Below are positions 1 to 64,000 of a stretch of DNA of 64,000 nucleotides, piece by piece. The DNA comes from Microbacterium sp. ProA8. GTDB taxonomy: Bacteria; Actinomycetota; Actinomycetes; Actinomycetales; Microbacteriaceae. Numbering within the stretch: position 1 is the first letter of the stretch; each line of letters begins with the position of its first letter. The stretch is taken from contig NZ_CP157000.1 in the NCBI RefSeq assembly GCF_039905635.1, positions 62,001 to 126,000 of the forward strand. The letters run 5' to 3'. The notes below the pieces were generated by a model. The model saw only the letters and a list, made by a program, of their open reading frames with translations, was not told the DNA's origin and ran no database searches. Made by a program: the position numbers and the translations under genes.

Positions 1-127
1 AGTTCGCGAGCACCTCGTCGAGACCGTGCCCCTGACGCGCCGCGCGATCCACGTTGACGATGAATCCGGCGACGACCCCGGAGAACCCGGTGATCGCCGC
101 GACGATTCGAAACCATGACCAATGCAT
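1..127 (-). CDS. Pr6Pr-like membrane protein, 5' part only (runs off the window)
   Basis: Only the first 42 codons are inside the window. The ATG at 127 follows a GGGGGAG ribosome site. Residues 5-24 form a hydrophobic helix, then a short polar loop ends in GLDEVLAN. This order matches the start of the next gene on the same strand, where one helix and a loop run into IANFFSFFTI, so I infer a second tandem member of the Pr6Pr family. The missing 3' part prevents a firm assignment. The family has no established function. Confidence 0.5.
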   Translation of the reverse strand, partial: MHWSWFRIVAAITGFSGVVAGFIVNVDRAARQGHGLDEVLAN

Positions 128-329
128 GTCTCCCCCTTTTCGACACCACGCGGTTGCGTGTCGTCTTCCCCGAGCACAGATGTACTCCTGCGGATACCCT
201 CGCGGCGGAAACATGTGTGTCGGCAGGCGGTGGAAAGCGCGCGCCAACCCGGGCGCGTTGTGCAGAACCTACAACGTGTCCGCCGTTAGGGGGACAGAAC
301 CGATAAACGGCCTTTCGCGGCGATTTTGC

Positions 330-1088
330 TCAGTCCGACAGGGCGGAGGAGCGCACGGATGCCGCCGCCGGCGCCTCGGCCGAGGCATCCGTGTCCGTCA
401 TGCCGGACCGACGGCCCCACCACACGACGAAGGCGCCCACCGCGACGATCGCGACCGCGATGCCGATGACGTAGACGAGCACCGAGGGCCACCCGCCCGG
501 GTTGTTCGGGTTCAGGAATGGGTACGGATACCAGAACGGATCGCTCGACACCGGGTTGGTGATGAGAGGTCCCCGGATCAGCGTGTAGGCGACCCAGAGG
601 ATCGGGAAGGCGACCACCGCCCACAGGCTCCGCCACGGCAGCGCGCGGCGCAGCGGGCCGACGAAGACGTCGGCCAGGAGGAACAGTGGGCCGATCAAGT
701 GCAGCACCTCGTTCGACCACGGGATGGGTTCGCTGCCCTGCGGCAGCGTGATGCTGCGCAGCAAGGTGTTGTAGACGATGCCGGTGATGATCATGTAGGT
801 GCTCACGCAGGCGAGCGCGACGGCCAGCGCAGGTGGTTCCGCGATCGTCCTGCGTCCGCGCGCGAAGTACCAGACCGCCGCCCAGATCAGCACGACCGCC
901 GCCAGAGCGTTGGAGAGGATCGTGAAGAAGCTGAAGAAGTTGGCGATCGTCGTGGTGACGTCGCGGCCGAGATCGGTCGCGGTGCCGACCGACTTCGACA
1001 GCTGTGCGGTGATGGCCGTGACGGTGACAGCCGCCATGGCCAGTCGCAGCACCGTCCACACCGTCGCCCATGCCCGAGAACGCGTCAT
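330..1088 (-). CDS. Pr6Pr family integral membrane protein
   Basis: This 252-residue protein has about six hydrophobic segments (roughly residues 10-27, 50-70, 83-106, 123-140, 150-166 and 203-223) and a short polar C-terminal tail. The loop after helix 1 carries ANFFSFFTILSN, and later loops have WYPYPFLNP and WPSVLVY patterns that I associate with actinobacterial Pr6Pr membrane proteins. The start is the ATG at 1088; an in-frame GTG at 1094 is possible and neither has a strong ribosome site. It lies downstream of a probable paralogue on the same strand. Its function is unknown. Confidence 0.75.
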   Translation of the reverse strand: MTRSRAWATVWTVLRLAMAAVTVTAITAQLSKSVGTATDLGRDVTTTIANFFSFFTILSNALAAVVLIWAAVWYFARGRRTIAEPPALAVALACVSTYMIITGIVYNTLLRSITLPQGSEPIPWSNEVLHLIGPLFLLADVFVGPLRRALPWRSLWAVVAFPILWVAYTLIRGPLITNPVSSDPFWYPYPFLNPNNPGGWPSVLVYVIGIAVAIVAVGAFVVWWGRRSGMTDTDASAEAPAAASVRSSALSD

Positions 1089-1193
1089 GGCCACACCATA
1101 GCGATCCGCGTCCGCGGTGCGGCGCCGCGGTGCACACGGCGTGGCGCGGGTGGTGGCGCGGCGTGCTGCGACCCGTTCACGCGCAGACGATGA

Positions 1194-1691
1194 TCAGCCG
1201 CCGAAGCGATCCGCCTGCATCCGGAGGGCGGCGGTGGCGGGATCCTCGTCCCACACGCGCGACTGAGCGCCCTCCAGCACGCGGACGAGTGGCACCCAGC
1301 CGACCCAGCGCAGGGGCTCCCAGCCCGGCGCAGGTGGCAGTGCCTCGAGCTCCCGGTACTCGTCGACGCGCACCCGATCCCAGGCGTGGACGACTCGGTG
1401 GTTGCCGAGGGTCAGGCCGACGTGGCCCCAGTCGCGGCGATCGCCGAAGAGCTCGCCGACGCCCTCGTAGAACGCCAGGGCGTAGGCAGGGGGCGCACCG
1501 GTGTTCAGCGACGCGCCATACAGCTGCGCCGATTCGGCCGCATTGTCGCCGCCGAAGACCTCGAGGTCGTTCGAGCGCTCGATCGCATCCTCGACGAACG
1601 CCAGGCACCGCGTCGCGTACGCGGTCGAACCGGTGTGCCCGAGCGCCCAGGCCGCGGCGTTCGCACCGCACGTTTCCACATCGAAGCTCAT
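1194..1691 (-). CDS. NlpC/P60- or CHAP-like cysteine amidase-fold protein
   Basis: The 165-residue protein has the arrangement of a papain-like NlpC/P60 or CHAP domain. Cys29 lies in TRCLAFVEDA at a helix start, His90 in WGHVGLTLG, and a further His102 in VVHAW. Such enzymes cut peptide bonds in cell-wall or conjugated peptides. No signal peptide or membrane helix is visible, so it may act inside the cell. The start chosen (MSFDVETC) discards 45 upstream codons that look non-coding. It stands alone, convergent with nothing nearby. The family call is by motif order only. Confidence 0.5.
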   Translation of the reverse strand: MSFDVETCGANAAAWALGHTGSTAYATRCLAFVEDAIERSNDLEVFGGDNAAESAQLYGASLNTGAPPAYALAFYEGVGELFGDRRDWGHVGLTLGNHRVVHAWDRVRVDEYRELEALPPAPGWEPLRWVGWVPLVRVLEGAQSRVWDEDPATAALRMQADRFGG

Positions 1692-1854
1692 CCACAGCAG
1701 GCTAGCGAACACGAACCGTCCATGTGATCGGCGGGCATCGGATACCGGGGCCTGCGTCGCCGGAATTGCGCGGAAGCCGTGCGAAGGTCCCGGCGCCGCA
1801 CGTGTCGTGCGGTCTGAACAGCGCATCCTGCGGTGAACGGGACGTCTCGTGCGA

Positions 1855-3126
1855 TCAGAAGGGCGCGTCGCGGCTCCCCGTCGAACGGAACACCGGAACC
1901 GCGCGTTCCGGCTCGACCAGGTAGCGACGGCCGGAGGGCGAGGTCCAGAGGATCGCGCCGCCGGACCCGGCGACCTGTCGGATGCTCCAGTCGGTGTGAT
2001 GTCGGACGGTGTGATGCCCCTCGCACAGCGGCCCGAGATTCGTGAGCTCGGTGTGTCCCCCCAGCGCCCAGTCGATGTTGTGGTCGATATCGCACCGGGA
2101 GGCCGGCATCCCGCAGCCTGGTCCCATGCATCGATCGGCGCGCCATTTCACCAGCTTCTGAAGCGCCGGTGGCGGGCGGTACTGATCGCGGCCGACCGAG
2201 AGCACCATGCCCGTCTCGGGGTGGGTGAGCACGCGCGTCCATCCCGACGCGCCGCCCGCGAGTTCCCGCGCCACCGGCAGCGGGATGGGTCCGATGCCCT
2301 CGACGACCGGCGGGTCGATCCCGGCGGCCGCGCGGGAGGCGTCTGACTCGTGCAGGAGCGCGAGCACCGGGGTGGTGACGAACACCGTCGCCTGCACGCC
2401 CCGTACGTGGTCGGGGTGCGTATCGAGCACGCCGTCGATGAGAAGGTCGAGGACCACATCGGCGCGCGCCTGGTCGAGGGTGCGGGTCTCTCCCTCGCGG
2501 GCCGCGATGCCCTTCGCCATGGCGGTGGTCCGACCGAATGCGGCCTGGATGGCGACCATGGGTGCATACACGTGCACCCATCCCATGGCGTCGTCGTCTG
2601 GCTCGATCGCGATCCGTCGCCGGTTGAGGGCGCGCTCGTAGCGTTCGGTGAGGGTGGCCGACCGCACTGCGTCGATGAGGGCGCGCAGCTTGCGGCGGAA
2701 AGTGCCGACGGCCTCCGCCTCCGCGAGGGCGATCCCCGGCTCGAGCACCTGCGGGCGGAACTCCGGCTCGAGGTCGTTCACGGCGGCGATCAGGATCTGC
2801 GCGTGCCGTTCCGTGATCCGTGCCCGCTCCATCGAGACGAGCACCGCGGGGTAGGAGTGCACCAGGGCTTCCGAGAAGCCCAGCAGATCGCCGGCGGCGT
2901 GCTCGGTGATCCGCAGCGCGGCCGCGAGCTCCAGCCGCACGCCGCGCTCCACGACCTCGGTCAGAACCCGGCCGTTGCGGGTCGCCTCGCGAAGCGCCTC
3001 ACGCCGCATCGCGTCGATCCGGACCAGTCGCTGGGCGGCGAGCACCGTCATCATGTCGGCCGCCTCGATGACCAGATCGAGCTCGTCGGGGAGCATCCGA
3101 TCATCGAGGTCGAGGTCGTGTGACAT
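1855..3126 (-). CDS. DUF222 / 13E12-type HNH endonuclease
   Basis: This 423-residue protein has the long helical DUF222 (13E12 repeat) region followed by a C-terminal HNH nuclease motif: a CxxPGC segment, then CDIDHNIDWALGGHT and GPLCEGHHTVRHH between about residues 333 and 378. HNH domains cleave DNA with a metal ion. The family is greatly amplified in actinobacteria and its role is not settled; mobile-element or phage-related functions are often suspected. The length is normal and the metal-binding histidines are present, so it looks intact. It is a single-gene unit facing the methyltransferase at 3277. Confidence 0.85.
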   Translation of the reverse strand: MSHDLDLDDRMLPDELDLVIEAADMMTVLAAQRLVRIDAMRREALREATRNGRVLTEVVERGVRLELAAALRITEHAAGDLLGFSEALVHSYPAVLVSMERARITERHAQILIAAVNDLEPEFRPQVLEPGIALAEAEAVGTFRRKLRALIDAVRSATLTERYERALNRRRIAIEPDDDAMGWVHVYAPMVAIQAAFGRTTAMAKGIAAREGETRTLDQARADVVLDLLIDGVLDTHPDHVRGVQATVFVTTPVLALLHESDASRAAAGIDPPVVEGIGPIPLPVARELAGGASGWTRVLTHPETGMVLSVGRDQYRPPPALQKLVKWRADRCMGPGCGMPASRCDIDHNIDWALGGHTELTNLGPLCEGHHTVRHHTDWSIRQVAGSGGAILWTSPSGRRYLVEPERAVPVFRSTGSRDAPF

Positions 3127-3276
3127 GCTTCAAGAGTAGAACATACGTACGACACTAAGCTCATGATGTGGCCCGTCAGGCCTCGATCGTGCGACGGATC
3201 GACACCAGGGCCCGCAAGCGGTCGTACGTACCCTTCGACGAACACTGCGGTGGGGATCCGTTGACAAGATGGACCG

Positions 3277-3897
3277 ATGGGACAGCCGCCGGGCTCACGC
3301 TGGAACCACAACATCCACTTCCACCCGCTCGTGATGAACGCCATCCGGCCGGGAGCAGCATCCGCTCTCGATGTCGGCACGGGCGACGGTGAGCTGGCCG
3401 GCGACCTGCGGAGCTCTCTGTCCGACGTCACCGCCGTCGACGTGGATGCCGATGTCCTGGCGAGAGCGGCGGCGAACCATCGCGGCATCCACTGGATCCA
3501 CGGCGACTTCATGACCTACGACTTCGGCCGGACGTTCGACATCGTGGCGGCGGTTGCCACCATCCATCACCTGCCGAGTCTGCCTGACGCGCTGCAACGG
3601 TTGGCCGACCTCACCTCACCTGGCGGCGTCGTGGTGATCATCGGCCTCGCACGGCCGACAACGCCCCGCGACCGCCTGCTCGGTCTGGCGGGGGTCGCAC
3701 AACACCAGTGGCTGTCGCGCACGCGGAACTTCTGGCAACATTCCGCGCCCACAGTGTGGCCGCCTCCGCACACGTACTCCGAGGTCCGCGAATGCGCAGC
3801 CCGTGTCCTTCCGGGCGTTCGGTGGCAGCAGTTCGCCTTGTGGCGCTATGCACTGACCTGGACGAAGCCCCACCTCTCCGGCGCGGATGCCCGCTGA
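3277..3897 (+). CDS. class I SAM-dependent methyltransferase
   Basis: The 206-residue protein has the Rossmann methyltransferase motifs in order: LDVGTGDGE (residues 31-39, the SAM-binding glycine loop), AVDVDADVL (the acidic ribose contact), HGDFMTYDF, and VAAVATIHHLP as motif IV. A PGGVVVIIGLARP strand follows. The C-terminal half carries an aromatic-rich cap that probably sets specificity; the substrate cannot be read from the sequence. It is divergent from the HNH gene and convergent with the hydrolase at 3923, so it is probably transcribed alone. Confidence 0.85.
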   Translation: MGQPPGSRWNHNIHFHPLVMNAIRPGAASALDVGTGDGELAGDLRSSLSDVTAVDVDADVLARAAANHRGIHWIHGDFMTYDFGRTFDIVAAVATIHHLPSLPDALQRLADLTSPGGVVVIIGLARPTTPRDRLLGLAGVAQHQWLSRTRNFWQHSAPTVWPPPHTYSEVRECAARVLPGVRWQQFALWRYALTWTKPHLSGADAR

Positions 3898-3922
3898 GGG
3901 ATCCGACGTCCTGCACCATCGG

Positions 3923-4756
3923 CTACTGCGGGGCTCCGGGTGCTGCGGGGATGCCGATCTCGTCGAGCCAGTCGGAGAGGAGCGCTGCCATGAGACCGGG
4001 GCGCTCGTGAGGAAGCGCATGTCCGGCGTCGCCCGCGGTGACGACAGTGGCACGGGGGTACTGATCTCCGAGGCGCTGCTGCCGTTCCCAGCCGACCCAA
4101 TGATCGTGTCGGCCTGAGACCACGAGCACCGGAGTGTCCACGGGCACCGTGTCGGGATCCGCGGCATGCGGTCCCGCGGTGATCGCGCTCTCGAGCGTCT
4201 CATCGTCGACTTCCCCGACGACGGGCAGCACCGCGCGACGAAATCGCTCGAGGGTGTCTGCCGTCCGAACGACGAAGTACCCCTCGTACTCGGCTCGCTG
4301 ATCCGGATCGAGTGCGGTGGACACCTGATCGTCTCGCACCACTGCCGGCGCAGGGATGCGCTGTTCCCCGGCAACGGCCGGGCAGATCAGCGCGATCCCG
4401 GCGATCCGGTCGGGATGCCGCGCCGCGATGGCGCGCGCGAAGTGCCCGCCGAACGAATGCCCGAGTACGAGAAATCCGCCGGTCGGTGCTTCCCTGTCAA
4501 GGAGGCGGTCGATGAGCTCCAGCACATCATCTGGTTGCCGAACCCCGGATGAGGGGCGGGAGTCGCCGTGGCCGGGTAGGTCGACGTACACCCGGCGAAC
4601 CGGCCGTGCATCGATCATCGGCTCGAGGAAGTCGCGTACCTCGCCCCGCGCCGAGTACGCGCCGTGAAGAGCGAGGAGCGGGATGCCGGCCCCGACCGCC
4701 TCGTAAGCCAGCGAAGCGGTGTCGCTGAGCTGAACCCTCATCGTCATGGTCCCCAT
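3923..4756 (-). CDS. alpha/beta hydrolase
   Basis: This 277-residue protein has the alpha/beta-hydrolase core: LLALHGAYSARGE (oxyanion loop), VDLPGHGDS, the nucleophile elbow GHSFGG with Ser101, a VSGRHDHW strand giving the probable acid, and GDAGHALP giving the catalytic histidine. The substrate cannot be inferred. Three in-frame ATGs lie close together (4756, 4747, 4741) with no clear ribosome site, so the exact start is uncertain. It has no signal peptide and is probably cytoplasmic. Confidence 0.85.
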   Translation of the reverse strand: MGTMTMRVQLSDTASLAYEAVGAGIPLLALHGAYSARGEVRDFLEPMIDARPVRRVYVDLPGHGDSRPSSGVRQPDDVLELIDRLLDREAPTGGFLVLGHSFGGHFARAIAARHPDRIAGIALICPAVAGEQRIPAPAVVRDDQVSTALDPDQRAEYEGYFVVRTADTLERFRRAVLPVVGEVDDETLESAITAGPHAADPDTVPVDTPVLVVSGRHDHWVGWERQQRLGDQYPRATVVTAGDAGHALPHERPGLMAALLSDWLDEIGIPAAPGAPQ

Positions 4757-4805
4757 GATGGTTCTATCTCAGTACTCGCCCACAGAGACCCGTCGCGGCT
4801 TTGAA

Positions 4806-5186
4806 CTACGCGGTGACGGCGGTCGCACGGATGGACACGAGGATCCCGGGCAGTTCGACGCCGAGCTTCGCGACGTATCGCGCCGGTGCAGCTGACGGGA
4901 ACCAGCGTGCGTACTCCTCGTTGAGACCTGCGAAGTCCTCCGGCCGCGTGAGGAGGATGCCGATCTCGACGACGTCCTCCAGTCCCGCCCCGGCCGCCTT
5001 CAGGATCGCCTCGCAGTTCGCGAGCGCCTGGCGCGTCTGCTCTTGGATGGTGTCGCCGGCCAGTGTGCCCGTGCCCACGTCTACGCCCACCGTGCCCGAA
5101 ACGTACACGTGCGTCCCCGCACGCACCGCCTGACTGTAGAACGGCGAGCTCGGTGCGTCCGGCGTGGTGATGGTCTCCCTGGGCAT
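4806..5186 (-). CDS. RidA family (YjgF/YER057c/UK114) protein
   Basis: The 126-residue protein matches the RidA fold length. It begins PRETITTPDAPSSPFYSQAV, has VYVSGTVGVD, then TRQALANCEAILKAAG and VVEIGILLTRPEDF. RidA enzymes hydrolyse reactive enamine/imine intermediates from PLP enzymes. The C-terminus reads ARYVAKLGVELPGILVSI where canonical RidA has an R-x-x-V-x-x-x-LP pattern; the arginine is present. The ATG at 5186 follows GAGGAGGC, a strong ribosome site, and excludes a longer upstream reading frame. Confidence 0.9.
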   Translation of the reverse strand: MPRETITTPDAPSSPFYSQAVRAGTHVYVSGTVGVDVGTGTLAGDTIQEQTRQALANCEAILKAAGAGLEDVVEIGILLTRPEDFAGLNEEYARWFPSAAPARYVAKLGVELPGILVSIRATAVTA

Positions 5187-5295
5187 CGCGAGCCTCCTCA
5201 TTGAGCGGATACCGCTGCCGTGCATGCTGGCAGAAGACCACAGGCATTTCCAGGGGCCGGGCGGCACCGAGGGGCCGTCACGTTAGCATTCGGGG

Positions 5296-5538
5296 ATGAC
5301 GAAGCCCGCTCCGAGGGAAGACGCACCGATCGAAGATGTGCCGATCGGCGGTGAGGTCATCCGCCTCGGGCAGTTCCTCAAGTTCGCCGGGCTCCTCGAC
5401 TCCGGTGGCAACGTGAAAGAGGCCATCATCGACGGCTATGTGACCGTGAACGGCGAGGTCGACCGCCGCCGCGGACGGCAGCTGCAGCGCGGCGACATCG
5501 TCGGCTTCGAGGGGCGTCGGGTCCGCGTCTGCCCATGA
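5296..5538 (+). CDS. RNA-binding S4 domain protein (YbcJ-like)
   Basis: This 80-residue protein is almost entirely one S4 RNA-binding domain: IRLGQFLKFAGL, then GGNVKEAIIDGYVTVNGEVDRRRGRQL and GDIVGFEG. Small stand-alone S4 proteins of this type are thought to bind structured RNA or ribosomes. The ATG follows CGGGG, and a TAGCAT element about 6 bases further upstream could be a -10 box giving a very short leader. It is divergent from ridA. Function beyond RNA binding is inferred from the family. Confidence 0.85.
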   Translation: MTKPAPREDAPIEDVPIGGEVIRLGQFLKFAGLLDSGGNVKEAIIDGYVTVNGEVDRRRGRQLQRGDIVGFEGRRVRVCP

Positions 5539-5601
5539 CGCGGCCCGGGCGGGACAGCGGTGGGCGGCTGGAACACGAGCCGGCTCGCGGAGAATGAAGG
5601 G

Positions 5602-5994
5602 ATGGAGTCGTGGGAGATGCGCGAGTGGTACGCCGAGTACATCGACGCCTGCAACCGGCACGACCTCGACGCCATCCGCTCGTTCGTCCATCCGTCGGTG
5701 CGCCGAGCGCACCTGCCCGGCGGCGCCGATGCGTGGATCGCGGACATGGCCGACCTCTTCCAGGGTTTTCCGGATTGGCGGTGGCGCCGCATCCAGCTCG
5801 TCGTGGAAGACGACCGCCTCGCCGCATATCTGCGCGGCAGCGGCACGCATCTCGGCACATTCGGCGGCATCGCTCCGACCCGGCGCCACGTCAACGTCGC
5901 GGAATTCGCGATGTACCGCGTGACGAGCGGGCGCTTCACCGAGTTCACCGGCTCCGAGAACGGCCTCGAACTCCGCGCGCAGCTCGCCCAGTAG
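5602..5994 (+). CDS. SnoaL-like / ester-cyclase family protein (NTF2 fold)
   Basis: The 130-residue protein reads as an NTF2-like SnoaL domain: an N-terminal helix with YAEYIDACNRHDLDAI, FVHPSVRRAHLPGG, a helix DMADLFQGFPDWRW, then beta strands and NVAEFAMYRV. The family includes polyketide cyclases and many small proteins of unknown substrate. The ATG at 5602, close behind GAAGG, is preferred over an upstream ATG at 5560 because homologous sequence starts there. It lies 63 bases downstream of the S4 gene on the same strand and may be co-transcribed. Confidence 0.7.
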   Translation: MESWEMREWYAEYIDACNRHDLDAIRSFVHPSVRRAHLPGGADAWIADMADLFQGFPDWRWRRIQLVVEDDRLAAYLRGSGTHLGTFGGIAPTRRHVNVAEFAMYRVTSGRFTEFTGSENGLELRAQLAQ

Positions 5995-6105
5995 CCACTC
6001 CCGCGCGCGGCCGCACGGAGGGGGCCGCGAAGATCGCGGCCGCCTGCCGTTGGGCAGGAGGTGCGCGTGTTCCCATACGCCCCGCCGGAGGACCGGCTCG
6101 GCGGG

Positions 6106-6312
6106 TTACTCCGGCGCGTACTTGAACGAGAGTTGGATCCGCGCTCGGAACAGCAGCGTCCCGTCGTCGCCGACGACGACGTCCTGCTTCGTCACCTCCG
6201 CGACGCGAAGATCGTGCAGCGACCCCGCGGCGGTATCGATGGCTTCTCGGGCCGCCTCCTCCCAGGACGAGGCACTCGTGCCGATGACATCGATCACTCG
6301 GTAAACGCTCAT
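6106..6312 (-). CDS. dodecin family flavin-binding protein
   Basis: The 68-residue protein has the dodecin pattern: VYRVIDVIGTSASSWEEAAREAI at the N-terminus, TAAGSLHDLRVAEV in the middle strand, and a C-terminal FRARIQLSFKY strand. Dodecins form hollow dodecamers that store flavins or coenzyme A in the cytoplasm. The usual Trp of the flavin site is present in SSWEEA. Length and motif order match the family well. It is a single gene, downstream of the GNAT gene on the same strand but separated by 77 bases. Confidence 0.9.
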   Translation of the reverse strand: MSVYRVIDVIGTSASSWEEAAREAIDTAAGSLHDLRVAEVTKQDVVVGDDGTLLFRARIQLSFKYAPE

Positions 6313-6389
6313 GCTGACCCCTCATCACTGGATGCGGACAAGTCCATACTGATCGCGCCCGGGTCCGTAGGGAAGGGCCCCACCCGCCG

Positions 6390-7010
6390 TCAGCCGCCGG
6401 CCGCGGGGATCGTCCTGCGCATCACGGTCTTGCTCTTGCCGATGTGACGCTCGAACGTGAACCCCGCCTTCTCGAACATCGCCCTCGTGCCGTTGTGCAA
6501 GAACGACGACGACGTCCTCTTGCCGGGGGCGAGCTCGTTGGGGAACGAGACCACCTCGCCGCCGCCGGCCTGCGCGATCAGCGCGAGCGCGCCGTCCAGG
6601 GCCTCGCGTGCCACTCCCGAGCGCCGGTGGTCGCGATCGACGAAGAAGCACGTGATGCGCCAGGGCGCCGGCTGAGCCTCGCCGCCGTCGTACTGCTTGC
6701 GGTGGTAGATGTTCGGAAGCTCGGCGGGACTGCCGTACTCGCACCACGCGATCGCATCGTCGCCGTCGAAGACGAGGGCGGCGTGCGCCACGCCCTCCGC
6801 CACGAGCCGCTGCTTGAACGTGGGCCCGTCGTACTCGTCCTTGACCGTCTGCTCGGTGTCGCCGTGGAAGTACGAGCAGTAGCACCCGCCCCAGACGCCG
6901 TTGTGCTTCTGTGCGAGCGCCAGCCACGCGGGGAACGTCTCGGGAGTGAGCGGCTTGATCACGTGCGCAGTCGTCACGCGCGCGCCCTTCGGGGCGTCCT
7001 CATCGGCCAT
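6390..7010 (-). CDS. GNAT family N-acetyltransferase
   Basis: The 206-residue protein has the GNAT core: a central strand ending in ITCFFVDRDHRRSGVAREALDGAL, which contains the R-x-x-G-x-A acetyl-CoA loop, followed by a strand/helix pair NGTRAMFEKAGFTFERHIG typical of motif B. The N-terminal part includes WGGCYCSYFHG, with three closely placed cysteine or histidine residues that occur in a subgroup of unassigned actinobacterial GNAT enzymes. The substrate is unknown. The frame stays open upstream for almost 1.2 kb, but that is a shadow of the catalase gene; the ATG at 7010 is the credible start. Confidence 0.85.
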   Translation of the reverse strand: MADEDAPKGARVTTAHVIKPLTPETFPAWLALAQKHNGVWGGCYCSYFHGDTEQTVKDEYDGPTFKQRLVAEGVAHAALVFDGDDAIAWCEYGSPAELPNIYHRKQYDGGEAQPAPWRITCFFVDRDHRRSGVAREALDGALALIAQAGGGEVVSFPNELAPGKRTSSSFLHNGTRAMFEKAGFTFERHIGKSKTVMRRTIPAAGG

Positions 7011-7141
7011 GGCAGCATCCTCGCGTCGGTGCTGCCAGTCTGGGACCAGACTCGGACCCTCGACAAGTGGCACGGCCACCGACCGGGTGAGCCGGCGAAG
7101 CGCCGGCCCACCGCGATCGGTGGCCGAAGACAGGCCCGCCG

Positions 7142-8092
7142 TCAGCCGAGTCTGCCGAACGTGGAGTCGATGTCTGCCATCTCCATCAGCGCAGTGGCTT
7201 CGATGAGCGCCAGCAGCTCCGGGTCGGCGCCGGGAGAGAACTCCTCGGGGCGCTCGGGTGCGATCTGGATGGGCACGCCCTCGGGCGCCTGCTCGGTGGC
7301 GTCGAGCTGCGTGCCGTCGTCTGACGGTGACATTCCCTGGAAGATCCTCCCCGCCTCCGACTGGTCGCCGAGGTCGAAGGAGTACTGCTTGCTCTGCAGG
7401 CCGAGGTCCAGCAGCCGCTTCACCTCGGGGAACCGCTCCGCGCTGGTCTTGGGGATCGGAAGGGCCGTCCGCCAATTGACACCGAGCGTCTCGAGGGCCT
7501 TGGCGTAGGCGTTCTCGTGCGCCTGGTCCCGCACGATCAGGTACGAGATCGTGGATCGGGCCATCTTGTTGTCGGTCATCTCGTACAGCCGGCACTTCTG
7601 GAGGCGACCGGTGGATTCGAGCATGAGGTTGTAGAGGAGATCGAGGACGAGGTTGCCGGAGTTGTAGACGTAGCTGCCGCTCCAGGGGTTTCCGACCGCG
7701 TCCACCGGCAGTGCCCCCTGAGCCCCGACCAGATAGTGATGGATGTTCCCGTGGTCCAGGGCGATGTTCAGCGGGGTCGCTCCGCGTGCGCCCGGGAGGT
7801 CGACCGGGTCGTCCGGCTTGCCCCGATACTCCGGGGATCCATCGAGCAGACGCGCGATCGTCGTGCCGATCAGCTCGACGTGACTGATCTCCTCGGTTCC
7901 GATGCCCTGGATGAGATCCTTGTACGGCTTCGCGTTGGCGCCGCGGAAGTTGATGCTCTGGAACAGGTACTGCATCATCGTGCGCATCTCGCCGAACTGA
8001 CCACCCAGCCCTTCCTGCAAGGCGTTGGCCGCGGCGGGATCCGGCTCGTCCTGCGCGATGGGGCTGATGAGGTTCTGCAGGTGAAAATACAT
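7142..8092 (-). CDS. manganese catalase family protein
   Basis: This 316-residue ferritin-like protein carries all five expected dimanganese ligands of the non-haem catalase family: Glu35 in FGEMRT, Glu68 and His71 in TEEISHVEL, Glu159 in LMLESTG, and His192 in RDQAHENAY. It should dismute hydrogen peroxide in the cytoplasm. The start MYFHLQN is preceded by CCGGAGGAG, a strong ribosome site, and matches the usual family start. The C-terminal 60 residues are an acidic, low-complexity tail. It is divergent from the AraC-type gene at 8314. Confidence 0.9.
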   Translation of the reverse strand: MYFHLQNLISPIAQDEPDPAAANALQEGLGGQFGEMRTMMQYLFQSINFRGANAKPYKDLIQGIGTEEISHVELIGTTIARLLDGSPEYRGKPDDPVDLPGARGATPLNIALDHGNIHHYLVGAQGALPVDAVGNPWSGSYVYNSGNLVLDLLYNLMLESTGRLQKCRLYEMTDNKMARSTISYLIVRDQAHENAYAKALETLGVNWRTALPIPKTSAERFPEVKRLLDLGLQSKQYSFDLGDQSEAGRIFQGMSPSDDGTQLDATEQAPEGVPIQIAPERPEEFSPGADPELLALIEATALMEMADIDSTFGRLG

Positions 8093-8313
8093 GGGTTCTC
8101 CTCCGGTGTCGGCGAATGTACGGAACACCCTCCGACTCCGTGCGCGGCGTCGGCACCGGGATGGACACGGCGGCACGTGACGCGTACCATCCGCAGCCCC
8201 GCAAGCCCGCGAGCGGACGTGATCCCGAACCGTGACGCGAGCCGAGAGAATGATCGATCGGATGCCGTCACTCCGCTGCCCTGCGCCGGCGCTGCGTCCG
8301 CGATGATGTCAGC

Positions 8314-9153
8314 GTGGAGTATGTGTCCAGGGTGCCCGGTCCGCCGCTCGACGGGCTGATCCACGACCTCTACTACCTGGAGGGCGCCCCGCCGTACTCC
8401 CGGCTGATCCTGCCGGCGGCGCCCGCGCCTTTGCTCATCGTCAATCTCGGGGCGCCGTTTCTCATCCGCGCCGGCAGCGACGTAGAGGCCGTGGAGTACG
8501 CCGACGGCTGCGCGGTGACCACGCCCTCCCGTGCGTGGGAGTTCGGTTACCCCACCCCGACGCGGTCCGTGGGCGTGCACTTCATGCCTTGGGGGCTGGC
8601 ACCGCTCCTGCCGATGCCCGCGGCCGAGTTGTGCGACCGGCCGGCGACGGTGCAGCAGATCTGGGGCCGGCCCGCTGCTGCTGAGCTGCACCGCCGACTG
8701 GCCTCAGCGGACACACCGCACGAAATGCTGATGGTCCTCGAGGAGGAACTCGTGCGACGGCTGCGCGTGATCGACGGCCTGGACATCGTCCGCCAGCTGA
8801 GCAGCGCCATCGCGAACACCGGCGGAGCGGTGCCGATCAGCGAGCTCGGCGTGGCAGCCCGCGCCAGCAGCACGTACTTGGCGAAGCGGTTCAAGGAGGT
8901 CATCGGCGTCACACCCAAGCGGCTGGCGCGCAGCTACCGGTTCACCACCACCGTGTTGGCGATCGACGTGGCCGCACCTATCGACTGGGGCGCGGTTGCC
9001 GCTGGCGCCGGCTATTTCGACCAGGCCCACTTCGTCCACGAGTTCCGGGAGTTCACGGGGCTCACGCCGACCCGGTATGTCGAAGTCCGGCAACGCTTCC
9101 TCCGCGAACATCCCGACCACGCGCTGGACGGCTGGCCGCTGCCGGCCGATTGA
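8314..9153 (+). CDS. AraC family transcriptional regulator
   Basis: The 279-residue protein ends in two helix-turn-helix motifs of the AraC/XylS type. The second has the signature YFDQAHFVHEFREFTGLTP near residues 233-250. The first is SELGVAARASSTYLAKRFKEV. The N-terminal half, with LIVNLGAPFLI and VGVHFMPWGL, resembles the sensory domain of regulators annotated with DUF6597. The start is GTG at 8314. It faces away from the catalase, with about 220 bases between them, so it might control that gene, itself, or the reductase downstream. The ligand is unknown. Confidence 0.85.
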   Translation: MEYVSRVPGPPLDGLIHDLYYLEGAPPYSRLILPAAPAPLLIVNLGAPFLIRAGSDVEAVEYADGCAVTTPSRAWEFGYPTPTRSVGVHFMPWGLAPLLPMPAAELCDRPATVQQIWGRPAAAELHRRLASADTPHEMLMVLEEELVRRLRVIDGLDIVRQLSSAIANTGGAVPISELGVAARASSTYLAKRFKEVIGVTPKRLARSYRFTTTVLAIDVAAPIDWGAVAAGAGYFDQAHFVHEFREFTGLTPTRYVEVRQRFLREHPDHALDGWPLPAD

Positions 9154-9216
9154 TTTCCTACAAGAGCGCCGACCCGCCACACACGAGACTGGGGACTCCG
9201 AACAGAGGAGGACCCC

Positions 9217-9798
9217 ATGGGGAAAGTGGTCATGAATGCGTCGGTCTCGGTGGACGGCTTCATTGCGGGGCAGAACGACGATCCCGGTCCGCTGTTCGAA
9301 TGGCTGGTCAGCGGTGACGTGCCGTTGGACGACAGCGGCGTACTCAATGTGTCGCAAGCGTCCTACGACCACATCCGGCCGTACTGGGATCACGTCGGGG
9401 TGACGATCGCCGGCCGCCACAGCTTCGACATCACGGACGGCTGGGACGGGAAGCCTCCGAGCGGGATCGATCACGTGGTCGTCGTGACGCACCGGCCGGC
9501 GCCCGACGGCTGGGACGCCAGCGCGCCGTTTCACTTCGTCCACGGCATCGAGGCCGCGGTGACCAAGGCGCAGGAGCTCGCGGGTGACCGCATCCTCGAG
9601 GTCGCTGCCGGCGACGTCGGCGGCCAGGTGCTCGCCGCGGGGTTCGTCGACGAGGTGCGGATGGATGTCGCACCCGTCGTGTTCGGATCAGGCAAGCGCT
9701 ACTTCGGCTCCGTCGATTCGCAGCACCTGCTGGCAGACCCAGACGTCGTCGTTCAGGGCAACCGGGTGCTTCACCTCCGCTATCGGGTGCGCCGTTGA
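9217..9798 (+). CDS. dihydrofolate reductase family protein (RibD C-terminal fold)
   Basis: The 193-residue protein begins KVVMNASVSVDGFIAG, the family's first strand and substrate loop, then has YWDHVGVTIAGRHSFD and VVVVTHRP, followed by ILEVAAGDVGGQVLAAGFVDEVRMDVAPVVFGSG. That last stretch is typical of the RibD C-terminal/DHFR-like reductases of actinobacteria, usually of unknown substrate and NADPH-linked. The ATG follows GAGGAGG. It lies 63 bases behind the AraC-type gene on the same strand, a common pairing, so the regulator may control it. Confidence 0.85.
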   Translation: MGKVVMNASVSVDGFIAGQNDDPGPLFEWLVSGDVPLDDSGVLNVSQASYDHIRPYWDHVGVTIAGRHSFDITDGWDGKPPSGIDHVVVVTHRPAPDGWDASAPFHFVHGIEAAVTKAQELAGDRILEVAAGDVGGQVLAAGFVDEVRMDVAPVVFGSGKRYFGSVDSQHLLADPDVVVQGNRVLHLRYRVRR

Positions 9799-10047
9799 CC
9801 GAATGCACTTCTCCAGAACGTCGGCGGTGGGCTCATGAGGACCGAATTGCTCGGCAAGGATCGCACCGCTCGGAGTCCAGCCGTGACCGAAGCGCTCCCG
9901 CGACGATGAGGATCGGCAGGATCGGATCGCTCGGCGCGATCGGAGCGGCCCTGCAAGCGCAGCACCGCGGCTCTTGTGCGGCTGTGGGCACAGTGCGATC
10001 ATGCAGCCATCGAGGGCACTGAAGTCTTCGCTGGGGAGGACGCCGCC

Positions 10048-10890
10048 ATGTTGCGGAAATCGGTTCTTGCTGTGCTGCTCGTAGGAACTCTCGCCTTGGG
10101 GTCGGGCGGTGCCGCCAGCGCCCATGACCCCCTGCCACCCGAGGGCCTGCCTGCCGACGCGATTCTCCCGGACGTCATCGAAGAGGTCCCGCATCACCTC
10201 CAGATCCAGAACACCCAGCAACAAGAGTGGCTGCGCTTCTCGACGACGCATATCAACGTCGGCGAGGGTAATCTCCAGATTCGCGGCGGCGGGCAGGTGC
10301 AGCCGTGTGAGACCGACGAGATCGAGTACGACCAGTGCACTGTCGCCACGCAGGAGATCCTGAACGGGTCCGGTGAGGTCGTCTACGAGCATCCAGCCGG
10401 CGTCGCCGTCTTCCATCCCGAACACAATCACTGGCACCAGTCGGCGGTGGCGGAGTTCGACGTTCGCACGGATTCCGCTGATCCGTCGACTGCGGTCGCC
10501 CGCGGTGTCAAAATCACGTTCTGCTTCGTCGACGTCGAGTTCATCGGAACGACCGGTGGCCAGAAGAAGGCAAAACCCCGCACCTACTTCGACTGCAACG
10601 GCGAGCTGCAGGGCCTGGCGTCGTGGTGGGCCGACTCGTACCACCAGTCGACGCCGCTGCAGGAGCTGGACATCACCGGCTTGGCGGAAGGCACCTACTA
10701 CCTGACCCACACCGCCGATCCCGAGGACCATTGGATCGAGTCGGATGAGGACAACAACTTCACCTGGGTCGAGTTCTTCCTCGACCGCCATGGCGACGAC
10801 GGAGTACCGAACGGGAACGCGTCCGTGACGGTCACCGGAAACTCCGGATGCGTTCCCGAGATCATCTGCGGGTTCGGCGGCAACCCCTGA
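10048..10890 (+). CDS. secreted lysyl-oxidase-like protein
   Basis: The 280-residue protein has a signal peptide (basic start MLRKS, hydrophobic core to residue 21, AxA site ending at Ala25). Its central part carries HPEHNHWHQSA (residues 123-132), the copper-binding histidine cluster of the lysyl oxidase family, followed by a cysteine-bearing GVKITFCFVD and LPAGTYYL-like strands (here LAEGTYYLTHTADPED). Lysyl oxidases deaminate lysine side chains. In bacteria such proteins are secreted and their substrates are mostly unknown. The ATG follows GGGAGGA. Four or more cysteines suggest disulfides outside the cell. Confidence 0.75.
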   Translation: MLRKSVLAVLLVGTLALGSGGAASAHDPLPPEGLPADAILPDVIEEVPHHLQIQNTQQQEWLRFSTTHINVGEGNLQIRGGGQVQPCETDEIEYDQCTVATQEILNGSGEVVYEHPAGVAVFHPEHNHWHQSAVAEFDVRTDSADPSTAVARGVKITFCFVDVEFIGTTGGQKKAKPRTYFDCNGELQGLASWWADSYHQSTPLQELDITGLAEGTYYLTHTADPEDHWIESDEDNNFTWVEFFLDRHGDDGVPNGNASVTVTGNSGCVPEIICGFGGNP

Positions 10891-11154
10891 TCTCGATTGC
10901 AAGGCCAGATCGTCGCCTCGGCGGTCTCGGTCTGTGAACAGGCACGATCGAGCGGTTCGCACGATGTGCTCGCTGCGACACCCACGCACGTGGTGCCTGA
11001 GCGGAGATCGGCGTCTCGGTGACGAGTGTGGAGCTCGAAGGCGTCCCGTCCTGCCGCCGCCCGATGGCGGGTCCCCAAGCGGGCGGGAGACGGAAGCCGC
11101 ACACATTGCGATTCGGCGTGAGCCAGGACGGGTTGGCCTCTCCAGCGAAATGGA

Positions 11155-11790
11155 TCAGTCGGAGCCGCCTTCACCGCAGCTGTTCGATGCGGTCCCCTCT
11201 TCGAGCGATCGTCGATAGCGGCGTCGAAGCGACACGCGAGTGGCCGGGATGGTCGATCGCGTCGCTGGTCTGCGGCGACCTCGCCAGCGTCGACGACTCC
11301 GCAGTGTGATGTCTCCCCAGGAGGCTGCCTTGAAGAGCATGTAACCCACCCACCACAGCAGGAGGGCTCCCGAGAGCCAGGGCCCTAGGCCGGTCAGCCC
11401 TGGGCTGTGGACGATGTTGTTGGACTCGTCGCTGATGATCGCGGTGGGCTGATAGCTGGCCCGCGTGGTGCCCGTATCGTCGGTCCAACCGTCCAAGTAG
11501 ACCCCACGCTTGACGATGTCTCCATCGTCGCTGACCCACGTCCCGACCGGACGACAGCCGCCGCGCGGTCGCGGCTCGCAGTCCGTCTGTGTGAACGCGC
11601 CCCAGATCCGTGGCTGCGCGAGGTCAAGCACGCTGGCGACAAAGAGCGCCGCGATGATGACCGCCAAGCATCCGCCGAGCACGTAGCCCAGGAGCTGACC
11701 GAGTCGACGCCACCAGGCGCCCCATCGACGCCGCCGCTCCATGTAAAGGTCGTATGCCGCGTGCGGATCCGGCGCACGCGTTTCAGTCAC
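11155..11790 (-). CDS. hypothetical membrane protein
   Basis: I do not recognise this 211-residue protein. It has two hydrophobic helices, at about residues 33-53 and 137-157, separated by a loop of about 80 residues that contains two cysteines (TDCEPRPRGGC), which suggests an extracytoplasmic disulfide-bonded loop. The C-terminal 50 residues are strongly basic and arginine-rich, placing that tail in the cytoplasm. It stands alone; the 264 bases on its 3' side and 290 bases on its 5' side hold nothing convincing. Confidence 0.55.
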   Translation of the reverse strand: MTETRAPDPHAAYDLYMERRRRWGAWWRRLGQLLGYVLGGCLAVIIAALFVASVLDLAQPRIWGAFTQTDCEPRPRGGCRPVGTWVSDDGDIVKRGVYLDGWTDDTGTTRASYQPTAIISDESNNIVHSPGLTGLGPWLSGALLLWWVGYMLFKAASWGDITLRSRRRWRGRRRPATRSTIPATRVSLRRRYRRSLEEGTASNSCGEGGSD

Positions 11791-12080
11791 GGGCGGATCG
11801 CACGGTGCTTGGGCGCGCAGGTAATGCGCCGCGGCCGTCTATCGCCATCCCCAAGCCAGCGAGCCGGTGCAAGCGAATGTATCGCGACGCGTTTGAAGGT
11901 AGGAGCATGAGCCCGGATGCGGCGGCGACGAGCGATGGACCATCAACGCGCTGCAGGACGTCGTGTACTTGCATGCCGGCCACGAGCTAATTGTCACAGG
12001 AACTCGAAGACGACCACGCGGCAACTCAGACGGCGTGGCGGAAGACACACCTGCGCCGCAGAAGAACAGATAGCCGGTGG

Positions 12081-12545
12081 TCAGCCGGGCAAAAGAGTCC
12101 GCGACCATGCGACTTCTCGCCCCAGTTGCCCGGTCTGCCGGAACATGCGCACTTGATGGGTGTCAGCAAGCACCTCGGCGAGTTCGTCACGATTGGCGGG
12201 TTCAAATCCCAAGCTCTGCCAGAACGGGCCAGAGCGACGGCTGAACAACCACGCCGTGGTGGCACCCTCTGCGGTCGCGCGTTCGAAAGCGAAGCGGGCC
12301 AACGCGCTACCCGTGCCCAGGGATCGCTGCGATGGGCTCACCGCCACGCTTCGGATCAAGGCGTGCTGGCCGTCGGCGCTGATTTCGTATCCGGTGCAGC
12401 CAACGATCTCGCCTCGCTCACCGCGCCCGAGCCATAGCCGGACGCTTGGCGCATCCAGGCCGCTCAAGGTCAGGTCGGCCTCGCGTAGGAACACTGTCAG
12501 CGCCTCAACATCCGAGGCCCGACACGGTTCAAGATCCACGACCAC
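12081..12545 (-). CDS. arsenic-resistance-type N-acetyltransferase (ArsN2-like GNAT)
   Basis: The 154-residue GNAT protein shows the acetyl-CoA motif VAVSPSQRSLGTGSALARFA and a C-terminal VRMFRQTGQLG segment that I associate with ArsN2, a family named for its linkage to arsenic operons and proposed to acetylate an arsenical. The middle strand GEIVGCTGYEI is the usual GNAT strand 4. No arsenate reductase, arsenite pump or arsenic-type ArsR gene lies beside it, so its present role is uncertain. It is divergent from a small membrane-protein gene with about 185 bases between them. Confidence 0.75.
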   Translation of the reverse strand: MVVDLEPCRASDVEALTVFLREADLTLSGLDAPSVRLWLGRGERGEIVGCTGYEISADGQHALIRSVAVSPSQRSLGTGSALARFAFERATAEGATTAWLFSRRSGPFWQSLGFEPANRDELAEVLADTHQVRMFRQTGQLGREVAWSRTLLPG

Positions 12546-12730
12546 AAGTCAACCATCCAGTCCCCATAGCGACCGAGGAACAGGATGAGGGCACACTCGC
12601 GTGGTTCGCACGGCGCGTCGACGTATCGGGATCATCTGAGCTGCGCGGAAGTCGGTCCCTGTGGGGTTGCGGTGGTCAGCTGGCGATGGGTGGCTTCCTG
12701 TCCAGGCATGGGCTAATTCGGTCTTGCGGC

Positions 12731-12886
12731 CTACCGCGGCTGATTGAGCACGAAGATGACGAGCACGACTACCGCCAGCATGGATAGGGCGGTTGCCGCG
12801 GATACCACCCACGGTCGGAGGTCACCGGGGAAGACTAGGCCGAGGACCACCTGGCCAAGGCGTCGGCGCGGCTTCCCACGCGGCAC
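12731..12886 (-). CDS. small single-pass membrane protein (51 aa)
   Basis: A short frame starts at GTG 12886 and ends at TAG 12731. The product has a basic N-terminus (PRGKPRRRLGQ), a short hydrophobic patch, then a long hydrophobic helix at residues 27-47 ending NQPR. The basic-then-hydrophobic order is that of a single-pass membrane protein with the N-terminus inside. No strong ribosome site is visible, so a leaderless or weakly translated gene is possible. It is divergent from the gene at 12924, only 37 bases away. Function is unknown. Confidence 0.45.
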   Translation of the reverse strand: MPRGKPRRRLGQVVLGLVFPGDLRPWVVSAATALSMLAVVVLVIFVLNQPR

Positions 12887-12923
12887 ATCTCGGCGAAGTG
12901 GAGGGTCCCCTTAGATTTCTCCC

Positions 12924-13565
12924 GTGAGTGCAACGCCGTCGACTAGTCAGATTCTGAGGTCGCTCCGGCCATCGCTGGAGGCGATCGGGTTGGTCAGGCG
13001 GCGCGACAGTTTCTACACGATGGACACGGCCCCCGGCTTCGCGTTCTGCGTGGGACTGGGGAGTACGGTCGGCGGCCACCCGAAGGGGGTGCGTGGCGTG
13101 TGGCCGGTCGTGGGCGTTCGGCATGATCCGACCGAGCGGCTTCTCGCTCAGTTCAGGGCACTGCGCACGCCACTGATGCACACCGTTGGTACCCCACTGG
13201 GCTACCTCACCCCCATGAAACAGTTTCGTGAGTGGGAGTTGTCGACGTCGCAGCAGTACGACGACGCTCGGTATGACCTGGCCTCCGCGATCCAAGAGTG
13301 GGGAATGCCGTTCTTCCGCGCCTACGACAGTCTCGAGTCTCTTCTACAGGCGCTCGACGACGGGCTCTCCCTCGATGCCGAGCACACACGACCGGTCGTT
13401 CTGCTCCAGCTGGGTCGTATCGACGACGCCTTGGCCGCCGCGAGCGCGTTGCTCGCCGGCCTGCCGCCCGAGCCGACGGAGTACACCGAATCTGTGCGCG
13501 AGTGGGTCGCTCGGTTCAACGCTGAGGTCCACAGCAGAGTCAGCGAGGAAAGGGAGGTGCGTTAG
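12924..13565 (+). CDS. hypothetical protein
   Basis: I do not recognise this 213-residue soluble protein. It starts at GTG with no strong ribosome site. The N-terminal third (helix RSLRPSLEAIGLVRRRDSF, then strands GFAFCVGLG and VWPVVGVRH) looks like an alpha/beta domain of the DUF4304 kind, and the C-terminal half is helical with a TPR-like VVLLQLGRIDDALAAASALLAG. It ends three bases before the target duplication of the IS481 element, so its 3' end is intact but anything downstream in its transcript is now cut off. Confidence 0.55.
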   Translation: MSATPSTSQILRSLRPSLEAIGLVRRRDSFYTMDTAPGFAFCVGLGSTVGGHPKGVRGVWPVVGVRHDPTERLLAQFRALRTPLMHTVGTPLGYLTPMKQFREWELSTSQQYDDARYDLASAIQEWGMPFFRAYDSLESLLQALDDGLSLDAEHTRPVVLLQLGRIDDALAAASALLAGLPPEPTEYTESVREWVARFNAEVHSRVSEEREVR

Positions 13566-13567
13566 GA

Positions 13568-13573
13568 GCTAGG
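13568..13573. repeat. IS481 target-site duplication, left copy (GCTAGG)
   Basis: The six bases GCTAGG directly abut the left end of the element and are repeated exactly at its right end. They fit the NCTAGN target known for IS481 itself. Confidence 0.85.
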
Positions 13574-13595
13574 TGTGCTGCCCAGGGACGTTGGT
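13574..13595 (+). repeat. IS481 left terminal inverted repeat
   Basis: Twenty-two bases matching the reverse complement of 14654-14675 at 19 positions; the mismatches are at repeat positions 8, 14 and 16. Confidence 0.85.
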
Positions 13596-13681
13596 TGAGG
13601 TGTGACGCGATAGACGGGTGAGGACCTCCCGGTCGAGAGTGGAGCTGTCTAGTTCCCGCACTCGAGACCAAGGAGGTCCTC

Positions 13682-14680
13682 GTGACCCACGCTAACGCTG
13701 CGCTGACCCCTCGCCAACGCCTCCGGCTCGCCCGACAGGTCGTCGATGACGGCTGGTCCGTCGCTGCGGCTGCGAGCTACTTCCGGGTGTCGTGGCGGAC
13801 CGCGGAACGGTGGGCGCGCCGCTATGTCGAGATGGGTGAGGCGGGGATGCAGGACCGCTCCTCCAGGCCGCACTCGAGTCCGAACAGGACGCCCCGGCCG
13901 GTGGTGCGGAAGGTCGTGCATCTGCGGTGGAAGAAGCGGCTCGGTCCGGTCGGAATCGGCGCTCAGCTGGGGATGCCGGCGTCGACCGTCCATGCGATCC
14001 TGACGCGTTGCCGGGTGAATCGGCTCAGCCACGTCGACGTTCGCACCGGCGAGCCCGCCCGCCGCTACGAGCACGAGCATCCCGGCTCGTTGATCCACGT
14101 CGACGTGAAGAAGCTCGGCAACATCCCCGACGGCGGCGGGTGGCGCTACGTCGGCCGGTTCCAAGGCGACCGCAACCGAGCGGTCACCGCCAAACGGACC
14201 GGAAGACGTGGCATCGCCGGCGACATGGTCACCGGGACAGCGTTCATCCACACCGTCATCGACGACCACTCCCGCGTCGCCTACGCCGAGATCCACGACG
14301 ACGAGACCGCAGCCACAGCCGTCGCTGTTCTGCGACGCGCGGTCGGCTGGTTCGCTGCCCGCGGCGTCACCGTCGAGCGCGTCCTCTCCGACAACGGCTC
14401 CGCGTACCGCTCCTTCGCTTGGCGGGACGCCTGCGCCGAACTCAGCATTCGACCGAAACGCACACGCCCCTACCGGCCACAGACGAACGGGAAGATCGAA
14501 CGATTCCACCGCACGCTCGCCGACGGCTGGGCCTACTCACGGCACTACAACTCCGAGTCAGCCCGCCGCAACGCGCTCCCGACCTGGCTGCACTCCTACA
14601 ATCACCACAGGCCCCACACCGCGATCGGCGGCCACCCACCCATCAGCAGATTGACCAACCTGCCTGGACAGCACAGCTAG
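13682..14680 (+). CDS. IS481 family transposase
   Basis: The 332-residue transposase has an N-terminal helix-turn-helix (RQRLRLARQVVDDG and AAASYFRVSWRTAERW) and a DDE integrase core with Asp141 in HVDVKKLG, Asp237 in VLSDNGSAYRS and Glu273 in NGKIERFHRT. The GTG start sits behind a near-consensus AAGGAGG. The last codon and the TAG stop fall in the duplicated target bases rather than in the element, so the insertion site supplies the stop codon. All catalytic residues are present and no frameshift is seen. Confidence 0.95.
   Translation: MTHANAALTPRQRLRLARQVVDDGWSVAAAASYFRVSWRTAERWARRYVEMGEAGMQDRSSRPHSSPNRTPRPVVRKVVHLRWKKRLGPVGIGAQLGMPASTVHAILTRCRVNRLSHVDVRTGEPARRYEHEHPGSLIHVDVKKLGNIPDGGGWRYVGRFQGDRNRAVTAKRTGRRGIAGDMVTGTAFIHTVIDDHSRVAYAEIHDDETAATAVAVLRRAVGWFAARGVTVERVLSDNGSAYRSFAWRDACAELSIRPKRTRPYRPQTNGKIERFHRTLADGWAYSRHYNSESARRNALPTWLHSYNHHRPHTAIGGHPPISRLTNLPGQHS
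14654..14675 (-). repeat. IS481 right terminal inverted repeat
   Basis: It pairs with 13574-13595 at 19 of 22 positions and lies inside the 3' end of the transposase gene. Confidence 0.85.
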
Positions 14681-14681
14681 G
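14676..14681. repeat. IS481 target-site duplication, right copy (GCTAGG)
   Basis: An exact copy of 13568-13573. Its TAG is read as the transposase stop codon. Confidence 0.85.
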
Positions 14682-15156
14682 GCGCCCCTAACCGTCCCTA
14701 ACGCGCACTGCTCGGCGGACAGACCGCCCCTGCGCCGGTCCCGATGAGCGCCGCGTAGGCGTGAGGAACCGGTTACGCGCACATTGGCCCGGCTGGCGTT
14801 CGTTCGGGTGATGGGCGTCGTCTGCATCGGCGCGTCGGTCGCCGTGCGCGTCTGGTCCCTGACCGGGATTCAGCCGCTGCGGATGCCTGGCCATACGAAA
14901 GAGGCGGCAACGGAACGTTGCCGACGACCGTGAACAGATGGCATGCCGGGGAATTGTAGGCGCAGGGGTCGTCGCGCAATAGCACGTCGTCCGCCGGCCA
15001 GCGGGTCGAAGACTCGGACGAGAAGAACTCCAACCAGACGAAAGCGCAGCTCGCCAGCCAGCGAGACTTCACGGCCGCCCTCGGTCGCACCGACCTGGTC
15101 GAGTAGCCCACCGCTCAGCCGTGGGCGGCTCACTAGCCACGTGTTGGCGGAGGTGA
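14682..15156. other. 475-base gap with possible remnants of a small membrane protein gene
   Basis: No intact gene is visible. On the plus strand, an ATG at 14811 opens a 40-codon frame with a hydrophobic start (MGVVCIGASVAVRVW), ending at TGA 14931. A second frame, shifted relative to the first, ends at TAG 15104 with coding-like composition (DEKNSNQTKAQLASQRDF, then TDLVE). Together they may be one small membrane protein gene broken by a frameshift. The evidence is compositional only and weak. Confidence 0.25.
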
Positions 15157-15786
15157 TTAAGAGATCTGGAACAAGCCCACCAGGGCGCCGAGGAGAAGCA
15201 TCAGCGCGATGCCGAAGAAGACGCTGACACCGATGACGGCGGCGCCGATCAGGTATCTGCTCATGGCGCGGGCGTGGCGGTGCGGGTCGGGAATCGGATA
15301 GCCCGCGATCGCCTCGAAATGTCGGTATTCCCACATACCGGAACCGACCACGATCAAGAACCGGAGTCGCCGGTCTCGTAGCGTCGCAACGTATGTCGAG
15401 TATCCGCGGCCGGGCAGTGTGATTCGTGCCGTTCTCACCGAGTCGGCCTCCACCCGGCGGCGCCCGAGCACGGTCATCCCCGACAGCCACGCCTCATCGG
15501 CGCTCGTCAATGCGAGCGAGCTGACCGGGAGCAGAAGGAGCGGCCACACTATTGCCAACGCCAGCAGGAACGCGAGTGTGACGTCGGCTATCCAGTGGGA
15601 AGGAGTCCCCGTCAAACGCGGAGCAGACATCCAGACCGGGCGGGCAAGCCAACTTCCCACGAGAACGATGCCGAGCACGGCGAGGTACCCCCGGCCCGCC
15701 CACACGAGCGTCCGAGCGATGAGCACCCGGTCCCGCGGATGCTCACCGCGTGTGCGCTTTGCGAGCTCGCGTCGTGTGAGGGCCAT
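15157..15786 (-). CDS. hypothetical membrane protein with four predicted helices
   Basis: I do not recognise this 209-residue protein. It starts at ATG 15786 (MALTRRELAKRTRG). Hydrophobic helices lie at roughly residues 31-50, 65-88, and a C-terminal pair at about 177-205. Between the second and third is a soluble stretch of about 75 residues with strand-like segments (VRTARITLPGRG, YVATLRDRRLRFLIVVG), resembling the small beta domain found in many membrane proteins of the PH-like type. It is divergent from the kinase-like gene, with overlapping upstream regions. Function is unknown. Confidence 0.6.
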   Translation of the reverse strand: MALTRRELAKRTRGEHPRDRVLIARTLVWAGRGYLAVLGIVLVGSWLARPVWMSAPRLTGTPSHWIADVTLAFLLALAIVWPLLLLPVSSLALTSADEAWLSGMTVLGRRRVEADSVRTARITLPGRGYSTYVATLRDRRLRFLIVVGSGMWEYRHFEAIAGYPIPDPHRHARAMSRYLIGAAVIGVSVFFGIALMLLLGALVGLFQIS

Positions 15787-15889
15787 ACGCAAAGTCAACA
15801 CCGGAGCGTGGGCACGAACGAACGCCAGCCCGATGTGCGCCGACCGGTCCGTCAGCGCGCGTGTGGTTGACTCCCGCTACGTTGACGAG

Positions 15890-16702
15890 GTGGAGATTCT
15901 CAACGGCGGTGCGGTGAATGCCGGGCGGGTGGTGCGACTCGGCGACGTGATCCGGAGGCCGGTTCCTTCCAACGCGTCGACACTGCACTCACTCCTGCGC
16001 CACTTTCGCTCCGTGGCATTCGACGGGGCCCCGTTACCCGTGGGCGTCGACGGCGACACGGAGATCATGGAGTTCGTCGACGGCGATGTCGCAGTGGCGC
16101 CGTACCCGGCGTGGGCGAACACTGAGAGTGCACTCACCACCGTCGCGATGCTGTTGCGACGGCTTCACGATGCCTCGGTCAGCTGGCGGGTGCCGGTCGA
16201 CGCTGCCTGGTCCACCGCCCTGGCCGATCCGGAAGGCGGCGCGGTGATCTGCCACAACGACGTGTGCCTCGAGAACGTGGTGTTTCGCCGTGGCTCGGCG
16301 GCCGCGCTTATCGACTTCGACTTCGCGGCACCCGGGAGACGTGTCTGGGACGTTGTCATGACCGCCCGCTACTGGGTGCCTGTCACCGATCCGGACCTCC
16401 CTACTGCGACCGCCCGAGGCCTTCGCGACCCGATTGCCCGGCTCCGCGCTTTCATCGACGCATACGGTCTCGAGGACAGTGACAGGCGCTCGGTCGTGGA
16501 GGTGCTGCTGCAGGCGGAGGACGTGTCTCGCCGCTTCGTCGAAGCCGAGGCATCGAGGGGCGCCCCGGCCTTCATCGCGATGTGGGACGAGGACGCTCGG
16601 CGGCGTTTCGAGCGCAAAGTCGACTGGATCCACCGCAACGCCGCGACGATCACCGAAGCGCTGGTGCACACGCAGTCGACTGAGTCGACACCCTCGCTCT
16701 GA
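15890..16702 (+). CDS. aminoglycoside phosphotransferase (APH)-fold kinase
   Basis: This 270-residue protein has the APH/choline-kinase catalytic pattern: VICHNDVCLENVVF (the H-x-D-x4-N catalytic loop, with Asp as base), then AALIDFDFAAPGRRVWDV, where the Asp of IDFD binds the metal. The N-terminal lobe is short, so the ATP-lysine region is weakly defined. Such enzymes phosphorylate small molecules; the substrate is not readable and no resistance role should be assumed. The GTG at 15890 is the chosen start, with a second GTG at 15863 possible. Confidence 0.75.
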   Translation: MEILNGGAVNAGRVVRLGDVIRRPVPSNASTLHSLLRHFRSVAFDGAPLPVGVDGDTEIMEFVDGDVAVAPYPAWANTESALTTVAMLLRRLHDASVSWRVPVDAAWSTALADPEGGAVICHNDVCLENVVFRRGSAAALIDFDFAAPGRRVWDVVMTARYWVPVTDPDLPTATARGLRDPIARLRAFIDAYGLEDSDRRSVVEVLLQAEDVSRRFVEAEASRGAPAFIAMWDEDARRRFERKVDWIHRNAATITEALVHTQSTESTPSL

Positions 16703-16818
16703 CTCGGCGACGTCTTCGAACCAACGCACTTCCCCATCGGACAACGCTCCGAGAGCGGTCCGTGCTGTCGACCCCCTCACGGACGCTCGTCAGAAACCAA
16801 CTGGCTAGGGCCGGCTCA

Positions 16819-17610
16819 TCACGTGTCCCACAGCCCGATGCGATTTGCGAAGTCTTCGGCGATGCGGGAAACGACGCCGTCCTCGGCCACCGCGTCTCGT
16901 ACATCGTTGGCCGACGCGGGAGCGCCGTCGCACCACGCCAGCAGCTGATCGAGTCCTCCCGCGAGATCGGGGCGATGTCTGCGCCAGCGAGCCGCCGCTG
17001 TCGCCCGGTCCGTTGACCACGTGCCCTCGGCCACACTGACGAGTCCAGCGGTGGCGAGCAACGTCTTGCGGCCGACCAGCCTACCGAGGGCCGCGGCATC
17101 CGTAGTGTCCGCTTGCCGCCACCGGTCAAGCGCTTGACGGATGTCGCCATTGAATCCGCGCGCCGCGCGTGCGTCCCCCGGGAATCGGTCGTCGCCAACG
17201 GGCGAGTGGCCCAGGAGCGGAACGCAGTAATGACGGAGGAACACCCGATTGCCGTATGCCTCGTCGCTGGGCCCCTCGTGATCGTGTCGCCCGGCCACAG
17301 CAATTGCGACCTCGCGGCAGACCGACCGGTGCGCGTCGGAAAGCTCCCGAGCGAGCGCCGCGGCCCGCTCCTTCTCGACACCGATCGCGACGAGATCGAC
17401 GTCCGACCGACCCGGCTCCGCCATTCCGGTGGCCACTGAGCCGTACAGAAGCATCGCGGCATCCGTGTCGATCGCCTCGCGCCGCCGGAGATCGTCGAAC
17501 GCGGACGTGGCGTCGAGGACGACCTGCTGAAAGGCCGGCGGGACCCGATCGCGCGACGCCCCCGTGCGGATACAGCCGTCGGTGGTCAGCCCTTCGTGGG
17601 GGTCACGCAT
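16819..17610 (-). CDS. nucleotidyltransferase-domain protein
   Basis: The 263-residue protein carries the minimal nucleotidyltransferase signature MLLYGSVATGMAEPGRSDVDLVAI near residues 53-76. Its GS motif and the Asp-x-Asp pair bind the metal and nucleotide triphosphate. The C-terminal part is helical (GRKTLLATAGLVS and WCDGAPASANDVRDAV), as in kanamycin-type or HEPN-linked nucleotidyltransferases. Targets may be small molecules or tRNA; none can be chosen. The gene is convergent with the APH-fold kinase, with a 116-base gap, and it appears intact. Confidence 0.75.
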   Translation of the reverse strand: MRDPHEGLTTDGCIRTGASRDRVPPAFQQVVLDATSAFDDLRRREAIDTDAAMLLYGSVATGMAEPGRSDVDLVAIGVEKERAAALARELSDAHRSVCREVAIAVAGRHDHEGPSDEAYGNRVFLRHYCVPLLGHSPVGDDRFPGDARAARGFNGDIRQALDRWRQADTTDAAALGRLVGRKTLLATAGLVSVAEGTWSTDRATAAARWRRHRPDLAGGLDQLLAWCDGAPASANDVRDAVAEDGVVSRIAEDFANRIGLWDT

Positions 17611-17690
17611 GAGGTGAGGGTAGCTGGTCGGTCAGCCCCGCTCGAGCTCGCCGTCGGCACGGAACGGTGAGCGGTCCTCGAGCGGACGAT

Positions 17691-17843
17691 TCAGTGGGAC
17701 TCATCGTTCGCTGCGGTCTCGATCCAGTCGACGGCGTTATCCGAGAAAAAGAAGCCGCCCGGTCCTGCCCCGCCGACCCACCACGCGCTCGAGGTCACGG
17801 TGCCGCCTGCCGCCACAATCTTGCTCAGCACTTCCGGTGACAC
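17691..17843 (-). CDS. possible small protein (50 aa), unrecognised
   Basis: A short frame runs from GTG 17843 to TGA 17691. The product is glycine- and tryptophan-rich in the middle (SSAWWVGGAGPGG) and ends in an acidic, coding-like tail (DNAVDWIETAANDESH). No ribosome site is visible. It overlaps the end of the ANTAR remnant in another frame. It may be a real small gene or the 3' end of an eroded one. Confidence 0.3.
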   Translation of the reverse strand: MSPEVLSKIVAAGGTVTSSAWWVGGAGPGGFFFSDNAVDWIETAANDESH

Positions 17844-18010
17844 GGTGGGAGGTGTCCGTTGACGATCGCGTGGGCGACCTCCTGCAGGTCGACGTTCTGG
17901 GCGCGTGCGTACTCCCGTAACCGCGTCTCGGCGACGTCGATCGGAAGCGCGCCGTGCGCTGAGATTACTCCCGCGGCCCGCGCGACGACTCGTCGCGAGG
18001 TGGGGGAACG
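17825..18010 (-). pseudogene. orphan ANTAR domain (remnant of an antitermination regulator)
   Basis: A 61-codon open stretch with no credible start codon encodes an ANTAR-like helical domain: RVVARAAGVISAHGALP, then VAETRLREYARAQNV and LQEVAHAIVNGHL. ANTAR domains bind RNA hairpins and normally follow a GAF or receiver domain, which is absent here. The stretch follows directly, in the same frame, on the TAG stop of the gene at 18011. It looks like the surviving C-terminus of a deleted regulator. Confidence 0.5.
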
Positions 18011-18352
18011 CTACGCCACATCGTCGTGGTCGCGGCTCAGCGCCCACCTAGGCTCTTGCTCATCGACGGCGGACGCCTCGGGATAACTGAGTCCGCGGGT
18101 CAGCCTGCGCAGCCGTGCAACGACTTCCTTGTCGACCAGCTCGTCGACGGAAGGCACCGCCTTCGCCACGATCTGACTAGCCGGTCCGATGAGGAATCTC
18201 GCCGTCGTTTGTGAGCCGTCAGGCTCGCGGACCGGGATCTGCACGAGCTGCGCTTGGTCCTCCTCGCCGAGCGCGCGGCTGTACTCCAGTAGCGCGTCAG
18301 CGATATCGTCGCCTGTCAGAAACTCGCCACCCGCGTACATGATCACCTGCAT
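18011..18352 (-). CDS. conserved hypothetical protein (small actinobacterial family)
   Basis: This 113-residue soluble protein reads MQVIMYAGGEFLTGDD at the N-terminus, then a helix ALLEYSRALGEEDQ and a strand pair with VQIPVREPDGS and TARFLIGPASQIV. The ATG at 18352 follows AAAGAGG. I have a sense of similar small proteins in Microbacteriaceae but cannot name a function. The C-terminal 25 residues are polar and look disordered. The stop codon is followed in the same frame by an ANTAR-domain remnant. Confidence 0.6.
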   Translation of the reverse strand: MQVIMYAGGEFLTGDDIADALLEYSRALGEEDQAQLVQIPVREPDGSQTTARFLIGPASQIVAKAVPSVDELVDKEVVARLRRLTRGLSYPEASAVDEQEPRWALSRDHDDVA

Positions 18353-18633
18353 GCGCCTCTTTCTAGAACGCGGCATGCACGGCAGCGACATCCTTGCCAG
18401 GATGAGCCCGAGAAGCCATAATGCGCGGGTGAGTCCCACTACTGGATGCTCCGCGCGAGGGTCCACGCAATTCGGCGCCAGAGACTATGTGAGGAAGCCG
18501 TCGCCGAGGATGCCGTAGAAGCACACGTACGCGGCCAGATTGGTTCATAGAACGGTCCGTCGGCGTGCCGAACCCTCTGGCAATGCGGGATCGCCGTCGG
18601 GATCAATCTGCGCTGTGAGGGAGCCGCCGCGTG

Positions 18634-19263
18634 ATGGGCGACAATGTTGCCGTGACGAGCGATCACCAGCCAGCCGAACCGGGGTCGGACGACTGGTCTT
18701 CAAGGTTGGCCACGCTGAAATCACGTCTCGCGGCTGACCCACGCGACGAGGCCGCCCGGCGCGGTTTGGTCCAGATGTATCGGGCTTCCCGGCATCTTGA
18801 TCAAGCGGGGCGTTACGGGATCGCTGTTGATGGCCTCGCCACGCGTCGTGAGCTCAGCGCCTACGGTGCCATGCTCCGCGGTCTGAGCGCGAGCGACGCT
18901 CGCATGCGCATCCTGAGCAGACTTCCCGAAGGCACGGAGATCTCCTCGACGGCGCGAGAGGCCCTTGATGAGACGCGCCCCTCCGATGGATTCCTCGCCA
19001 CAGCGCTTCCGGTCTCGTGGCTGATCGTGGGTGGGAGCATCTGAGTGATGCTCGTCGGGACTTTCATCGCTGCGCTCACGAATCCCACAGACGTGAATGG
19101 CGTCGCGGTCACCTTCAGCATCGTCACCCTCGGGGCCATCGCTCTGGCCTCGCTGGTCACGGCCTCATGGGCCGCGACACAGAAGGCCTGGCGGTCGACG
19201 GCGGTATGGAGTGCCATCGGCGCCACTGCGACCGTCGCCGGCGTGGCTATTCTGTCTGGCTGA
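18634..19263 (+). pseudogene. DUF6584-like protein with C-terminal membrane helices, interrupted by an in-frame TGA
   Basis: The first part (to TGA 19042-19044) encodes a helical domain of the DUF6584 type, with RLAADPRDEAARRGLVQMY, LDQAGRYGIAV and a following RELSAYGAMLRGL. It ends inside a hydrophobic run, SWLIVGGSI. The frame then continues without shift: MLVGTFIAALTNP completes that membrane helix and two more hydrophobic segments follow, to TGA 19261. The simplest reading is one gene with a nonsense mutation or base-call error at 19042. A GTG-ATG right after the stop could allow the distal part to be translated separately. Confidence 0.6.
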
Positions 19264-19441
19264 TCTCGCGCGCGCGGCGGTCCGTTCAACGCGCGGCTCG
19301 CAGGCGCGGGGCCTTGGCTCCGAGGGCGCCCGAATGCGAGCACCGTCGACCATGTACCGCAAGCCCTGGCTCAACTACGTTGCCCGCTACTACCCTGATC
19401 GGACGAGCGGGGACGAACGACCTCGCGGTGTGGAGACGATC

Positions 19442-19996
19442 ATGGCCGGAAACGACGAGATCCTGAAGTCACTGCCGGTGGATGAGATAGCCGCCAAGCT
19501 CGGGGTCGACCCGAAGGTTGCGCGGCAGGCGATCCAAGAGGGCGGCGCGACGATCCTGACCGGTCTGCAGCGGAACGCGCAGACACCCGAAGGCTCGCAG
19601 GCGATCCTGAAGGCCGTCGACAAGCACTCGGACACGATTGGCGAGGGGCCAGTGGATGTCGACCGCGTCGACACCGCGGACGGTCAGAAGATCCTCGGGC
19701 ACATCTTCGGCGACCAACAGCGCGCCGTCGCGCAGAAGCTCACGTCCGAGCCGCAAACGGCGGGCATCGACTTCGGGAAGCTCCTGCCGATCCTGGCGCC
19801 TATTGTGCTCGGCTTGATCGCGAAGAAGCAGGGCGGTGCGGCAGGTCCGTCCGGATCCGGCACGGCCGCCGGTGGAGGCGGCGTCGGGGACATCATCGGC
19901 GGACTGCTCGGTGGCGGTGGATCGGGCGGCGGGTCGTCCGCGGGCGGTATTGACATCGGCGGACTGCTGGGCGGGCTCCTCGGGGGAAAGAAGTAG
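19442..19996 (+). CDS. DUF937 domain protein
   Basis: The 184-residue protein has the DUF937 (YidB-like) pattern: DEIAAKLGVDPKVARQAIQEG, ILTGLQRNAQTPEG, DGQKILGHIFG and KLLPILAPIVLGLIAKK. It ends in a glycine-rich tail with two GGLLGG repeats. The family is common and functionally unassigned; a small hydrophobic hairpin may associate with membranes. The ATG at 19442 is preferred although the frame is open further upstream, because family homology starts there. It stands alone. Confidence 0.85.
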   Translation: MAGNDEILKSLPVDEIAAKLGVDPKVARQAIQEGGATILTGLQRNAQTPEGSQAILKAVDKHSDTIGEGPVDVDRVDTADGQKILGHIFGDQQRAVAQKLTSEPQTAGIDFGKLLPILAPIVLGLIAKKQGGAAGPSGSGTAAGGGGVGDIIGGLLGGGGSGGGSSAGGIDIGGLLGGLLGGKK

Positions 19997-20371
19997 GTAC
20001 GGAGCGGAGCACCCCAGCGGCGACACGCATCACGACCGCCCCGCGTAACCGGCTGGCTGCGGAACCATCTCGCTCGGCCAGCGTGCGAGAGTCGGTCGCC
20101 AATCGGTCATGCCCGGCGATCGGCTTCGACCCGGCGCGGGCGGCGGATGATGAGGGAGGTCAGCACCCGCCGATCGGGCATTGGCGCCGCTCGGTTCATG
20201 ACGGCGCGAATTCCAGTGAGTCGACTATCGGCGGAAGTTGCGCCCGGAAGTGGTCGGCGGTGCGCTGTTTAATCGACAGGACGAATCCTGAGAGAAGCGC
20301 GGCCGATCGGCGGCGAGGGGGACCCGTCACGCACCGATCAAGATCCTCGTCCGCCTGTACGTTGAGGTTGC
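19997..20371. other. 375-base gap, mostly featureless, with a possible gene remnant
   Basis: No intact gene is seen. On the minus strand, a frame ending at TGA 20196 closes with coding-like sequence (QRTADHFRAQLPPIVDSLEF), which resembles the C-terminus of a lost secreted protein. The rest has no strong open frame, hairpin or repeat that I can support. Confidence 0.3.
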
Positions 20372-21031
20372 TTACCCCGTCGGCGCGAGCGAGGGCCACA
20401 ACGTGGCGACGATATCTTCTGTGTAACCCTCCGGCGCGAAGTTGGTCCAGTGCGTGGCGACCCAACTGTCATCCCGGAAGTAGTGCGTCTCTCCTACGGT
20501 TGCGTAGAGTTCCCCGTCGACGAAGAGATCCTCCCAGGTGCGGCAGATCGTACCCTCGGCGTGTGGCTTGCATGTCATCCCGGACTCGACGGCGGCCCGC
20601 TCGACTGATGTCGATTGAGCCGCATCCACGATGGTGACGTTGGTCGAGAGTCCGTACTCGGAGGGCCCGCCCCACGTGCACCGGAGGCTGGGGGCCACAT
20701 CGAGCACCTCCCGGCCGGCCGCCAGCTCCGTGGACGGCGTGGTGTGCCCGGGATCGTTGAGCGGAGGCGCCGTGGCTGTCAGATGGGCGAACATCGCGTC
20801 GGAGTAGATGTCCTCGCACGCTGCCGGAAGAACCAGCGCGGTCGCCTCATGCTCAGCAAGGGCGGCCGGCGAGGAGAGGGCCGCGCTCGACGGAGGATGG
20901 CTGGATGTGGTCGGCGGGGTGCTGACGGAAGCCTCGGGCGGCGTCGCGCAGGCGGCGAGCGCCGCGACGACGAGCGCCACGCCTGCGAAGGCGGACGCGG
21001 TGCGAACCGCGCGCCGGTCGGTGGTTGCCAC
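20372..21031 (-). CDS. lipoprotein of unknown function
   Basis: The 219-residue product starts with a lipoprotein signal: basic TTDRRAVRTAS, a hydrophobic core, then a lipobox ending VVAALAAC, so Cys27 should be lipidated and the protein held on the outer face of the membrane. A Ser/Thr/Pro-rich linker follows. The mature domain has three or four further cysteines (PAACEDIY, LRCTWGG, MTCKPHAE, TICRTWE). The start is GTG at 21031 behind CTGGAGGATCC, which is stronger than an upstream in-frame ATG at 21211. I do not recognise the family. Confidence 0.7.
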   Translation of the reverse strand: MATTDRRAVRTASAFAGVALVVAALAACATPPEASVSTPPTTSSHPPSSAALSSPAALAEHEATALVLPAACEDIYSDAMFAHLTATAPPLNDPGHTTPSTELAAGREVLDVAPSLRCTWGGPSEYGLSTNVTIVDAAQSTSVERAAVESGMTCKPHAEGTICRTWEDLFVDGELYATVGETHYFRDDSWVATHWTNFAPEGYTEDIVATLWPSLAPTG

Positions 21032-21518
21032 GGATCCTCCAGAAGCTCGAGGGAGCTCCGCGTAGGCCTCGAAGGCGCTCGCTTGCGCGGCGTCCGCGTC
21101 GACCCGGCCGGCGGGGGACGCCCCGACTGCCTCCCCGTGTCTCTCGAATGGTCCGGCGAAGGCGGACGGGATGTCGATCGACCGTCTGATTACTTCGTTG
21201 TTTGCGCTCATGTTAAGTAATGTCCGGATCGGGCCGATACGTTCACGATGCATCGTGCGACGCCCACGAGGGTCCATCGCGAGACGCATGCGATCGTGGC
21301 TGTGACCCCATGGTCACCCCGACTTCGCCTCGAGCTCCGCTGTCGCGTCGCCACCGCTTCCCTGCCCCTGACAGGCGCCACGCCGTCGGGGCTCGGTCGT
21401 CTCACGGCGAGGCAGCCCGCAAGCGGATCCCCAGCCGTGCGGAAATGAGACGCGCATCGTCGGCGTGCGCGATTGAGATGTTGGGCCCGGGCCAGCGCCT
21501 TGACGCTCCGGTGTGGGT
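21032..21518. other. 487-base gap between the lipoprotein and ZIP genes
   Basis: From 21032 to 21211 the lipoprotein frame remains open upstream of its chosen GTG start. The product there (MSANNEVIRRSIDIPSAF at its beginning) might be an N-terminal extension or a separate remnant. From 21212 to 21518 I see no gene, hairpin or repeat that can be supported. Confidence 0.3.
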
Positions 21519-22310
21519 TCAAGCCAGGGAAAGGACGAAGGAAAGGACGAATCCCGCCGCGGTGGAGAGCGCCACCGCAGGGCCGCCGTGTTCGAACGCT
21601 TCAGGCATCAACGTGTCGGCCAGCGACGCGATCACCGCCCCTGCTGCGAATGCCAGTGGCAGCGACACCACCGCGGGATCCGTGTCGGCCAGCCATGCTG
21701 CTCCCGCCAGCACGGCGAGCGTCAGCAAGACGGCGCATACCGTCCACAGGCCGATGACCTGGACCGCCGATCGACCTTGTTCACGCATCGACGCGGCGCC
21801 CACGAGTGCCTCCGGGAAGTTGGAGACGAAGATCGCCGCCAGCAGAGCTAGGCCGCCGGTACCCTCCGTTAGCGAGATCCCCAACGCCAGATTCTCCGGC
21901 ACACCGTCGAGTGTCACTGCCGCCAGCAACGCCAGCCCGGCCGTGCCCCGGGTCGTCGCCGCCGCGGGGACGCGCTGTTGTGCGGCCGCATCCGTATCCA
22001 GCTTGGCACTGCCCTGATACTCGTCAGCCGGCTTCGGATGTGCAGCAGGTTGGGCCCATCGGTCGAGCAGGGCGCTCAATACGGTGAAGACGACCGCGCC
22101 GACGAAGAGGCCGATCGCCGCCAGCCAGATGCCTCCCCGCTCGTATGAATCCTCGAACAGCTCAAAGCTCAGCGCCGTGATCAGAGCACCCGCCGCGAAG
22201 GCGAGCAACATCGCGAGGAGCCGTTTCGGAAGCTCGAACCGCACCCCGATCGCAGCACCCATGATGAGAGCGCTCGATGCCACCGCACCGAACAGCAGAG
22301 TGCCCCACAT
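21519..22310 (-). CDS. ZIP family metal transporter
   Basis: The 263-residue integral membrane protein has about eight hydrophobic helices with a hydrophilic loop near residues 88-120. The diagnostic ZIP helix IV reads LDGVPENLALGISL and helix V reads SNFPEALVGAASM, with Pro-Glu and Asn-x-Pro-Glu metal-site residues in the usual places. The histidines of canonical zinc importers are absent from helix IV (DGVPEN in place of HNFPEG), as in the actinobacterial ZIP branch. It probably moves a divalent cation into the cytoplasm; which one is unknown. Confidence 0.8.
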   Translation of the reverse strand: MWGTLLFGAVASSALIMGAAIGVRFELPKRLLAMLLAFAAGALITALSFELFEDSYERGGIWLAAIGLFVGAVVFTVLSALLDRWAQPAAHPKPADEYQGSAKLDTDAAAQQRVPAAATTRGTAGLALLAAVTLDGVPENLALGISLTEGTGGLALLAAIFVSNFPEALVGAASMREQGRSAVQVIGLWTVCAVLLTLAVLAGAAWLADTDPAVVSLPLAFAAGAVIASLADTLMPEAFEHGGPAVALSTAAGFVLSFVLSLA

Positions 22311-22549
22311 CGCATCTGCTCCTCACCACCGCAAACCCGCGTTCGCCCGATGGCGCGAGACTGGCACCTGGCGAGGAAGGCAAGAAGGGCCTTGACGCTG
22401 TTCGTAGCAGCATGCAACGAGTCGGCGCCCTTCTCCGAAGACCACACGCCCACCTTCGGGCTTGTTCACCGGCGTGCGTGCCGGGGCAACGCTGTCGTTG
22501 GATCGTGCAAGGCCTGGCGCACGCGACACCTGCCGTTGACAATGGCGCA

Positions 22550-22909
22550 ATGGACAACTCCGACGCCCTCGAGCAGCCCGCCGAAGCGATCTCCATCGAC
22601 GCGGCAATTCACCGGATCGCCACCCGCTACCCCGATATCGACCGTTCTCGTATCGAGTCGCTCGTGAGCGACTCCGCACACCGCCTCGACGGAGCCCGCG
22701 TGCGCGACTTCATCCCTGTCCTCGTCGAACACGACGTCATGGAACAACTGCGCGCGGAGGCAGAACCCGTCCCCATCTCAGAACTCGACCTGGAATCCAC
22801 CCTCGTCGACGACCGCGCCGCGCACGATCGCGGGCGCCCCGATCCTCAGGAGGTCGAACGCAAGTCGAAGCACACCGGGCTCCTGCACGGAGACCTCACC
22901 AACGGCTGA
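22550..22909 (+). CDS. three-helix bundle dimerization domain protein
   Basis: The 119-residue protein opens with a three-helix module: AAIHRIATRYPDIDRSRIESL, then VSDSAHRLDGARVRDFIPVLVEHDVMEQL. That module is found at the N-terminus of some actinobacterial arsenate reductases and as free-standing small proteins. The C-terminal 45 residues are charged and probably disordered. It has no catalytic cysteines, so it is not itself a reductase. The ATG at 22550 has no strong ribosome site. It may bind a partner; none is adjacent. Confidence 0.7.
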   Translation: MDNSDALEQPAEAISIDAAIHRIATRYPDIDRSRIESLVSDSAHRLDGARVRDFIPVLVEHDVMEQLRAEAEPVPISELDLESTLVDDRAAHDRGRPDPQEVERKSKHTGLLHGDLTNG

Positions 22910-23225
22910 TCGCCTACGCTGCCCTGAGGCATCAAGAGGGTGCCGTATGCCCAGTGGCCATACCGCCTTCGCTCCCTGCACGCATACGGATCCCTCTGCG
23001 AGCCCGGCTGCCCACCGTGCGTGGTCGCAAGCCCGATTGCGGATCTCGCTGCGCGGCGGCGTGCGGAGGGGCGGGACCAATGGTCACTCGCGTCGTTGGC
23101 AGAGGCTGTGGCCGACCGAGGGACGTAGCACTCGTCCGCGACGCTGGCAACCCCACCTTGATTTCATGCTCGCTCACGGCTGGCACGCATACGATTGCGC
23201 GACCGCACGACGAAGGGAGACGAGA
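22910..23225. other. 316-base gap with a weak small open frame
   Basis: The only candidate is a frame from GTG 22940 to TAG 23126 (62 codons) with an adjacent AAGAGG and a second half of coding-like composition (ADLAARRRAEGRDQWSLAS). It has three closely spaced cysteines (CEPGCPPC). I cannot decide whether it is a gene, so it is not called as one. Confidence 0.3.
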
Positions 23226-23720
23226 ATGACCGACGTCCAGGGAGACTCCGAAGCCACCCAGGCGGCGCGAGACGCCGCCGAGCGAGTGCGCACATCGGCC
23301 GCCAACGGCGCAGAATCGTTCGGCGCCACGGCGGAGCAGATCGCTGACGAGGTCTCGGCCGGCGCGGAAACCGCGAGGAGCGATATCGCAGGAACCGTGA
23401 GCGACATCGCAGACAAGGTGAGCGAGAAGGTCAGCGACGTCGTCGATGGAGCCAAGAGCGCTGCATCCGAAGCGAGGGGCGCGGCCGGAAGAGCCGCGGA
23501 TGCCGCCGTCGATGCCGCGAAGGCCGCAACCACGAGTATCAAGGATGTCGCCGACAACGTCGATCTCGACAGCCTTGTCGCCCACACCAAGACGGTCGCG
23601 GGGGAATGGACTGACAAGCTGAAGCAGACCTATCGCGAGCGACCCGGCGTCGTGATCGCCGCAGCCGTGGGCGCTGTAGTGGTGCTCGGCGGGATCGTGC
23701 GCTCGATCAGTCGTCGCTGA
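23226..23720 (+). CDS. alanine-rich helical protein with C-terminal membrane anchor (ElaB/YqjD-like layout)
   Basis: The 164-residue protein is a long alanine-, serine- and aspartate-rich amphipathic helix region (residues 1-125) with heptad-like repeats (SDIADKVSEKVSDVVDGAK). A single hydrophobic helix follows at about residues 140-158 (VVIAAAVGAVVVLGGIV) and a basic SISRR tail. This order resembles C-tail-anchored proteins such as ElaB/YqjD and LEA-like stress proteins. The ATG follows GAAGGGAGACGAG. The role is probably structural or stress-related; that is inference from composition only. Confidence 0.65.
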   Translation: MTDVQGDSEATQAARDAAERVRTSAANGAESFGATAEQIADEVSAGAETARSDIAGTVSDIADKVSEKVSDVVDGAKSAASEARGAAGRAADAAVDAAKAATTSIKDVADNVDLDSLVAHTKTVAGEWTDKLKQTYRERPGVVIAAAVGAVVVLGGIVRSISRR

Positions 23721-23912
23721 CACTGACGCTTACTGTATCCAAGCCCCGGAGGCGTGGAGGCAATGCGCTGAGCGCATCACGCCCGATCAGCAATGGCTGT
23801 CGGTGCTCGAGACCCATCCATGCGCGGGCACCGGCAGGAGGAGGGGCGTCACCGGTCAGACCGGGCAAAGCAGTCGCTCGAACGGCGGCTCCCACGCAGA
23901 GTGGACTCTTGA

Positions 23913-24440
23913 TCAGTGGGTTGTGGGTTTCGCTGGTCCTCGCTTGGACAGTCGGCGCCCGATCGCCCCGGCGATCAACGGCGCACCCACGATTGTCGGC
24001 AGGACCCAGAACACCCACGGCGGTAGCAAGCTCCAGACCGGTAGGGCGGATCCGTTGTCCACATAGAAGGCCGTCAGCAAGGCCACGTACGAGACGCCCA
24101 TCGCGAAGATGTGCCAGGTGTCCGATCCGTGGCGACGCCGGTTCAGGAAACCGAGCCCCGTCGCCACCAACGCGATCAATCCCATAACAGCGAGGTGATT
24201 GTCGAGCGGCCATCGGATAACCGCCATGACGGCCATGGTTGCGAACACCACTGCGATGCCGCCGACGTAGACGCGACCGAAGGTGATGTGGATTCGACCA
24301 CCCTTGGGGCTGACCATCGCGACGATGCCGGATACGACGCAGGTGATCCCGGCGATGATGTGCACGCCGACGGCCACCAAAAACACCGGACCCTCGTCCG
24401 GGATTGGGATGCCGAAGAAGTCGACATCGAGTCCGCTCAC
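23913..24440 (-). CDS. hypothetical membrane protein (DUF2306-like)
   Basis: The 175-residue protein has five to six hydrophobic helices: VFLVAVGVHIIAGITCVVSG, IAVVFATMAVMAVIRW, LAVMGLIALVATGLGFL, HIFAMGVSYVALLTAFYVD and WVFWVLPTIVGAPLIAGAI. Conserved-looking polar sites are HITFGRVYVGG and RRRHGSDTWH. The pattern of a His-rich membrane protein with an HxxxGRxY motif resembles DUF2306. The start is GTG at 24440; an upstream ATG would add 33 residues that look non-coding. It stands alone. Confidence 0.65.
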   Translation of the reverse strand: MSGLDVDFFGIPIPDEGPVFLVAVGVHIIAGITCVVSGIVAMVSPKGGRIHITFGRVYVGGIAVVFATMAVMAVIRWPLDNHLAVMGLIALVATGLGFLNRRRHGSDTWHIFAMGVSYVALLTAFYVDNGSALPVWSLLPPWVFWVLPTIVGAPLIAGAIGRRLSKRGPAKPTTH

Positions 24441-24618
24441 GCGCTCAGTATGCGCCGACGCGCGGATGGTCGACAGGGTGCGCCGCGGGGCTTGCTTGCG
24501 GGTACTAGCCGGAGGACTGGTCGACGGCATCGGCGCCATGAGTCCGATGCGTTGCTCGTGGCGTGCTGCCGCACGATTGACCGTCGGTCAGCGCGCTCGA
24601 TCTTTCGTGTTGGCGGCG

Positions 24619-25224
24619 TTAGTCCCCGGTACTTCCTGGCAAGATGTCTCGGTCAGCGCGGACGAACACCGTATCCAAGCGCGGGTCGTTGCGCAGTTGC
24701 CGGAAGATCGACAGCTCCGCGGCCACAATGAGAGAGTCCGGGTACAGTCGGCCACCCCATGCCAACCGCTTGTCTGCATCCCATGCGAACTCCGGGATGC
24801 GTCGTCCCGCTTGTACGTCGGCGGGGACCAGGTCGGCTTCGAAGTAGTCCTCCCCATGCACGCGAACCGATTGCTCGGTGGGGACCTCGCCGTATCCCAC
24901 CCACCACAGGCATCGCAGCGGCGCATCGCCGATGGCGTCGCGGAGCGCCTCCGCGGTTGATTCGTCCGGTTGGCCCATACAAGAGATCAGGTCGCGAAGG
25001 GCGGGTTGTTCGTCCGAGAGGTGACGTGTCGCTTCGAACCAGTTCAGCGACGCGGAGTGTTCCTCGACGTCGACATACTGCGACCAGCGCACGAAGTTCC
25101 CCTTTCGGTCTATGAACGGCAGATATACGCGCAGCATGGACAGTTCGCGGTGGGACGCGGGGACGAAGTCGCGAGCAGGGACGTGCCATCCCGACTCATC
25201 CAGTTCTACGGTCCTCTCGGCCAT
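24619..25224 (-). CDS. hypothetical soluble protein
   Basis: I do not recognise this 201-residue protein. It starts MAERTVELDESGWHVPAR, has an aromatic-rich middle (LRVYLPFIDRKGNFVRW) and a later WWVGYGEVP, and ends with VFVRADRDILP. There is no signal peptide or membrane helix. The composition and codon use are those of a real gene of this genome. It stands alone between two gaps of 180-250 bases in which no other gene is visible. Confidence 0.55.
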   Translation of the reverse strand: MAERTVELDESGWHVPARDFVPASHRELSMLRVYLPFIDRKGNFVRWSQYVDVEEHSASLNWFEATRHLSDEQPALRDLISCMGQPDESTAEALRDAIGDAPLRCLWWVGYGEVPTEQSVRVHGEDYFEADLVPADVQAGRRIPEFAWDADKRLAWGGRLYPDSLIVAAELSIFRQLRNDPRLDTVFVRADRDILPGSTGD

Positions 25225-25470
25225 GCAATCGACCGTACCCAAGCCCACCGCACCACCGCTGGAACTGCGGTCGGCGGAGCGGCCCTACGTGGCGGCTAGA
25301 TACTCACATGCCGGCCCTGGTGCGGGGGCAGGCCCGTGTAAGTCGGAAGTCAGGCTGGGATCAGGCGCTCGACGCGTGCCGTGAGATACGGAGGTCAACA
25401 ACGTCTCGCACGTCCTCCGGTCGCCCAGCGGGCGCCGACTTTCGCGCTCCTGTCGCATAGCGTCGGTCGC

Positions 25471-25827
25471 ATGTGGGAACAAGTAGGTGATCCCGTCAGC
25501 GTGCCGAACGTCGTCGGAATGCCCTTCCATCTCGCTGATGCTCTTGCAGCCAGCCATGGCGTCACGCTCGCCAACCCGGATCCTGATGGACCACCCATTG
25601 GCGCCATCGCATGGCGGCGCTTGGTCTACATCACGAGCCAACGTCCCTCGGCCGGCAGCACCGTTACCCGGCACTCCTCTGTCACTGTCGAAATCGTTCA
25701 GCAAGGCGACGCCGACGATATGGCTGTCCAGGGTCAGCCCGACGCTCCCCCCGCGGACGCCGCCCACGTCCACCTCGAACGCACCCAAGTCATTCAACTC
25801 AACCAAGAAGAAGATCGGAGCACGTAG
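25471..25827 (+). CDS. PASTA domain protein
   Basis: The 118-residue protein holds a PASTA-type repeat: VPNVVGMPFHLADALAASHG, the conserved opening with VxVPxxxG, then ITSQRPSAGSTVTRHSSVTV, the closing half with Q-x-P-x-x-G. PASTA domains in penicillin-binding proteins and Ser/Thr kinases bind cell-wall fragments, but this protein has neither a kinase domain nor a signal peptide or membrane helix. It may be a cytoplasmic PASTA-fold protein of other use, or a detached domain. The C-terminal 40 residues are polar and unstructured. Confidence 0.65.
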   Translation: MWEQVGDPVSVPNVVGMPFHLADALAASHGVTLANPDPDGPPIGAIAWRRLVYITSQRPSAGSTVTRHSSVTVEIVQQGDADDMAVQGQPDAPPADAAHVHLERTQVIQLNQEEDRST

Positions 25828-26031
25828 GCCGGTCGTTCCACGAGCGCCACCCTCCTATCCGGAGTCGGTCGGTCGGGCGCTGCGTGGCGGCCCGTAGGCT
25901 CGCGGGCATGACTCCGACGTACTCCCGGCCCGCCATAGCAGACCAGCCGTGGACTCCTCGAACAAGCGCCGTTTGAGTGCGGCCGAGCACGTTCGTACGC
26001 GGGTCCGTTAGCGGGCATCGGCGCCGCGAGT

Positions 26032-26340
26032 CTATTCGAAGACGACGTCCGCGAACGCGTCGACCTCGCTTCGAAGCCTTTCCGCCACCCACTCGCGGTC
26101 GCGCAGCCAACGCTGACGGTTCTCGTCAGTGTCCCAGCCTTCGAACGGATCGCAATGCTCCTCCCAGAAGGCGTACCAGCCCGCCAGATCTTCCGCGAGC
26201 TCGCCAGACAGTCCGTAGGTCTCGGGTGTCGTGGTGTATCCCACATCCCAGGTCGGCGTGGAGTTCTCCCAGAGTGGCCAGTGGTGCCCGTGATCGGGGA
26301 ACAGCCGGATCACCCGGCGTGCGGGAGGTATCTGCTCCAT
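26032..26340 (-). CDS. hypothetical protein
   Basis: I do not recognise this 102-residue protein. It is acidic and tryptophan-rich (WPLWENSTPTWDVGY, WYAFWEEHCDPFEGWD, NRQRWLRDREW), and the helical C-terminal part is typical of small cytoplasmic immunity-like or toxin-neutralising proteins, but no partner is adjacent. Coding potential is good and the frame is clean. Function is unknown. Confidence 0.55.
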   Translation of the reverse strand: MEQIPPARRVIRLFPDHGHHWPLWENSTPTWDVGYTTTPETYGLSGELAEDLAGWYAFWEEHCDPFEGWDTDENRQRWLRDREWVAERLRSEVDAFADVVFE

Positions 26341-26450
26341 CGGCAGAAGCTACCGCGCATCGGCCGGTGGTCGCTCGCTGAGTGGGCGTTAGGGGACTAG
26401 GTCAATGCAGCTATCTTCGGAATTGCTTTCTAAGTCCGATCGGGGTCACC

Positions 26451-26645
26451 GTGCTCGCCAAGTTCGCCGCCTTCTACGTGCGAGAGGGCTTCGCTTTAGG
26501 CATCTTGATCGGTGTCGTGCTCGCAGTCTTGATGCCGCAAGAGTTGCCGTTCAAGATCATCGGGTTCGTTTTCGGCGTCGTCGTGTCGCTGGCTGCATGC
26601 GCAGTTCAGTTCAATCGCGCACTCAAGCGGGAGCGCGGCGACTGA
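26451..26645 (+). CDS. small membrane protein (64 aa)
   Basis: The frame from GTG 26451 encodes two hydrophobic helices, GFALGILIGVVLAVLM and IIGFVFGVVVSLAACAV, joined by PQELPFK and followed by a basic RALKRERGD tail that should face the cytoplasm. An in-frame ATG at 26382 would add an unlikely 23-residue extension. No strong ribosome site is seen. Function is unknown. Confidence 0.5.
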   Translation: MLAKFAAFYVREGFALGILIGVVLAVLMPQELPFKIIGFVFGVVVSLAACAVQFNRALKRERGD

Positions 26646-26690
26646 TAGAGGCGCCCGTATCTCGGTCGACCAGCAGCCCATCCATGGGCG

Positions 26691-26999
26691 TTACCCGGTC
26701 GACAACCGCACGTGGATGTCGGGTTTAGTCGCTTGGCGGAGCGCTTCGCTCAATCGAGTGATCGCGGAGGCCATCGCGGAAGATCCGGCGTCCTGAAGTC
26801 CGCCCATCCCGCCGCCGTACAAGCGGAGGGCATGTCTGGCAGCGGCGCGGAGTTCGTGGGAATCGGTGATGCCGGCGAACTGCCGCTCGAGTTGCTCGGC
26901 CGAGTGACGCCGCTACGGATCTTTGTCCTGAACGGCAGCGTAGCGAAGACCCGCGATGGCGTTTGTAATCTCCTCGACGGTGTCAGCGACGGACGGCAC
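26691..26999 (-). pseudogene. small helical protein gene interrupted by an in-frame TAG
   Basis: From GTG 26999 the frame encodes VADTVEEITNAIAGLRYAAV, then meets TAG at 26915-26913. Without any shift it continues with coding-like helical sequence: SAEQLERQFAGITDSHELR, then HALRLYGGGMGGLQDAGSS and ITRLSEALRQATKPD, to TAA at 26691. The LYGGGMGG stretch recalls a small uncharacterised family (DUF6966-like) with a YGGMG motif. One nonsense mutation or base error would explain the break. The alternative reading frames here look like shadows. Confidence 0.5.
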
Positions 27000-27146
27000 G
27001 GCCCGACCATAGTCGATTCACGCCAACAACGGCAGTCCGCAAGCGGGTCCTTCGTCGCGCATGCGTCGGCATCCCGACTTCCTCCCGGCGCTCTCGCATC
27101 GACTACGTAACGAAGCCCCCCTTTGGACCCGGCGTTGCTTCACCGC

Positions 27147-27235
27147 ATGCGCATGCGCATGCGCCCAACGCGGACGCTTGCGGCTACTGCTGCGGCGGTC
27201 TATCTAGCCTCGGCCTTAGCGGGGTGTGTCTCGGT
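27147..27235 (+). pseudogene. 5' remnant of a lipoprotein gene
   Basis: From ATG 27147 the frame encodes a standard lipoprotein signal: arginine-rich start MRMRMRPTRT, a hydrophobic run, and the lipobox ALAGC. Coding-like sequence fades soon after the cysteine and a TAG follows at 27261. The rest of the gene is missing. The start is preceded by a short GCATGC repeat that also makes the ATG-CGC codons. The boundary given is approximate. Confidence 0.45.
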
Positions 27236-27425
27236 GCAGGGCTGTCCCGGCTGGGCAGGGTAGGCGACCCCCGACGACGCGGCTGACAGCGCGGACGCCG
27301 TGGGCCTGGACGGTCAGCATCCTGGTGGCGACGTCGTCGACTGACAGCCTCGAACCGGGTGCCACAAGATTGTGGCTGCGCAGCCGAAGTGCGAGAAGCT
27401 GCGTCGTGGTGATCGTGACATTCAC
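27236..27425 (-). pseudogene. 5' remnant of a winged-helix (HTH_42/YcaQ-like) protein gene
   Basis: The frame begins at GTG 27425, overlapping the stop of the WYL regulator (GTGA). It encodes ITTTQLLALRLRSHNLV and then VDDVATRMLTVQAHGV, the usual N-terminus of winged-helix DNA-binding (AlkZ/YcaQ-like) proteins, which normally run to about 350 residues. Here homology stops after about 55 residues and the frame ends at 27216 in unrelated sequence. The overlap with the regulator suggests the intact gene was once translationally coupled to it. Confidence 0.5.
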
Positions 27426-28414
27426 GGTGTCATCGATTCGACGGCGGCGCGGTAGCGTCCTGCGAGCAGATCGATGTGCGCGACGAGCTCGGGCGGATCC
27501 GCCACCGTGAAGTCGAGACCCAGCATCCCGATGTAGACGGCGATCGTCTCGTAGCTGTCAGCACCTGTCGCCAGTGCCGAGGTGTGCTCATCGAGGATTT
27601 CCACGACGCCGACGGTCGGATCGATTCGCGCCAAGACCTCTTCGGCCGGTGCGTGCACGACGATCCTGGCATGTACCCGCCATCCGGCGCCGGCGACGCC
27701 TCTCAGCACGAGAGTCGATGCATCTGCAGGCAACTCGCGAGGTGTGAATAGGCGGAAGGTGCGAGCGCTCGGATGCATGCGGTCGAGGCGGAAGGTGCGC
27801 CAGTCGTCGCGCTCGAGGTCGAACGCCACCAGGTACCAGCGACCTCGCCAGCTGACCAGGCGGTATGGCTCGACCCGACGCTTCGCGGCCTCCTCGGCGG
27901 AGCCGTTGGCGGAGAAGCGCGTGTAGCTGAATCGCAGCCACTCATGCTCCTGGATAGCCATGGCGACAGCGGTCAGCGTCTCCGCATCCACGATCGCAGG
28001 GTCTGCTCCGCGTGTCGATGGCACGGGGACCTCCGTCGCCGTGCGCAGAGCGGCGACTTTGGCGCGCACGTGGCTGGGAATGACCTGTTCAAGCTTCGCG
28101 AGCGCGCGCTGAGCGCTCTCATCCATGCCTGCCATCTGACTCGTCCCGACTGTGGCGAGTGCGATGGTCGTGGCCACAGCCTCGTCATCGTCGAAGAGCA
28201 ACGGCGGCATGTTCGCCCCGGCGCTGAGCCGGTAGCCACCGGCGGAACCATGGCGGGCATCGACCGGGTATCCGAGCTGGCGGAGGCACTCGATGTCGTT
28301 GCGGACAGTGCGTGTCGACACGCCGAGCCGCCGAGCCAGCTCGGGACCCGGCCAGTGCGGCTTGGACTGCAGGAGCGAGAGGAGGCGGAAGAGCCGCGCA
28401 GACGTTTCCAACAT
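27422..28414 (-). CDS. WYL-domain transcriptional regulator (YafY/DeoR-like)
   Basis: The 330-residue protein has an N-terminal winged helix (LETSARLFRLLSLLQSKPHW, ELARRLGVSTRTVRNDIECL), then the conserved PVDARHGSAGGYRL turn. A central WYL domain reads RRVEPYRLVSWRGRWYLVAFDLERDDWRTFRLDRM in overlapping pieces, and there is a C-terminal WCX-type extension. WYL domains sense nucleic acid or small ligands and control stress or repair genes. It is divergent from the epoxide hydrolase with 61 bases between the starts, so that gene is the natural target. It is followed by a truncated winged-helix gene. Confidence 0.9.
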   Translation of the reverse strand: MLETSARLFRLLSLLQSKPHWPGPELARRLGVSTRTVRNDIECLRQLGYPVDARHGSAGGYRLSAGANMPPLLFDDDEAVATTIALATVGTSQMAGMDESAQRALAKLEQVIPSHVRAKVAALRTATEVPVPSTRGADPAIVDAETLTAVAMAIQEHEWLRFSYTRFSANGSAEEAAKRRVEPYRLVSWRGRWYLVAFDLERDDWRTFRLDRMHPSARTFRLFTPRELPADASTLVLRGVAGAGWRVHARIVVHAPAEEVLARIDPTVGVVEILDEHTSALATGADSYETIAVYIGMLGLDFTVADPPELVAHIDLLAGRYRAAVESMTP

Positions 28415-28437
28415 TCCGTCAGAATGCCTGAACAAGC

Positions 28438-28452
28438 GGAAGTAGGTCTTCC
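28438..28452. promoter_or_regulatory. possible operator between the WYL regulator and epoxide hydrolase
   Basis: The 61-base divergent spacer contains an inverted repeat, GGAAG-5-CTTCC, centred between the two start codons. It is the only clear symmetry there and is a candidate binding site for the WYL regulator. Five-base arms can arise by chance. Confidence 0.3.
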
Positions 28453-28475
28453 TATTGCCGAAATAGCCTCACCAT

Positions 28476-29672
28476 ATGACAAACACGACGGCGTCGATGA
28501 CGCAGACCACGACCTTCCGTTCCCGCGAGGCCTCGACACCCGACGAGTCCGTTCGTCCATTCACGGTGGCGATCCCGCAGGTGGAGATCGACGATCTGAA
28601 CGACAGACTCCTCCGCACCCGATTCGCGCCCTCGGCACCCGGCGACGACTGGGCATATGGCGTTCCCACCTCGTGGATCGCCGAGCTCGTCGAGTACTGG
28701 CGCACCGAGTTCGATTGGCGTGCGCTCGAAGAGAAGATCAACGCCTTTCCCCATTTCCTCACCGAGATCGATGGGCAGCAGATCCACTTCATCCACGTCC
28801 GCTCTCGCGAGAAGAACGCGCTGCCCATCGTGCTCACGCACGGTTGGCCGGGATCGTTCCTCGAGTTCCTCGACATGATCGGACCTCTCACGGACCCGGT
28901 GGCGCACGGCGGTCGGGTAGAAGACGCGTTCGATGTGGTCATCCCCTCGGTCCCCGGCTACGCCTTCAGCTCCCCGCTCGTCGAGGGCGGGTGGTCGTCG
29001 GCCCGGGTAGCCGCGACCTGGGACACGCTGATGAAGCGTCTCGGTTATGAGCGCTACGGGGCACACGGCGGCGATGGCGGATCGCTCATCGGTCGCCAGC
29101 TCGGACTGCTGAACCCCTCCGGCCTGGTCGGCACACACGTGCTGCAGCTGTTCTCATTCCCGTCCGGAGACCCCGCGGAGTTCGAGAAGCTCAGCCAGAA
29201 AGACCACGAGTCGCTCGCCACGCTCGCCAACTTCCAGGCGCGCGCGGGCTTCTCTGCGATGCAATCCACCCGCCCGCAGACCGTGGCCCATGCCCTGTCC
29301 GACTCACCGGCCGGACTCCTCGCATGGAACGAGCTGATCGTCGGCTTTGGCGACGGCAACCTTCTCAGCCGCGACCAGGTGCTCGGGAACGTCGCGCTCT
29401 ACTGGTTCAGCAACTCGGCAGGGTCAGCTGCCCGCCAGTACTACGAAGACGCCAAAGTCACGGATCACAGCGCCCCAGCCCCGGTGAATGAGGCGCCGAC
29501 GGGCGTGTCCGTCTTCGCGAACGACTTCCGCACGATCCGGGCGTTCGCCGATCGTGAAAACAGCAACATCGTGTACTGGTCGGAGCACGATGAAGGCGGT
29601 CACTTCGCCGCGATGGAAGTACCCCTCGCACTGTCGGAGGACCTCAGAGACTTCTTCTCCGCACTCCGCTGA
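28476..29672 (+). CDS. epoxide hydrolase family protein (EHN plus alpha/beta hydrolase)
   Basis: The 398-residue protein has the epoxide hydrolase N-terminal (EHN) segment with IPQVEIDDLNDRLLRTRF, then an alpha/beta-hydrolase core: the oxyanion loop THGWPGSFLEF (residues 121-131), the nucleophile GAHGGDGGSLIG with Asp200 in place of serine as in true epoxide hydrolases, and a C-terminal EHDEGGHFAAME with the catalytic histidine. It would open epoxides to diols in the cytoplasm. The natural substrate is unknown. A perfect hairpin terminator follows the stop codon. Confidence 0.9.
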   Translation: MTNTTASMTQTTTFRSREASTPDESVRPFTVAIPQVEIDDLNDRLLRTRFAPSAPGDDWAYGVPTSWIAELVEYWRTEFDWRALEEKINAFPHFLTEIDGQQIHFIHVRSREKNALPIVLTHGWPGSFLEFLDMIGPLTDPVAHGGRVEDAFDVVIPSVPGYAFSSPLVEGGWSSARVAATWDTLMKRLGYERYGAHGGDGGSLIGRQLGLLNPSGLVGTHVLQLFSFPSGDPAEFEKLSQKDHESLATLANFQARAGFSAMQSTRPQTVAHALSDSPAGLLAWNELIVGFGDGNLLSRDQVLGNVALYWFSNSAGSAARQYYEDAKVTDHSAPAPVNEAPTGVSVFANDFRTIRAFADRENSNIVYWSEHDEGGHFAAMEVPLALSEDLRDFFSALR

Positions 29673-29680
29673 CCACAAGA

Positions 29681-29713
29681 CTGAGGCGGGCCCGTGAACA
29701 GGGCCCGCCTCAG
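29681..29713 (+). terminator. hairpin terminator after the epoxide hydrolase gene
   Basis: A perfect 13-bp stem, CTGAGGCGGGCCC with its complement, and a 7-base loop begin 8 bases after the stop codon. There is no long U tract, as is usual for high-GC actinobacteria. Confidence 0.8.
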
Positions 29714-29790
29714 CACCGTGCTGTGCTTCAAAACCCGAGGTGCACCTTCGAGATTTCAGCACATGAGTGGCTCAGCCGCCACGCTGCGGA

Positions 29791-29818
29791 CGCCCGCATG
29801 CCGGTCCTCATGCGGGCG
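29791..29818. terminator. possible second hairpin terminator
   Basis: A perfect 10-bp stem (CGCCCGCATG and its complement) with an 8-base loop lies in the gap between the epoxide hydrolase and the convergent methyltransferase gene. It may end the minus-strand fatty-acid operon, about 120 bases past its stop. Confidence 0.45.
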
Positions 29819-29941
29819 AGGAACGAAGGCCGAGCCATGTCCGCGCAACTCGGCTCGATCATGCCGGTCGACGATTAACCGTTGGTACCGGAAGCCTGGC
29901 GGAGTTGAGATGAGAACCGCAGCGACTCCGGCCGCGCGCTG

Positions 29942-31282
29942 CTATGGCGTCCACCACGGCCGCAGCGGAAGGTCGGCATCGTCGCTGTTTCCCCGGGAGT
30001 TGACGGCCAGAACGTGGTGCAACTCGATGCCGCCCGATTCGAAGGCGAGCCGTGATCCGGCCATGTAGAGGCCCCACACCTTCGCGGCGGGCAGTCCGAT
30101 CTCGGTGACCGCTTCGTCCCAGTGCTCGACGAGGTTCGCGCACCAGTCACGGAGCGTCAGTGCGTAGTGGGGGCGCAGGTTCTCCTCGTGCAGCACTTCG
30201 AGCCCGGCATCCTGTGCCTCGGTGACGATGCGACCGGAACCGGTCAGCTCGCCGTCCGGGAAGACGTAACGGTCGATGAACCCCCGCGCCGCGGGCTCGG
30301 TCTTGTTGTCACTGCGGGTGATGCAGTGGTTGAGCAGCAGGCCTCCCGGGCGTATCCGCGAGCGCAGGAAGCGGAAGTACGCCGGGTAGTTGCGCACCCC
30401 GATGTGCTCGAGCAGCCCGATGGACGACACCGCGTCGAAACCGGTCTCGGCGATGTCGCGATAGTCGCCGTACCGCACCTCAGCGTGCTCCAGCCGTTCG
30501 TCGGCGATGGCGCGCTGCGCCCACGCGGCCTGCTCCTGCGACAGCGTCACTCCGAGGGCGTGAACGCCCCGACGAGCGGCGTAGCGCACCATGCCGCCCC
30601 AGCCGCAGCCGACGTCGAGGAGCCGGTCGCCCGGCTTCAGCCGCAGCTTCTCGAACACGAGCCGGTACTTGTTCTCCTGTGCCTCCTCCAGCGAAGCGTC
30701 GAGGTGCGGGTAGCACGCGCACGTGTAGGTCATCGACGGGCCGAGCACCCACTCGTAGAAGATGTTCGAGACGTCGTAGTGGTGGTGGATCGCCTCGGCA
30801 TCGCGCGACTTGCTGTGCCGCAGGCCACCGGCGATGCGTCTCCAGCGCGGGGGCACCTCCTGCGGCGGCGGCGCGACCGGGCGCAGATGCTCGATGCCGA
30901 TCGAGCGGACGATCCGGGCCATGAGCCGCGGCGATGCTCGCGGGAACTCGAGGGTCTCGAGCGTCTTGAGCAGCTCGTATGGGTCGCCGGGGTGCACACC
31001 TCGGATGTCGAGATCGCCGGCGATGTAGGCGCGCGCGAGCCCGAGGTCGCCGAACCCGGTGACAAGATACGTCGTGCCGCGGGGTGTCTTCAGGTCAAGG
31101 GTGAAGGCCGCGTCGGGAGGGCCGGCCGTGCTGCCGTCATACGCGGTGAAGCGCAGCGGCAGCCGGCCCGCCGTGAATATCTCAAGCACCTCGGCGAGCG
31201 TGAGTTTTCTGGACTCTGCGTCGGCCGTGCCGGCCGCGTCGCCATCGGCCGAGGCATCCATCCCTTCCTTGGATGTGGTCAT
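29942..31282 (-). CDS. bfaB: cyclopropane-synthase-like fatty acid methyltransferase (BfaB/TmsB type)
   Basis: The 446-residue protein has the cyclopropane-fatty-acyl-phospholipid synthase layout: SKSRDAEAIHHHYDVSNIFY, TYTCACYPHLDASLEEAQ, then the SAM motif LLDVGCGWGGMVRYAARRG near residues 225-243 and VSSIGLLEHIG. Proteins of this branch paired with an FAD oxidoreductase methylate the double bond of oleoyl phospholipids to the 10-methylene form. Its start overlaps the stop of the upstream reductase gene by four bases, so the two are translated together. Catalytic residues look intact. Confidence 0.75.
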   Translation of the reverse strand: MTTSKEGMDASADGDAAGTADAESRKLTLAEVLEIFTAGRLPLRFTAYDGSTAGPPDAAFTLDLKTPRGTTYLVTGFGDLGLARAYIAGDLDIRGVHPGDPYELLKTLETLEFPRASPRLMARIVRSIGIEHLRPVAPPPQEVPPRWRRIAGGLRHSKSRDAEAIHHHYDVSNIFYEWVLGPSMTYTCACYPHLDASLEEAQENKYRLVFEKLRLKPGDRLLDVGCGWGGMVRYAARRGVHALGVTLSQEQAAWAQRAIADERLEHAEVRYGDYRDIAETGFDAVSSIGLLEHIGVRNYPAYFRFLRSRIRPGGLLLNHCITRSDNKTEPAARGFIDRYVFPDGELTGSGRIVTEAQDAGLEVLHEENLRPHYALTLRDWCANLVEHWDEAVTEIGLPAAKVWGLYMAGSRLAFESGGIELHHVLAVNSRGNSDDADLPLRPWWTP

Positions 31283-32658
31283 CGTCGTTGCACAGCCTTC
31301 TGATAGAGGTCGAGCAGGCGCCCGTCGGGGTCGTACCGCCTTTTCGCCGCTCGATAGTCCGCCCCGCCGTAGAGCGAGTCGAAGTCCTCCCGCGAATAGA
31401 ACGCGTCGGAGTACAGCGATTTATGCCCGTCGAGCTCGCGCACCTTCCGCTCGATCAGCCGGTTCGTCTCGCCTTCAGTCCCCCCGACCGGAACGGTCGA
31501 CCAGAAGCCGACGTTGACGTAGGTCTCGGCTGGATGCAGCGGGTAAAGCGGCCACGCGTGATGGTGGCGCAATCGCAGCGGACAGAGCCAGATGGGCGTG
31601 ATCGGCACGTTCCCGAGGAACCAGTCGACGAATTCGGCGCACCGGGCGATCGGCACTTCGACGTCCTGGATCACGCGCTCGCGCGCGGGGCGCCCGTGCA
31701 GCTTCTCGAGGCGATCGCCGATGTCGAATCGGCGTTCCAGCCGCATGAGCCTGCTGTACGTGGCGCTGCCGAGGTAGCGTCGGGGCCACACGCGACGGAC
31801 GAAGGGATGCTGCGCCCCGAACGCCGCCGAGCACCAGAACCAGTCGGTGTCCCACCGCCAGAGGTAGTCGTGGATGGTGAGCCGGTCAGCTTTCCCGACG
31901 TCGTCGTGCTGGATGGACCGGTAGTAGATGTGTCGCCCCGTGTAGTCGCTGACCGGGCCGGGCGCGGAGCTCTGGGTCCCGACGCACAGATAGCTCTCGT
32001 CGGCGCTGAACACCACGCCGTCGAGATAGTCCACTGGCACGTCGTGCAGCAGACGCGTTGCGACGATGCGGTCCATCGCCGCCATCAGATCGGCGATCGT
32101 GTGAAAGCGCACCTGCCGGAGGGTCACGAACGGCTGGACCGTCTCGAGTTCGATGCGCAGACGCACCGCGTAGCCGAGAGTGCCGTAGGAATTGGGAAAC
32201 GCCCGGTACAGGTCGGCGTGCTCGCTCGGGGATGCAGTGATCACCTCCCCTGCGCCGGTGAGGATGTCCATCTCGAGCACTGATTCATGCGGCAGCCCGC
32301 TTCGGAACGACGTCGACTCGATGCCCAGGCCCGTGACCGCGCCGCCGAGCGTGATCGTCTTCAGTTGCGGCACGACGAGGGGTGCCAGCCCGTGCGGCAG
32401 TGTCGCGGCGACGAGATCCTCGTAGGTGCACATGCCCGCGACGTCCGCCGTGCGACCCTCAGGATCGACGCGGATGACTCCCGTCAACCCCGACGTGTCC
32501 AGGCCGGGGGCGGCAGTTACCGAACGCGAACGGAACAGGTTCGAGGTGCGCTTGGCGAGCCGGACCTGCGCGTCCGGCGGCAGCGCCCAGTAGCTCTCGA
32601 GCAGCCGCCGCACGCCGGCGGCGTGCGCGGTGCGGGCGTCGGTCGCGGGTGCGGACAC
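31279..32658 (-). CDS. bfaA: FAD-binding oxidoreductase (BfaA/TmsA type 10-methylene reductase)
   Basis: The 459-residue protein is a VAO/PCMH-type flavoprotein: the FAD-binding half has VIRVDPEGRTADVAGMCTYE, then PQLKTITLGGAVTGLGIES, which is the conserved GG-GxGxxS flavin loop, and a C-terminal domain related to DWARF1/24-sterol-reductase-like enzymes (RHHHAWPLYPLHP, VNVGFWSTVP). Paired with the methyltransferase downstream it should reduce the 10-methylene intermediate to a 10-methyl branched chain, as in tuberculostearic acid synthesis. It is the first gene of the two-gene operon. Confidence 0.75.
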   Translation of the reverse strand: MSAPATDARTAHAAGVRRLLESYWALPPDAQVRLAKRTSNLFRSRSVTAAPGLDTSGLTGVIRVDPEGRTADVAGMCTYEDLVAATLPHGLAPLVVPQLKTITLGGAVTGLGIESTSFRSGLPHESVLEMDILTGAGEVITASPSEHADLYRAFPNSYGTLGYAVRLRIELETVQPFVTLRQVRFHTIADLMAAMDRIVATRLLHDVPVDYLDGVVFSADESYLCVGTQSSAPGPVSDYTGRHIYYRSIQHDDVGKADRLTIHDYLWRWDTDWFWCSAAFGAQHPFVRRVWPRRYLGSATYSRLMRLERRFDIGDRLEKLHGRPARERVIQDVEVPIARCAEFVDWFLGNVPITPIWLCPLRLRHHHAWPLYPLHPAETYVNVGFWSTVPVGGTEGETNRLIERKVRELDGHKSLYSDAFYSREDFDSLYGGADYRAAKRRYDPDGRLLDLYQKAVQRR

Positions 32659-32811
32659 AATCCCACGCTAGTCCGCGGCGGGGTTCGGGTGAAGGATCCC
32701 GCTCCCTGCCGGTCTGGTCGTTTCACAGCCAGCCCCGCGCTCGTGTCGAATTCGTTGCCGAGGTGGGCAAGTGTGGGCCCGAAGCACGACGTCGCGTGCA
32801 CCAGGGGTCGA

Positions 32812-33057
32812 TCAGCGAGCGGGTTCCCGCGGCCGTATCAGGAGCACGGATCCGAGGAGGATAAGTCCTACGAGCGTGGACCACATCGAGATCGCCATGA
32901 CCACCGCGTCGCCCGGCAGCATTGCGCACCCGGCGGAGGTGTCCTCGTAGGAACAACTGCGCCACGGCTGGAAGAAGTAGATGACCGTGATGATTCCCGC
33001 TACGACCGTGATTCCGGTGCTGACGACGATGGCGATCTTCCGCGTCCGAGCGTTCAT
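32812..33057 (-). CDS. small membrane protein (81 aa)
   Basis: The protein has a basic start (MNARTRKIA), a first hydrophobic helix (IVVSTGITVVAGIITVIYFF), an extracytoplasmic loop with two cysteines (SCSYEDTSAGCAML) that may be disulfide-bonded, and a second helix (WSTLVGLILLGSVLLI) before a basic tail. The ATG at 33057 follows GGTGAGG. It is a single gene. I do not recognise a family. Confidence 0.6.
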   Translation of the reverse strand: MNARTRKIAIVVSTGITVVAGIITVIYFFQPWRSCSYEDTSAGCAMLPGDAVVMAISMWSTLVGLILLGSVLLIRPREPAR

Positions 33058-33119
33058 GGCCTCACCGTACTGTCGTCCCGCTGGCCCGCCCGCTGGTCGG
33101 TCCCTTAGCGGGCGTCGGG

Positions 33120-33524
33120 TCACGCGAGGCGGATGAGGCCCGCTTCGGTCGGGACGAAGCCGCAGGCCTCGTAGAACGTACGCAGGTGTGGTTCGAAGTC
33201 GACGTGCAGCCAGTCGCACCCGGCCGCGAGGACCTCGGTGCGCAGCGCCTCGAGGAGAGCTCGTCCGATCCCTCGACGCTGGTGGGCGGGATCGACAGCA
33301 GTATCCAGGACGAAAGCGTGTGCGCCCCCGTCACCACAGGCGTGCACGAAGCCCACGAGCCGTTCATCGTCGAAGGCGCCGACCCAGCTGACGCCGTACC
33401 GACGAAGTCGTGCCGCCCAGGGCAGGACTGTCGGCTCGGGAGCGCCGAATGCCCGCGCGTGAAGAGCGCTCAGCTCAACGTCATCGACCGCGAACTTCAC
33501 TCTCACTTCGATCGCGCTGCTCAT
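33120..33524 (-). CDS. GNAT family N-acetyltransferase
   Basis: The 134-residue protein is a compact GNAT domain. Strand 4 and the acetyl-CoA loop read LDTAVDPAHQRRGIGRALLEAL, with the canonical Q-x-x-G-I-G, and the C-terminal motif reads HVDFEPHLRTFYEACGFVPT. The short N-terminal region (VDDVELSALHARAFGAP) is the usual substrate helix. The substrate is not known. It is upstream of and opposite to the DUF1254 gene. Confidence 0.85.
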   Translation of the reverse strand: MSSAIEVRVKFAVDDVELSALHARAFGAPEPTVLPWAARLRRYGVSWVGAFDDERLVGFVHACGDGGAHAFVLDTAVDPAHQRRGIGRALLEALRTEVLAAGCDWLHVDFEPHLRTFYEACGFVPTEAGLIRLA

Positions 33525-33691
33525 GAGCCCATCGTCGCAGAGTGGCTCGATCTACGTGGCCGCGATGGGGACCGACAAAGCCCGCAACCGGTCCTCAAGC
33601 GGGCGTTCGAGGGTTGCTTCATGGATCATTGCTAGAGGAGCGCGCATGCCCACGTGGCTGCTCGATCAGCTCCCACGAGGAAAGGATCTTG

Positions 33692-34951
33692 ATGTCTGCT
33701 ACGAGCCCGATCATCCCGACCGACGAGCAGGTCGTGGACGCGTACCTGTATCTGTTCGGACGGCTGCTGGTGGCCCGGCAGGAGAAGTACGACATCGAGG
33801 TCGAGAAGGTGGGCTGGAACAGGATCAAGTACAACCCGGTCGGGTCGGCCGAGTTCGTCAACCCGAACCTCGATGTCGCCTACCTGGAGGCATGGATCGG
33901 CGTCGACGCTGACCACGCCGTCACCCTCAACGTGCCGGAGATCAGCGGCCGCTACTACACGGTGCAGATCATGGACGTGTGGGGCGAAGTCATCGCCAAC
34001 GTCAACGAACGAAACTTCCCCGACCATCCGTTCGGCGCGGTCGCATTCCGGCTGGCCGGGACCACCCCGATCGTCCGCGACGACGCGCTGGTGATCGATC
34101 TGCCAGGCCCCAAGGCGAAGATCCTGGCCCGCGTCGAGCTGAAGGACACACCCGACGAGGCGGTCGCCCTGCAGAAGCAGTTCACCATCGACGCCCCCGA
34201 CGGCATCCGGATCGCACCCACCCCGGCGATCCCGGACTTCACCAACGCGCAACTGCCCGGTGTCGACGCGTTCCGGCTGGGTCCGGCCCTTCTCGCGACC
34301 GCGCCGGATGCGATGCCGACCGCACCCGCACACGCGGCCTCGGTCGCAGCGATCGCCGACTACGTCGCGTCCGGCGACGACGCCGCTGCAGCAATCGACG
34401 AGATCATCGCCACCAAGGCGTGGCCGGCGTTCCTCGCCGGCACCAAGGGCTTCGGCACCCAACGCAACGGATGGTCCGTGGCCTTCGCCGCCGGCCGCTT
34501 CGGAGACGACATCCTCGCCCGCGACATCGTGAACTACGGCGGACTCTGGGCGAACATCATCGACGAAGCCATCTACTACGTCGGGCAGCTCGGCAGCGAC
34601 GAGCAGCTCCTCAACGGCGACAACACATACGAGATCCGGTTCGCATCCGGCGAGCCGGACTCGATGGTGCACGCGTTCTGGTCACTCACGCTGTACTCCG
34701 TACCCGACTACCGTGTCGTCCCGAACCCGATCGATCGCTTTGACATCAACTCCGAAGCGCGTCTCGCGACCAATGACGACGGCACCACCAGCATCTGGCT
34801 CGCACCCACTCAACCCGCAGGCGCACCGGCAACCAACTGGCTGCCCACCCCCGCGGGCCAAGGCTTCTCGCTGAACCTCCGCCTCTACGTCGCCCGCGAG
34901 CCCGCTCGACACGGTGACTGGTTCCCGCCCGCCATCACGCTGGCGGACTAG
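33692..34951 (+). CDS. DUF1254/DUF1214 family protein
   Basis: The 419-residue protein has a DUF1254 half (VVDAYLYLFGRLLVARQ, then NPNLDVAYLEAWIG and RYYTVQIMDVWGEVIANV) and a DUF1214 half (MVHAFWSLTLYSVPDYRVVP, NWLPTPAGQGFSLNLRLY). The family is widespread and of unknown function, often in stress- or transport-linked loci. The ATG at 33692 follows GAGGAAAGGATC; upstream frames look non-coding. No signal peptide is present although many relatives are secreted. It is convergent with a serine recombinase gene. Confidence 0.8.
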   Translation: MSATSPIIPTDEQVVDAYLYLFGRLLVARQEKYDIEVEKVGWNRIKYNPVGSAEFVNPNLDVAYLEAWIGVDADHAVTLNVPEISGRYYTVQIMDVWGEVIANVNERNFPDHPFGAVAFRLAGTTPIVRDDALVIDLPGPKAKILARVELKDTPDEAVALQKQFTIDAPDGIRIAPTPAIPDFTNAQLPGVDAFRLGPALLATAPDAMPTAPAHAASVAAIADYVASGDDAAAAIDEIIATKAWPAFLAGTKGFGTQRNGWSVAFAAGRFGDDILARDIVNYGGLWANIIDEAIYYVGQLGSDEQLLNGDNTYEIRFASGEPDSMVHAFWSLTLYSVPDYRVVPNPIDRFDINSEARLATNDDGTTSIWLAPTQPAGAPATNWLPTPAGQGFSLNLRLYVAREPARHGDWFPPAITLAD

Positions 34952-35076
34952 ACGTCAGTCCCCGGCTGCGGATCGCTGGGCGCAACACCTCCGGCCGGCG
35001 CGCGAGGGTCCCTGACCGCGCGGTGGCTCTGGGCCGGGCGCGGAATGCATCTCTAGGCAGGTCCTTTCCACACCAA

Positions 35077-35098
35077 CTCCCGCGGCGAACCGCGGGAG
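35077..35098. terminator. hairpin terminator between the DUF1254 and recombinase genes
   Basis: A perfect 9-bp GC-rich stem (CTCCCGCGG and its complement) with the stable tetraloop CGAA lies 13 bases past the recombinase stop codon and about 125 bases past the DUF1254 stop. It probably serves the recombinase and possibly both convergent genes. Confidence 0.7.
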
Positions 35099-35111
35099 CT
35101 GGGACGGGGCG

Positions 35112-35699
35112 TTACTGGTATGCGGCAGCGACCCGTCGTTTCACTTCTCGGTAGATGGTCGCCCGGGACACACCGAATAGTTCAGCGATCTCGGTCTGTG
35201 AGTACGCACGACCATCGAGCAGTTCATAGAGGTGTGCTCGCTGCGTGCGCGTCAGCTTCGGCTGCTTCCCCTTCAGCTTGCCCTTCGCTCGAGCGATGGC
35301 CATACCCTCGCGGGTACGCATCCCGATCAGGTCCGTCTCGAACTCCGCGACCATGCCGAGCACGTTGAACAGCAGCCGCCCGATCGGATCCGTCGGGACG
35401 CACGTGCTGCCACCCAGGCTGAGTACGACGCCCTTGAGCGTGAGCTCGTCGGCGATATCGCGCGCATCCCGCAGAGAACGTGCGAGACGATCCAACTTGG
35501 TCACGACGAGCGTGTATCCGGATCTGACCGCCGCGAGCGCTTCCCGCAGACCGGGCCGTGCTCGGTTCGTGCCCGTCATCCCGTGATCCACGAAGATGCG
35601 GGCTTCATCCACCCCCAACCGCACCAGAGCCTCGAGTTGAGCAGAAAGGTCATGCTCGATCGTCGACACTCTGGCGTAGCCAACCTTGATCTCATTCAT
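35112..35699 (-). CDS. serine recombinase (resolvase/invertase type)
   Basis: The 195-residue protein is a complete small serine recombinase. It starts VGYARVST, where the Ser is the nucleophile, followed by FVDHGMTGTNRARPGL, LVVTKLDRLARSLRDARDI and the fork of DLIGMRTREGMAIARAKGK. A C-terminal Hin-type helix-turn-helix reads YSQTEIAELFGVSRATIYREV. Such enzymes resolve Tn3-like cointegrates or invert segments. No transposase, inverted repeats or second recombinase site could be identified nearby, so it is an orphan, and its substrate sites are unknown. Confidence 0.9.
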   Translation of the reverse strand: MNEIKVGYARVSTIEHDLSAQLEALVRLGVDEARIFVDHGMTGTNRARPGLREALAAVRSGYTLVVTKLDRLARSLRDARDIADELTLKGVVLSLGGSTCVPTDPIGRLLFNVLGMVAEFETDLIGMRTREGMAIARAKGKLKGKQPKLTRTQRAHLYELLDGRAYSQTEIAELFGVSRATIYREVKRRVAAAYQ

Positions 35700-36108
35700 T
35701 GCCACATCGTCTGGCCGACGGCGACCCTTCACCAGCGCATCGGCGCGGGGTCCGCTCTGCGGGCAGCACGAGAGATGTGCCGCGTCCGCAGCATTTCACC
35801 GGTGTGGTGGTGGTGAACGCTGAAGGAGAGCATCCCGTCAGCAGAAACGTCCTGCGGATCGTGCACCCCGCGGAACCGCGACCGGAACGGCCGACGCACA
35901 CCGGTGCCCGTTTGACCCGCCCGATGCATCCGCGCGGACAGGCACGCCAAACGGGCGGGGCGTGCGAACACCGCGCACGGCATCCGCCGGAGACCGCAGT
36001 GGCGAAGCCAGCTGCACCTCGCCGAGCCGCAACCGCCTCTCGTCAAGGGCGTGTCGGCGTCGCCCCGATAGGATGGGGTGTAACCGTCCGATAACGGGGG
36101 AGTAGCCC
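35700..36108. other. 409-base gap upstream of purA
   Basis: No gene is visible on either strand; open frames here have non-coding composition. It probably holds the promoters of purA and of the recombinase, plus any recombination site. purA itself is preceded by CGGGGGAG seven bases before the ATG. I see no riboswitch-like element. Confidence 0.4.
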
Positions 36109-37395
36109 ATGCCAGGCATCGTGATCGTCGGAGTCCAGTGGGGAGACGAGGGCAAGGGCAAGGCCACCGACCTCCTCGGTGAGCGCACCGACTGGGTGGT
36201 CAAGTTCAACGGCGGCAACAACGCCGGCCACACGGTCGTGATCGGCGACGAGAAGTATGCGCTGCATCTGCTGCCCTCCGGCATCCTGTCTCCCGGGGTC
36301 AACGCCGTCATCGGCAACGGTGTCGTGGTCGACCTCGAAGTGCTGTTCGCCGAGCTCGAGGCACTGCACGCGCGGGGCGTCGATGCGTCGCGACTGCGGG
36401 TGAGTGCCAACGCGCACCTCATCACGCAGTACCACCGCACACTCGACAAGGTCACCGAGCGCTTCCTCGGCAAGCGTCAGATCGGCACGACCGGCCGGGG
36501 CATCGGGCCGGCGTACGCCGACAAGATCAACCGCGTCGGCATCCGCGTGCAGGACCTCTTCGACGAGAACATCCTGCGCCAGAAGGTCGAGGGCGCCCTC
36601 GACCAGAAGAACCACCTCCTGGTGAAGATCTTCAACCGCCGTGCGATCACGGTCGACGAGATCGTCGACGACCTGCTGTCGTACGCCGAGCGCCTGCGGC
36701 CGATGGTGGCCGACACCGGGCTGCTGCTGAACGAGGCGCTGGATGCCGGCGACGTCGTCGTGTTCGAGGGCGGCCAGGCCACGATGCTCGACGTCGACCA
36801 CGGCACCTACCCCTTCGTCACGTCGTCGTCGGCGACCGCCGGCGGCGCCGCCACCGGCTCGGGTGTCGGCCCCAACCGCCTGGACCGCATCGTGGGCATC
36901 GTGAAGGCCTACACGACGCGCGTCGGCTCGGGGCCCTTCCCGACCGAGCTCTTCGACGAGAACGGCGATTTCCTGCGCTCGCGCGGCTTCGAGTTCGGCA
37001 CCACGACCGGGCGCCCTCGTCGCGTCGGCTGGTACGACGCGCCGATCACGCGCTACGCGACCCGCATCAACGGCATCACCGACCTCGTCCTCACCAAGCT
37101 CGACATCCTCACGGGCCTGGACCAGATCCCCGTGTGCGTGGCGTACGACGTCGACGGCGAGCGGTTCGACGAGATCCCGGTGAACCAGTCCGACTTCCAC
37201 CACGCGAAGCCGATCCTCGAGTACTTCCCCGGCTGGAAGCGCGACATCTCCGGCGCCCGCAGCTTCGACGATCTCCCCCTGGAGGCGCAGGAGTACGTGC
37301 TCGCGCTCGAGGCGATGAGCGGCACGCGCATCTCGGTGATCGGCGTCGGCGCGTCGCGCGACGCGGTCATCGTCCGCCACGACCTCGTCGATTGA
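36109..37395 (+). CDS. purA: adenylosuccinate synthase
   Basis: The 428-residue enzyme joins IMP and aspartate using GTP, the first committed step to AMP, in the cytoplasm. It has the P-loop [11 protein letters not shown] (residues 11-21), the substrate loop [44 protein letters not shown] and the GTP-specificity end TKLDIL. Length and motif order match the family throughout. A strong GGGGGAG ribosome site precedes the ATG. It is probably a single-gene transcript. A housekeeping call with no anomaly. Confidence 0.97.
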
Positions 37396-37518
37396 CGTCG
37401 CGGGGCCCGAACCCGTGCCGAGCTTGACGCGTTTCGTCTCGCTTCGCTCGCTCAACGACCGAGGCCACGACGTCGAGCGGGCTCGCCAGCCGAAAAGCCT
37501 CGACCGACCCGGAGACAC

Positions 37519-38718
37519 ATGAGATTCCTGCTGGGCGGCTACACCGCCGACATGGAGGGCCGCGCAAGCGGGATCGGGATGCTGCTCGCCGGCGCCCCCG
37601 ACGACGCCTCCGCCGGTGGCGCGCTCGCGTTCGCAGGCGACGTCGCGACGACCGACTCGCCGTCGTGGCTCGCACCGCACCCGGGATCGGGGAGCCTGTC
37701 GAAGGGCGACGTCGTATACGCGGCGCTCGAGAAGCGCCGGCAGGTGCAGGCGTTCCGGCGCACCGGCGACGCGACCTTCGTGCCGCTCGGTGCACCCGTC
37801 GCGGCCGGTGAGGCGGTGTGCCATGTGGCGGTGTCGCCCGACGGCCGCTTCCTGATCGCCAGCTGCTGGGGCGACGGCCGCGTGGTCCGGATGGACCTGG
37901 ATGCCGCGGGCCGGCCGTCGTCGCCGATCCTGGCGCCTGCGGCGGTCGACCCGTACGGGCCCGATGCCGCATCCGCCCCGGCCTCGGCCGGCGACATCGA
38001 CCTCGTCGCCGCGGCCCGCGCCCTGCGCGAAGCCGCCGGAGCCGAGTATGCGCATCTCGTGCCCGATCACGGCGGCACCGACGAGGCGGCCGCGGAGGCC
38101 GACACCGATTCCGACGCGACGCGTCCGTCGCGGGCGCACCAGGCCGTCTTCCTGCCGGGCGGGCTCGTGGCGACGACCGACCTCGGGTACGACGTCGTGC
38201 GCTTCTGGCGAGACGGCGGCGATCGCCTGCGGCCGGTGCAGCAGGTGACGCTGCCGCGAGGCAGCGGACCGCGCCACATGGTCTGGCACCCGAGCGGCCA
38301 CCTGTACGTCGTCACCGAGCTGTCGTGCGAGCTGTTCGTGCTCGCGCCCTCGGCCGACGGCACGTGGCGGCTGGTGGGCGGAACGCCGCTCGGGGCGGGC
38401 ACCCTCCCCGGTGACAGCGCCGCCGAGCTGGCGCTGTCGCGCGACAGCCAGTTCGTGTACGCCGGCGTGCGCGGCAGCAACACCCTCGCGACGCTCCGCG
38501 TGCGCGGCGCCGGCGACGAGGTCGCTCCGGTCGCCCTCGTCGACTCCGGCGTCGACTGGCCGCGGCACCACGCGGTGGTGCGCGACATCCTGCTCGTCGC
38601 CGGGCAGCTCTCGGACGAGGTCGCCTCGCTCACGCTCGACACGCGCACCGGTGTGCCCGGCCGCGTGCGGCACCGCACCGACGCGCCGTCGCCGACGTGT
38701 CTGCTGCCTCTTCGCTGA
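37519..38718 (+). CDS. lactonase family beta-propeller protein (6-phosphogluconolactonase-like)
   Basis: The 399-residue protein is a seven-bladed propeller of the YbhE/3-carboxy-muconate-cyclase type. Each blade carries a short recurring strand pattern, for example VCHVAVSPDGRFLIASCWG, RHMVWHPSGHLYVVTELS and ELALSRDSQFVYAGVRGSN, the usual position-specific DG-x-x-l/v-y signature. The family includes lactonases acting on sugar-phosphate lactones, but many members are uncharacterised. A long low-complexity insert lies between residues 140 and 205. It follows purA by 123 bases and ends 53 bases before the anchored-protein operon. Confidence 0.8.
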   Translation: MRFLLGGYTADMEGRASGIGMLLAGAPDDASAGGALAFAGDVATTDSPSWLAPHPGSGSLSKGDVVYAALEKRRQVQAFRRTGDATFVPLGAPVAAGEAVCHVAVSPDGRFLIASCWGDGRVVRMDLDAAGRPSSPILAPAAVDPYGPDAASAPASAGDIDLVAAARALREAAGAEYAHLVPDHGGTDEAAAEADTDSDATRPSRAHQAVFLPGGLVATTDLGYDVVRFWRDGGDRLRPVQQVTLPRGSGPRHMVWHPSGHLYVVTELSCELFVLAPSADGTWRLVGGTPLGAGTLPGDSAAELALSRDSQFVYAGVRGSNTLATLRVRGAGDEVAPVALVDSGVDWPRHHAVVRDILLVAGQLSDEVASLTLDTRTGVPGRVRHRTDAPSPTCLLPLR

Positions 38719-38771
38719 TCGCGGAGCGATCGCGTCCGGTTGTATAGCCTGGTCGGGGTCGGAAGGCGGGA

Positions 38772-39587
38772 ATGAGTTCGAACACGACGCTGAGCGGCGC
38801 CGCGCGGGGACGCCTGCTCGCCTTCAACGGGTTCGTCTGGATCTTCGGGCTGGTCGTCGTCATCATCATCGGCGCGGTCCTGCTCGCCGAGGCAGGCGAT
38901 GAGGTCTCTGCGTCCGACGAGTACGGGTACGAGCCGTGGCTGAACCCCGACCCGGTCCTCGCCGACGACGAGGGCGACGGCGTGTACAGCGGGGTCGACG
39001 GCGCGATGGTGCGGCTCGGCGGACTCGATCCGGCTCAGCCGCTGCTGCTCACCGAGCTCGACGGCACGTATGTCGGCCGGGTGTCGGTCACCGGTCCCGG
39101 CGGCGCGATCCTCACCGAGGGTGAATACGGCGGCCCCGCTGAGTTCGAGTCCTACCTCGCGACCGAGGGCCGCTGGGTCATCGTGCCGCAGAGCGACGTC
39201 GAACTCTGGATCGACGGGTTCAGCGACGAGCGCTGGCGCATGAAGATCACCACGCCGCCTGTCGAGCCGCGCTCCGGCACGGTGAGCGGATTCGGCCCGG
39301 CGGTGTTCGCTCTCGACGGGAACGCCACCACGGCGCGCGTCAGCTCGCGCGGCGAGGGCCGCGTGAGCATCGAGACCGTCACCGAGAACGGCATCACGGA
39401 GGTGTTCAGCGAGAACGAGCCCACCGACCGCTCGATCGCGTGGGCCGACGGCCGGCCCGTGCTGTTCGTGATCGACGCCTGGGACGACGCCGGCTGGACC
39501 ATCGATTTTCCGGAGGATGCGGCATCCACCCCCGCGGGAACAGCCGCGCCGACGCCCGAGCCGACCGTCACAGGGGTGAGCCCCTGA
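38772..39587 (+). CDS. membrane-anchored extracytoplasmic protein, first of a pair
   Basis: The 271-residue protein has an N-terminal single helix (NGFVWIFGLVVVIIIGAVLL, residues about 17-36), then a large outer domain beginning with an acidic linker and the landmark EPWLNPDPVLAD. It has several beta-rich stretches (AMVRLGGLDPAQPLLLTEL, RISSR-like VSSRGEGRVSIETV) and a Pro/Thr-rich tail. I do not recognise the family. The stop overlaps the start of the next gene by one base, and that gene has the same layout. First gene of the AAA/radical-SAM operon; a TATAGC at 38740 may be its -10 box. Confidence 0.65.
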   Translation: MSSNTTLSGAARGRLLAFNGFVWIFGLVVVIIIGAVLLAEAGDEVSASDEYGYEPWLNPDPVLADDEGDGVYSGVDGAMVRLGGLDPAQPLLLTELDGTYVGRVSVTGPGGAILTEGEYGGPAEFESYLATEGRWVIVPQSDVELWIDGFSDERWRMKITTPPVEPRSGTVSGFGPAVFALDGNATTARVSSRGEGRVSIETVTENGITEVFSENEPTDRSIAWADGRPVLFVIDAWDDAGWTIDFPEDAASTPAGTAAPTPEPTVTGVSP

Positions 39588-40384
39588 TGGCAGGCGCCGA
39601 GCGGATTCGGCGGTTCTCGCTCGTGACCTGGATCGTCGGCACCATCGTCATCGCGGCGATCGCCTTCACCGTGCTGCCGCAGGTGGCGGTGAACCCGCAG
39701 ACCGGCGACGTCTACGTGGGCGAACCCGGCGAGGACGACTACCAGCCGTGGCTCGCCGACGATCCGCAGGAGTACGAGATCGTGGACGGCCTGATCGACG
39801 GCACCGCCGCGGGCGGCTTTCTGCGGATCGACGGGGGCTCCGACCTCCTTATGCTCGAGAATCCCGAGGGAGCCGGCGAAGCCGACTGGGTGCGCGTCTT
39901 CCAGCAGCAGGGCGTCGAGTTCGACGTCGATTCCGAGCAGTGGCAGTACCCGGCCTACCTCGGCTCGCTGTACCCCGATTCCGACGTCCTGGTGCTGCCG
40001 GGCGCGGAGGACGGGCTGCTGTGGTTCTCGCCCTCGCTCACCGACTGGACCGCGCGCGTCTCGACACCGGAGGTGCTGCCGATGGGCGAGACCGCCACCG
40101 GTCAGGGCAACGCGGTGCTGGTGTACGAGGGCGAGGCGCTGAGCGGCCGGTTCCAGCACACCGGGAGCGGCCTGTTCATGGTCGCGGTCGTGACCGTCGG
40201 CGGGTGGGACCTCCTCGTGAACGAGTTCGATGAGGTGGACGTCCGCGCCTCCTGGGAGCCGACGGATCGCGTCGTCTTCCAGGTCGAGGCCGACACGGGC
40301 GAAGGCTCCTGGACCATCGCGCTCGACACGCCCGCGGGCGATCCCACCCCCTCGACCACCCCGACACCCGCGCCGACGCCATGA
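39587..40384 (+). CDS. membrane-anchored extracytoplasmic protein, second of a pair
   Basis: The 265-residue protein repeats the layout of its upstream neighbour: an N-terminal helix (TWIVGTIVIAAIAFTVLPQV), an acidic linker, YQPWLADDPQEYE at the same place as EPWLNPDPVLAD, a beta-rich outer domain, and a TP-rich tail (TPSTTPTPAPTP). The match in order but weak identity suggests an old duplication. It starts on the last base of the previous stop codon. The AAA+ ATPase gene starts 28 bases on. The role may be sensing or binding something outside the cell; this is inference. Confidence 0.65.
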   Translation: MAGAERIRRFSLVTWIVGTIVIAAIAFTVLPQVAVNPQTGDVYVGEPGEDDYQPWLADDPQEYEIVDGLIDGTAAGGFLRIDGGSDLLMLENPEGAGEADWVRVFQQQGVEFDVDSEQWQYPAYLGSLYPDSDVLVLPGAEDGLLWFSPSLTDWTARVSTPEVLPMGETATGQGNAVLVYEGEALSGRFQHTGSGLFMVAVVTVGGWDLLVNEFDEVDVRASWEPTDRVVFQVEADTGEGSWTIALDTPAGDPTPSTTPTPAPTP

Positions 40385-40412
40385 CGCGGCATCCGATCGA
40401 CAAGGAGCAGAC

Positions 40413-42035
40413 GTGACGTTCGCCGACACTCTCACCGAGGCGTTCAAGGCGCGCCTTCCGCTGCTGTACATCGAGACGGGCGAGGAGGTGCGCGCGATCG
40501 GCGCGATCTCGGACGCGGCCGAGACGCAGCGGCACCCGCGCGCGCTGTGGACGTGGACCGCCGCCCTCGGGCTGCTCGGCCCTGACGGCAAGGCCGTGGC
40601 GAACACGGCCAACCCGGCGCGGGCCCTCCAGCACGTCGCCGGCGTCCACGAGCCGAGCGTGTTCGTCTTCTGCGACCTGCACGCCTACTTCGGCGGCGAG
40701 CACCGCGCCGGCGACCCCGCTCTCGTGCGCACCGTACGCGAGACGGCGCTCGAGTTCCGTCACGGCGACGTGTCGCGCACCCTCGTGATCACGGCTCCGG
40801 TGCGGGTCATCCCGCCCGAGCTCGACGAGGTCACGCACCTGCTCGACTTCCCGCTGCCGACCGCGGCCGAGATCCGCGAGCTCCTCGAGACGATGATCGA
40901 CAACAACGCGTCGGGCGACGGCAGGATCCGGGTGGATGCCGACGACACCGCCCGCGACCAGCTCGTGCACGCGGCACTCGGCCTGTCGATGGCCGAGGCC
41001 GAGAACGCGTTCGCCCGCGCGATGGTGAACGACGGGCGTCTGTCGGGGCAGGACGTGCCGATCGTGCTCGACGAGAAGCGCCAGGTCGTCCGCAAGTCCG
41101 GCGTCCTCGAGTTCGTGCGGGCCGAGATCGATCTCGACGACGTCGGCGGGCTCAACAACCTCAAGCGCTGGCTGTCGCGCCGTGACGGCTCGTGGCTCGG
41201 CGACGCGCGCGCGTACGGACTGCCGGCGCCGAAGGGCGTGCTCATCACCGGCGTCCCCGGCTGCGGCAAGTCGCTGACCGCGAAGGCGACCGCGGCGTCG
41301 TGGGGGCTGCCGCTGCTGCGGCTGGACATCGGCCGCATCTTCTCGGGTCTCGTCGGCTCGAGCGAGCAGAACCTTCGCACGGCGATCGCGACCGCCGAGG
41401 CCGTCGCGCCCTGCGTGCTGTGGGTCGACGAGATCGAGAAGGGGTTCTCGAACACCACCGGTCAGGGCGACTCGGGTACGACCGCACGCGTCTTCGGCAC
41501 CTTCCTCACCTGGATGCAGGAGAAGCGGCACCCGGTGTTCGTCGTCGCGACCGCCAACAACATCGACGCGCTGCCGCCGGAGTTCCTGCGCAAGGGCCGG
41601 TTCGACGAGATCTTCTTCGTCGACCTGCCGACGGCCCACGAGCGCGAGGTGATCTGGCGGCTGCAGCTGCGCTCGCGCGCCACCGACGCGAACGGACTCG
41701 AGGCGGTGGCGTCCGACGACGCGGCGATCGCGGCGCTCGTGGCCGCGAGCGAGAACCACTCCGGTGCCGAGATCGAGCAGTCGGTCGTCTCGGCGCTGTA
41801 CGAGGGCTTCACCACCCGCGGCGAGGTGACGGCCGACGTGGTGCGGCAGGTCGTGGATACGATGATCCCGCTCGCCGTGACTCAGGCCGAAGAGGTGCAG
41901 CGCATCCGCACGTGGGCGACCGAGCGCGCGGTGCGTGCCACCGGCAGCGAGGATCTGGACCCGGCCGAATCGGCCGGCGCTGTCGCCGAGGGCGCACTGT
42001 CGTCGCGTCGCGGCGGCCGCACCGTCGACTATTGA
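40413..42035 (+). CDS. Ycf46-like AAA+ ATPase
   Basis: The 540-residue protein has a Ycf46-type architecture: an N-terminal half of about 220 residues (VTFADTLTEAFKARLPLLYI at the start), then an AAA+ module with Walker A GVPGCGKSLTAKA (residues ~280-292), Walker B CVLWVDEIEKGF, sensor-1 VATANNIDALP and the arginine-finger region LRKGRFDEIFFVDLP. It should use ATP to remodel a protein partner in the cytoplasm. Ycf46 is known from plastids and cyanobacteria. The GTG start sits behind AAGGAG. Next to it are DUF2997, radical SAM and DUF1257-like genes, an arrangement that suggests one machine. Confidence 0.85.
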   Translation: MTFADTLTEAFKARLPLLYIETGEEVRAIGAISDAAETQRHPRALWTWTAALGLLGPDGKAVANTANPARALQHVAGVHEPSVFVFCDLHAYFGGEHRAGDPALVRTVRETALEFRHGDVSRTLVITAPVRVIPPELDEVTHLLDFPLPTAAEIRELLETMIDNNASGDGRIRVDADDTARDQLVHAALGLSMAEAENAFARAMVNDGRLSGQDVPIVLDEKRQVVRKSGVLEFVRAEIDLDDVGGLNNLKRWLSRRDGSWLGDARAYGLPAPKGVLITGVPGCGKSLTAKATAASWGLPLLRLDIGRIFSGLVGSSEQNLRTAIATAEAVAPCVLWVDEIEKGFSNTTGQGDSGTTARVFGTFLTWMQEKRHPVFVVATANNIDALPPEFLRKGRFDEIFFVDLPTAHEREVIWRLQLRSRATDANGLEAVASDDAAIAALVAASENHSGAEIEQSVVSALYEGFTTRGEVTADVVRQVVDTMIPLAVTQAEEVQRIRTWATERAVRATGSEDLDPAESAGAVAEGALSSRRGGRTVDY

Positions 42036-42089
42036 GCACCGCGGACTGTTGACGACCACCATCGCCGCCGACGGAAGGATGACGAGATC

Positions 42090-42305
42090 ATGGCCAAGCA
42101 GCTCGTGGTGAGGCTCCGCGCCGACGGCACCGTCGACGCCGAGACCATCGGCATGCACGGCGCGGAGTGCCTGGATCACATCGAGGCGCTCGAGGCGTTG
42201 CTCGACGCCGAGACCGTCTCGTCGCGCTTCACCGAGGACTACGCGACCGCGTCGGTGGAGGGCCGGACCCGGCTCGAGGCCGAGCAGACGGACGGCGCCT
42301 CATGA
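42090..42305 (+). CDS. DUF2997 domain mini-protein with GxxGxxC motif
   Basis: The 71-residue protein starts with two strands (KQLVVRLRADGTVDAETIG), then GMHGAECLDHIEALEALLD, which contains the G-x-x-G-x-x-C signature of the DUF2997 family, and ends in a charged tail. The single cysteine is the obvious functional residue. Relatives occur beside Ycf46 and DUF1257 genes. It lies 54 bases after the ATPase and its stop overlaps the radical SAM start (ATGA), so the two proteins should be made together. It may be a carrier, substrate or cofactor-binding partner of that enzyme; this is inference. Confidence 0.8.
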   Translation: MAKQLVVRLRADGTVDAETIGMHGAECLDHIEALEALLDAETVSSRFTEDYATASVEGRTRLEAEQTDGAS

Positions 42306-43084
42306 CGCCCGTCGCGCAGTCACCGGGCGTCGGCGGCGGGACCTCGCTCCTCGGCACGGTCGAGCCGGTGCGACGGGCCGATGCGGGGACGCCGCCCACG
42401 CTGCGCTGGTCGCGGTTCCTCGCGGCCACGGAGGCGGAGGGGCCGGGGGTGCGCGCCGCGGTCTGGCTGCAGGGATGCGCCGTGCACTGCCCCGAGTGCT
42501 TCAACCCGCAGCTGTGGGCCGACCGCGGCGGTCTCGTCGGGGCCGCCGACGTACTCGCGGCCGAGTGGGTCGAGAGTGCGACGGCGGCCGGGGCGGAGGG
42601 CGTGACCCTGCTCGGCGGCGAGCCTTTCGATCAGGCGGCGGCTGCGGCATCCGTCGCCCGCGCCTTCCGCGCAGCGGGCCTCGGCGTCATGACCTTCACC
42701 GGCTATCCGCTCGACCGCCTCGCCGCGTGGGCCGCCGGCGGTCGCGACGACATCGCGGCGCTGCTCGACGCCACCGACCTCCTCTGCGACGGGCCGTACC
42801 TGCGCGGCCTGCCCGACGTGGGGCGCCCCTGGGTGGGCTCGCGCAACCAGGGCATCCGCGCGCTCACCGATCGGTACGCCGACGACGTGCGCCGCATCGC
42901 CACCGCCGGTGGCGCCGACCGCATCGAGGTGCGAATCGCCCGCGACGGCACCGTCGCGGTGAACGGCTGGGCGACGGATGCCGCGCTCGCCGCCCTGCTG
43001 GACGACCTCGGCTCGCGGGCCGACAGTCCCGCGCAGGTCGCGGCGGGAAGACAGGCACGAACGAGAGTGGAGGCCGCGCGATGA
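42302..43084 (+). CDS. single-cluster radical SAM protein (activase-like)
   Basis: The 260-residue protein binds one 4Fe-4S cluster through C59-x3-C63-x2-C66 in WLQGCAVHCPECFNP, the classical radical SAM triad in the form used by ribonucleotide-reductase and pyruvate-formate-lyase activases. GVTLLGGEPFDQ follows near residue 101, binding SAM. The C-terminal half is larger than in NrdG-type activases and has GPYLRGLPDVGRPWVGS. It has no auxiliary cluster cysteines. The start overlaps the DUF2997 stop and its stop overlaps the next start, so its partners are very probably encoded in this operon. The substrate is unknown. Confidence 0.85.
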   Translation: MTPVAQSPGVGGGTSLLGTVEPVRRADAGTPPTLRWSRFLAATEAEGPGVRAAVWLQGCAVHCPECFNPQLWADRGGLVGAADVLAAEWVESATAAGAEGVTLLGGEPFDQAAAAASVARAFRAAGLGVMTFTGYPLDRLAAWAAGGRDDIAALLDATDLLCDGPYLRGLPDVGRPWVGSRNQGIRALTDRYADDVRRIATAGGADRIEVRIARDGTVAVNGWATDAALAALLDDLGSRADSPAQVAAGRQARTRVEAAR

Positions 43085-43602
43085 GCGTGTCGCTGATCCT
43101 GATCCCCGCGGCGCTCGCCGCTGTCACCGCGATCACCGCCGCCGGCGGCATCGGCGCGCTGTCGCAGACCGGAGGGGTCCGCGACGACGACCGCGCCGGC
43201 ACGGACGCCACCGCCCGCACCGGTCCCCGCCCGATCTCGGTGCGCACCCGCATGAAGGACCCCGACCTGCTCGCCGACGCCCTCCGCGACATCGGCGCGA
43301 CGGAGCTCGCGCGGCAGGGCGACGACGTCGCCGCGGTGATCGACGGCGTCGAGCTCACGATGACGCGCACGCCGGAGGGCGTGTGGGGCGCGCACTTCCG
43401 GCGCCCGGACGGTCTCGAACTCGCCGAGGCCGATGCCGCGGCTCTCGTCGAGCGGCTGGACGCCGCCTACGCGCTGCGGGTGCAGCAGACGGTCGCGGCG
43501 CGCATCCGCGAGCGCGCGGCATCCGCGGGCTTCGAGCTCGTGTCCGAGACGCGCGACGACGACACCGTCACGATGGTGCTGGACGTGAAGGACTACGCAT
43601 GA
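43081..43602 (+). CDS. DUF1257/Ycf35-like protein with N-terminal membrane helix
   Basis: The 173-residue protein has an N-terminal hydrophobic helix (LILIPAALAAVTAITAAGG), a short linker, and then a domain with the DUF1257 (Ycf35) order: MKDPDLLADALRDIGATEL, a beta region with VWGAHFRRPDGLEL, and the end pattern YALRVQQTVAARIRERAASA, then GFELVSETRDDDTVTMVLDV. Ycf35-like genes stand next to Ycf46 and DUF2997 genes elsewhere. Free DUF1257 proteins are usually soluble, so the added helix is unusual. It is coupled to both neighbours by ATGA overlaps. Confidence 0.65.
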   Translation: MSVSLILIPAALAAVTAITAAGGIGALSQTGGVRDDDRAGTDATARTGPRPISVRTRMKDPDLLADALRDIGATELARQGDDVAAVIDGVELTMTRTPEGVWGAHFRRPDGLELAEADAAALVERLDAAYALRVQQTVAARIRERAASAGFELVSETRDDDTVTMVLDVKDYA

Positions 43603-44459
43603 GCACCTCCACCCGGATGGGCACCGCGCAGGACGCCCCGAGCATCCCATGGATGCTCGGTATGAGCTCGTGGATGCTGCTGACGGTCATTCCCGGACCG
43701 ATCGTCACCTGGCTCGGCTTCTCGATCATCGGGGTCGCGTCTCGCAGCAGGCGCCTCCTCATCCTCGCCGTGGTGTGGGGTGCGGCCGCGATCCTGGTGA
43801 GCCTCGAGATCTGGGGGCAGTGGCAGCCGCTCCTCCGCGGGATCGTCTATCTCTCGGGCATGCTCGTCGCCCTCATGGTGAACCCGGGATGGCTCCGTAC
43901 GATGTGGCAGCGGCGCCTCGACCGGGTGAGCGGGAGCGGGGATTCCCCGTCGCGGACGGGCGCGACCGCCTCCGGTCGGCCCTCCGGCTCGGGTGCGAGC
44001 ACGAGGAAGCCCACTGCGCGGTCGTCGCGGCGCTCCCGGGCCGCCACGAAGGCCGAAGCCGACAGGAAGGCGCAGGCGCAGGCACAGGCGAAGGCCGAAG
44101 AAGCGACCCGGGCGAAGGCTGACGAAGCGTCCCGCGAGAAGGCCGATCACGCGGACCGGCTCGCGGCGGCGGCGGGCGCGTCGCCGTCCGACTACCTCGA
44201 GCCCGGTGCCCCCGCCCCGGCTCCGATCGACGTCAACACCGCGCCCGCCGCCGACCTCGAGGAGCTGCCCGGCATGACCCGCTCGCGTGCGCGCCGGGCG
44301 GTCAAGGAGCGCGAAGCGCAGGGCGGCTTCACGTCCGTCGAGGACTTCGGCGAGGCCGTGGGCCTGCAGCCGCATGAGATCGTGCGGCTGCGCAAGCTCG
44401 CGACCTGCTCGCCACGCCCCCGGGGCGAGCGCCGCTTCGGCCGTCGCGTCGACTACTGA
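43599..44459 (+). CDS. membrane protein with C-terminal ComEA-like helix-hairpin-helix
   Basis: The 286-residue protein has three to four hydrophobic segments in the first 95 residues (WMLGMSSWMLLTVIPG, TWLGFSIIGVASR, LILAVVWGAAAILVSL, IVYLSGMLVALMV). A basic, alanine-rich coiled middle (KAEADRKAQAQAQAKAEEA) follows. The C-terminus is a ComEA-type HhH: IDVNTAPAADLEELPGMTRS and then VEDFGEAVGLQPHEIVRLRK. HhH motifs bind DNA backbone or pack with protein. It is the last gene of the operon, and a perfect hairpin terminator follows. Its role with the ATPase and radical SAM enzyme is unknown. Confidence 0.75.
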   Translation: MSTSTRMGTAQDAPSIPWMLGMSSWMLLTVIPGPIVTWLGFSIIGVASRSRRLLILAVVWGAAAILVSLEIWGQWQPLLRGIVYLSGMLVALMVNPGWLRTMWQRRLDRVSGSGDSPSRTGATASGRPSGSGASTRKPTARSSRRSRAATKAEADRKAQAQAQAKAEEATRAKADEASREKADHADRLAAAAGASPSDYLEPGAPAPAPIDVNTAPAADLEELPGMTRSRARRAVKEREAQGGFTSVEDFGEAVGLQPHEIVRLRKLATCSPRPRGERRFGRRVDY

Positions 44460-44467
44460 GGCCGGGA

Positions 44468-44500
44468 GTGACGGATGCCGCGGGCCGCGGCATCCGTCAC
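44468..44500. terminator. bidirectional hairpin terminator, 15-bp stem
   Basis: GTGACGGATGCCGCG and its exact complement, with a 3-base loop, start nine bases after the last stop codon of the AAA/radical-SAM operon. The convergent AI-2E family gene ends 54 bases on, so the same hairpin can stop both transcripts. Confidence 0.85.
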
Positions 44501-44553
44501 CAGGAGCGATCGGGGTCGCGCGACCGCGACCCGAGGGACGGCGCCGAGCCGCC

Positions 44554-45756
44554 TCAGACCTTGGCGTCCTGCTTCGGTATGAAGACCTGTTTGATGATCA
44601 GCAGTATCGATGCCGTGACGGGCACGGCGATCAGCGCGCCGAGGAGGCCGAGCAGCGTGCCGCCGATGAGCGCGCCGATGACGACGAGGGATCCGGGGAT
44701 CTCGATCGCCTTGCTCATCACCTTGGGCGTGATCACGTACGCCTCGATCTGGATGTAGATGAGGTACGCGATGGCGAAGATCAGCGCCGACAGCGGGCTC
44801 GTGAACAGCGCGAGGACGGACGCGGTGATCCAGTAGAGCACCGGACCCACGAGCGGGATGATCGTGATCGCGAACGCCAGCACGCCCATCAGCAGCGGGA
44901 ACGGCAGCTGCAGGAAGAAGTGCAGCAGGAAGGCGACGATCGAGTTGAAGAACGCCAGCACCACCATGCCCATGAGGTAGCTGCCGACCGAGTCGGTGAT
45001 CTCGTTGGTCATCGACCGCACCTTCACGCGGTTGCGCGCCGGAGCGAACCGCATGAGCGACTCCTTGATCCCCGGCAGCGACGCGATGAAGTACAGGGTC
45101 AGGACGATCACGATGAGCCCGCCCGAGATGGCCGTCGCGATGCCGGCGCCGACCTTCAGCAGCCCGCCCGAGATCGCGGCGATGTTCGCGGGGTTGGTGA
45201 TCCACTTCTCGACGTCGGTGACCAGCGTCCCGAGGCCCGTGCCGAAGATCCCCTCCAGCCAGTGGAAGAAGTCGGACTCCTCGAAGTTGTCGATCGTGTT
45301 CGGGATGCCCTTGATGAATGCCCCGATCTGCTCCACCAGCGTCGGGACGACGAGCAGGATGAGGCCGATCAGCACGACGCCGAAGGTGAGGAAGACGATG
45401 GTGATCGCCCACGCGCGCTTGACGTTGTGACGGACGAACCACTTGATGACGGGGTCGAGTCCCAGCGCGGCGAACATCGCGAAGGCGATGTAGATGATCA
45501 CCGTCGAGATGTTGATGAGCGCGACCCCGAGCAGGGCCGCCGCGAGCCCGCCGAAGGTGAGCAGGAAGCCGACCGTGAAGGGGCTGTCCAGGCGCGCCCA
45601 GAACGGCTTCGCCGACCGATCCGCGGGGATGGCGAGAACTGTGCCGTCGGCGGCGGGCGCATCGCCGATGGCGTCGGTGCCCGCCGCGGGGTCGACGGCG
45701 AGCGGGTCGGCGGCTTCTGCGGCGCTCGCGCCGAGCGAGGACGAGGCGTCGGTCAT
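44554..45756 (-). CDS. AI-2E family transporter
   Basis: The 400-residue integral membrane protein has eight hydrophobic segments and the family's internal landmarks: a long soluble loop with SDFFHWLEGIFGTGL, then YFIASLPGIKESLMRF, PFPLLMGVLAFAITIIPLVGP, and a C-terminal VITPKVMSKAIEIPGSLVV with IGALIGGTLLGLLGALIAVP. The family name comes from a reported autoinducer-2 exporter, but most members have unproven transport roles, including sodium-proton exchange. The N-terminal 50 residues are acidic and disordered. It is a single gene convergent with the operon above. Confidence 0.9.
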   Translation of the reverse strand: MTDASSSLGASAAEAADPLAVDPAAGTDAIGDAPAADGTVLAIPADRSAKPFWARLDSPFTVGFLLTFGGLAAALLGVALINISTVIIYIAFAMFAALGLDPVIKWFVRHNVKRAWAITIVFLTFGVVLIGLILLVVPTLVEQIGAFIKGIPNTIDNFEESDFFHWLEGIFGTGLGTLVTDVEKWITNPANIAAISGGLLKVGAGIATAISGGLIVIVLTLYFIASLPGIKESLMRFAPARNRVKVRSMTNEITDSVGSYLMGMVVLAFFNSIVAFLLHFFLQLPFPLLMGVLAFAITIIPLVGPVLYWITASVLALFTSPLSALIFAIAYLIYIQIEAYVITPKVMSKAIEIPGSLVVIGALIGGTLLGLLGALIAVPVTASILLIIKQVFIPKQDAKV

Positions 45757-45894
45757 GCGTCACACTCTAGGGGCGGGTTGACGCGCGGACGGACAGTGGT
45801 GCGGATTTCATGCTGATCGGGGGACGCCGGCCCCGCGGTCGCCCCGCGCGATCGGGCCACGCCGCTCGGGTATCGTCGTCGCGAGGAGGTTTGC

Positions 45895-46206
45895 ATGACC
45901 GAGGATCCGACGGCGACGCTGCGGCGTCTGCGCAGCAGCATCGACAACATCGACGCCTCGCTGGTGTATCTCCTGGCCGAGCGGTTCAAGGCCACCAAGC
46001 AGGTGGGCCACCTCAAGGCCGAGCACGGCATGCCCGCCTCCGACCCCGCTCGGGAAGAGCAGCAGGTCGCCCGCCTGCGCCGCCTCGCCGAAGAGGCCGA
46101 CCTCGATCCCGCCTTCGCCGAGAAGTGGTTCAACTTCGTGGTGGCTGAGGTGATCCGGCACCACACCGATCTGCGTGAGGGCAACGGGGCCGCCGACAGC
46201 CGCTGA
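45895..46206 (+). CDS. chorismate mutase (AroQ fold)
   Basis: The 103-residue protein is an all-helical chorismate mutase: LRRLRSSIDNIDASLVYLLAERFK, ATKQVGHLKAEHGMPASDPAREEQ and EKWFNFVVAEVIRHHT in order. The catalytic arginines and lysine of helix 1 and 2 are in place. It converts chorismate to prephenate, the branch point to Phe and Tyr, in the cytoplasm. The helix-1 opening differs slightly from stand-alone AroQ proteins, as in the actinobacterial type that works with DAHP synthase. GAGGAGG precedes the ATG. Confidence 0.9.
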   Translation: MTEDPTATLRRLRSSIDNIDASLVYLLAERFKATKQVGHLKAEHGMPASDPAREEQQVARLRRLAEEADLDPAFAEKWFNFVVAEVIRHHTDLREGNGAADSR

Positions 46207-46217
46207 GATGTGAATGA

Positions 46218-46260
46218 CGGATGCCCCGACCCGGCGCACAGCGCTGGTTCGGGGCATCCG
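46218..46260. terminator. hairpin terminator between chorismate mutase and the ABC permease
   Basis: A perfect 12-bp stem (CGGATGCCCCGA and its complement) with a 19-base loop begins 11 bases after the chorismate mutase stop. It lies between two convergent genes and may serve both. Confidence 0.75.
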
Positions 46261-46294
46261 CTCTCCGGGTGGAAGCCCGAGATCCGGAGAGGCT

Positions 46295-46990
46295 CTACGG
46301 CACAGCGCGCCGCAGGGTCAGGTACGAGATCCCGCTGAGGACCAGCGTCAGGACGAGACCGCCGAGGGCGAACCCGACCGGGCCCTGCACGACGAACCAC
46401 GTCCAGACGTCGCCCCACATCTCCCAGCGCGTGATCGCCCAGACGGCGAGCAGCAGCACCACGCCGACGCCCACCCAGATGAGGGTCAGCAGCAGGGCGC
46501 CGAACCGCTTGTACATGGTCGCCGACCAAAACCCCAGCATGAAGATGAGCATCGCCATGACGAAGTAGAAGGCCGCGGCCCCGAGGGCTCCCCGCGACAC
46601 GACCCAGTCGAGTGCGAAGAAGTAGCCGTTGATGCCCCAGCCGTTCGTCGCCTCCTCCACGAGGCCTCCGATGGCGAAGACGGCGGCGAGCAGCACCGCG
46701 CACATCGCGGCCGCCAGCATGGTTCCGAAGAAGAACTCCCGCCGTGTGACGCTCATCGCCTGCGAGAACGGGAACGTGAGCGTCAGCGATGAGATCCCCA
46801 CGAACAGCAGCACCCACAGGGGTGCCTGCGAGCCGCCGCCGTAGAAGGGGCCGGACAGACCGGAGCTGTAGAGGATCGCGTAGATCACGATCGACATGGC
46901 GAACGACGCACCGAGCACGATCAGCGGCACCCAGACGAACGTCTGCTTGTTGATCAGCTGCATGCGCACGACGTTGACGGTGCGGTTCAT
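46295..46990 (-). CDS. ABC transporter permease
   Basis: The 231-residue membrane protein has six hydrophobic helices and an SVTRREFFFGTMLAAA segment before helix 3, typical of ABC-2-like permeases paired with a YtrB-type ATPase. A YFFALDWVVSRG loop follows. The start overlaps the ATPase stop by four bases, so it is the third gene of the GntR-ATPase-permease operon. The substrate is not readable; YtrA-type operons respond to cell-wall-active compounds in some Firmicutes, while actinobacterial cases are less clear. Confidence 0.85.
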   Translation of the reverse strand: MNRTVNVVRMQLINKQTFVWVPLIVLGASFAMSIVIYAILYSSGLSGPFYGGGSQAPLWVLLFVGISSLTLTFPFSQAMSVTRREFFFGTMLAAAMCAVLLAAVFAIGGLVEEATNGWGINGYFFALDWVVSRGALGAAAFYFVMAMLIFMLGFWSATMYKRFGALLLTLIWVGVGVVLLLAVWAITRWEMWGDVWTWFVVQGPVGFALGGLVLTLVLSGISYLTLRRAVP

Positions 46991-47916
46991 CGCAGGGCTC
47001 CTTCGTCGAGGGTGGATGCCGATTCGCCGGCCCCGTGCGCGTGCGCCGTCGTGGTGCGCACGATGAGCTGCTGAAGCGACACCGGTGCGACGTCGAGCCC
47101 GGCGGCATCGAGGCGCTCACGGTCGGCGAGCGACAGGGCGCCGAGGACGGTGACGGATGCCACGTTGCCCAGGCGCTCGCGGTGGATGACCTGGCGGCCC
47201 GCGACGAACGCGTCGACGGCGGAGGCGTCGCCGACGATGTTCGCGGCGCGGTCGCGCACCGAGTCGGTCGCCTCGTCCATGATGATCCGGCCGCGGTCGA
47301 TGACGAGTACGCGCTCGATGAGGTTCGACACCTCGTCGATCAGATGGCTCGACAGGATCACGGTGCGGGGGTGCTCGGTGTAGTCCTCGAGCAGCCGATC
47401 GTAGAAGATCTGCCGCGCGACGGCGTCGAGGCCGAGGTAGGGCTCATCGAAGAAGGTGACCTCTGCGCGTGCCGCGAGGCCGATGATCACGCCGACCGCC
47501 GAGAGCTGTCCGCGCGACATCTTCTTGATGCGCGTCTTCATCGGCAGCTGGAAGTCCTCGATCAGCCGATCGGCGAAGTCCTGGTCCCAGTTCGGGAAGA
47601 ACAGGCGCGCCGTGCCGAAGGCGTGCTTCGCGAGCGCGTCGTCAGGGTACTTCTGGCTCTCGCGCACGAAGCACAGGCGTGAGAGCACCTTGGCGTTCTC
47701 GTACGGGTTCATGCCGAACACGCGCACGTCGCCGCTCGTGGCGAAGTTCTGTGCGGTGAGGATCGACATGACGGTGGTCTTGCCGGCGCCGTTGCGCCCC
47801 AGCAGACCGTAGATCGTGTTCTTCTCGATGGTGAAGCTCACGTCGTCCACCGCGACGACGTCGCGGTAGCGCTTTGTGAGACCCTTCACCTCGATGACGG
47901 GCATCCCGGTCGTCAT
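46987..47916 (-). CDS. ABC transporter ATP-binding protein
   Basis: The 309-residue protein has Walker A LLGRNGAGKTTV (residues 38-49), a degenerate signature MSRGQLSAVG (residues 133-142, in place of LSGGQ), Walker B VTFFDEPYLGLDA and the switch HLIDEV. A C-terminal extension of about 90 residues follows. The MSRGQ signature is typical of the YtrB-like ATPases that partner small permeases under a GntR regulator. Its start overlaps the GntR gene's stop (ATGA). The pair probably exports or protects against a membrane-active molecule. Confidence 0.9.
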   Translation of the reverse strand: MTTGMPVIEVKGLTKRYRDVVAVDDVSFTIEKNTIYGLLGRNGAGKTTVMSILTAQNFATSGDVRVFGMNPYENAKVLSRLCFVRESQKYPDDALAKHAFGTARLFFPNWDQDFADRLIEDFQLPMKTRIKKMSRGQLSAVGVIIGLAARAEVTFFDEPYLGLDAVARQIFYDRLLEDYTEHPRTVILSSHLIDEVSNLIERVLVIDRGRIIMDEATDSVRDRAANIVGDASAVDAFVAGRQVIHRERLGNVASVTVLGALSLADRERLDAAGLDVAPVSLQQLIVRTTTAHAHGAGESASTLDEGALR

Positions 47917-48305
47917 CGTGGGTTTCCTTCCATGGTGGGGGCGGCGTGCGCGCCGGCACGGTCGCGGATGAGCGCTGCGAGGTCGTCGGGCCCGAGCCCG
48001 AGCTTGCGAGCCTCCGCCAGCAGCGGATCGACGAAGCGGTCGGCGAACGCGCTGCGGCGCTCGGCGAGCAGCAGATCCCGCGCTCCCGGGGCGACGAACA
48101 TCCCGATGCCGCGCTGCTTGTACAGCACGCCCTTGTCGGTCAGCATGGCGATTCCCTTCGCTGCGGTGGCGGGGTTGATCCGGTAGAAGGCGGCGAGCTC
48201 GTTCGTGGACGGCGCTTTGGCCTCCGGGGCGAGAGAGCCGTCGATGATCGAGTCCTCGACGCTCTCTGCGACCTGGAGGAACAGGGCACGGCCTTCTTCG
48301 ATCAC
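47913..48305 (-). CDS. GntR family regulator, YtrA subfamily
   Basis: The 130-residue protein is a small GntR: the winged helix (ALFLQVAESVEDSIIDGSL, PSTNELAAFYRINPATAAKG, LTDKGVLYKQRGIGMFV) followed by a short C-terminal tail with two helices, the YtrA layout, which has no large ligand domain. It should repress its own operon. Upstream, a 24-bp near-perfect palindrome lies over a TTGACA promoter, the likely operator. It is the first gene of the operon with the ATPase and permease. Confidence 0.9.
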   Translation of the reverse strand: MIEEGRALFLQVAESVEDSIIDGSLAPEAKAPSTNELAAFYRINPATAAKGIAMLTDKGVLYKQRGIGMFVAPGARDLLLAERRSAFADRFVDPLLAEARKLGLGPDDLAALIRDRAGAHAAPTMEGNPR

Positions 48306-48323
48306 GGCACTCCTGGGTGAGTT

Positions 48324-48347
48324 GGTTACTTACTTCAGTAGGTAACC
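48324..48347. promoter_or_regulatory. YtrA-type operator, 24-bp near-perfect palindrome
   Basis: The site GGTTAC-12-GTAACC, with further symmetry inside (TTACT and its partner AGTAG), covers the -10 region of the GntR promoter, so bound repressor would block polymerase. It lies 19 bases upstream of the GntR start codon. Confidence 0.75.
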
Positions 48348-48369
48348 ATTGAGGTTGCGGGCTTGTCAA
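48340..48369 (-). promoter_or_regulatory. promoter of the GntR-ABC operon
   Basis: On the minus strand a consensus -35 box TTGACA at 48369-48364 is followed after 18 bases by TTACCT at 48345-48340 as the -10 box. The -10 box lies inside the palindromic operator. Confidence 0.6.
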
Positions 48370-48687
48370 GTGGGGCGCAGCGCTGAGCGTCCGTCGGCCT
48401 CACGGCGCAGCCACCGGGGAGCCGTGGTATCACGCGTGCGCGATGTACGCAGGGAGCCGGCGACTGTCCAATTTGCCCGGCCGCGCGCCGTCGTGAAACG
48501 GTGGATCAGGCCCCTCATGGGGCTGTTCCCGACCAGTCCGCGGTCACGGGTGACGCCCTCACGGGGCGTCAGACCGGTGAGCGTATGGTCGGCGGCCGAA
48601 GCGGGGATCCGACATCCGCTGCGTGTACGGCCGCCACCCGGGCGCAACCGCTGCAGCTTCTGCACGGAAGCTGCCGAGGTGCACACA
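48348..48687. other. 340-base region between the GntR promoter and proV
   Basis: No gene is supported on either strand. The region must hold the proV promoter and leader. A small hairpin (TGACGCCC and its complement at 48551-48571, 5-base loop) lies in the leader and could act as a regulatory structure; I cannot match it to a known riboswitch. Confidence 0.35.
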
Positions 48688-49989
48688 GTGACGCTTCCTC
48701 CTGCCATCGAGGCGAAGGGCCTCTTCAAAGTCTTCGGACGAAACCCCAAGGACGCCGTCCGGCGGCTCCGCACCGGCGCGACGCGTGCCGACGTCGCGGA
48801 CGCCGGCTCGGCCGCCGTGATCGATGCGAGCTTCACCGTCCAGTCGGGAGAGATCTTCGTCATCATGGGGCTGTCCGGCTCCGGCAAGTCCACCGTGCTG
48901 CGCATGCTCAACGGGCTGCTTCCGCCCACTGCCGGCGACGTGATCGTGCAGGGGCAGAGCGTCACCAAGGCCTCGGCGAAGGCGCTGCGCGGCATCCGTC
49001 AGCGTTCCGTGTCGATGGTGTTCCAGCACTTCGCACTGCTGCCCCACCTGACGGTGCTCGACAACGCCGCCTACGCGCTCGAGATCCAGGGCGTCGGGCG
49101 CGACGAGCGACGCGAGCGTGCGCGCGAGATCCTCGGCAAGGTCGGTCTCGGCGACCGCGCCGACGCGATGCCCGACGAGCTCTCGGGCGGCATGCGCCAG
49201 CGCGTCGGTCTCGCCCGGGCGCTCACGTCGGGCACCGACATCCTGCTCATGGACGAGGCCTTCTCGGCGCTGGACCCGCTCATCCGCCGCGAGATGCAGG
49301 AGCAGCTCATCGAGCTGCAGCGGGAGCTGGGCCGCACCATCGTGTTCATCACCCACGACCTCAACGAGGCGATGTTCCTCGGCGACCGCATCGCGGTGAT
49401 GCGCGACGGCCGGATCGTGCAGAACGGCACGCCCGAGGAGATCCTCACCGACCCGGCGAACGACTACGTCGCGCAGTTCGTGCAGGATGTCGACCGGGCA
49501 CGCGTGCTCACCGCCGGCTCGGTCATGGCGCCGCCGGCGGCCACCACGCCCGTGAGCGCCGGCGTGCGCGGGGCGCTGCGGGTGATGCGCGATCTTCAGG
49601 TCGGATCGGTGTCCGTCATCGAGAACCGCAGGTTCTTGGGCACGGTCACCGACCGCGCGGTGATCCGCGCCGTCAAGGACGGCCGCACCGATCTGCGCGC
49701 GATCGTGCACACCGCCCACGCGGCGGTGCACGTCGATGACCCGCTGACGGATGTCGTCGAGCGGGCGGTCGAGCGCCCGGTGCCGGTCGCCGTCGTCGAC
49801 GATGCCGGCCGCCTCGTGGGAACCATCCCCCGGGTGACCCTGCTCGCCGCGCTCGGCAATGTGCCGCCCGTCACCCGCGAGAACCCCGTCATCGACCTGC
49901 CCGCCACCGTGCCGGCGAGCGAGATCAGGCAGACCCTCGCGGCGGTGGAGCACCCCGCACCCGCCCTGACCGAAGGAGCCGCACGATGA
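48688..49989 (+). CDS. proV: glycine betaine/proline ABC transporter ATP-binding protein
   Basis: The 433-residue protein has the ProV/OpuAA layout: Walker A MGLSGSGKSTVLRMLNGL (residues 60-77), the Q-loop MVFQHFALLPHLTVLDN, signature LSGGMRQRVGLARAL, Walker B ILLMDEAFSALDP and H-loop FITHDLNEAM. A C-terminal pair of CBS domains (about residues 285-420) is the regulatory part that senses ionic strength in osmoprotectant importers. The GTG start at 48688 has no strong ribosome site. It is the first gene of proVWX, overlapping proW by four bases. Confidence 0.9.
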   Translation: MTLPPAIEAKGLFKVFGRNPKDAVRRLRTGATRADVADAGSAAVIDASFTVQSGEIFVIMGLSGSGKSTVLRMLNGLLPPTAGDVIVQGQSVTKASAKALRGIRQRSVSMVFQHFALLPHLTVLDNAAYALEIQGVGRDERRERAREILGKVGLGDRADAMPDELSGGMRQRVGLARALTSGTDILLMDEAFSALDPLIRREMQEQLIELQRELGRTIVFITHDLNEAMFLGDRIAVMRDGRIVQNGTPEEILTDPANDYVAQFVQDVDRARVLTAGSVMAPPAATTPVSAGVRGALRVMRDLQVGSVSVIENRRFLGTVTDRAVIRAVKDGRTDLRAIVHTAHAAVHVDDPLTDVVERAVERPVPVAVVDDAGRLVGTIPRVTLLAALGNVPPVTRENPVIDLPATVPASEIRQTLAAVEHPAPALTEGAAR

Positions 49990-50978
49990 ACGATGTCTTC
50001 CGCCTCCCGCTGGGTGATGCCGTCGAGGCCGGCGTCCGCTGGCTGATCGACGTGCTCGGCGGCTTCTTCGACGTCGTCGCCGTCGTCTTCAACGGCCTCT
50101 ACGGCTGGCTCGACGCGTCGCTCTCGACGCCGCCGTTCTGGGTCGTGATCCTCGTGATCGCCGCATTCGCCTTCTGGTCGAGGGGTCTCGTGCTCGCCGT
50201 CGGCAGCGCTCTCGGACTGCTCGTGATCGTCGCGGTCGGCCAATGGGCCAACGCGATGGATTCTCTGGCGCTGGTGATCCTGGCGGCCGCCGTGGCCATC
50301 GCGCTCGCCGTGCCGCTCGGCATCTGGGCCGCACGCAGCGATCGCGTGTCGGCGGCGCTGAGACCGGTGCTCGACTTCCTGCAGACGATGCCCGCGTTCG
50401 TCTACCTCATCCCCGCCATGCTCATCTTCGGCGTGGGCCCGGTGCCCGGCATGGTCGCCACGATCGTGTTCGCCCTCGCACCCGGGGTGCGTCTCACCGA
50501 ACTGGGGATCCGCGGCGTCGATCCCGAGATCGTCGAGGCCGGCCATGCGTTCGGTGCGTCGCCCGGGCGCATCCTGCGCCAGATCCAGCTGCCGCTGGCG
50601 TTGCCGAGCATCATGGCCGGCGTGAACCAGGTGATCATGCTGAGTCTGTCGATGGTCGTGATCGCCGGCATGGTCGGCGCCGGCGGTCTCGGCGGACAGG
50701 TGGTGCAGAGCCTCAGCCGCATCGACATCGGCCTGGGCGTCGAGGCGGGCCTGTCGGTCGTGATCCTGGCGATGATCCTCGACCGCGTCACGTCGGGCTT
50801 CTCCACGCCGCGCCCGCGCACGGTGCGCCGCGCCGGCGCCGTTGCGAGTGAGACACCGGACGCAGAGACGGATGCCGCACGCCCGGTGACCGTCGGCCGA
50901 GGCGTACCCGCCACCGAGGCAGCGGCATCCGTCTCCGACGACGCGCCCTCCGCGCAACCCGAGCCCGTCCGCGTCTGA
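49986..50978 (+). CDS. proW: glycine betaine/proline ABC transporter permease
   Basis: The 330-residue membrane protein has an N-terminal helix-rich segment (VVAVVFNGLYGWLDASLST), then six or more helices. The binding-protein-dependent EAA loop reads EIVEAGHAFGASPGRILRQI, followed by LPLALPSIMAGVNQVIMLSL, and the family's LQTMPAFVYLIPAMLIFGVGPVPGM in shorter form is present. It forms the channel for the osmoprotectant importer with ProV. The C-terminal 55 residues are Ala/Pro-rich and probably cytoplasmic. Its start overlaps the proV stop by four bases. Confidence 0.92.
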   Translation: MNDVFRLPLGDAVEAGVRWLIDVLGGFFDVVAVVFNGLYGWLDASLSTPPFWVVILVIAAFAFWSRGLVLAVGSALGLLVIVAVGQWANAMDSLALVILAAAVAIALAVPLGIWAARSDRVSAALRPVLDFLQTMPAFVYLIPAMLIFGVGPVPGMVATIVFALAPGVRLTELGIRGVDPEIVEAGHAFGASPGRILRQIQLPLALPSIMAGVNQVIMLSLSMVVIAGMVGAGGLGGQVVQSLSRIDIGLGVEAGLSVVILAMILDRVTSGFSTPRPRTVRRAGAVASETPDAETDAARPVTVGRGVPATEAAASVSDDAPSAQPEPVRV

Positions 50979-50999
50979 CCCGACCCGAGAGGACCTGAC

Positions 51000-51887
51000 A
51001 TGACCATGCGACGCACCATCGCCGCCGGACTCGCGCTGGCCGGAACCGCTGGGCTGCTCGTGACCGGCGCGCTCGCGCAGACCGGGGCGGGGTCCGCCGG
51101 CGCGCGGCACCTCGAGATCGCGGTCTTCAACGGCTGGGACGAGGGCATCGCCGTGTCCGAGCTGTGGAAGGCCGTGCTCGAAGAGGAGGGGTACACCGTC
51201 GACCTCGCGTACGCCGACCCCGCGGCCGCGTACACCGGCATCGCCCAGGGCGACTACGACCTGACGCTCGACACCTGGCTGCCGCTCACGCACGCCGACT
51301 ACATGGACACCTACGGCGACGACCTCGTCGACCTGGGGGCGTGGAACGACGAGGCGAAGCTCACCATCGCGGTGAACGAGGACGCGCCGATCGACTCGCT
51401 GACCGAGCTCGCCGCCAACGCCGACCTGTTCGGCAACCGGCTGGTCGGCATCGAGGCCGGATCCGGCCTCGTCACGGTGACACAGGACGAGGTCATCCCC
51501 GGGTACGGACTGGAGGGCATGGACTTCGTGACGGCGTCCACTCCGGCGATGCTCACCGAGCTGCAGGCGGCGACGGATGCCGGACGCGACGTCGCCGTCA
51601 CCCTCTGGCGCCCGCACTGGGCGTACAACGCGTTCCCGATCAAGGACCTCGAAGACCCCGACGGCCTGCTCGGCGACGCCGAGGGCATCCACACCGTGAC
51701 CTCGACCGCGTTCGCCGAGGAGTTCCCCGAGGTCTCGCGCTGGCTCGAGGACTTCCGGATGGACAACGAACTGCTCTACTCGCTCGAGGACGCCATGTTC
51801 GGCGCGTACGACGGCGACGACTACGGCCCCGTCGTGGCGGAGTGGATCGCCGACAACCGGGATTGGGTCGACGGCCTCACCCGCTGA
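51000..51887 (+). CDS. proX: glycine betaine ABC transporter substrate-binding protein
   Basis: The 295-residue protein has a signal sequence (MTMRRTIAAGLALAGTAGLL and a small-residue cleavage region before residue 30). The binding domain has FNGWDEGIAVSELWKAVLEE, LTLDTWLPLTHADYMDTYG and TLWRPHWAYNAFPIKDLEDP; the WRPHW stretch gives the aromatic cage that holds the quaternary amine. No lipobox cysteine is visible, so it may be a secreted or membrane-tethered form. GAGAGGACC precedes the ATG. Third gene of the operon. Confidence 0.9.
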   Translation: MTMRRTIAAGLALAGTAGLLVTGALAQTGAGSAGARHLEIAVFNGWDEGIAVSELWKAVLEEEGYTVDLAYADPAAAYTGIAQGDYDLTLDTWLPLTHADYMDTYGDDLVDLGAWNDEAKLTIAVNEDAPIDSLTELAANADLFGNRLVGIEAGSGLVTVTQDEVIPGYGLEGMDFVTASTPAMLTELQAATDAGRDVAVTLWRPHWAYNAFPIKDLEDPDGLLGDAEGIHTVTSTAFAEEFPEVSRWLEDFRMDNELLYSLEDAMFGAYDGDDYGPVVAEWIADNRDWVDGLTR

Positions 51888-51934
51888 CCCCGGGAATCCC
51901 TGCCGCGGCCCCGCGCCCGAAATAGGGTGTGGGC

Positions 51935-52849
51935 ATGACGGTGGCGTTCGTTCTCGGCGGTGGCGGCGTCCGCGGCGCGGTCGAGATCGGCATGCTGCGG
52001 GCGCTCCTCGAGTCCGGCATCCGTCCCGATCTGGTCGTCGGCACCTCGATCGGCGCCATCAACGGCGCGCTCGTCGCGAGCGACCCGACGCCGGCGGTCA
52101 TCGGGCGCCTGCTGGACGCGTGGACGTCCCCCGCGGCGAACGCCGTGTACGGCGACTCGCTCCTCTCGCAGTTCACGCGGTTCGTGAAGACCAAGACGCA
52201 CCTCAACTCCCCGGCGCCGCTGCGGCACCTGCTCGAGCGGTCGCTCGGCGCAGACACCCGCTTCGAGGACCTGCCGGTGCGCCTGCGGGTGGTCGCCGCG
52301 AGTATCGAGCGCGCCGCCGAGCACGTGTTCGAGTCGGGACCCCTGATCGAGGCGATCCTGGCGTCCGCGTCGGTGCCCGGCCTCCTGCCCCCCACGCGCA
52401 TCGGCGACGAGCACTTCATCGACGGCGGCATCGTGAACTCGATACCGATCTCTCAGGCGGTGGATGCCGGCGCCCGCACCGTCTTCGTGCTGCAGGTGGG
52501 CCGCATCGAGGCGCCGCTCGCCGCGCCGCGGTCGGCCGTGGAGACGGCGCGCGTGGCGTTCGAGATCGCGCGTCGCCACCGGTACGCACGCGACATCGCG
52601 ACGCTGCCGGAGGGTGTCGACCTCCACGTGCTGCCCAGCGGCGGCGGTCTCGACGGCGACGACGCGCTGATGTCGTACCGCCGCATGGACACCGTTCGCC
52701 GGCGCATCGACGCCGCCTACGACGCGAGCCGGTCGTTCCTCGCCGAGCGGGGCCTTGCCGGCGAGCGGGGCCTCGGCGGCGAGCAGCCGGCCGGAGGCGA
52801 CGCCGCGCTCCGTGGCGACGACACCGCCCGCGGCGAGGGCGGACTCTGA
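51935..52849 (+). CDS. patatin-like phospholipase
   Basis: The 304-residue protein has the patatin dyad: the oxyanion loop FVLGGGGVRGAVEIGML (residues 5-21), the nucleophile elbow VVGTSIGAING with Ser38, and the DGG motif EHFIDGGIVNSIPI with Asp163. It should act on acyl-ester lipids in the cytoplasm or at the membrane. The tail contains short AGERGLGGEQ repeats. It starts at ATG 51935, 47 bases after proX, and its stop overlaps the acyltransferase start (TGATG), so the two form a lipid-remodelling unit. Confidence 0.9.
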   Translation: MTVAFVLGGGGVRGAVEIGMLRALLESGIRPDLVVGTSIGAINGALVASDPTPAVIGRLLDAWTSPAANAVYGDSLLSQFTRFVKTKTHLNSPAPLRHLLERSLGADTRFEDLPVRLRVVAASIERAAEHVFESGPLIEAILASASVPGLLPPTRIGDEHFIDGGIVNSIPISQAVDAGARTVFVLQVGRIEAPLAAPRSAVETARVAFEIARRHRYARDIATLPEGVDLHVLPSGGGLDGDDALMSYRRMDTVRRRIDAAYDASRSFLAERGLAGERGLGGEQPAGGDAALRGDDTARGEGGL

Positions 52850-53916
52850 TGGGCGTGCCGCCGACCTGGGTGCGCCGCATCCTGCTGGCGCCGCTCGTGA
52901 TCGTCGCCGCCCTCGTCATGCTGGTGCTCACGCCGGTGTGGCTGCTCGTCGCGCTCGCCCTCACGTCGCTGGTGCCCGGGCGGTTCCGCCTGCCCCGCGT
53001 GCTCTGGCTCGTGACCGTGTACCTGCTGTGGGACGCCATGCTCGTCATCGTGCTGTTCGGGCTGTGGATCGGCTCGGGTTTCGGCTACGCGATCTGGCGA
53101 CCGGGGTTCGTGACCGCCCACTATCGCCTCGCGGCTTGGGCGCTGCGGGTGCTGTTCCGGATCTTCGGCGGCGTGCTGAGGCTCACCATCACCACCACGG
53201 GGGCCGATGACGGCGAGGCGGCGTCGAGCCTGGCCGCGTTCGAGCGGCTCTTCTCCTCCCGGACCCCGCTGGTCGTCGCGAGCCGGCACGGGGGGCCGGG
53301 CGACTCGCTGATCCTGATTCACACGCTGCTGAACGAGGTCGCCCGGCAGCCGCGCATCGTGCTGAAGTACACGCTGCAGTGGGATCCTGCGGTCGACATC
53401 CTGCTGCACCGCGTGCCGGCGCGGTTCATCGTGCCGACCGGCTTCGGGAAGCGGCACACGGGCGGCGGCCTGCGCGTGGAGGAGGCGCTGGCCGAGCTGG
53501 CGACGGGACTCGGTCCCGACGACGCGTTCGTCATCTTCCCCGAGGGCGGCAACGTCAGCCCCACGCGGCGCAGCTCGCGGATCGCGCGTCTCCGCGACGC
53601 CGGGCGCGAGGCGATGGCCGAGCGGGCCGAGGCGCTGCGGCACGTCATGGCGCCGCAGCCGGGCGGCATGCACGCTGCGCTGGATGCCGCTCCCGACGCG
53701 GACGTCGTCTTCATCGCCCACACCGGGCTCGACCGGCTCGTCACCCTCCGCGACATCTGGCGCGAGCTGCCGATGGACAAGGGCATCACCATGCGGGCCT
53801 GGCGCGTCCCCCGTACGGAGGTGCCCGAAGACCTGGATGCCCGCGCGGCGTGGCTGTTCGACTGGTTCGCCCGCATCGACGCGTGGATCGACGCGCAGCC
53901 CGTGGTCAGCGCCTGA
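52849..53916 (+). CDS. 1-acylglycerol-3-phosphate acyltransferase-like membrane enzyme
   Basis: The 355-residue protein opens with two or three hydrophobic helices (LLAPLVIVAALVMLVLTPVW, WLVTVYLLWDAMLVIVLFGL) and then a PlsC-like domain: SRHGGPGDSLIL, which carries the H-x4-D catalytic motif (His147 and Asp152), and VIFPEGGNVSP as the later substrate-binding motif. It would transfer an acyl chain to a lysolipid at the inner membrane. It overlaps the patatin gene, so one enzyme can cut and the other re-acylate. The exact acceptor is unknown. Confidence 0.85.
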   Translation: MGVPPTWVRRILLAPLVIVAALVMLVLTPVWLLVALALTSLVPGRFRLPRVLWLVTVYLLWDAMLVIVLFGLWIGSGFGYAIWRPGFVTAHYRLAAWALRVLFRIFGGVLRLTITTTGADDGEAASSLAAFERLFSSRTPLVVASRHGGPGDSLILIHTLLNEVARQPRIVLKYTLQWDPAVDILLHRVPARFIVPTGFGKRHTGGGLRVEEALAELATGLGPDDAFVIFPEGGNVSPTRRSSRIARLRDAGREAMAERAEALRHVMAPQPGGMHAALDAAPDADVVFIAHTGLDRLVTLRDIWRELPMDKGITMRAWRVPRTEVPEDLDARAAWLFDWFARIDAWIDAQPVVSA

Positions 53917-53946
53917 CCGCACGCGGCGTCTGGCGCGTTCGGACGC

Positions 53947-54936
53947 TCAGCGGTGGGGCTTGGGATGCGTGACCCGGCCGGGCACGTCGCCCGTGCCGCG
54001 GGCCGGGACCGGCCACTGGGCGGCGGCGGGCGGGGTCGTGCTCGGGCGCTTCGGCGCGGGCAGCGGTTCGGCGACGGGCTCCGGTGACGCCGGCGGCGGG
54101 GAGGCCGCAGGTGCGACGGGTTCGGACGTGGGCGGGGCGACGGCGGGCGTCGGCCCGGTGCTGGGTCCGAGCTCGAGCATCACCTTGTTCTCGAGCACCT
54201 CGATCGCCTCGTCCGAGATCGAGATGAGCCCGTCGAGCTCTTCGCGCACGCGCCGGTAGGCGAGCTGGCGCTCCGCGGGCGTGGCCGCCTCGTCGATGGC
54301 GACGGTGAGAAGCTTCTTGGCGGTGTCGAGCCGCTTGCGCTCGACCTCGGTGAAGCTCGAGTCGCGCAGGCGCCGGGCGTCGCGCTCGGCGACATCGAAG
54401 GCGACCTCGAAGTCGGCCACGGCGTTGCGGTACTCGGTGAGCTGCTCCTTCGACAGACGCGCCTTGGATGTTGCCGGGCGCAGTCCGTCGGCGATGCGCT
54501 TGGCGCGCAGGAATGCCGCCGTCAGCGGCTGGCGACCGTCGCTCATCGCCGGGAACGCGATGATCTTGGCCACGTCGAGCTCGTACTCGAGCCACCGCGC
54601 CGTGACGGCGTCGTGCGTCGCGAACAGGCGCTCGAGCTGGGTGGCCTGCGTCTCGCGCACCGGTGCCGCGGCCCCACGGCCTGCGGCGACCTCGTCGCTC
54701 ACGCTCTGGGTGATCGATCCGGCGTCGACGGAAGGCAGGGATGCCGCCGGCACCACCTTGCCACGCGCCGCGGCCTGTGCGGCCTTGAGCTCCGCCTTCG
54801 CGTGCATCAGCTCGAGGCGCCGCTTGTGCCGGCGTCTCGTGCCCTGCTCCCATGCGTTTCCCAGAGCGGCAAGAAGACCGAACGCAGGGAAGGCCAGCCA
54901 CCAGAAATCGCCCAGGAACTCGAAGAACGGCTCCAC
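53947..54936 (-). CDS. membrane-anchored helical protein, paralogue A
   Basis: The 329-residue protein has an N-terminal membrane helix (FWWLAFPAFGLLAALGNAW), then a basic RRRHKRRLELMHAK region and a helical domain with LFATHDAVTARWLEYELDV, FPAMSDGRQPLTAAFLRA and a following EYRNAVADFEVAFDVAERDA. The C-terminal 90 residues are Pro/Ala-rich. The helical domain matches the next gene on the same strand region by region (see paralogue B). The role is unknown; anchored coiled domains of this kind are often scaffolds. It appears intact. Confidence 0.65.
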   Translation of the reverse strand: MEPFFEFLGDFWWLAFPAFGLLAALGNAWEQGTRRRHKRRLELMHAKAELKAAQAAARGKVVPAASLPSVDAGSITQSVSDEVAAGRGAAAPVRETQATQLERLFATHDAVTARWLEYELDVAKIIAFPAMSDGRQPLTAAFLRAKRIADGLRPATSKARLSKEQLTEYRNAVADFEVAFDVAERDARRLRDSSFTEVERKRLDTAKKLLTVAIDEAATPAERQLAYRRVREELDGLISISDEAIEVLENKVMLELGPSTGPTPAVAPPTSEPVAPAASPPPASPEPVAEPLPAPKRPSTTPPAAAQWPVPARGTGDVPGRVTHPKPHR

Positions 54937-54975
54937 CCTGTCATGCTAACGGCCTCGCGGGCCGCTGTGTCGGGC

Positions 54976-55782
54976 TCAGGGCACCCTGCCAGCGGGTGGG
55001 TCGCTCCGCCGCGGCGGCGGCATCCGTGCGATGAGCGAAGGCAGGCGGTCTGCGAGCTCCGCGACGACGGCGGCCGCGGCGGTCAGCCCGGCGGCGGCGG
55101 TCGCTGCGGGTGAGGCGGGGCGGGCGGCTCCGGGGACCCCTGCCTGACGCTCGGCCTCGTCGAACGTGGACTCGAGATGGCGCACCGCGGCGCTGTACTC
55201 GCGGAACTGCTCGGGCGTCGCGCGCTCGCGCAGCGTCGGGCGCGCGGCGAGGGCCTCGCGCTGGGCACGGAGGAAGGCGACGGTGGCCGGATGCCGCACG
55301 TCGGTCATCTGCGGGTACTTCAGCGCCCGGTCGACGTCGGTCTCGTAGGCCAGCCATCGCAGGTTGACGGCGTCATGCGCGGCGTACAGCCTGTCGATCG
55401 GAAGGGGATCGCTCGACGTCGCCGCCCGGTACTGGGCGTAGCCCGCCTGCACCCGGGACCTGCTCGCGCGGAGCGCGAGCGACGCCGTCTTCTCCGCCTG
55501 CTTGGCGGCCAGCAGCTCGCGGCGCGCGTCGCCGGCCTGGAAGGCGGGTGCGCCCTGGCGCGATTTCGCCGTGAGCAGGTCGGCGGTCGCGGTGCGCACC
55601 CGCGCCTTGGCGGCGACGAGCTCGCGGTAGGCCAGCGACTCCTCCTGGCGCGCGGCATCGAGCTCGAGCCTTCTGGCTCGGCGGCTGCGCGTCGTCAGAC
55701 CGGCATAGGTCGCCGCTCCGGCGCCGGCGGCGGCCGGAGCGATCCACCACCAGCTCGACACGATCAGGAGGATCGGCTCCAC
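54976..55782 (-). CDS. membrane-anchored helical protein, paralogue B
   Basis: The 268-residue protein starts with a membrane helix (WWWIAPAAAGAGAATYAGL), then a long alanine-rich coiled stretch (residues ~35-115), and a domain closely following paralogue A: LYAAHDAVNLRWLAYETDV, YPQMTDVRHPATVAFLRA and EYSAAVRHLESTFDEAER. The TM-basic-helical order is shared as well. It lies 39 bases upstream of paralogue A on the same strand and is probably co-transcribed with it. Function is unknown. Confidence 0.65.
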   Translation of the reverse strand: MEPILLIVSSWWWIAPAAAGAGAATYAGLTTRSRRARRLELDAARQEESLAYRELVAAKARVRTATADLLTAKSRQGAPAFQAGDARRELLAAKQAEKTASLALRASRSRVQAGYAQYRAATSSDPLPIDRLYAAHDAVNLRWLAYETDVDRALKYPQMTDVRHPATVAFLRAQREALAARPTLRERATPEQFREYSAAVRHLESTFDEAERQAGVPGAARPASPAATAAAGLTAAAAVVAELADRLPSLIARMPPPRRSDPPAGRVP

Positions 55783-55906
55783 CCTGCCATGGTAGCCGCG
55801 GCTGCGGCCGCTGAGCCCGGGAGTTCGCCGACGATCTGCAGCGGTGCTCCGGGCCGGGCCCCCTGAGAAGCGCCGCCTCGAGCGTGAGGTTCGGCGAAAG
55901 AGCGGA

Positions 55907-56044
55907 TCAGCCGAAGAGGAGGGCGAAGACCGTGGCGCCGCCGCCGACGAGGATGAGGGCGACGATCGTCACCCACGCGATGATCTTGACGCGCCGCTGC
56001 CGGGTGTCGTTGAAACCGCTGTACTCGTCGTCTTCCGGCGCCAT
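55907..56044 (-). CDS. small single-pass membrane protein (45 aa)
   Basis: A 46-codon frame from ATG 56044 to TGA 55907 encodes an acidic then basic start (MAPEDDEYSGFNDTRQRRVK) followed by one hydrophobic helix, IIAWVTIVALILVGGGATVF, ending ALLFG. The positive residues before the helix place the N-terminus in the cytoplasm. The codon usage is that of neighbouring genes. Small proteins of this layout are common near purL in relatives, as far as I recall. Function is unknown. Confidence 0.6.
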   Translation of the reverse strand: MAPEDDEYSGFNDTRQRRVKIIAWVTIVALILVGGGATVFALLFG

Positions 56045-56082
56045 GGGCTCAGTCTAGTGGCCGCGTTCGGGGCGCAAATCGT

Positions 56083-56113
56083 CCGTCGGGGCGCAGAAAT
56101 CGCGCCCCGACGG
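56083..56113 (-). terminator. hairpin terminator downstream of purL
   Basis: A perfect 12-bp stem (CCGTCGGGGCGC and its complement) with a 7-base loop lies 65 bases past the purL stop and before the small membrane protein gene. Confidence 0.65.
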
Positions 56114-56177
56114 AGCGAATACGCCCCAAACCCGGAAGCTCGCTGCCGCGAGGGGGCCACGACGGGGGAGTGGCGGG

Positions 56178-58511
56178 TCAGGCGGTGTGCTCGGTGACGA
56201 TCGGTCCGAAGGCGTCGGGAAGGGTCGACGTCGACAGGCCGCGCAGTTCGGCGAGCGGCACCGTGAACAGTCCCTGCACCTCGAGCGCCGGCTCGTCGCC
56301 GTCCGCCGCGCTGTCGGTGACGCCGATGCGCAGCACCGGGTAGCCCCGGCCCTCGCACAGGCCGCGGAACTTCACGTCGTCCTCGCGCGGCACCGTGACG
56401 ATGACGCGGCCCGTGGATTCGGAGAAGAGCGCGGTGGCGGCATCCACACCGTCCCGCTCCATGATCTCGTTCAGCCACACCCGCGCACCGACGCCGAAGC
56501 GCATGACACCCTCCGCGAGGGTCTGCGCGAGGCCGCCCGACGAGAGGTCGTGCGCCGACGACACCAGCGACTGCTGGCCGGCGGCGTGGAGCAGCTCGGC
56601 GAGCTTCTTCTCTTGCGCCAGGTCGACCGCCGGCGGGCGACCGCCGAGGTGACCGTGGATCGTGCCGGCCCACTGCGAGCCCGAGAGCTCGGTCGCCGTG
56701 ACGCCGAGGAGGTAGATGTTCTCGCCGGCGTCCTGCCACCCCGAAGGGATGCGGCGGGCGACGTCGTCGATGATGCCCAGCACGCCGACCACGGGCGTCG
56801 GGAAGATCGGCTGGTCGCCGGTCTGGTTGTAGAACGAGACGTTGCCGCCGGTGACGGGCACGCCGAGTTCGAGGCAGGCGTCCGACAGGCCGTCGACCGT
56901 CTGCGAGAACTGCCACATGACCTCGGGGTTCTCGGGGCTGCCGAAGTTGAGGCAGTCCGTGACGGCGGTCGGCACCGCGCCGGTGACGGCGACGTTGCGG
57001 TACGCCTCGGCCAGCGCCAGCTTCGCGCCCTGGTACGGGTCGAGCTGGCAGTAGCGGCCGTTGCAGTCGGTGGCGATGGCAAAGCCCAGGCCCGAGTGCT
57101 CGTCGACGCGGATCATGCCGGCGTCGTCGGGGAACGCCAGCGCGGTGTTGCCCATGACGTAGTAGTCGTACTGGTTGGTCACCCACGACGTATCGGCCAG
57201 GTTCGGGCTCGAAACGAGGCGCGTGAACTGGTCGCGGAGGGTGCCGGCGTCGGTCGAGCGGGGAAGAGCGGATGCCGAGTCCTCGCGCAGCGCGTCGATC
57301 CAGGTCGGGTAGGCCACGGGGCGCTCGTAGACCGGTCCGTCGACGGCGACCGTCGACGGATCGACGTTCACGATCTCCTCGCCGTGCCAGAAGATCTGCA
57401 GGCGGCCGTCGCCGGTGACCTCGCCGAGCACCGACGTCTCGACATCCCACTTGCCGACGACTGCCAGGAAGGCGTCGAGCTTCTCGGGAGCCACGATCGC
57501 CATCATGCGCTCCTGGCTCTCGCTCATGAGGATCTCCTCCGGCGTGAGCGAGGGGTCGCGCAGCAGCACGTTCTCGAGGTCGACGCGCATGCCCGAGCCG
57601 CCGTTCGCGGCGAGCTCGCTCGTGGCGCACGAGATGCCTGCGGCGCCGAGGTCCTGGATGGCTTCGACGAGCTCGTCGCGGTAGAGCTCGAGGCAGCACT
57701 CGATGAGCACCTTCTCGGCGAACGGGTCGCCGACCTGCACCGCGGGGCGCTTGGTCGGGCCGGTGCTGTCGAACGAGTCGGAGGCGAGGATGGATGCTCC
57801 GCCGATGCCGTCGCCGCCGGTGCGGGCGCCGAACAGCACGACCTTGTTGCCGGCGCCGGTCGCGTTGGCGAGCTTGAGGTCTTCATGGCGCAGGACGCCG
57901 ACCGCGAGCGCGTTGACGAGCGGGTTGCCCTGGTACACCGCGTCGAACACCGTCTCGCCGCCGATGTTCGGCAGACCCAGGCAGTTGCCGTAGAAGCTGA
58001 TGCCCGAGACGACGCCGTGCACGACGCGCGCAGTGTCGGGGTTGTCGATGGCGCCGAAGCGCAGCTGGTCCATCACCGCGACCGGGCGCGCGCCCATCGA
58101 GATGATGTCGCGCACGATGCCGCCGACGCCGGTCGCGGCGCCCTGGAACGGCTCGATGTAGCTCGGGTGGTTGTGCGACTCGACCTTGAAGGTGACCGCC
58201 CAGCCCTCGCCGATGTCGACGACGCCGGCGTTCTGGCCCATGCCCACCATGAGGCGCGTCTTCATCTCGTCCGAGACCTTCTCGCCGAACTTGCGGAGGT
58301 AGATCTTGGAGGACTTGTAGGAGCAGTGCTCCGACCACATGACGGAGTACATCGCCAGCTCACCGGAGGTGGGGCGGCGACCGAGGATCTCACGGATCCT
58401 GTCGTACTCGTCAGGCTTGAGACCGAGCGCCGCGTACGGCTGCTCCTTCTCCGGCGTGGCGATGGCGTTGTCGACGGTATCGGCGACGGCGGTCGAGGAG
58501 GGGGTGGTCAC
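56178..58511 (-). CDS. purL: phosphoribosylformylglycinamidine synthase subunit PurL
   Basis: The 777-residue protein is the small-type PurL that works with PurS and PurQ. It reads [40 protein letters not shown] (ATP and magnesium site), [39 protein letters not shown], and in the second half [19 protein letters not shown] and [18 protein letters not shown]. It makes FGAM from FGAR and glutamine-derived ammonia, in the cytoplasm. The GTG at 58511 follows GGAG; a longer upstream frame is not conserved. purQ and purS are not in the window. Confidence 0.97.
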
Positions 58512-58689
58512 GCGGCTCAGCTCCAGAAATTCGGGGATGCCGGACCGGTCCAGTCTAGTTCGGCCGCGGCATCCGCTCGTCTCGTGCGACGGCTGCCTCC
58601 AACCAGGGGATCCGCCGCCGAACCCGCGGGTGTCTCGGGTCCGTGTTGGCATGGATGAGCGAGGCGCGTGGTGCGGCAGGATGGCTCCG

Positions 58690-59493
58690 ATGTCAACGCC
58701 AGCCGATCCTCGCCTCGAGGAGCTTCACGCTCTTCGCACCCGTGCGTACGGACCGCACGCCGACATACACGAGGATGCGGCGGCGCTCGCCCGCCTGCGT
58801 GAACTCGAAGCGCACCCGGACGGCGAAGTCGGTGAGAGTCCGATCCACGCGCAAGCCGTCCAGGGGCGCCTAGAGTCGACGGCCGGCCCGTCGGCCCCGG
58901 CAGGCGCCGGGCACGCCTCCCTCGAGCCTGGCGGCGACGTATCGGCCCCGGGCGCGCCCGTCGGTTCCGTGGAGTCTCCGGCGTGGTGGCGCCGGAGGGT
59001 ACCCGTGCTCTGGACCGCCGCTGCGGTCGTGGTGGGCATGGTGCTCGGCATGGGAGTGATGTTGCTCGTGCAGCCGGCTGCGTCAGGTCAGGTCGCGGTG
59101 GCGCAAGCCGCTGCGCCCACGCCCCGCGAATCCGAGCCCGCGGAATCCGTTACCCCGCCAGTCACCGACGCAGAGACGTGCGCGGCTATCGCCGACGTCC
59201 AAACGATCACGTTCAACGCTGACAACGGGGTGCGCGACGGCCGGATGGTCACCCAGGAGCAGCAAGGCTGGTACCGACTCGCGGCACGTACTCTCGCTGC
59301 GGTTCCGACTCGAGGGGAAGGACCCGTCAGCGACGCGGTCGCCGGCCTGCAAGAGGTCGCCCCGGTCAGAGGACCCGTGCTGACTGGGACGCAGATCGGA
59401 TCGGACCAGTGGAACGCCGCAGCACAGGTGGTGTTCGAATCCTGCCGGGAGGCAGGGGCCCAGGTCATCGTGGAGGCCTACACCGGCGGATAG
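58690..59493 (+). CDS. hypothetical membrane-anchored protein
   Basis: The 267-residue protein has a soluble acidic first part (residues 1-95), a single membrane helix ([20 protein letters not shown] at about 109-128), and an outer domain with two cysteines ([16 protein letters not shown] and [15 protein letters not shown]) likely to form one disulfide. The start is ATG 58690 with AGGA eight bases before it; ATG 58681 is also possible. It resembles many anchored proteins of Microbacteriaceae that have no assigned function. It is divergent from purL. Confidence 0.6.
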
Positions 59494-59516
59494 CAGCAGT
59501 CTCCCGATTCACCGGT

Positions 59517-60239
59517 TCAGCGAGCGCCGGCTGCGGCCGCCACCTTGGCGGCAGAGTTCGCGGCAGTGGCGATCACGTCGGCGACGGTCTCGGCCTGCGT
59601 GAGGAACAGGGCGTGGCTGCCGGGAACGTTCGTGATCTCGGCGCCGATGCGGCTGGCCATGTGCTGCAGCATCGCCTGGTCGAACGCCTTGTCCTCGGTG
59701 GCGATGACCGCCCAGCTCGGCTTGTCGCGCCATGCGGCAACCGTGACCGCTTCGCCGAACACGGCCATGTTGACCGGCACCTGACTGTCGGCCATGAACA
59801 TCGCGTCGGCCTCGCTCACGTCGGCGGCGAATCCGGCATGGAAGGCGTCGCGGTTGAGGTAGCCGAAGCCGTCGCCGGTCACGTCGATGACGAACTCGGG
59901 CGTGGCGGCGAAGCCCTCGTACTGCTGCCCGCTGGTCTCGCCGACATCCGGGATCAGGGCCGACACATAGACCAGCCCGGCGACCTTCGGGTGCACGCCC
60001 GCCTCGGTGATGACGGTGCCGCCCCACGAGTGGCCGACGAGGATGGCCGGACCGTCCTGGGCGTCCAGGACACGGTTGGTCGCAGCGACGTCGTCGGCGA
60101 ACGAGGTGAGCGGGTTCTGCACGATCGACACGCGGTAGCCGCGCGCGGTGAGGAGGTCGTAGACCCGGCGCCAGCCGGACCCGTCCGCGAACGCCCCGTG
60201 CACGAGGACGACGTTCTTGATCTCTTCGGTGGTTGTCAT
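59517..60239 (-). CDS. alpha/beta hydrolase
   Basis: The 240-residue hydrolase starts IKNVVLVHGAFADGSGWRRV, has VGHSWGGTVI with nucleophile Ser71, and ends with ITNVPGSHALFLTQAETVADV, giving the catalytic histidine. The sequence resembles actinobacterial hydrolases of the EstC/salicylate-esterase-like branch. AAGGAAGAG precedes the ATG. It is divergent from a GntR/FCD gene; a 12-bp palindrome repeated twice lies in the shared 145-base spacer, so the regulator probably represses it. The substrate is unknown. Confidence 0.88.
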   Translation of the reverse strand: MTTTEEIKNVVLVHGAFADGSGWRRVYDLLTARGYRVSIVQNPLTSFADDVAATNRVLDAQDGPAILVGHSWGGTVITEAGVHPKVAGLVYVSALIPDVGETSGQQYEGFAATPEFVIDVTGDGFGYLNRDAFHAGFAADVSEADAMFMADSQVPVNMAVFGEAVTVAAWRDKPSWAVIATEDKAFDQAMLQHMASRIGAEITNVPGSHALFLTQAETVADVIATAANSAAKVAAAAGAR

Positions 60240-60303
60240 GACTCTTCCTTCCGATTCGGCTCCGACGAGCCGGGTGGTTGTGAGGTGTAACACCAGCGAT
60301 ACG

Positions 60304-60315
60304 CAATATATTGCA
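60304..60315. promoter_or_regulatory. GntR operator copy 1 (GCAATATATTGC)
   Basis: A perfect 12-bp palindrome 65 bases upstream of the hydrolase start. The same sequence recurs at 60373-60384 and I saw it nowhere else in the window. Confidence 0.75.
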
Positions 60316-60372
60316 CACAGGATTCAAGACGCAAGAGGACATGCCGACTTGCATTCGCGGCCGACAACGTGC

Positions 60373-60384
60373 GCAATATATTGC
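60373..60384. promoter_or_regulatory. GntR operator copy 2 (GCAATATATTGC), abutting the regulator start
   Basis: An exact copy of the 60304 palindrome; its last base is next to the ATG of the GntR gene at 60385, so a bound dimer would cover the start codon region. The two centres are 69 bases apart. Confidence 0.75.
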
Positions 60385-61050
60385 ATGCCGATTCCTCAGC
60401 AAGCCCCAGGCGTGGACCGCAGGCTTCTGCGTGACGACGTCTTCCGTCGGTTGCGCGATGCGATCGTCGATTGCACGTTCCTGCCCGGCGAGCAGTTGAA
60501 AGACACAGATCTCGCCGAATGGCTCGGTGTGAGCCGGACGCCGGTGCGTGAAGCGCTGCTGCGGCTCGCGGCGAGCGGGCTCGTGATCGCCAAACCGGGC
60601 CGATCCACCACGGTGAGCGCCATCGATCCCAAAGCCGTCCGCGATGCCCGAGACGTCGTCGCTGCGATGCACGTGCTCGCCGTCCGTGAAATGGCGGGGA
60701 ACGCCACAGAGGCGGAACTCGACCGTATGAGGGATGCGAACCGCCGCTTCGCGGAGGCGTTGAGCGCGGGCGACATCGCCGCGGCGATGGACGCCGACGA
60801 GGACTTCCATCGAGTGCCCGTGACAGTACTCGGCAACGATGCGATCGTGTCGGTGCTGGACCAGTTCGGGCCCGTCGTGCGCCGTGCGGAGCGCATGCGC
60901 TTCGCCGCGGACGGCCAGTCTTCGCTCGAACGTCACGAGCAGCTCATCGCGCTGATCGCCGGCGGGGACGCTGAAGGGGCATCGGATCTGACCTTCAAGA
61001 CCTGGCACACCCTGTCCGTCGACGACGACCCGTCACCCGAACAGAGCTGA
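60385..61050 (+). CDS. GntR family regulator, FCD (FadR-like) subfamily
   Basis: The 221-residue protein has an N-terminal winged helix (LRDDVFRRLRDAIVDCTFLPG, LAEWLGVSRTPVREALLRLA) and a C-terminal all-helical FCD domain with DARDVVAAMHVLAVREMAG, AAMDADEDFHRVPV, and a later RHEQLIALIAGGDA, including the Asp/His residues that bind a metal and carboxylate effector. The ATG at 60385 has the operator palindrome directly on its upstream side and no ribosome site, so the transcript may be leaderless or very short. It is divergent from the alpha/beta hydrolase, its likely target. Confidence 0.92.
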   Translation: MPIPQQAPGVDRRLLRDDVFRRLRDAIVDCTFLPGEQLKDTDLAEWLGVSRTPVREALLRLAASGLVIAKPGRSTTVSAIDPKAVRDARDVVAAMHVLAVREMAGNATEAELDRMRDANRRFAEALSAGDIAAAMDADEDFHRVPVTVLGNDAIVSVLDQFGPVVRRAERMRFAADGQSSLERHEQLIALIAGGDAEGASDLTFKTWHTLSVDDDPSPEQS

Positions 61051-61163
61051 GCCGAAGAATTGCGGCGATGCCTCCACGCGCTGGAGGCACTCGCCGTCGT
61101 TCGCCGACGTCGCCGCGCTCGGGAATGCGCTCGTGACGAATCTCTTCGTCGCGAGAAAAACTG

Positions 61164-61192
61164 TTGACGGATGCCGCAGGCGGGCGTAACGT
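61164..61192 (+). promoter_or_regulatory. promoter of the ArsR-SRPBCC operon
   Basis: A near-consensus -35 box TTGACG (61164-61169), a 17-base spacer and TAACGT (61187-61192) as the -10 box are seen. The expected start of transcription falls at about 61199-61201, on the ArsR start codon, giving a leaderless mRNA. Confidence 0.65.
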
Positions 61193-61210
61193 ACAACCAA
61201 ATGGTTGTAC
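61191..61210. promoter_or_regulatory. ArsR operator: 20-bp palindrome over the start codon
   Basis: GTACAACCA-AA-TGGTTGTAC has two perfect 9-base arms. It covers the end of the -10 box, the predicted transcription start and the first three codons of the ArsR gene. It is the likely site of autorepression. Confidence 0.8.
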
Positions 61211-61641
61211 GAATTGAACTCACCGACGATGAGACCGATCGCGTGTTCCACGCGCTCGCGGCGGCGACGCGGCGTGACATCCTGCGCCGCGCGATCGAGC
61301 GCGAGCACTCGGTCTCGGCGCTCGCGCGCGACTACGACATGTCTTTCGCGGCGGTGCAGAAGCACGTCGCCGTGCTGGAGGCGGCCGGGCTCATCGTCAA
61401 GCGCGCCGAGGGCCGCGAGCGCCTCGTGCGAGCGGACCCGACGATGATCGCCCGCGCGCGTGCGCTGCTGGGGCACTACGAAGAGATGTGGCGCGGGCGC
61501 ATCGACCGGCTCGACGCACTCCTGGCGGGCCCGCGTGGGTCGGGGCCGCCGACGGCCCCGACCGGGCCTGACGAATCCACGACGCAGGAATCCACGACAC
61601 ACAAGTCCACGACGCAGCAATCCACGACACAAGGAGAATGA
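61201..61641 (+). CDS. ArsR/SmtB family regulator (SRPBCC-linked type)
   Basis: The 146-residue protein has a winged helix of the ArsR kind: FHALAAATRRDILRRAIER, then SVSALARDYDMSFAAVQKHVAVLEAAGLI in two pieces, and KRAEGRERLVRADP as wing. It lacks the metal-binding CxxC, so it is of the type paired with AHSA1/SRPBCC proteins rather than metal sensors. The ATG lies inside its own operator, and no ribosome site is visible. The C-terminus holds four near-identical five-residue repeats (ESTTQ-like). Its stop overlaps the next start by four bases. Confidence 0.9.
   Translation: MVVRIELTDDETDRVFHALAAATRRDILRRAIEREHSVSALARDYDMSFAAVQKHVAVLEAAGLIVKRAEGRERLVRADPTMIARARALLGHYEEMWRGRIDRLDALLAGPRGSGPPTAPTGPDESTTQESTTHKSTTQQSTTQGE
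61573..61632 (+). repeat. four 15-bp tandem repeats in the 3' end of the ArsR gene
   Basis: Copies at 61573, 61588, 61603 and 61618 share TCCACGACGCAG or TCCACGACACA. They can also be read as two 30-bp units. Each encodes one ESTTQ-like pentapeptide. Confidence 0.85.
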
Positions 61642-62624
61642 CAATGCCTGTCACCGATGTCACCACCGACGCAGAAGCGCTCACACTGACCATCACGGCC
61701 GAGTTCCCGGCCCCGGTCGAGCGCCTCTGGGAGGCCTTCACCGATCCCCGCCAGCTCGAGCGCTTCTGGGGCCCGCCCGGATACCCCGCGACGTTCACCT
61801 CGTTCGACCTCACGGTCGGGGGCCGCGCGCGCTACCTCATGACCAGTCCCCGGGGCGAGAAGTACCACGCGACGTGGGAGTTCCTCGAGATCGACGGCCC
61901 GCGCTCGCTCGCGGTGCTGGACTCGTTCGCCGATGAGACCGGCAAGGTGCTCGACGACATGCCGACCTCGCGGATGACGATGACCTTCGAGCCCACGTCA
62001 TCCGGCACGCGACTGGAGACCGTCACGCGCTTCACCTCGGCCGATGCGCTGGAGCAGGTCGTGGCGATGGGGATGGTCGAGGGCACGACCATGGCGATCA
62101 ACCAGCTCGACCGCGTGCTGCAGGGCCTGCGCGAGTACGCCGCGGGCAAGGGCACGCAGGTCGAGATCCTCGACGACAGGCACGTGCGGATCACCCGGCT
62201 CATCGACGGGCCGATCGATCTCGTGTGGCGCGCCCACCAGGAGCCCGAGCTGCTCGAGAAGTGGATGCTCGGACCCGACGGCTGGCGGATGTCGGTGTGC
62301 GAGGTCGACCCCGCGGTCGGCGGTCGCTACCGCTACGAGTGGGAGCCCCTCGAAGGCACCGAGGGCCGGCGATTCGGCTTCGACGGCGAGACCCTGCTCT
62401 CGGAGGCGCCGCGCCGAGCGGTCACCACCGAGCACATGACCGGGACGGACTACCCCTCGACGCTCAACGACCTGAACCTCGAGGAGGAGGACGGCGCCAC
62501 GCTCATCACGCTCCTCATCGAGTACCCCGACAAGGAGACGCGCGACATGGTGCTCGCCACCGGCATGACCGACGGCATGGAGACGAGCTACGCCCGTCTC
62601 GAGGGCGTGCTGGCCGCCGTCTGA
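61638..62624 (+). CDS. double AHSA1/SRPBCC domain protein
   Basis: The 328-residue protein contains two START-like AHSA1 domains. The first runs over residues ~8-155 (TAEFPAPVERLWEAFTDPRQ, FWGPPGYPATFTSFDLTVGG) and the second over ~165-328 (RLIDGPIDLVWRAHQEPELL, WMLGPDGWRMSVCEVDPAVG). The A-P/G-x-x-x-V-W-x-A-x-T/Q opening is present in both. Such helix-grip folds bind hydrophobic ligands; the ligand is unknown. It overlaps the ArsR gene (ATGA), which should control it. Confidence 0.88.
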   Translation: MTMPVTDVTTDAEALTLTITAEFPAPVERLWEAFTDPRQLERFWGPPGYPATFTSFDLTVGGRARYLMTSPRGEKYHATWEFLEIDGPRSLAVLDSFADETGKVLDDMPTSRMTMTFEPTSSGTRLETVTRFTSADALEQVVAMGMVEGTTMAINQLDRVLQGLREYAAGKGTQVEILDDRHVRITRLIDGPIDLVWRAHQEPELLEKWMLGPDGWRMSVCEVDPAVGGRYRYEWEPLEGTEGRRFGFDGETLLSEAPRRAVTTEHMTGTDYPSTLNDLNLEEEDGATLITLLIEYPDKETRDMVLATGMTDGMETSYARLEGVLAAV

Positions 62625-62644
62625 CGGGCGAAGCGGAGACGATG

Positions 62645-63523
62645 ATGACTGAGAACACCGTCACGCGCGCCGTGACCACTCATGTCGTGGGCGCCGGAGA
62701 CGACGCCATCACCTACGACATCCACGGCGACCTGACCGAGGCGACCGTCGATCGGCCCGCGCTGTTCCTCTTCGCCGGTCCGATGGACGCGAGCGGGCTC
62801 GCACTCCTCGCCGCGCGCATCACGGACAGGCCGGTGGTGACGTACGACCCGCGCGGTGCCGGGCGCAACCCCGTCGGCACCGCCGACATCACCGTCGAGC
62901 AGCACGCGTCCGATCTGCATCGCGTCATCGCGGCGCTCGGCGTCGGCAGCGTCGATGCCTTCGGCACGAGTGGCGGGGCGGTACACCTGCTCGCGCTCAT
63001 CACGGCCCACCCGGACGACGTGCGGATCGCCGTCGCGCACGAGCCGCCCCTCGCTGAGCATCTCCCCGACCGCGATGCGGTGCTCGCCGTGATCGCCGAC
63101 ATGAAGCGCACCTACGCCGAGCAGGGCGATGGCGCTGCAATGGCGAAGTTCATCGCCTTCGTGACGTTCGACGGACCGGTGCCCGACGACTACCTCGACG
63201 CAGCTGCGCCCGATCCCGAGATGTTCGGCATGTCGTCCGAGGATGACGGCGCCCGCACCAGTCCGCTGCTGCGGAACATGCCGGGGACCATCGCCTACAA
63301 CCTCGAGGTCGACGCGCTGCGAGCGCTGGGCGAACGCCTCGTCGTCGCGGTCGGCGTGGAGTCCGGCGACACGCTGGCCGCGCGCGGTGGCCGCTCGGTC
63401 GCCGCCGCGGTCGGCGTGCCGGTGGTGGAGTTCCCCAGCCACCATGCCGGCTTCACCGATCAGCCGGGGTATCCCGGCGACCCGGCGGGCTTCGCCGCTC
63501 GCCTTCAGGAGGTTCTCGGTTGA
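62645..63523 (+). CDS. alpha/beta hydrolase
   Basis: The 292-residue protein has the alpha/beta-hydrolase order: FLFAGPMDASGLALL, TYDPRGAGRNP, FGTSGGAVHLLAL with nucleophile Ser109 in G-T-S-G-G, and a C-terminal VVEFPSHHAGFTDQPG with the catalytic histidine. The ATG at 62645 is chosen over 62642 because the GGAG ribosome site is six bases before it, the better spacing. It lies 20 bases after the double SRPBCC gene, in the same operon as the ArsR regulator. The substrate is unknown. Confidence 0.88.
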   Translation: MTENTVTRAVTTHVVGAGDDAITYDIHGDLTEATVDRPALFLFAGPMDASGLALLAARITDRPVVTYDPRGAGRNPVGTADITVEQHASDLHRVIAALGVGSVDAFGTSGGAVHLLALITAHPDDVRIAVAHEPPLAEHLPDRDAVLAVIADMKRTYAEQGDGAAMAKFIAFVTFDGPVPDDYLDAAAPDPEMFGMSSEDDGARTSPLLRNMPGTIAYNLEVDALRALGERLVVAVGVESGDTLAARGGRSVAAAVGVPVVEFPSHHAGFTDQPGYPGDPAGFAARLQEVLG

Positions 63524-63622
63524 CGGATCGGGGCCGCCGCGAATTCGGCGGCGAGCCCCGCCACCCGCGCCCCTGAGGGCGTGACCGCGACGGTACGGTA
63601 CGACCAGAAGAAGGAGAGGACG

Positions 63623-64000
63623 ATGGCTACGACGTTCGACGTAGAGGTGAGCCGCGAATTCGATGCGCCGATCGAGCGCGTCTGGGGGGCGTGGACCACG
63701 CCCGCCGACCTGCGGGAGTGGTGGGGACCGGAGGGGTTCACGTGTCCTCGCGCCGAAGCCGACATCCGCGTCGGCGGCGCGATCATCGTGACGATGCGCG
63801 CGCCGGCGGAATGGGGTGGCGTCGACTACCACAACCGCTGGGACATCACCGAGCTCGAGGCGCCGACGACCCTCCGCTACATCATGCGATTCTGCGACGA
63901 GGACGGGACGCCGATCACCCCGGCTGAGGCCGGAGTCCCCACGGCGACGACCGAAGACGGCCGCCACGAGGTGACGTTGACACACCTCGGCGGCGGGCGC
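63623..64000 (+). CDS. AHSA1/SRPBCC domain protein, 5' part (runs off the window)
   Basis: The first 126 codons are in the window. They encode an AHSA1 opening, SREFDAPIERVWGAWTTPADL, then WWGPEGFTCPRAEADIRVGG and YHNRWDITELEAPTTLRYIM, closely following the family. AAGGAGAGG precedes the ATG. It is the third SRPBCC module in this cluster. Whether it shares the ArsR operon is unclear: the gap to the hydrolase is 99 bases and holds no obvious terminator. Confidence 0.85.
   Translation, partial: MATTFDVEVSREFDAPIERVWGAWTTPADLREWWGPEGFTCPRAEADIRVGGAIIVTMRAPAEWGGVDYHNRWDITELEAPTTLRYIMRFCDEDGTPITPAEAGVPTATTEDGRHEVTLTHLGGGR

Follow-up and report, generated by a model that had tools for sequence, protein, structure and literature searches.

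Five genes lying side by side on the forward strand of a 64,000-nucleotide stretch of Microbacterium sp. ProA8 DNA (contig NZ_CP157000.1, positions 62,001 to 126,000; the window) form one co-inherited module, which is also carried by plasmids. Two of their products that are mutually unrelated, an AAA+ ATPase (C) and an HhH membrane protein (G), share the terminal peptide (G/E)-R-x-(V/I/L)-D-(F/L/I/Y/V/W)-COOH. An earlier, sequence-only reading had placed these genes, C to G, in a larger coupled operon and knew of no described function for the combination. The literature searched agrees, containing no description of the five-gene combination; new relative to that reading are the tag shared by C and G, a Gly and a Cys that are invariant in the DUF2997 protein D, and the plasmid copies.

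Seven co-directional genes do occupy positions 38772-44459, all on the + strand. Gene A (38772..39587; 271 aa) encodes a single N-terminal hydrophobic segment and then a putative extracytoplasmic domain, and B (39587..40384; 265 aa) is its paralog at 27% identity. They are followed by C (40413..42035; 540 aa, GTG start), a Ycf46/Cdc48-like AAA+ ATPase; D (42090..42305; 71 aa); E (42302..43084; 260 aa), an NrdG/PFL-activase-like radical SAM enzyme with a C-terminal extension; F (43081..43602; 173 aa), a divergent, DUF1257-like protein whose hydrophobic N-terminus starts with MS; and G (43599..44459; 286 aa), in which N-terminal hydrophobic segments precede a long linker, an HHH_3 domain and the tag. 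Four of the six gene boundaries overlap (A/B by 1 nt; D/E, E/F and F/G by 4 nt each) rather than the five originally counted, as B/C and C/D are separated by gaps of 28 nt and 54 nt. The hairpin 3' of the operon (44468..44500, + strand) has a 15-bp stem, as had been described; the stem is perfect and closed by a 3-nt loop, and folding of this region, over a 106-nt stretch, gives z = -4.5. Its role as a terminator is unproven, because the T-run is absent and the terminator scan gives no entry at this site.

A and B, for which no accepted Pfam match was found, had been read as an anchored sensor pair within the system. Since they occur at 5 of the 56 module loci, we rejected them as system members. 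They are lineage-specific accessory genes, and are present at 7 of 8 additional Microbacteriaceae loci. With A and B outside the module, the idea that the machine senses outside conditions loses its general support.

We followed the remaining five genes through 80 loci, the best of 548, chosen by C. Of the 56 loci containing E, 49 have C to G all on the same strand, more than chance would give; the count omits L001-L003, which are short stretches of already counted genomes. The Ycf46-DUF1257-DUF2997 core, with F recognised by its own profile, is likewise adjacent and on one strand in the window and in 49 of these 56. The combination of these three families with a radical SAM enzyme and an HhH protein is thus conserved, and the neighbours do not vary freely. 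The order of the genes varies between phyla: there are 17 order strings, and the module spreads over seven named phyla, with copies on three actinobacterial plasmids. ORFs were called mechanically with the longest starts, which makes some D, E, F and G proteins seem longer than they are. Beyond C-G, where a glycyl radical enzyme for E to act on might be sought, no protein cluster is present at more than 8 of the 56 loci (clusters were counted without identification), and in six NrdG look-alike loci that we inspected C, D, F and G were all absent. On a Treponema plasmid, C with the tag-like end RKLEM adjoins E; D, F and G were not found there within 13.5 kb.

The assignment of C as a Ycf46-like AAA+ protein is borne out by its AAA domain (PF00004, 2.6e-30 in Pfam) and by the Walker A, Walker B and RKGRFDEIFFV regions, found in 20/20 rows of the C alignment A2. 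Its homologues, among the best 120 of 7999 and with the window's own ATPase included, carry the database name SpoVK/Ycf46/Vps4 family. C has an N-terminal half of its own and a variable C-terminal linker, and the nearest solved structures by sequence are NVL and Cdc48. For D the profile search left the DUF2997 assignment firm (PF11211, 2.5e-12; 46.9 bits against a cut-off of 24.1 bits in Pfam), and Gly13 and Cys27 are invariant in 60/60 rows of alignment A4. The same search divided the case for F. In Pfam the DUF1257 assignment fails, with no accepted match for F itself and no match to PF06868 in any of the 22 members of the F alignment A1, but it holds by profile-profile comparison of the F family with classical DUF1257 proteins (hhalign probability 92, E 6.5e-7, 111 columns). 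Proteins from L072, L062 and L087 match PF06868 and belong to F's iterative family, and UniRef names some F homologues DUF1257 among the best 120 of 155. In the AlphaFold model of the L041 homologue of F, the hydrophobic N-terminus is of low confidence.

That E is a single-cluster radical SAM enzyme is upheld by CxxxCxxC and GGE motifs in 26/26 rows of its alignment and by a Fer4_12 match of 6.1e-27, alongside a weak Radical_SAM match (Pfam). It has the CxxxCxxC, GGEP and GSxN[QK] motifs of the NrdG and PFL-activating enzymes, which are glycyl radical activases, and PFL-AE is closest by sequence to its L023 homologue. However, E scores below the curated NrdG equivalog cut-off (NCBIfam, 4.1e-21; 75.5 bits against 126.1) and has the extra C-terminal part. 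G was correctly seen as an HhH membrane protein in the coupled operon, combining an HHH_3 domain (9.8e-13, Pfam) with the N-terminal hydrophobic segments. The N-terminal part of G-type proteins varies, comprising membrane segments, GYF_2, TPR or repeated HhH.

In the window the tag reads RGGRTVDY in C (42009..42032, + strand) and GRRVDY in G (44439..44456, + strand), in each case with the stop codon next. Across the loci, with L001-L003 again omitted, it ends 65 of 69 G proteins, 46 of 56 C proteins and 1 of the 553 remaining proteins. It ends 119/120 G homologues (best 120 of 174) and 118/120 C homologues (best 120 of 7999), lists which, like that for F, include near-identical sequences, many of them named Microbacterium. 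In both proteins the tag is the very last element, preceded by a linker that varies and is probably unfolded. A pattern scan of 12 genomes for ORFs of at least 50 or at least 45 aa returned module genes and nothing else; its patterns called for Arg preceded by Gly in 8 genomes and by a GRN codon in the other 4, for Asp in the penultimate position and for certain last codons. The tag is therefore private to the module in the genomes scanned, and we rejected it as a genome-wide targeting signal.

The company that the tag keeps is less uniform, which weighs against the docking reading set out below. A tagged G stands with an untagged C at L013 and L016, and at L062, L068 and L076, where D and F are both present, C ends without the tail. 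Eleven cyanobacterial C genes lack E and showed no DUF1257 neighbour; 7 of them are tailless, while the ends of the others are R[ML]EF in 2 and IRQEW in 2. L004, L006 and L007 were additionally omitted from the E-negative group. A link of the tail to any one neighbour is lost once kinship is corrected for, with 7 supported independent pairs and a median sign-test p of 0.25 to 1 in a test that omitted L001-L004, L006, L007, L040, L066 and L085; the Fisher values for this link are uncorrected for kinship.

Short peptides that dock on adaptor domains are familiar from AAA+ ATPases, namely the HbYX-type C-terminal tail of p97/Cdc48 and the C-terminal MIM motifs of Vps4. Here the peptide differs, and ATPase and partner bear an identical tag type. 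We tentatively favour a membrane-tied AAA+ remodelling machine, in which the private tag would gather the ATPase and its membrane partners while the radical SAM enzyme E would activate a component of the module. F and D would form an adaptor at the cytoplasmic membrane face, and the tag would bring C and G-type proteins to a common receptor site on it, with F the most likely reader. Using ATP, C would then remodel the G-type partner docked there or set it free. E, by its type, may activate or modify a module component, for which D is the best candidate on account of its invariant Gly and Cys; the Cys need not be the substrate, since it is retained at loci without E. AlphaFold models in which the tag was followed by D or F do not support docking, giving the tag a mean pLDDT of 50-61, and as they read through the stop codon the tag in them has no free carboxylate.

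In cyanobacteria and algal plastids, Ycf46, DUF1257 (Ycf35) and DUF2997 count as orphan families. In the Ycf46 (slr0374) operon the AAA+ C family adjoins a DUF1257 protein, whose gene we take to be slr0373, and the C tail is of the R-phi-E-F type. According to the respective sources, the slr0374 operon with slr0373 is stress-responsive and of unknown function (PMC7496141), and cyanobacterial DUF2997 and DUF1257 (Ycf35) genes are adjacent, together with the ferredoxin Fed7 (PMC4284462). In contrast to the present module, neither a radical SAM enzyme nor an HhH protein was found beside C at the cyanobacterial loci; here the 4Fe-4S partner is the NrdG-like enzyme, which may replace the ferredoxin, and a second protein is tagged as well. 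The module can be viewed as a compact, plasmid-borne form of Ycf46/DUF1257/DUF2997 outside cyanobacteria, with two extra partners. Its physiological output is probably the handling of membrane or redox stress, a guess that draws only on the stress response of the cyanobacterial operon pairing the ATPase with DUF1257, and on the domains that G proteins contain. It may, though we would not yet insist on it, represent an undescribed class of bacterial machine: a radical-SAM-activated AAA+ remodelling complex, carried from lineage to lineage by plasmids, with a private address peptide on its motor and on diversifying membrane- or DNA-handling effectors, of which one locus has seven tandem copies and another (L033) a tagged Mrr nuclease (Mrr_cat). 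The shared tag is a first handle on this system of unknown function, and being short enough to synthesise as bait it makes Ycf46/Ycf35 function testable by one pull-down.

Another way to view the tag is as the substrate of E, the R-x-phi-D-phi peptide of C and G being modified (by cross-linking, epimerisation or a backbone radical) so as to lock or license the complex. We consider this unlikely but worth weighing: the tag frequencies on G and C given above are those of E-positive loci, E resembles activases that target a short protein loop, and the Treponema plasmid, with E beside a tag-like C and D, F and G not found, speaks for E rather than F or D. However, cyanobacterial C proteins have the related R-phi-E-F tails where E was not found alongside, L060 and L071 have E and a C without the strict tag, and 23 of the 65 tagged G proteins have Glu instead of Gly before Arg, which means that a glycyl radical there is not the general case. 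Rather unlikely, too, is that the tag serves as a pulling handle, with the AAA+ pore gripping the tag of G in order to extract or unfold it and C's own tag acting as an autoinhibitory copy. The terminal position behind a flexible-looking linker, the intact AAA+ motifs of C and its kinship with NVL and Cdc48 would suit such a handle, but cyanobacterial C retains a tail of this kind where G was not found alongside.

Compared with the remodelling machine, an anti-phage or anti-plasmid defence system, pairing the ATPase with a DNA-binding-type HhH effector, seems to us improbable. The module occurs sporadically (9 of 199 genomes of Microbacteriaceae have a true E), and the plasmid copies and tagged Mrr_cat protein would fit, as would the likeness of C to the IetA ATPase models of the IetAS anti-phage system (best 7.1e-24, PADLOC). 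Unlike in IetAS, the other six proteins have no Iet match, so that IetA is not joined by IetS; in PADLOC A, B, D, F and G are unmatched and E finds viperin at 0.054. Another genome of the same genus, moreover, retains the operon next to the same upstream gene.

That the genes are mere neighbours (an ordinary operon, a ComEA-like DNA uptake gene, separate genes) is suggested by database names, 4Fe-4S single cluster protein for E and ComEA family protein for many G homologues (among the best 120 of 174), but is very hard to reconcile with 49 of 56 complete loci despite permuted order, with the plasmid copies and with the shared tag. G does have the HHH_3 domain of ComEA and of the T2SS GspK HhH proteins, but we rejected it as a free-standing ComEA: it scores far too low for comE in NCBIfam (27.6 bits, cut-off 152.35), carries the module tag at its end, belongs to a family with varied N-terminal parts and sits in the gene context of the module. 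The ComEA label is probably a misannotation, the proteins so named looking like tagged partners of the machine.

The seven genes of the operon, here A to G, run in one direction on the forward strand (38772-44459) of a 4.37-Mb single-contig genome. Close homologues of the window's proteins bear Microbacterium names, and the neighbouring genes are presumably a lactonase, an adenylosuccinate synthetase and the like. Adjacent genes overlap by 1 or 4 bases at four boundaries (A/B, D/E, E/F and F/G), one fewer than the sequence-only reading had counted, while gaps of 28 and 54 bases separate B from C and C from D. The hairpin 3' of the operon (44468-44500), proposed as its closing terminator, has the perfect 15-bp stem but lacks a T-run after it. 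In profile searches of the window proteins, C (a Ycf46-like ATPase) matched AAA, E (NrdG-like) matched Fer4_12/radical SAM, the membrane protein G matched HHH_3, and D was upheld as DUF2997; neither F nor the paralogues A and B gave an accepted match. PADLOC assigned C to IetA, TRIP13 and, weakly, mads_8, and gave E a viperin match at 0.054.

Searching the species genome collection with aligned C proteins gave the best 80 loci of 548; among these, the window and L005 from a second genome of the genus, 56 loci carry E. C, D, E, F and G stand together on one strand in 49 of these, the conserved neighbourhood that had been looked for; five of the seven exceptions are cut by a contig end close to C, leaving L060 and L071 as genuine ones. 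Counting repeats of G, the 49 loci show 17 gene orders: GECFD in Melainabacteria, CFDGE and CDEFG in Actinomycetota, CDFGE and DGECF in Bacillota, and further orders in Bacteroidota, Planctomycetota, Armatimonadota and Fusobacteriota, with no phylum named in some records. No additional gene family occurs in more than eight of the 56 loci. Of the seven-gene system first proposed, then, C to G recur, but A/B accompany them in only five of the 56.

The suggestion that F is DUF1257-like fared differently by method. Pfam DUF1257 matched neither F nor any of the 22 members of its alignment, yet an iterative family grown from F takes in Pfam-accepted DUF1257 proteins (L072, at 1.3e-19, L062 and L087), and hhalign of the F family against the DUF1257 family gave a probability of 92 and an E-value of 6.5e-7 over 111 columns. 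Judging from these alignments, we treat F, which is hydrophobic at its N-terminus, as a divergent relative of DUF1257. Several C/F/D operons without E carry another protein. As read from sequence, the one between C and F appears to have CxxC pairs and, at its C-terminus, a hydrophobic segment (L072:10506-11210, L079:10561-11259, L076:7508-8278 and L064:6424-7185), whereas the one in L062 and L087 looks TPR-like and is placed between F and D. Close to E and C in a cyanobacterial locus, an ORF (L060:13718-14179) apparently fuses an N-terminal helical region to a DUF2997-like part with the Cys kept.

Used as a query, E found matches in 10 of 199 Microbacteriaceae genomes, one of them (G942) an NrdG look-alike; of the eight other matching loci besides the window, seven hold the full module C to G, and the last, on a contig of 3.3 kb, carries C, D and E. 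Six NrdG look-alike loci contained no C, D, F or G. By Pfam, DUF2997 is rare in both genus (2 of 23 genomes, the window's own included) and phylum (3 of 396, two of them over the cut-off). The same upstream gene precedes the operon in the window (37519-38718) and in the second genome of the genus (L005:2476-3585), which, with no DUF2997 in 21 of the 23 genomes searched, points either to loss or to local re-acquisition at one site. A plasmid search with C returned 667 records at 1e-40, 40 of them covering at least 80% of C. Of the four plasmid regions examined, the three actinobacterial ones hold C-F-D-G-E, on pZXY22 and a Rhodococcus plasmid, both typed as conjugative, and on Paenarthrobacter pC, typed as non-mobilizable. 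Given the conservation of the locus, its distribution and its plasmid copies, we therefore regard the module as real, accessory and mobile. The fourth region, on Treponema succinifaciens plasmid pTRESU01 (56560-70023), carries relatives of C, ending RKLEM, and of E, and no D, F or G was found in that region; the two genes directly precede one annotated as phage baseplate assembly protein V, and a connection with a contractile injection-type locus is possible.

C and G are unrelated but end alike: C in RGGRxphiD[FYVI] after a hypervariable linker, G in (G/E)RxphiDphi, where phi is a hydrophobic position. In E-positive loci the strict form of this tag, (G/E)-R-x-(V/I/L)-D-(F/L/I/Y/V/W)-COOH, ends 65 of 69 G and 46 of 56 C proteins, none of 50 D, 55 E or 53 F, and one of 553 other ORFs; in loci without E it ends 7 of 26 C and all three G. 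Inside proteins the pattern occurs at 0.001 per position. The one other tagged protein, beside G at L033:7809-8549, has an Mrr-type restriction endonuclease domain and hydrophobic N-terminal segments, ends GRRLDV and is unrelated to G. Among the database matches listed, 119 of 120 G and 118 of 120 C homologues end in the tag and none of 120 F homologues does, the untagged being a 432-aa multi-domain G match and two shorter C proteins. When 15 diverse G proteins are aligned, no column is invariant except those of the tag's Arg and Asp. Scanning eight genomes by pattern listed 85 sites, 33 of which read as tag; 18 of these form the end of C or G, whereas no ORF of at least 50 aa terminates at the remaining 15. 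In four further gut-bacterium genomes (two named Gastranaerophilales), 14 of 29 pattern sites coincide with the end of C or G, and at the others no ORF of at least 45 aa ends. Within the genomes scanned and these ORF limits, the tag belongs to the module alone. One rumen bacterium carries seven tandem G-type ORFs, all tagged, followed by E-C-F-D (L035:3296-8338), which we note as an expanding set of partners. At L056:4244-6295 a Ser/Thr protein kinase gene in a module locus adjoins a tagged G with many hydrophobic segments. In public databases many tagged G proteins (P0241-P0360) are named ComEA family DNA-binding or DNA uptake proteins, a label that has probably been propagated in error through the HhH domain.

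The literature searched on DUF2997/DUF1257, Ycf46/Ycf35 and slr0374/slr0373, with subscription papers mostly outside the search, held no description of module or tag, and no paper was found there on Ycf46 combined with radical SAM or on a conserved NrdG/radical SAM/AAA ATPase neighbourhood; matches for a 4Fe-4S single cluster domain with AAA family ATPase and helix-hairpin-helix were unrelated by title. The analysis establishes the module, its plasmid copies, the tag and the catalytic motifs; beyond these, we propose that C and G would dock via the tag on an F/D adaptor, with ATP-driven remodelling of G and radical activation of D or another component. The output might be stress-related, a guess by analogy with the stress-responsive slr0373-slr0374-slr0376 operon and the reduced EcaB activity reported on Ycf46 inactivation (PMC7496141).

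All 26 rows of the E alignment retain both the radical SAM cluster motif and those for SAM. The window's E scores below the NrdG cut-off, and the nearest solved chain to the L023 homologue is PFL-activating enzyme. D, with one invariant Gly and one invariant Cys, is by elimination the likeliest candidate partner of E. By analogy E may fill the electron-handling place of ferredoxin Fed7, because Fed7 accompanies the DUF2997-Ycf35 pair in Synechocystis (PMC4284462). The C-terminal part of E (42857-43081) and the start of DUF2997 (42090-42302) have in common a beta-hairpin signature, about IxVxIxxDGxV, aligned by hhalign over 18 columns.
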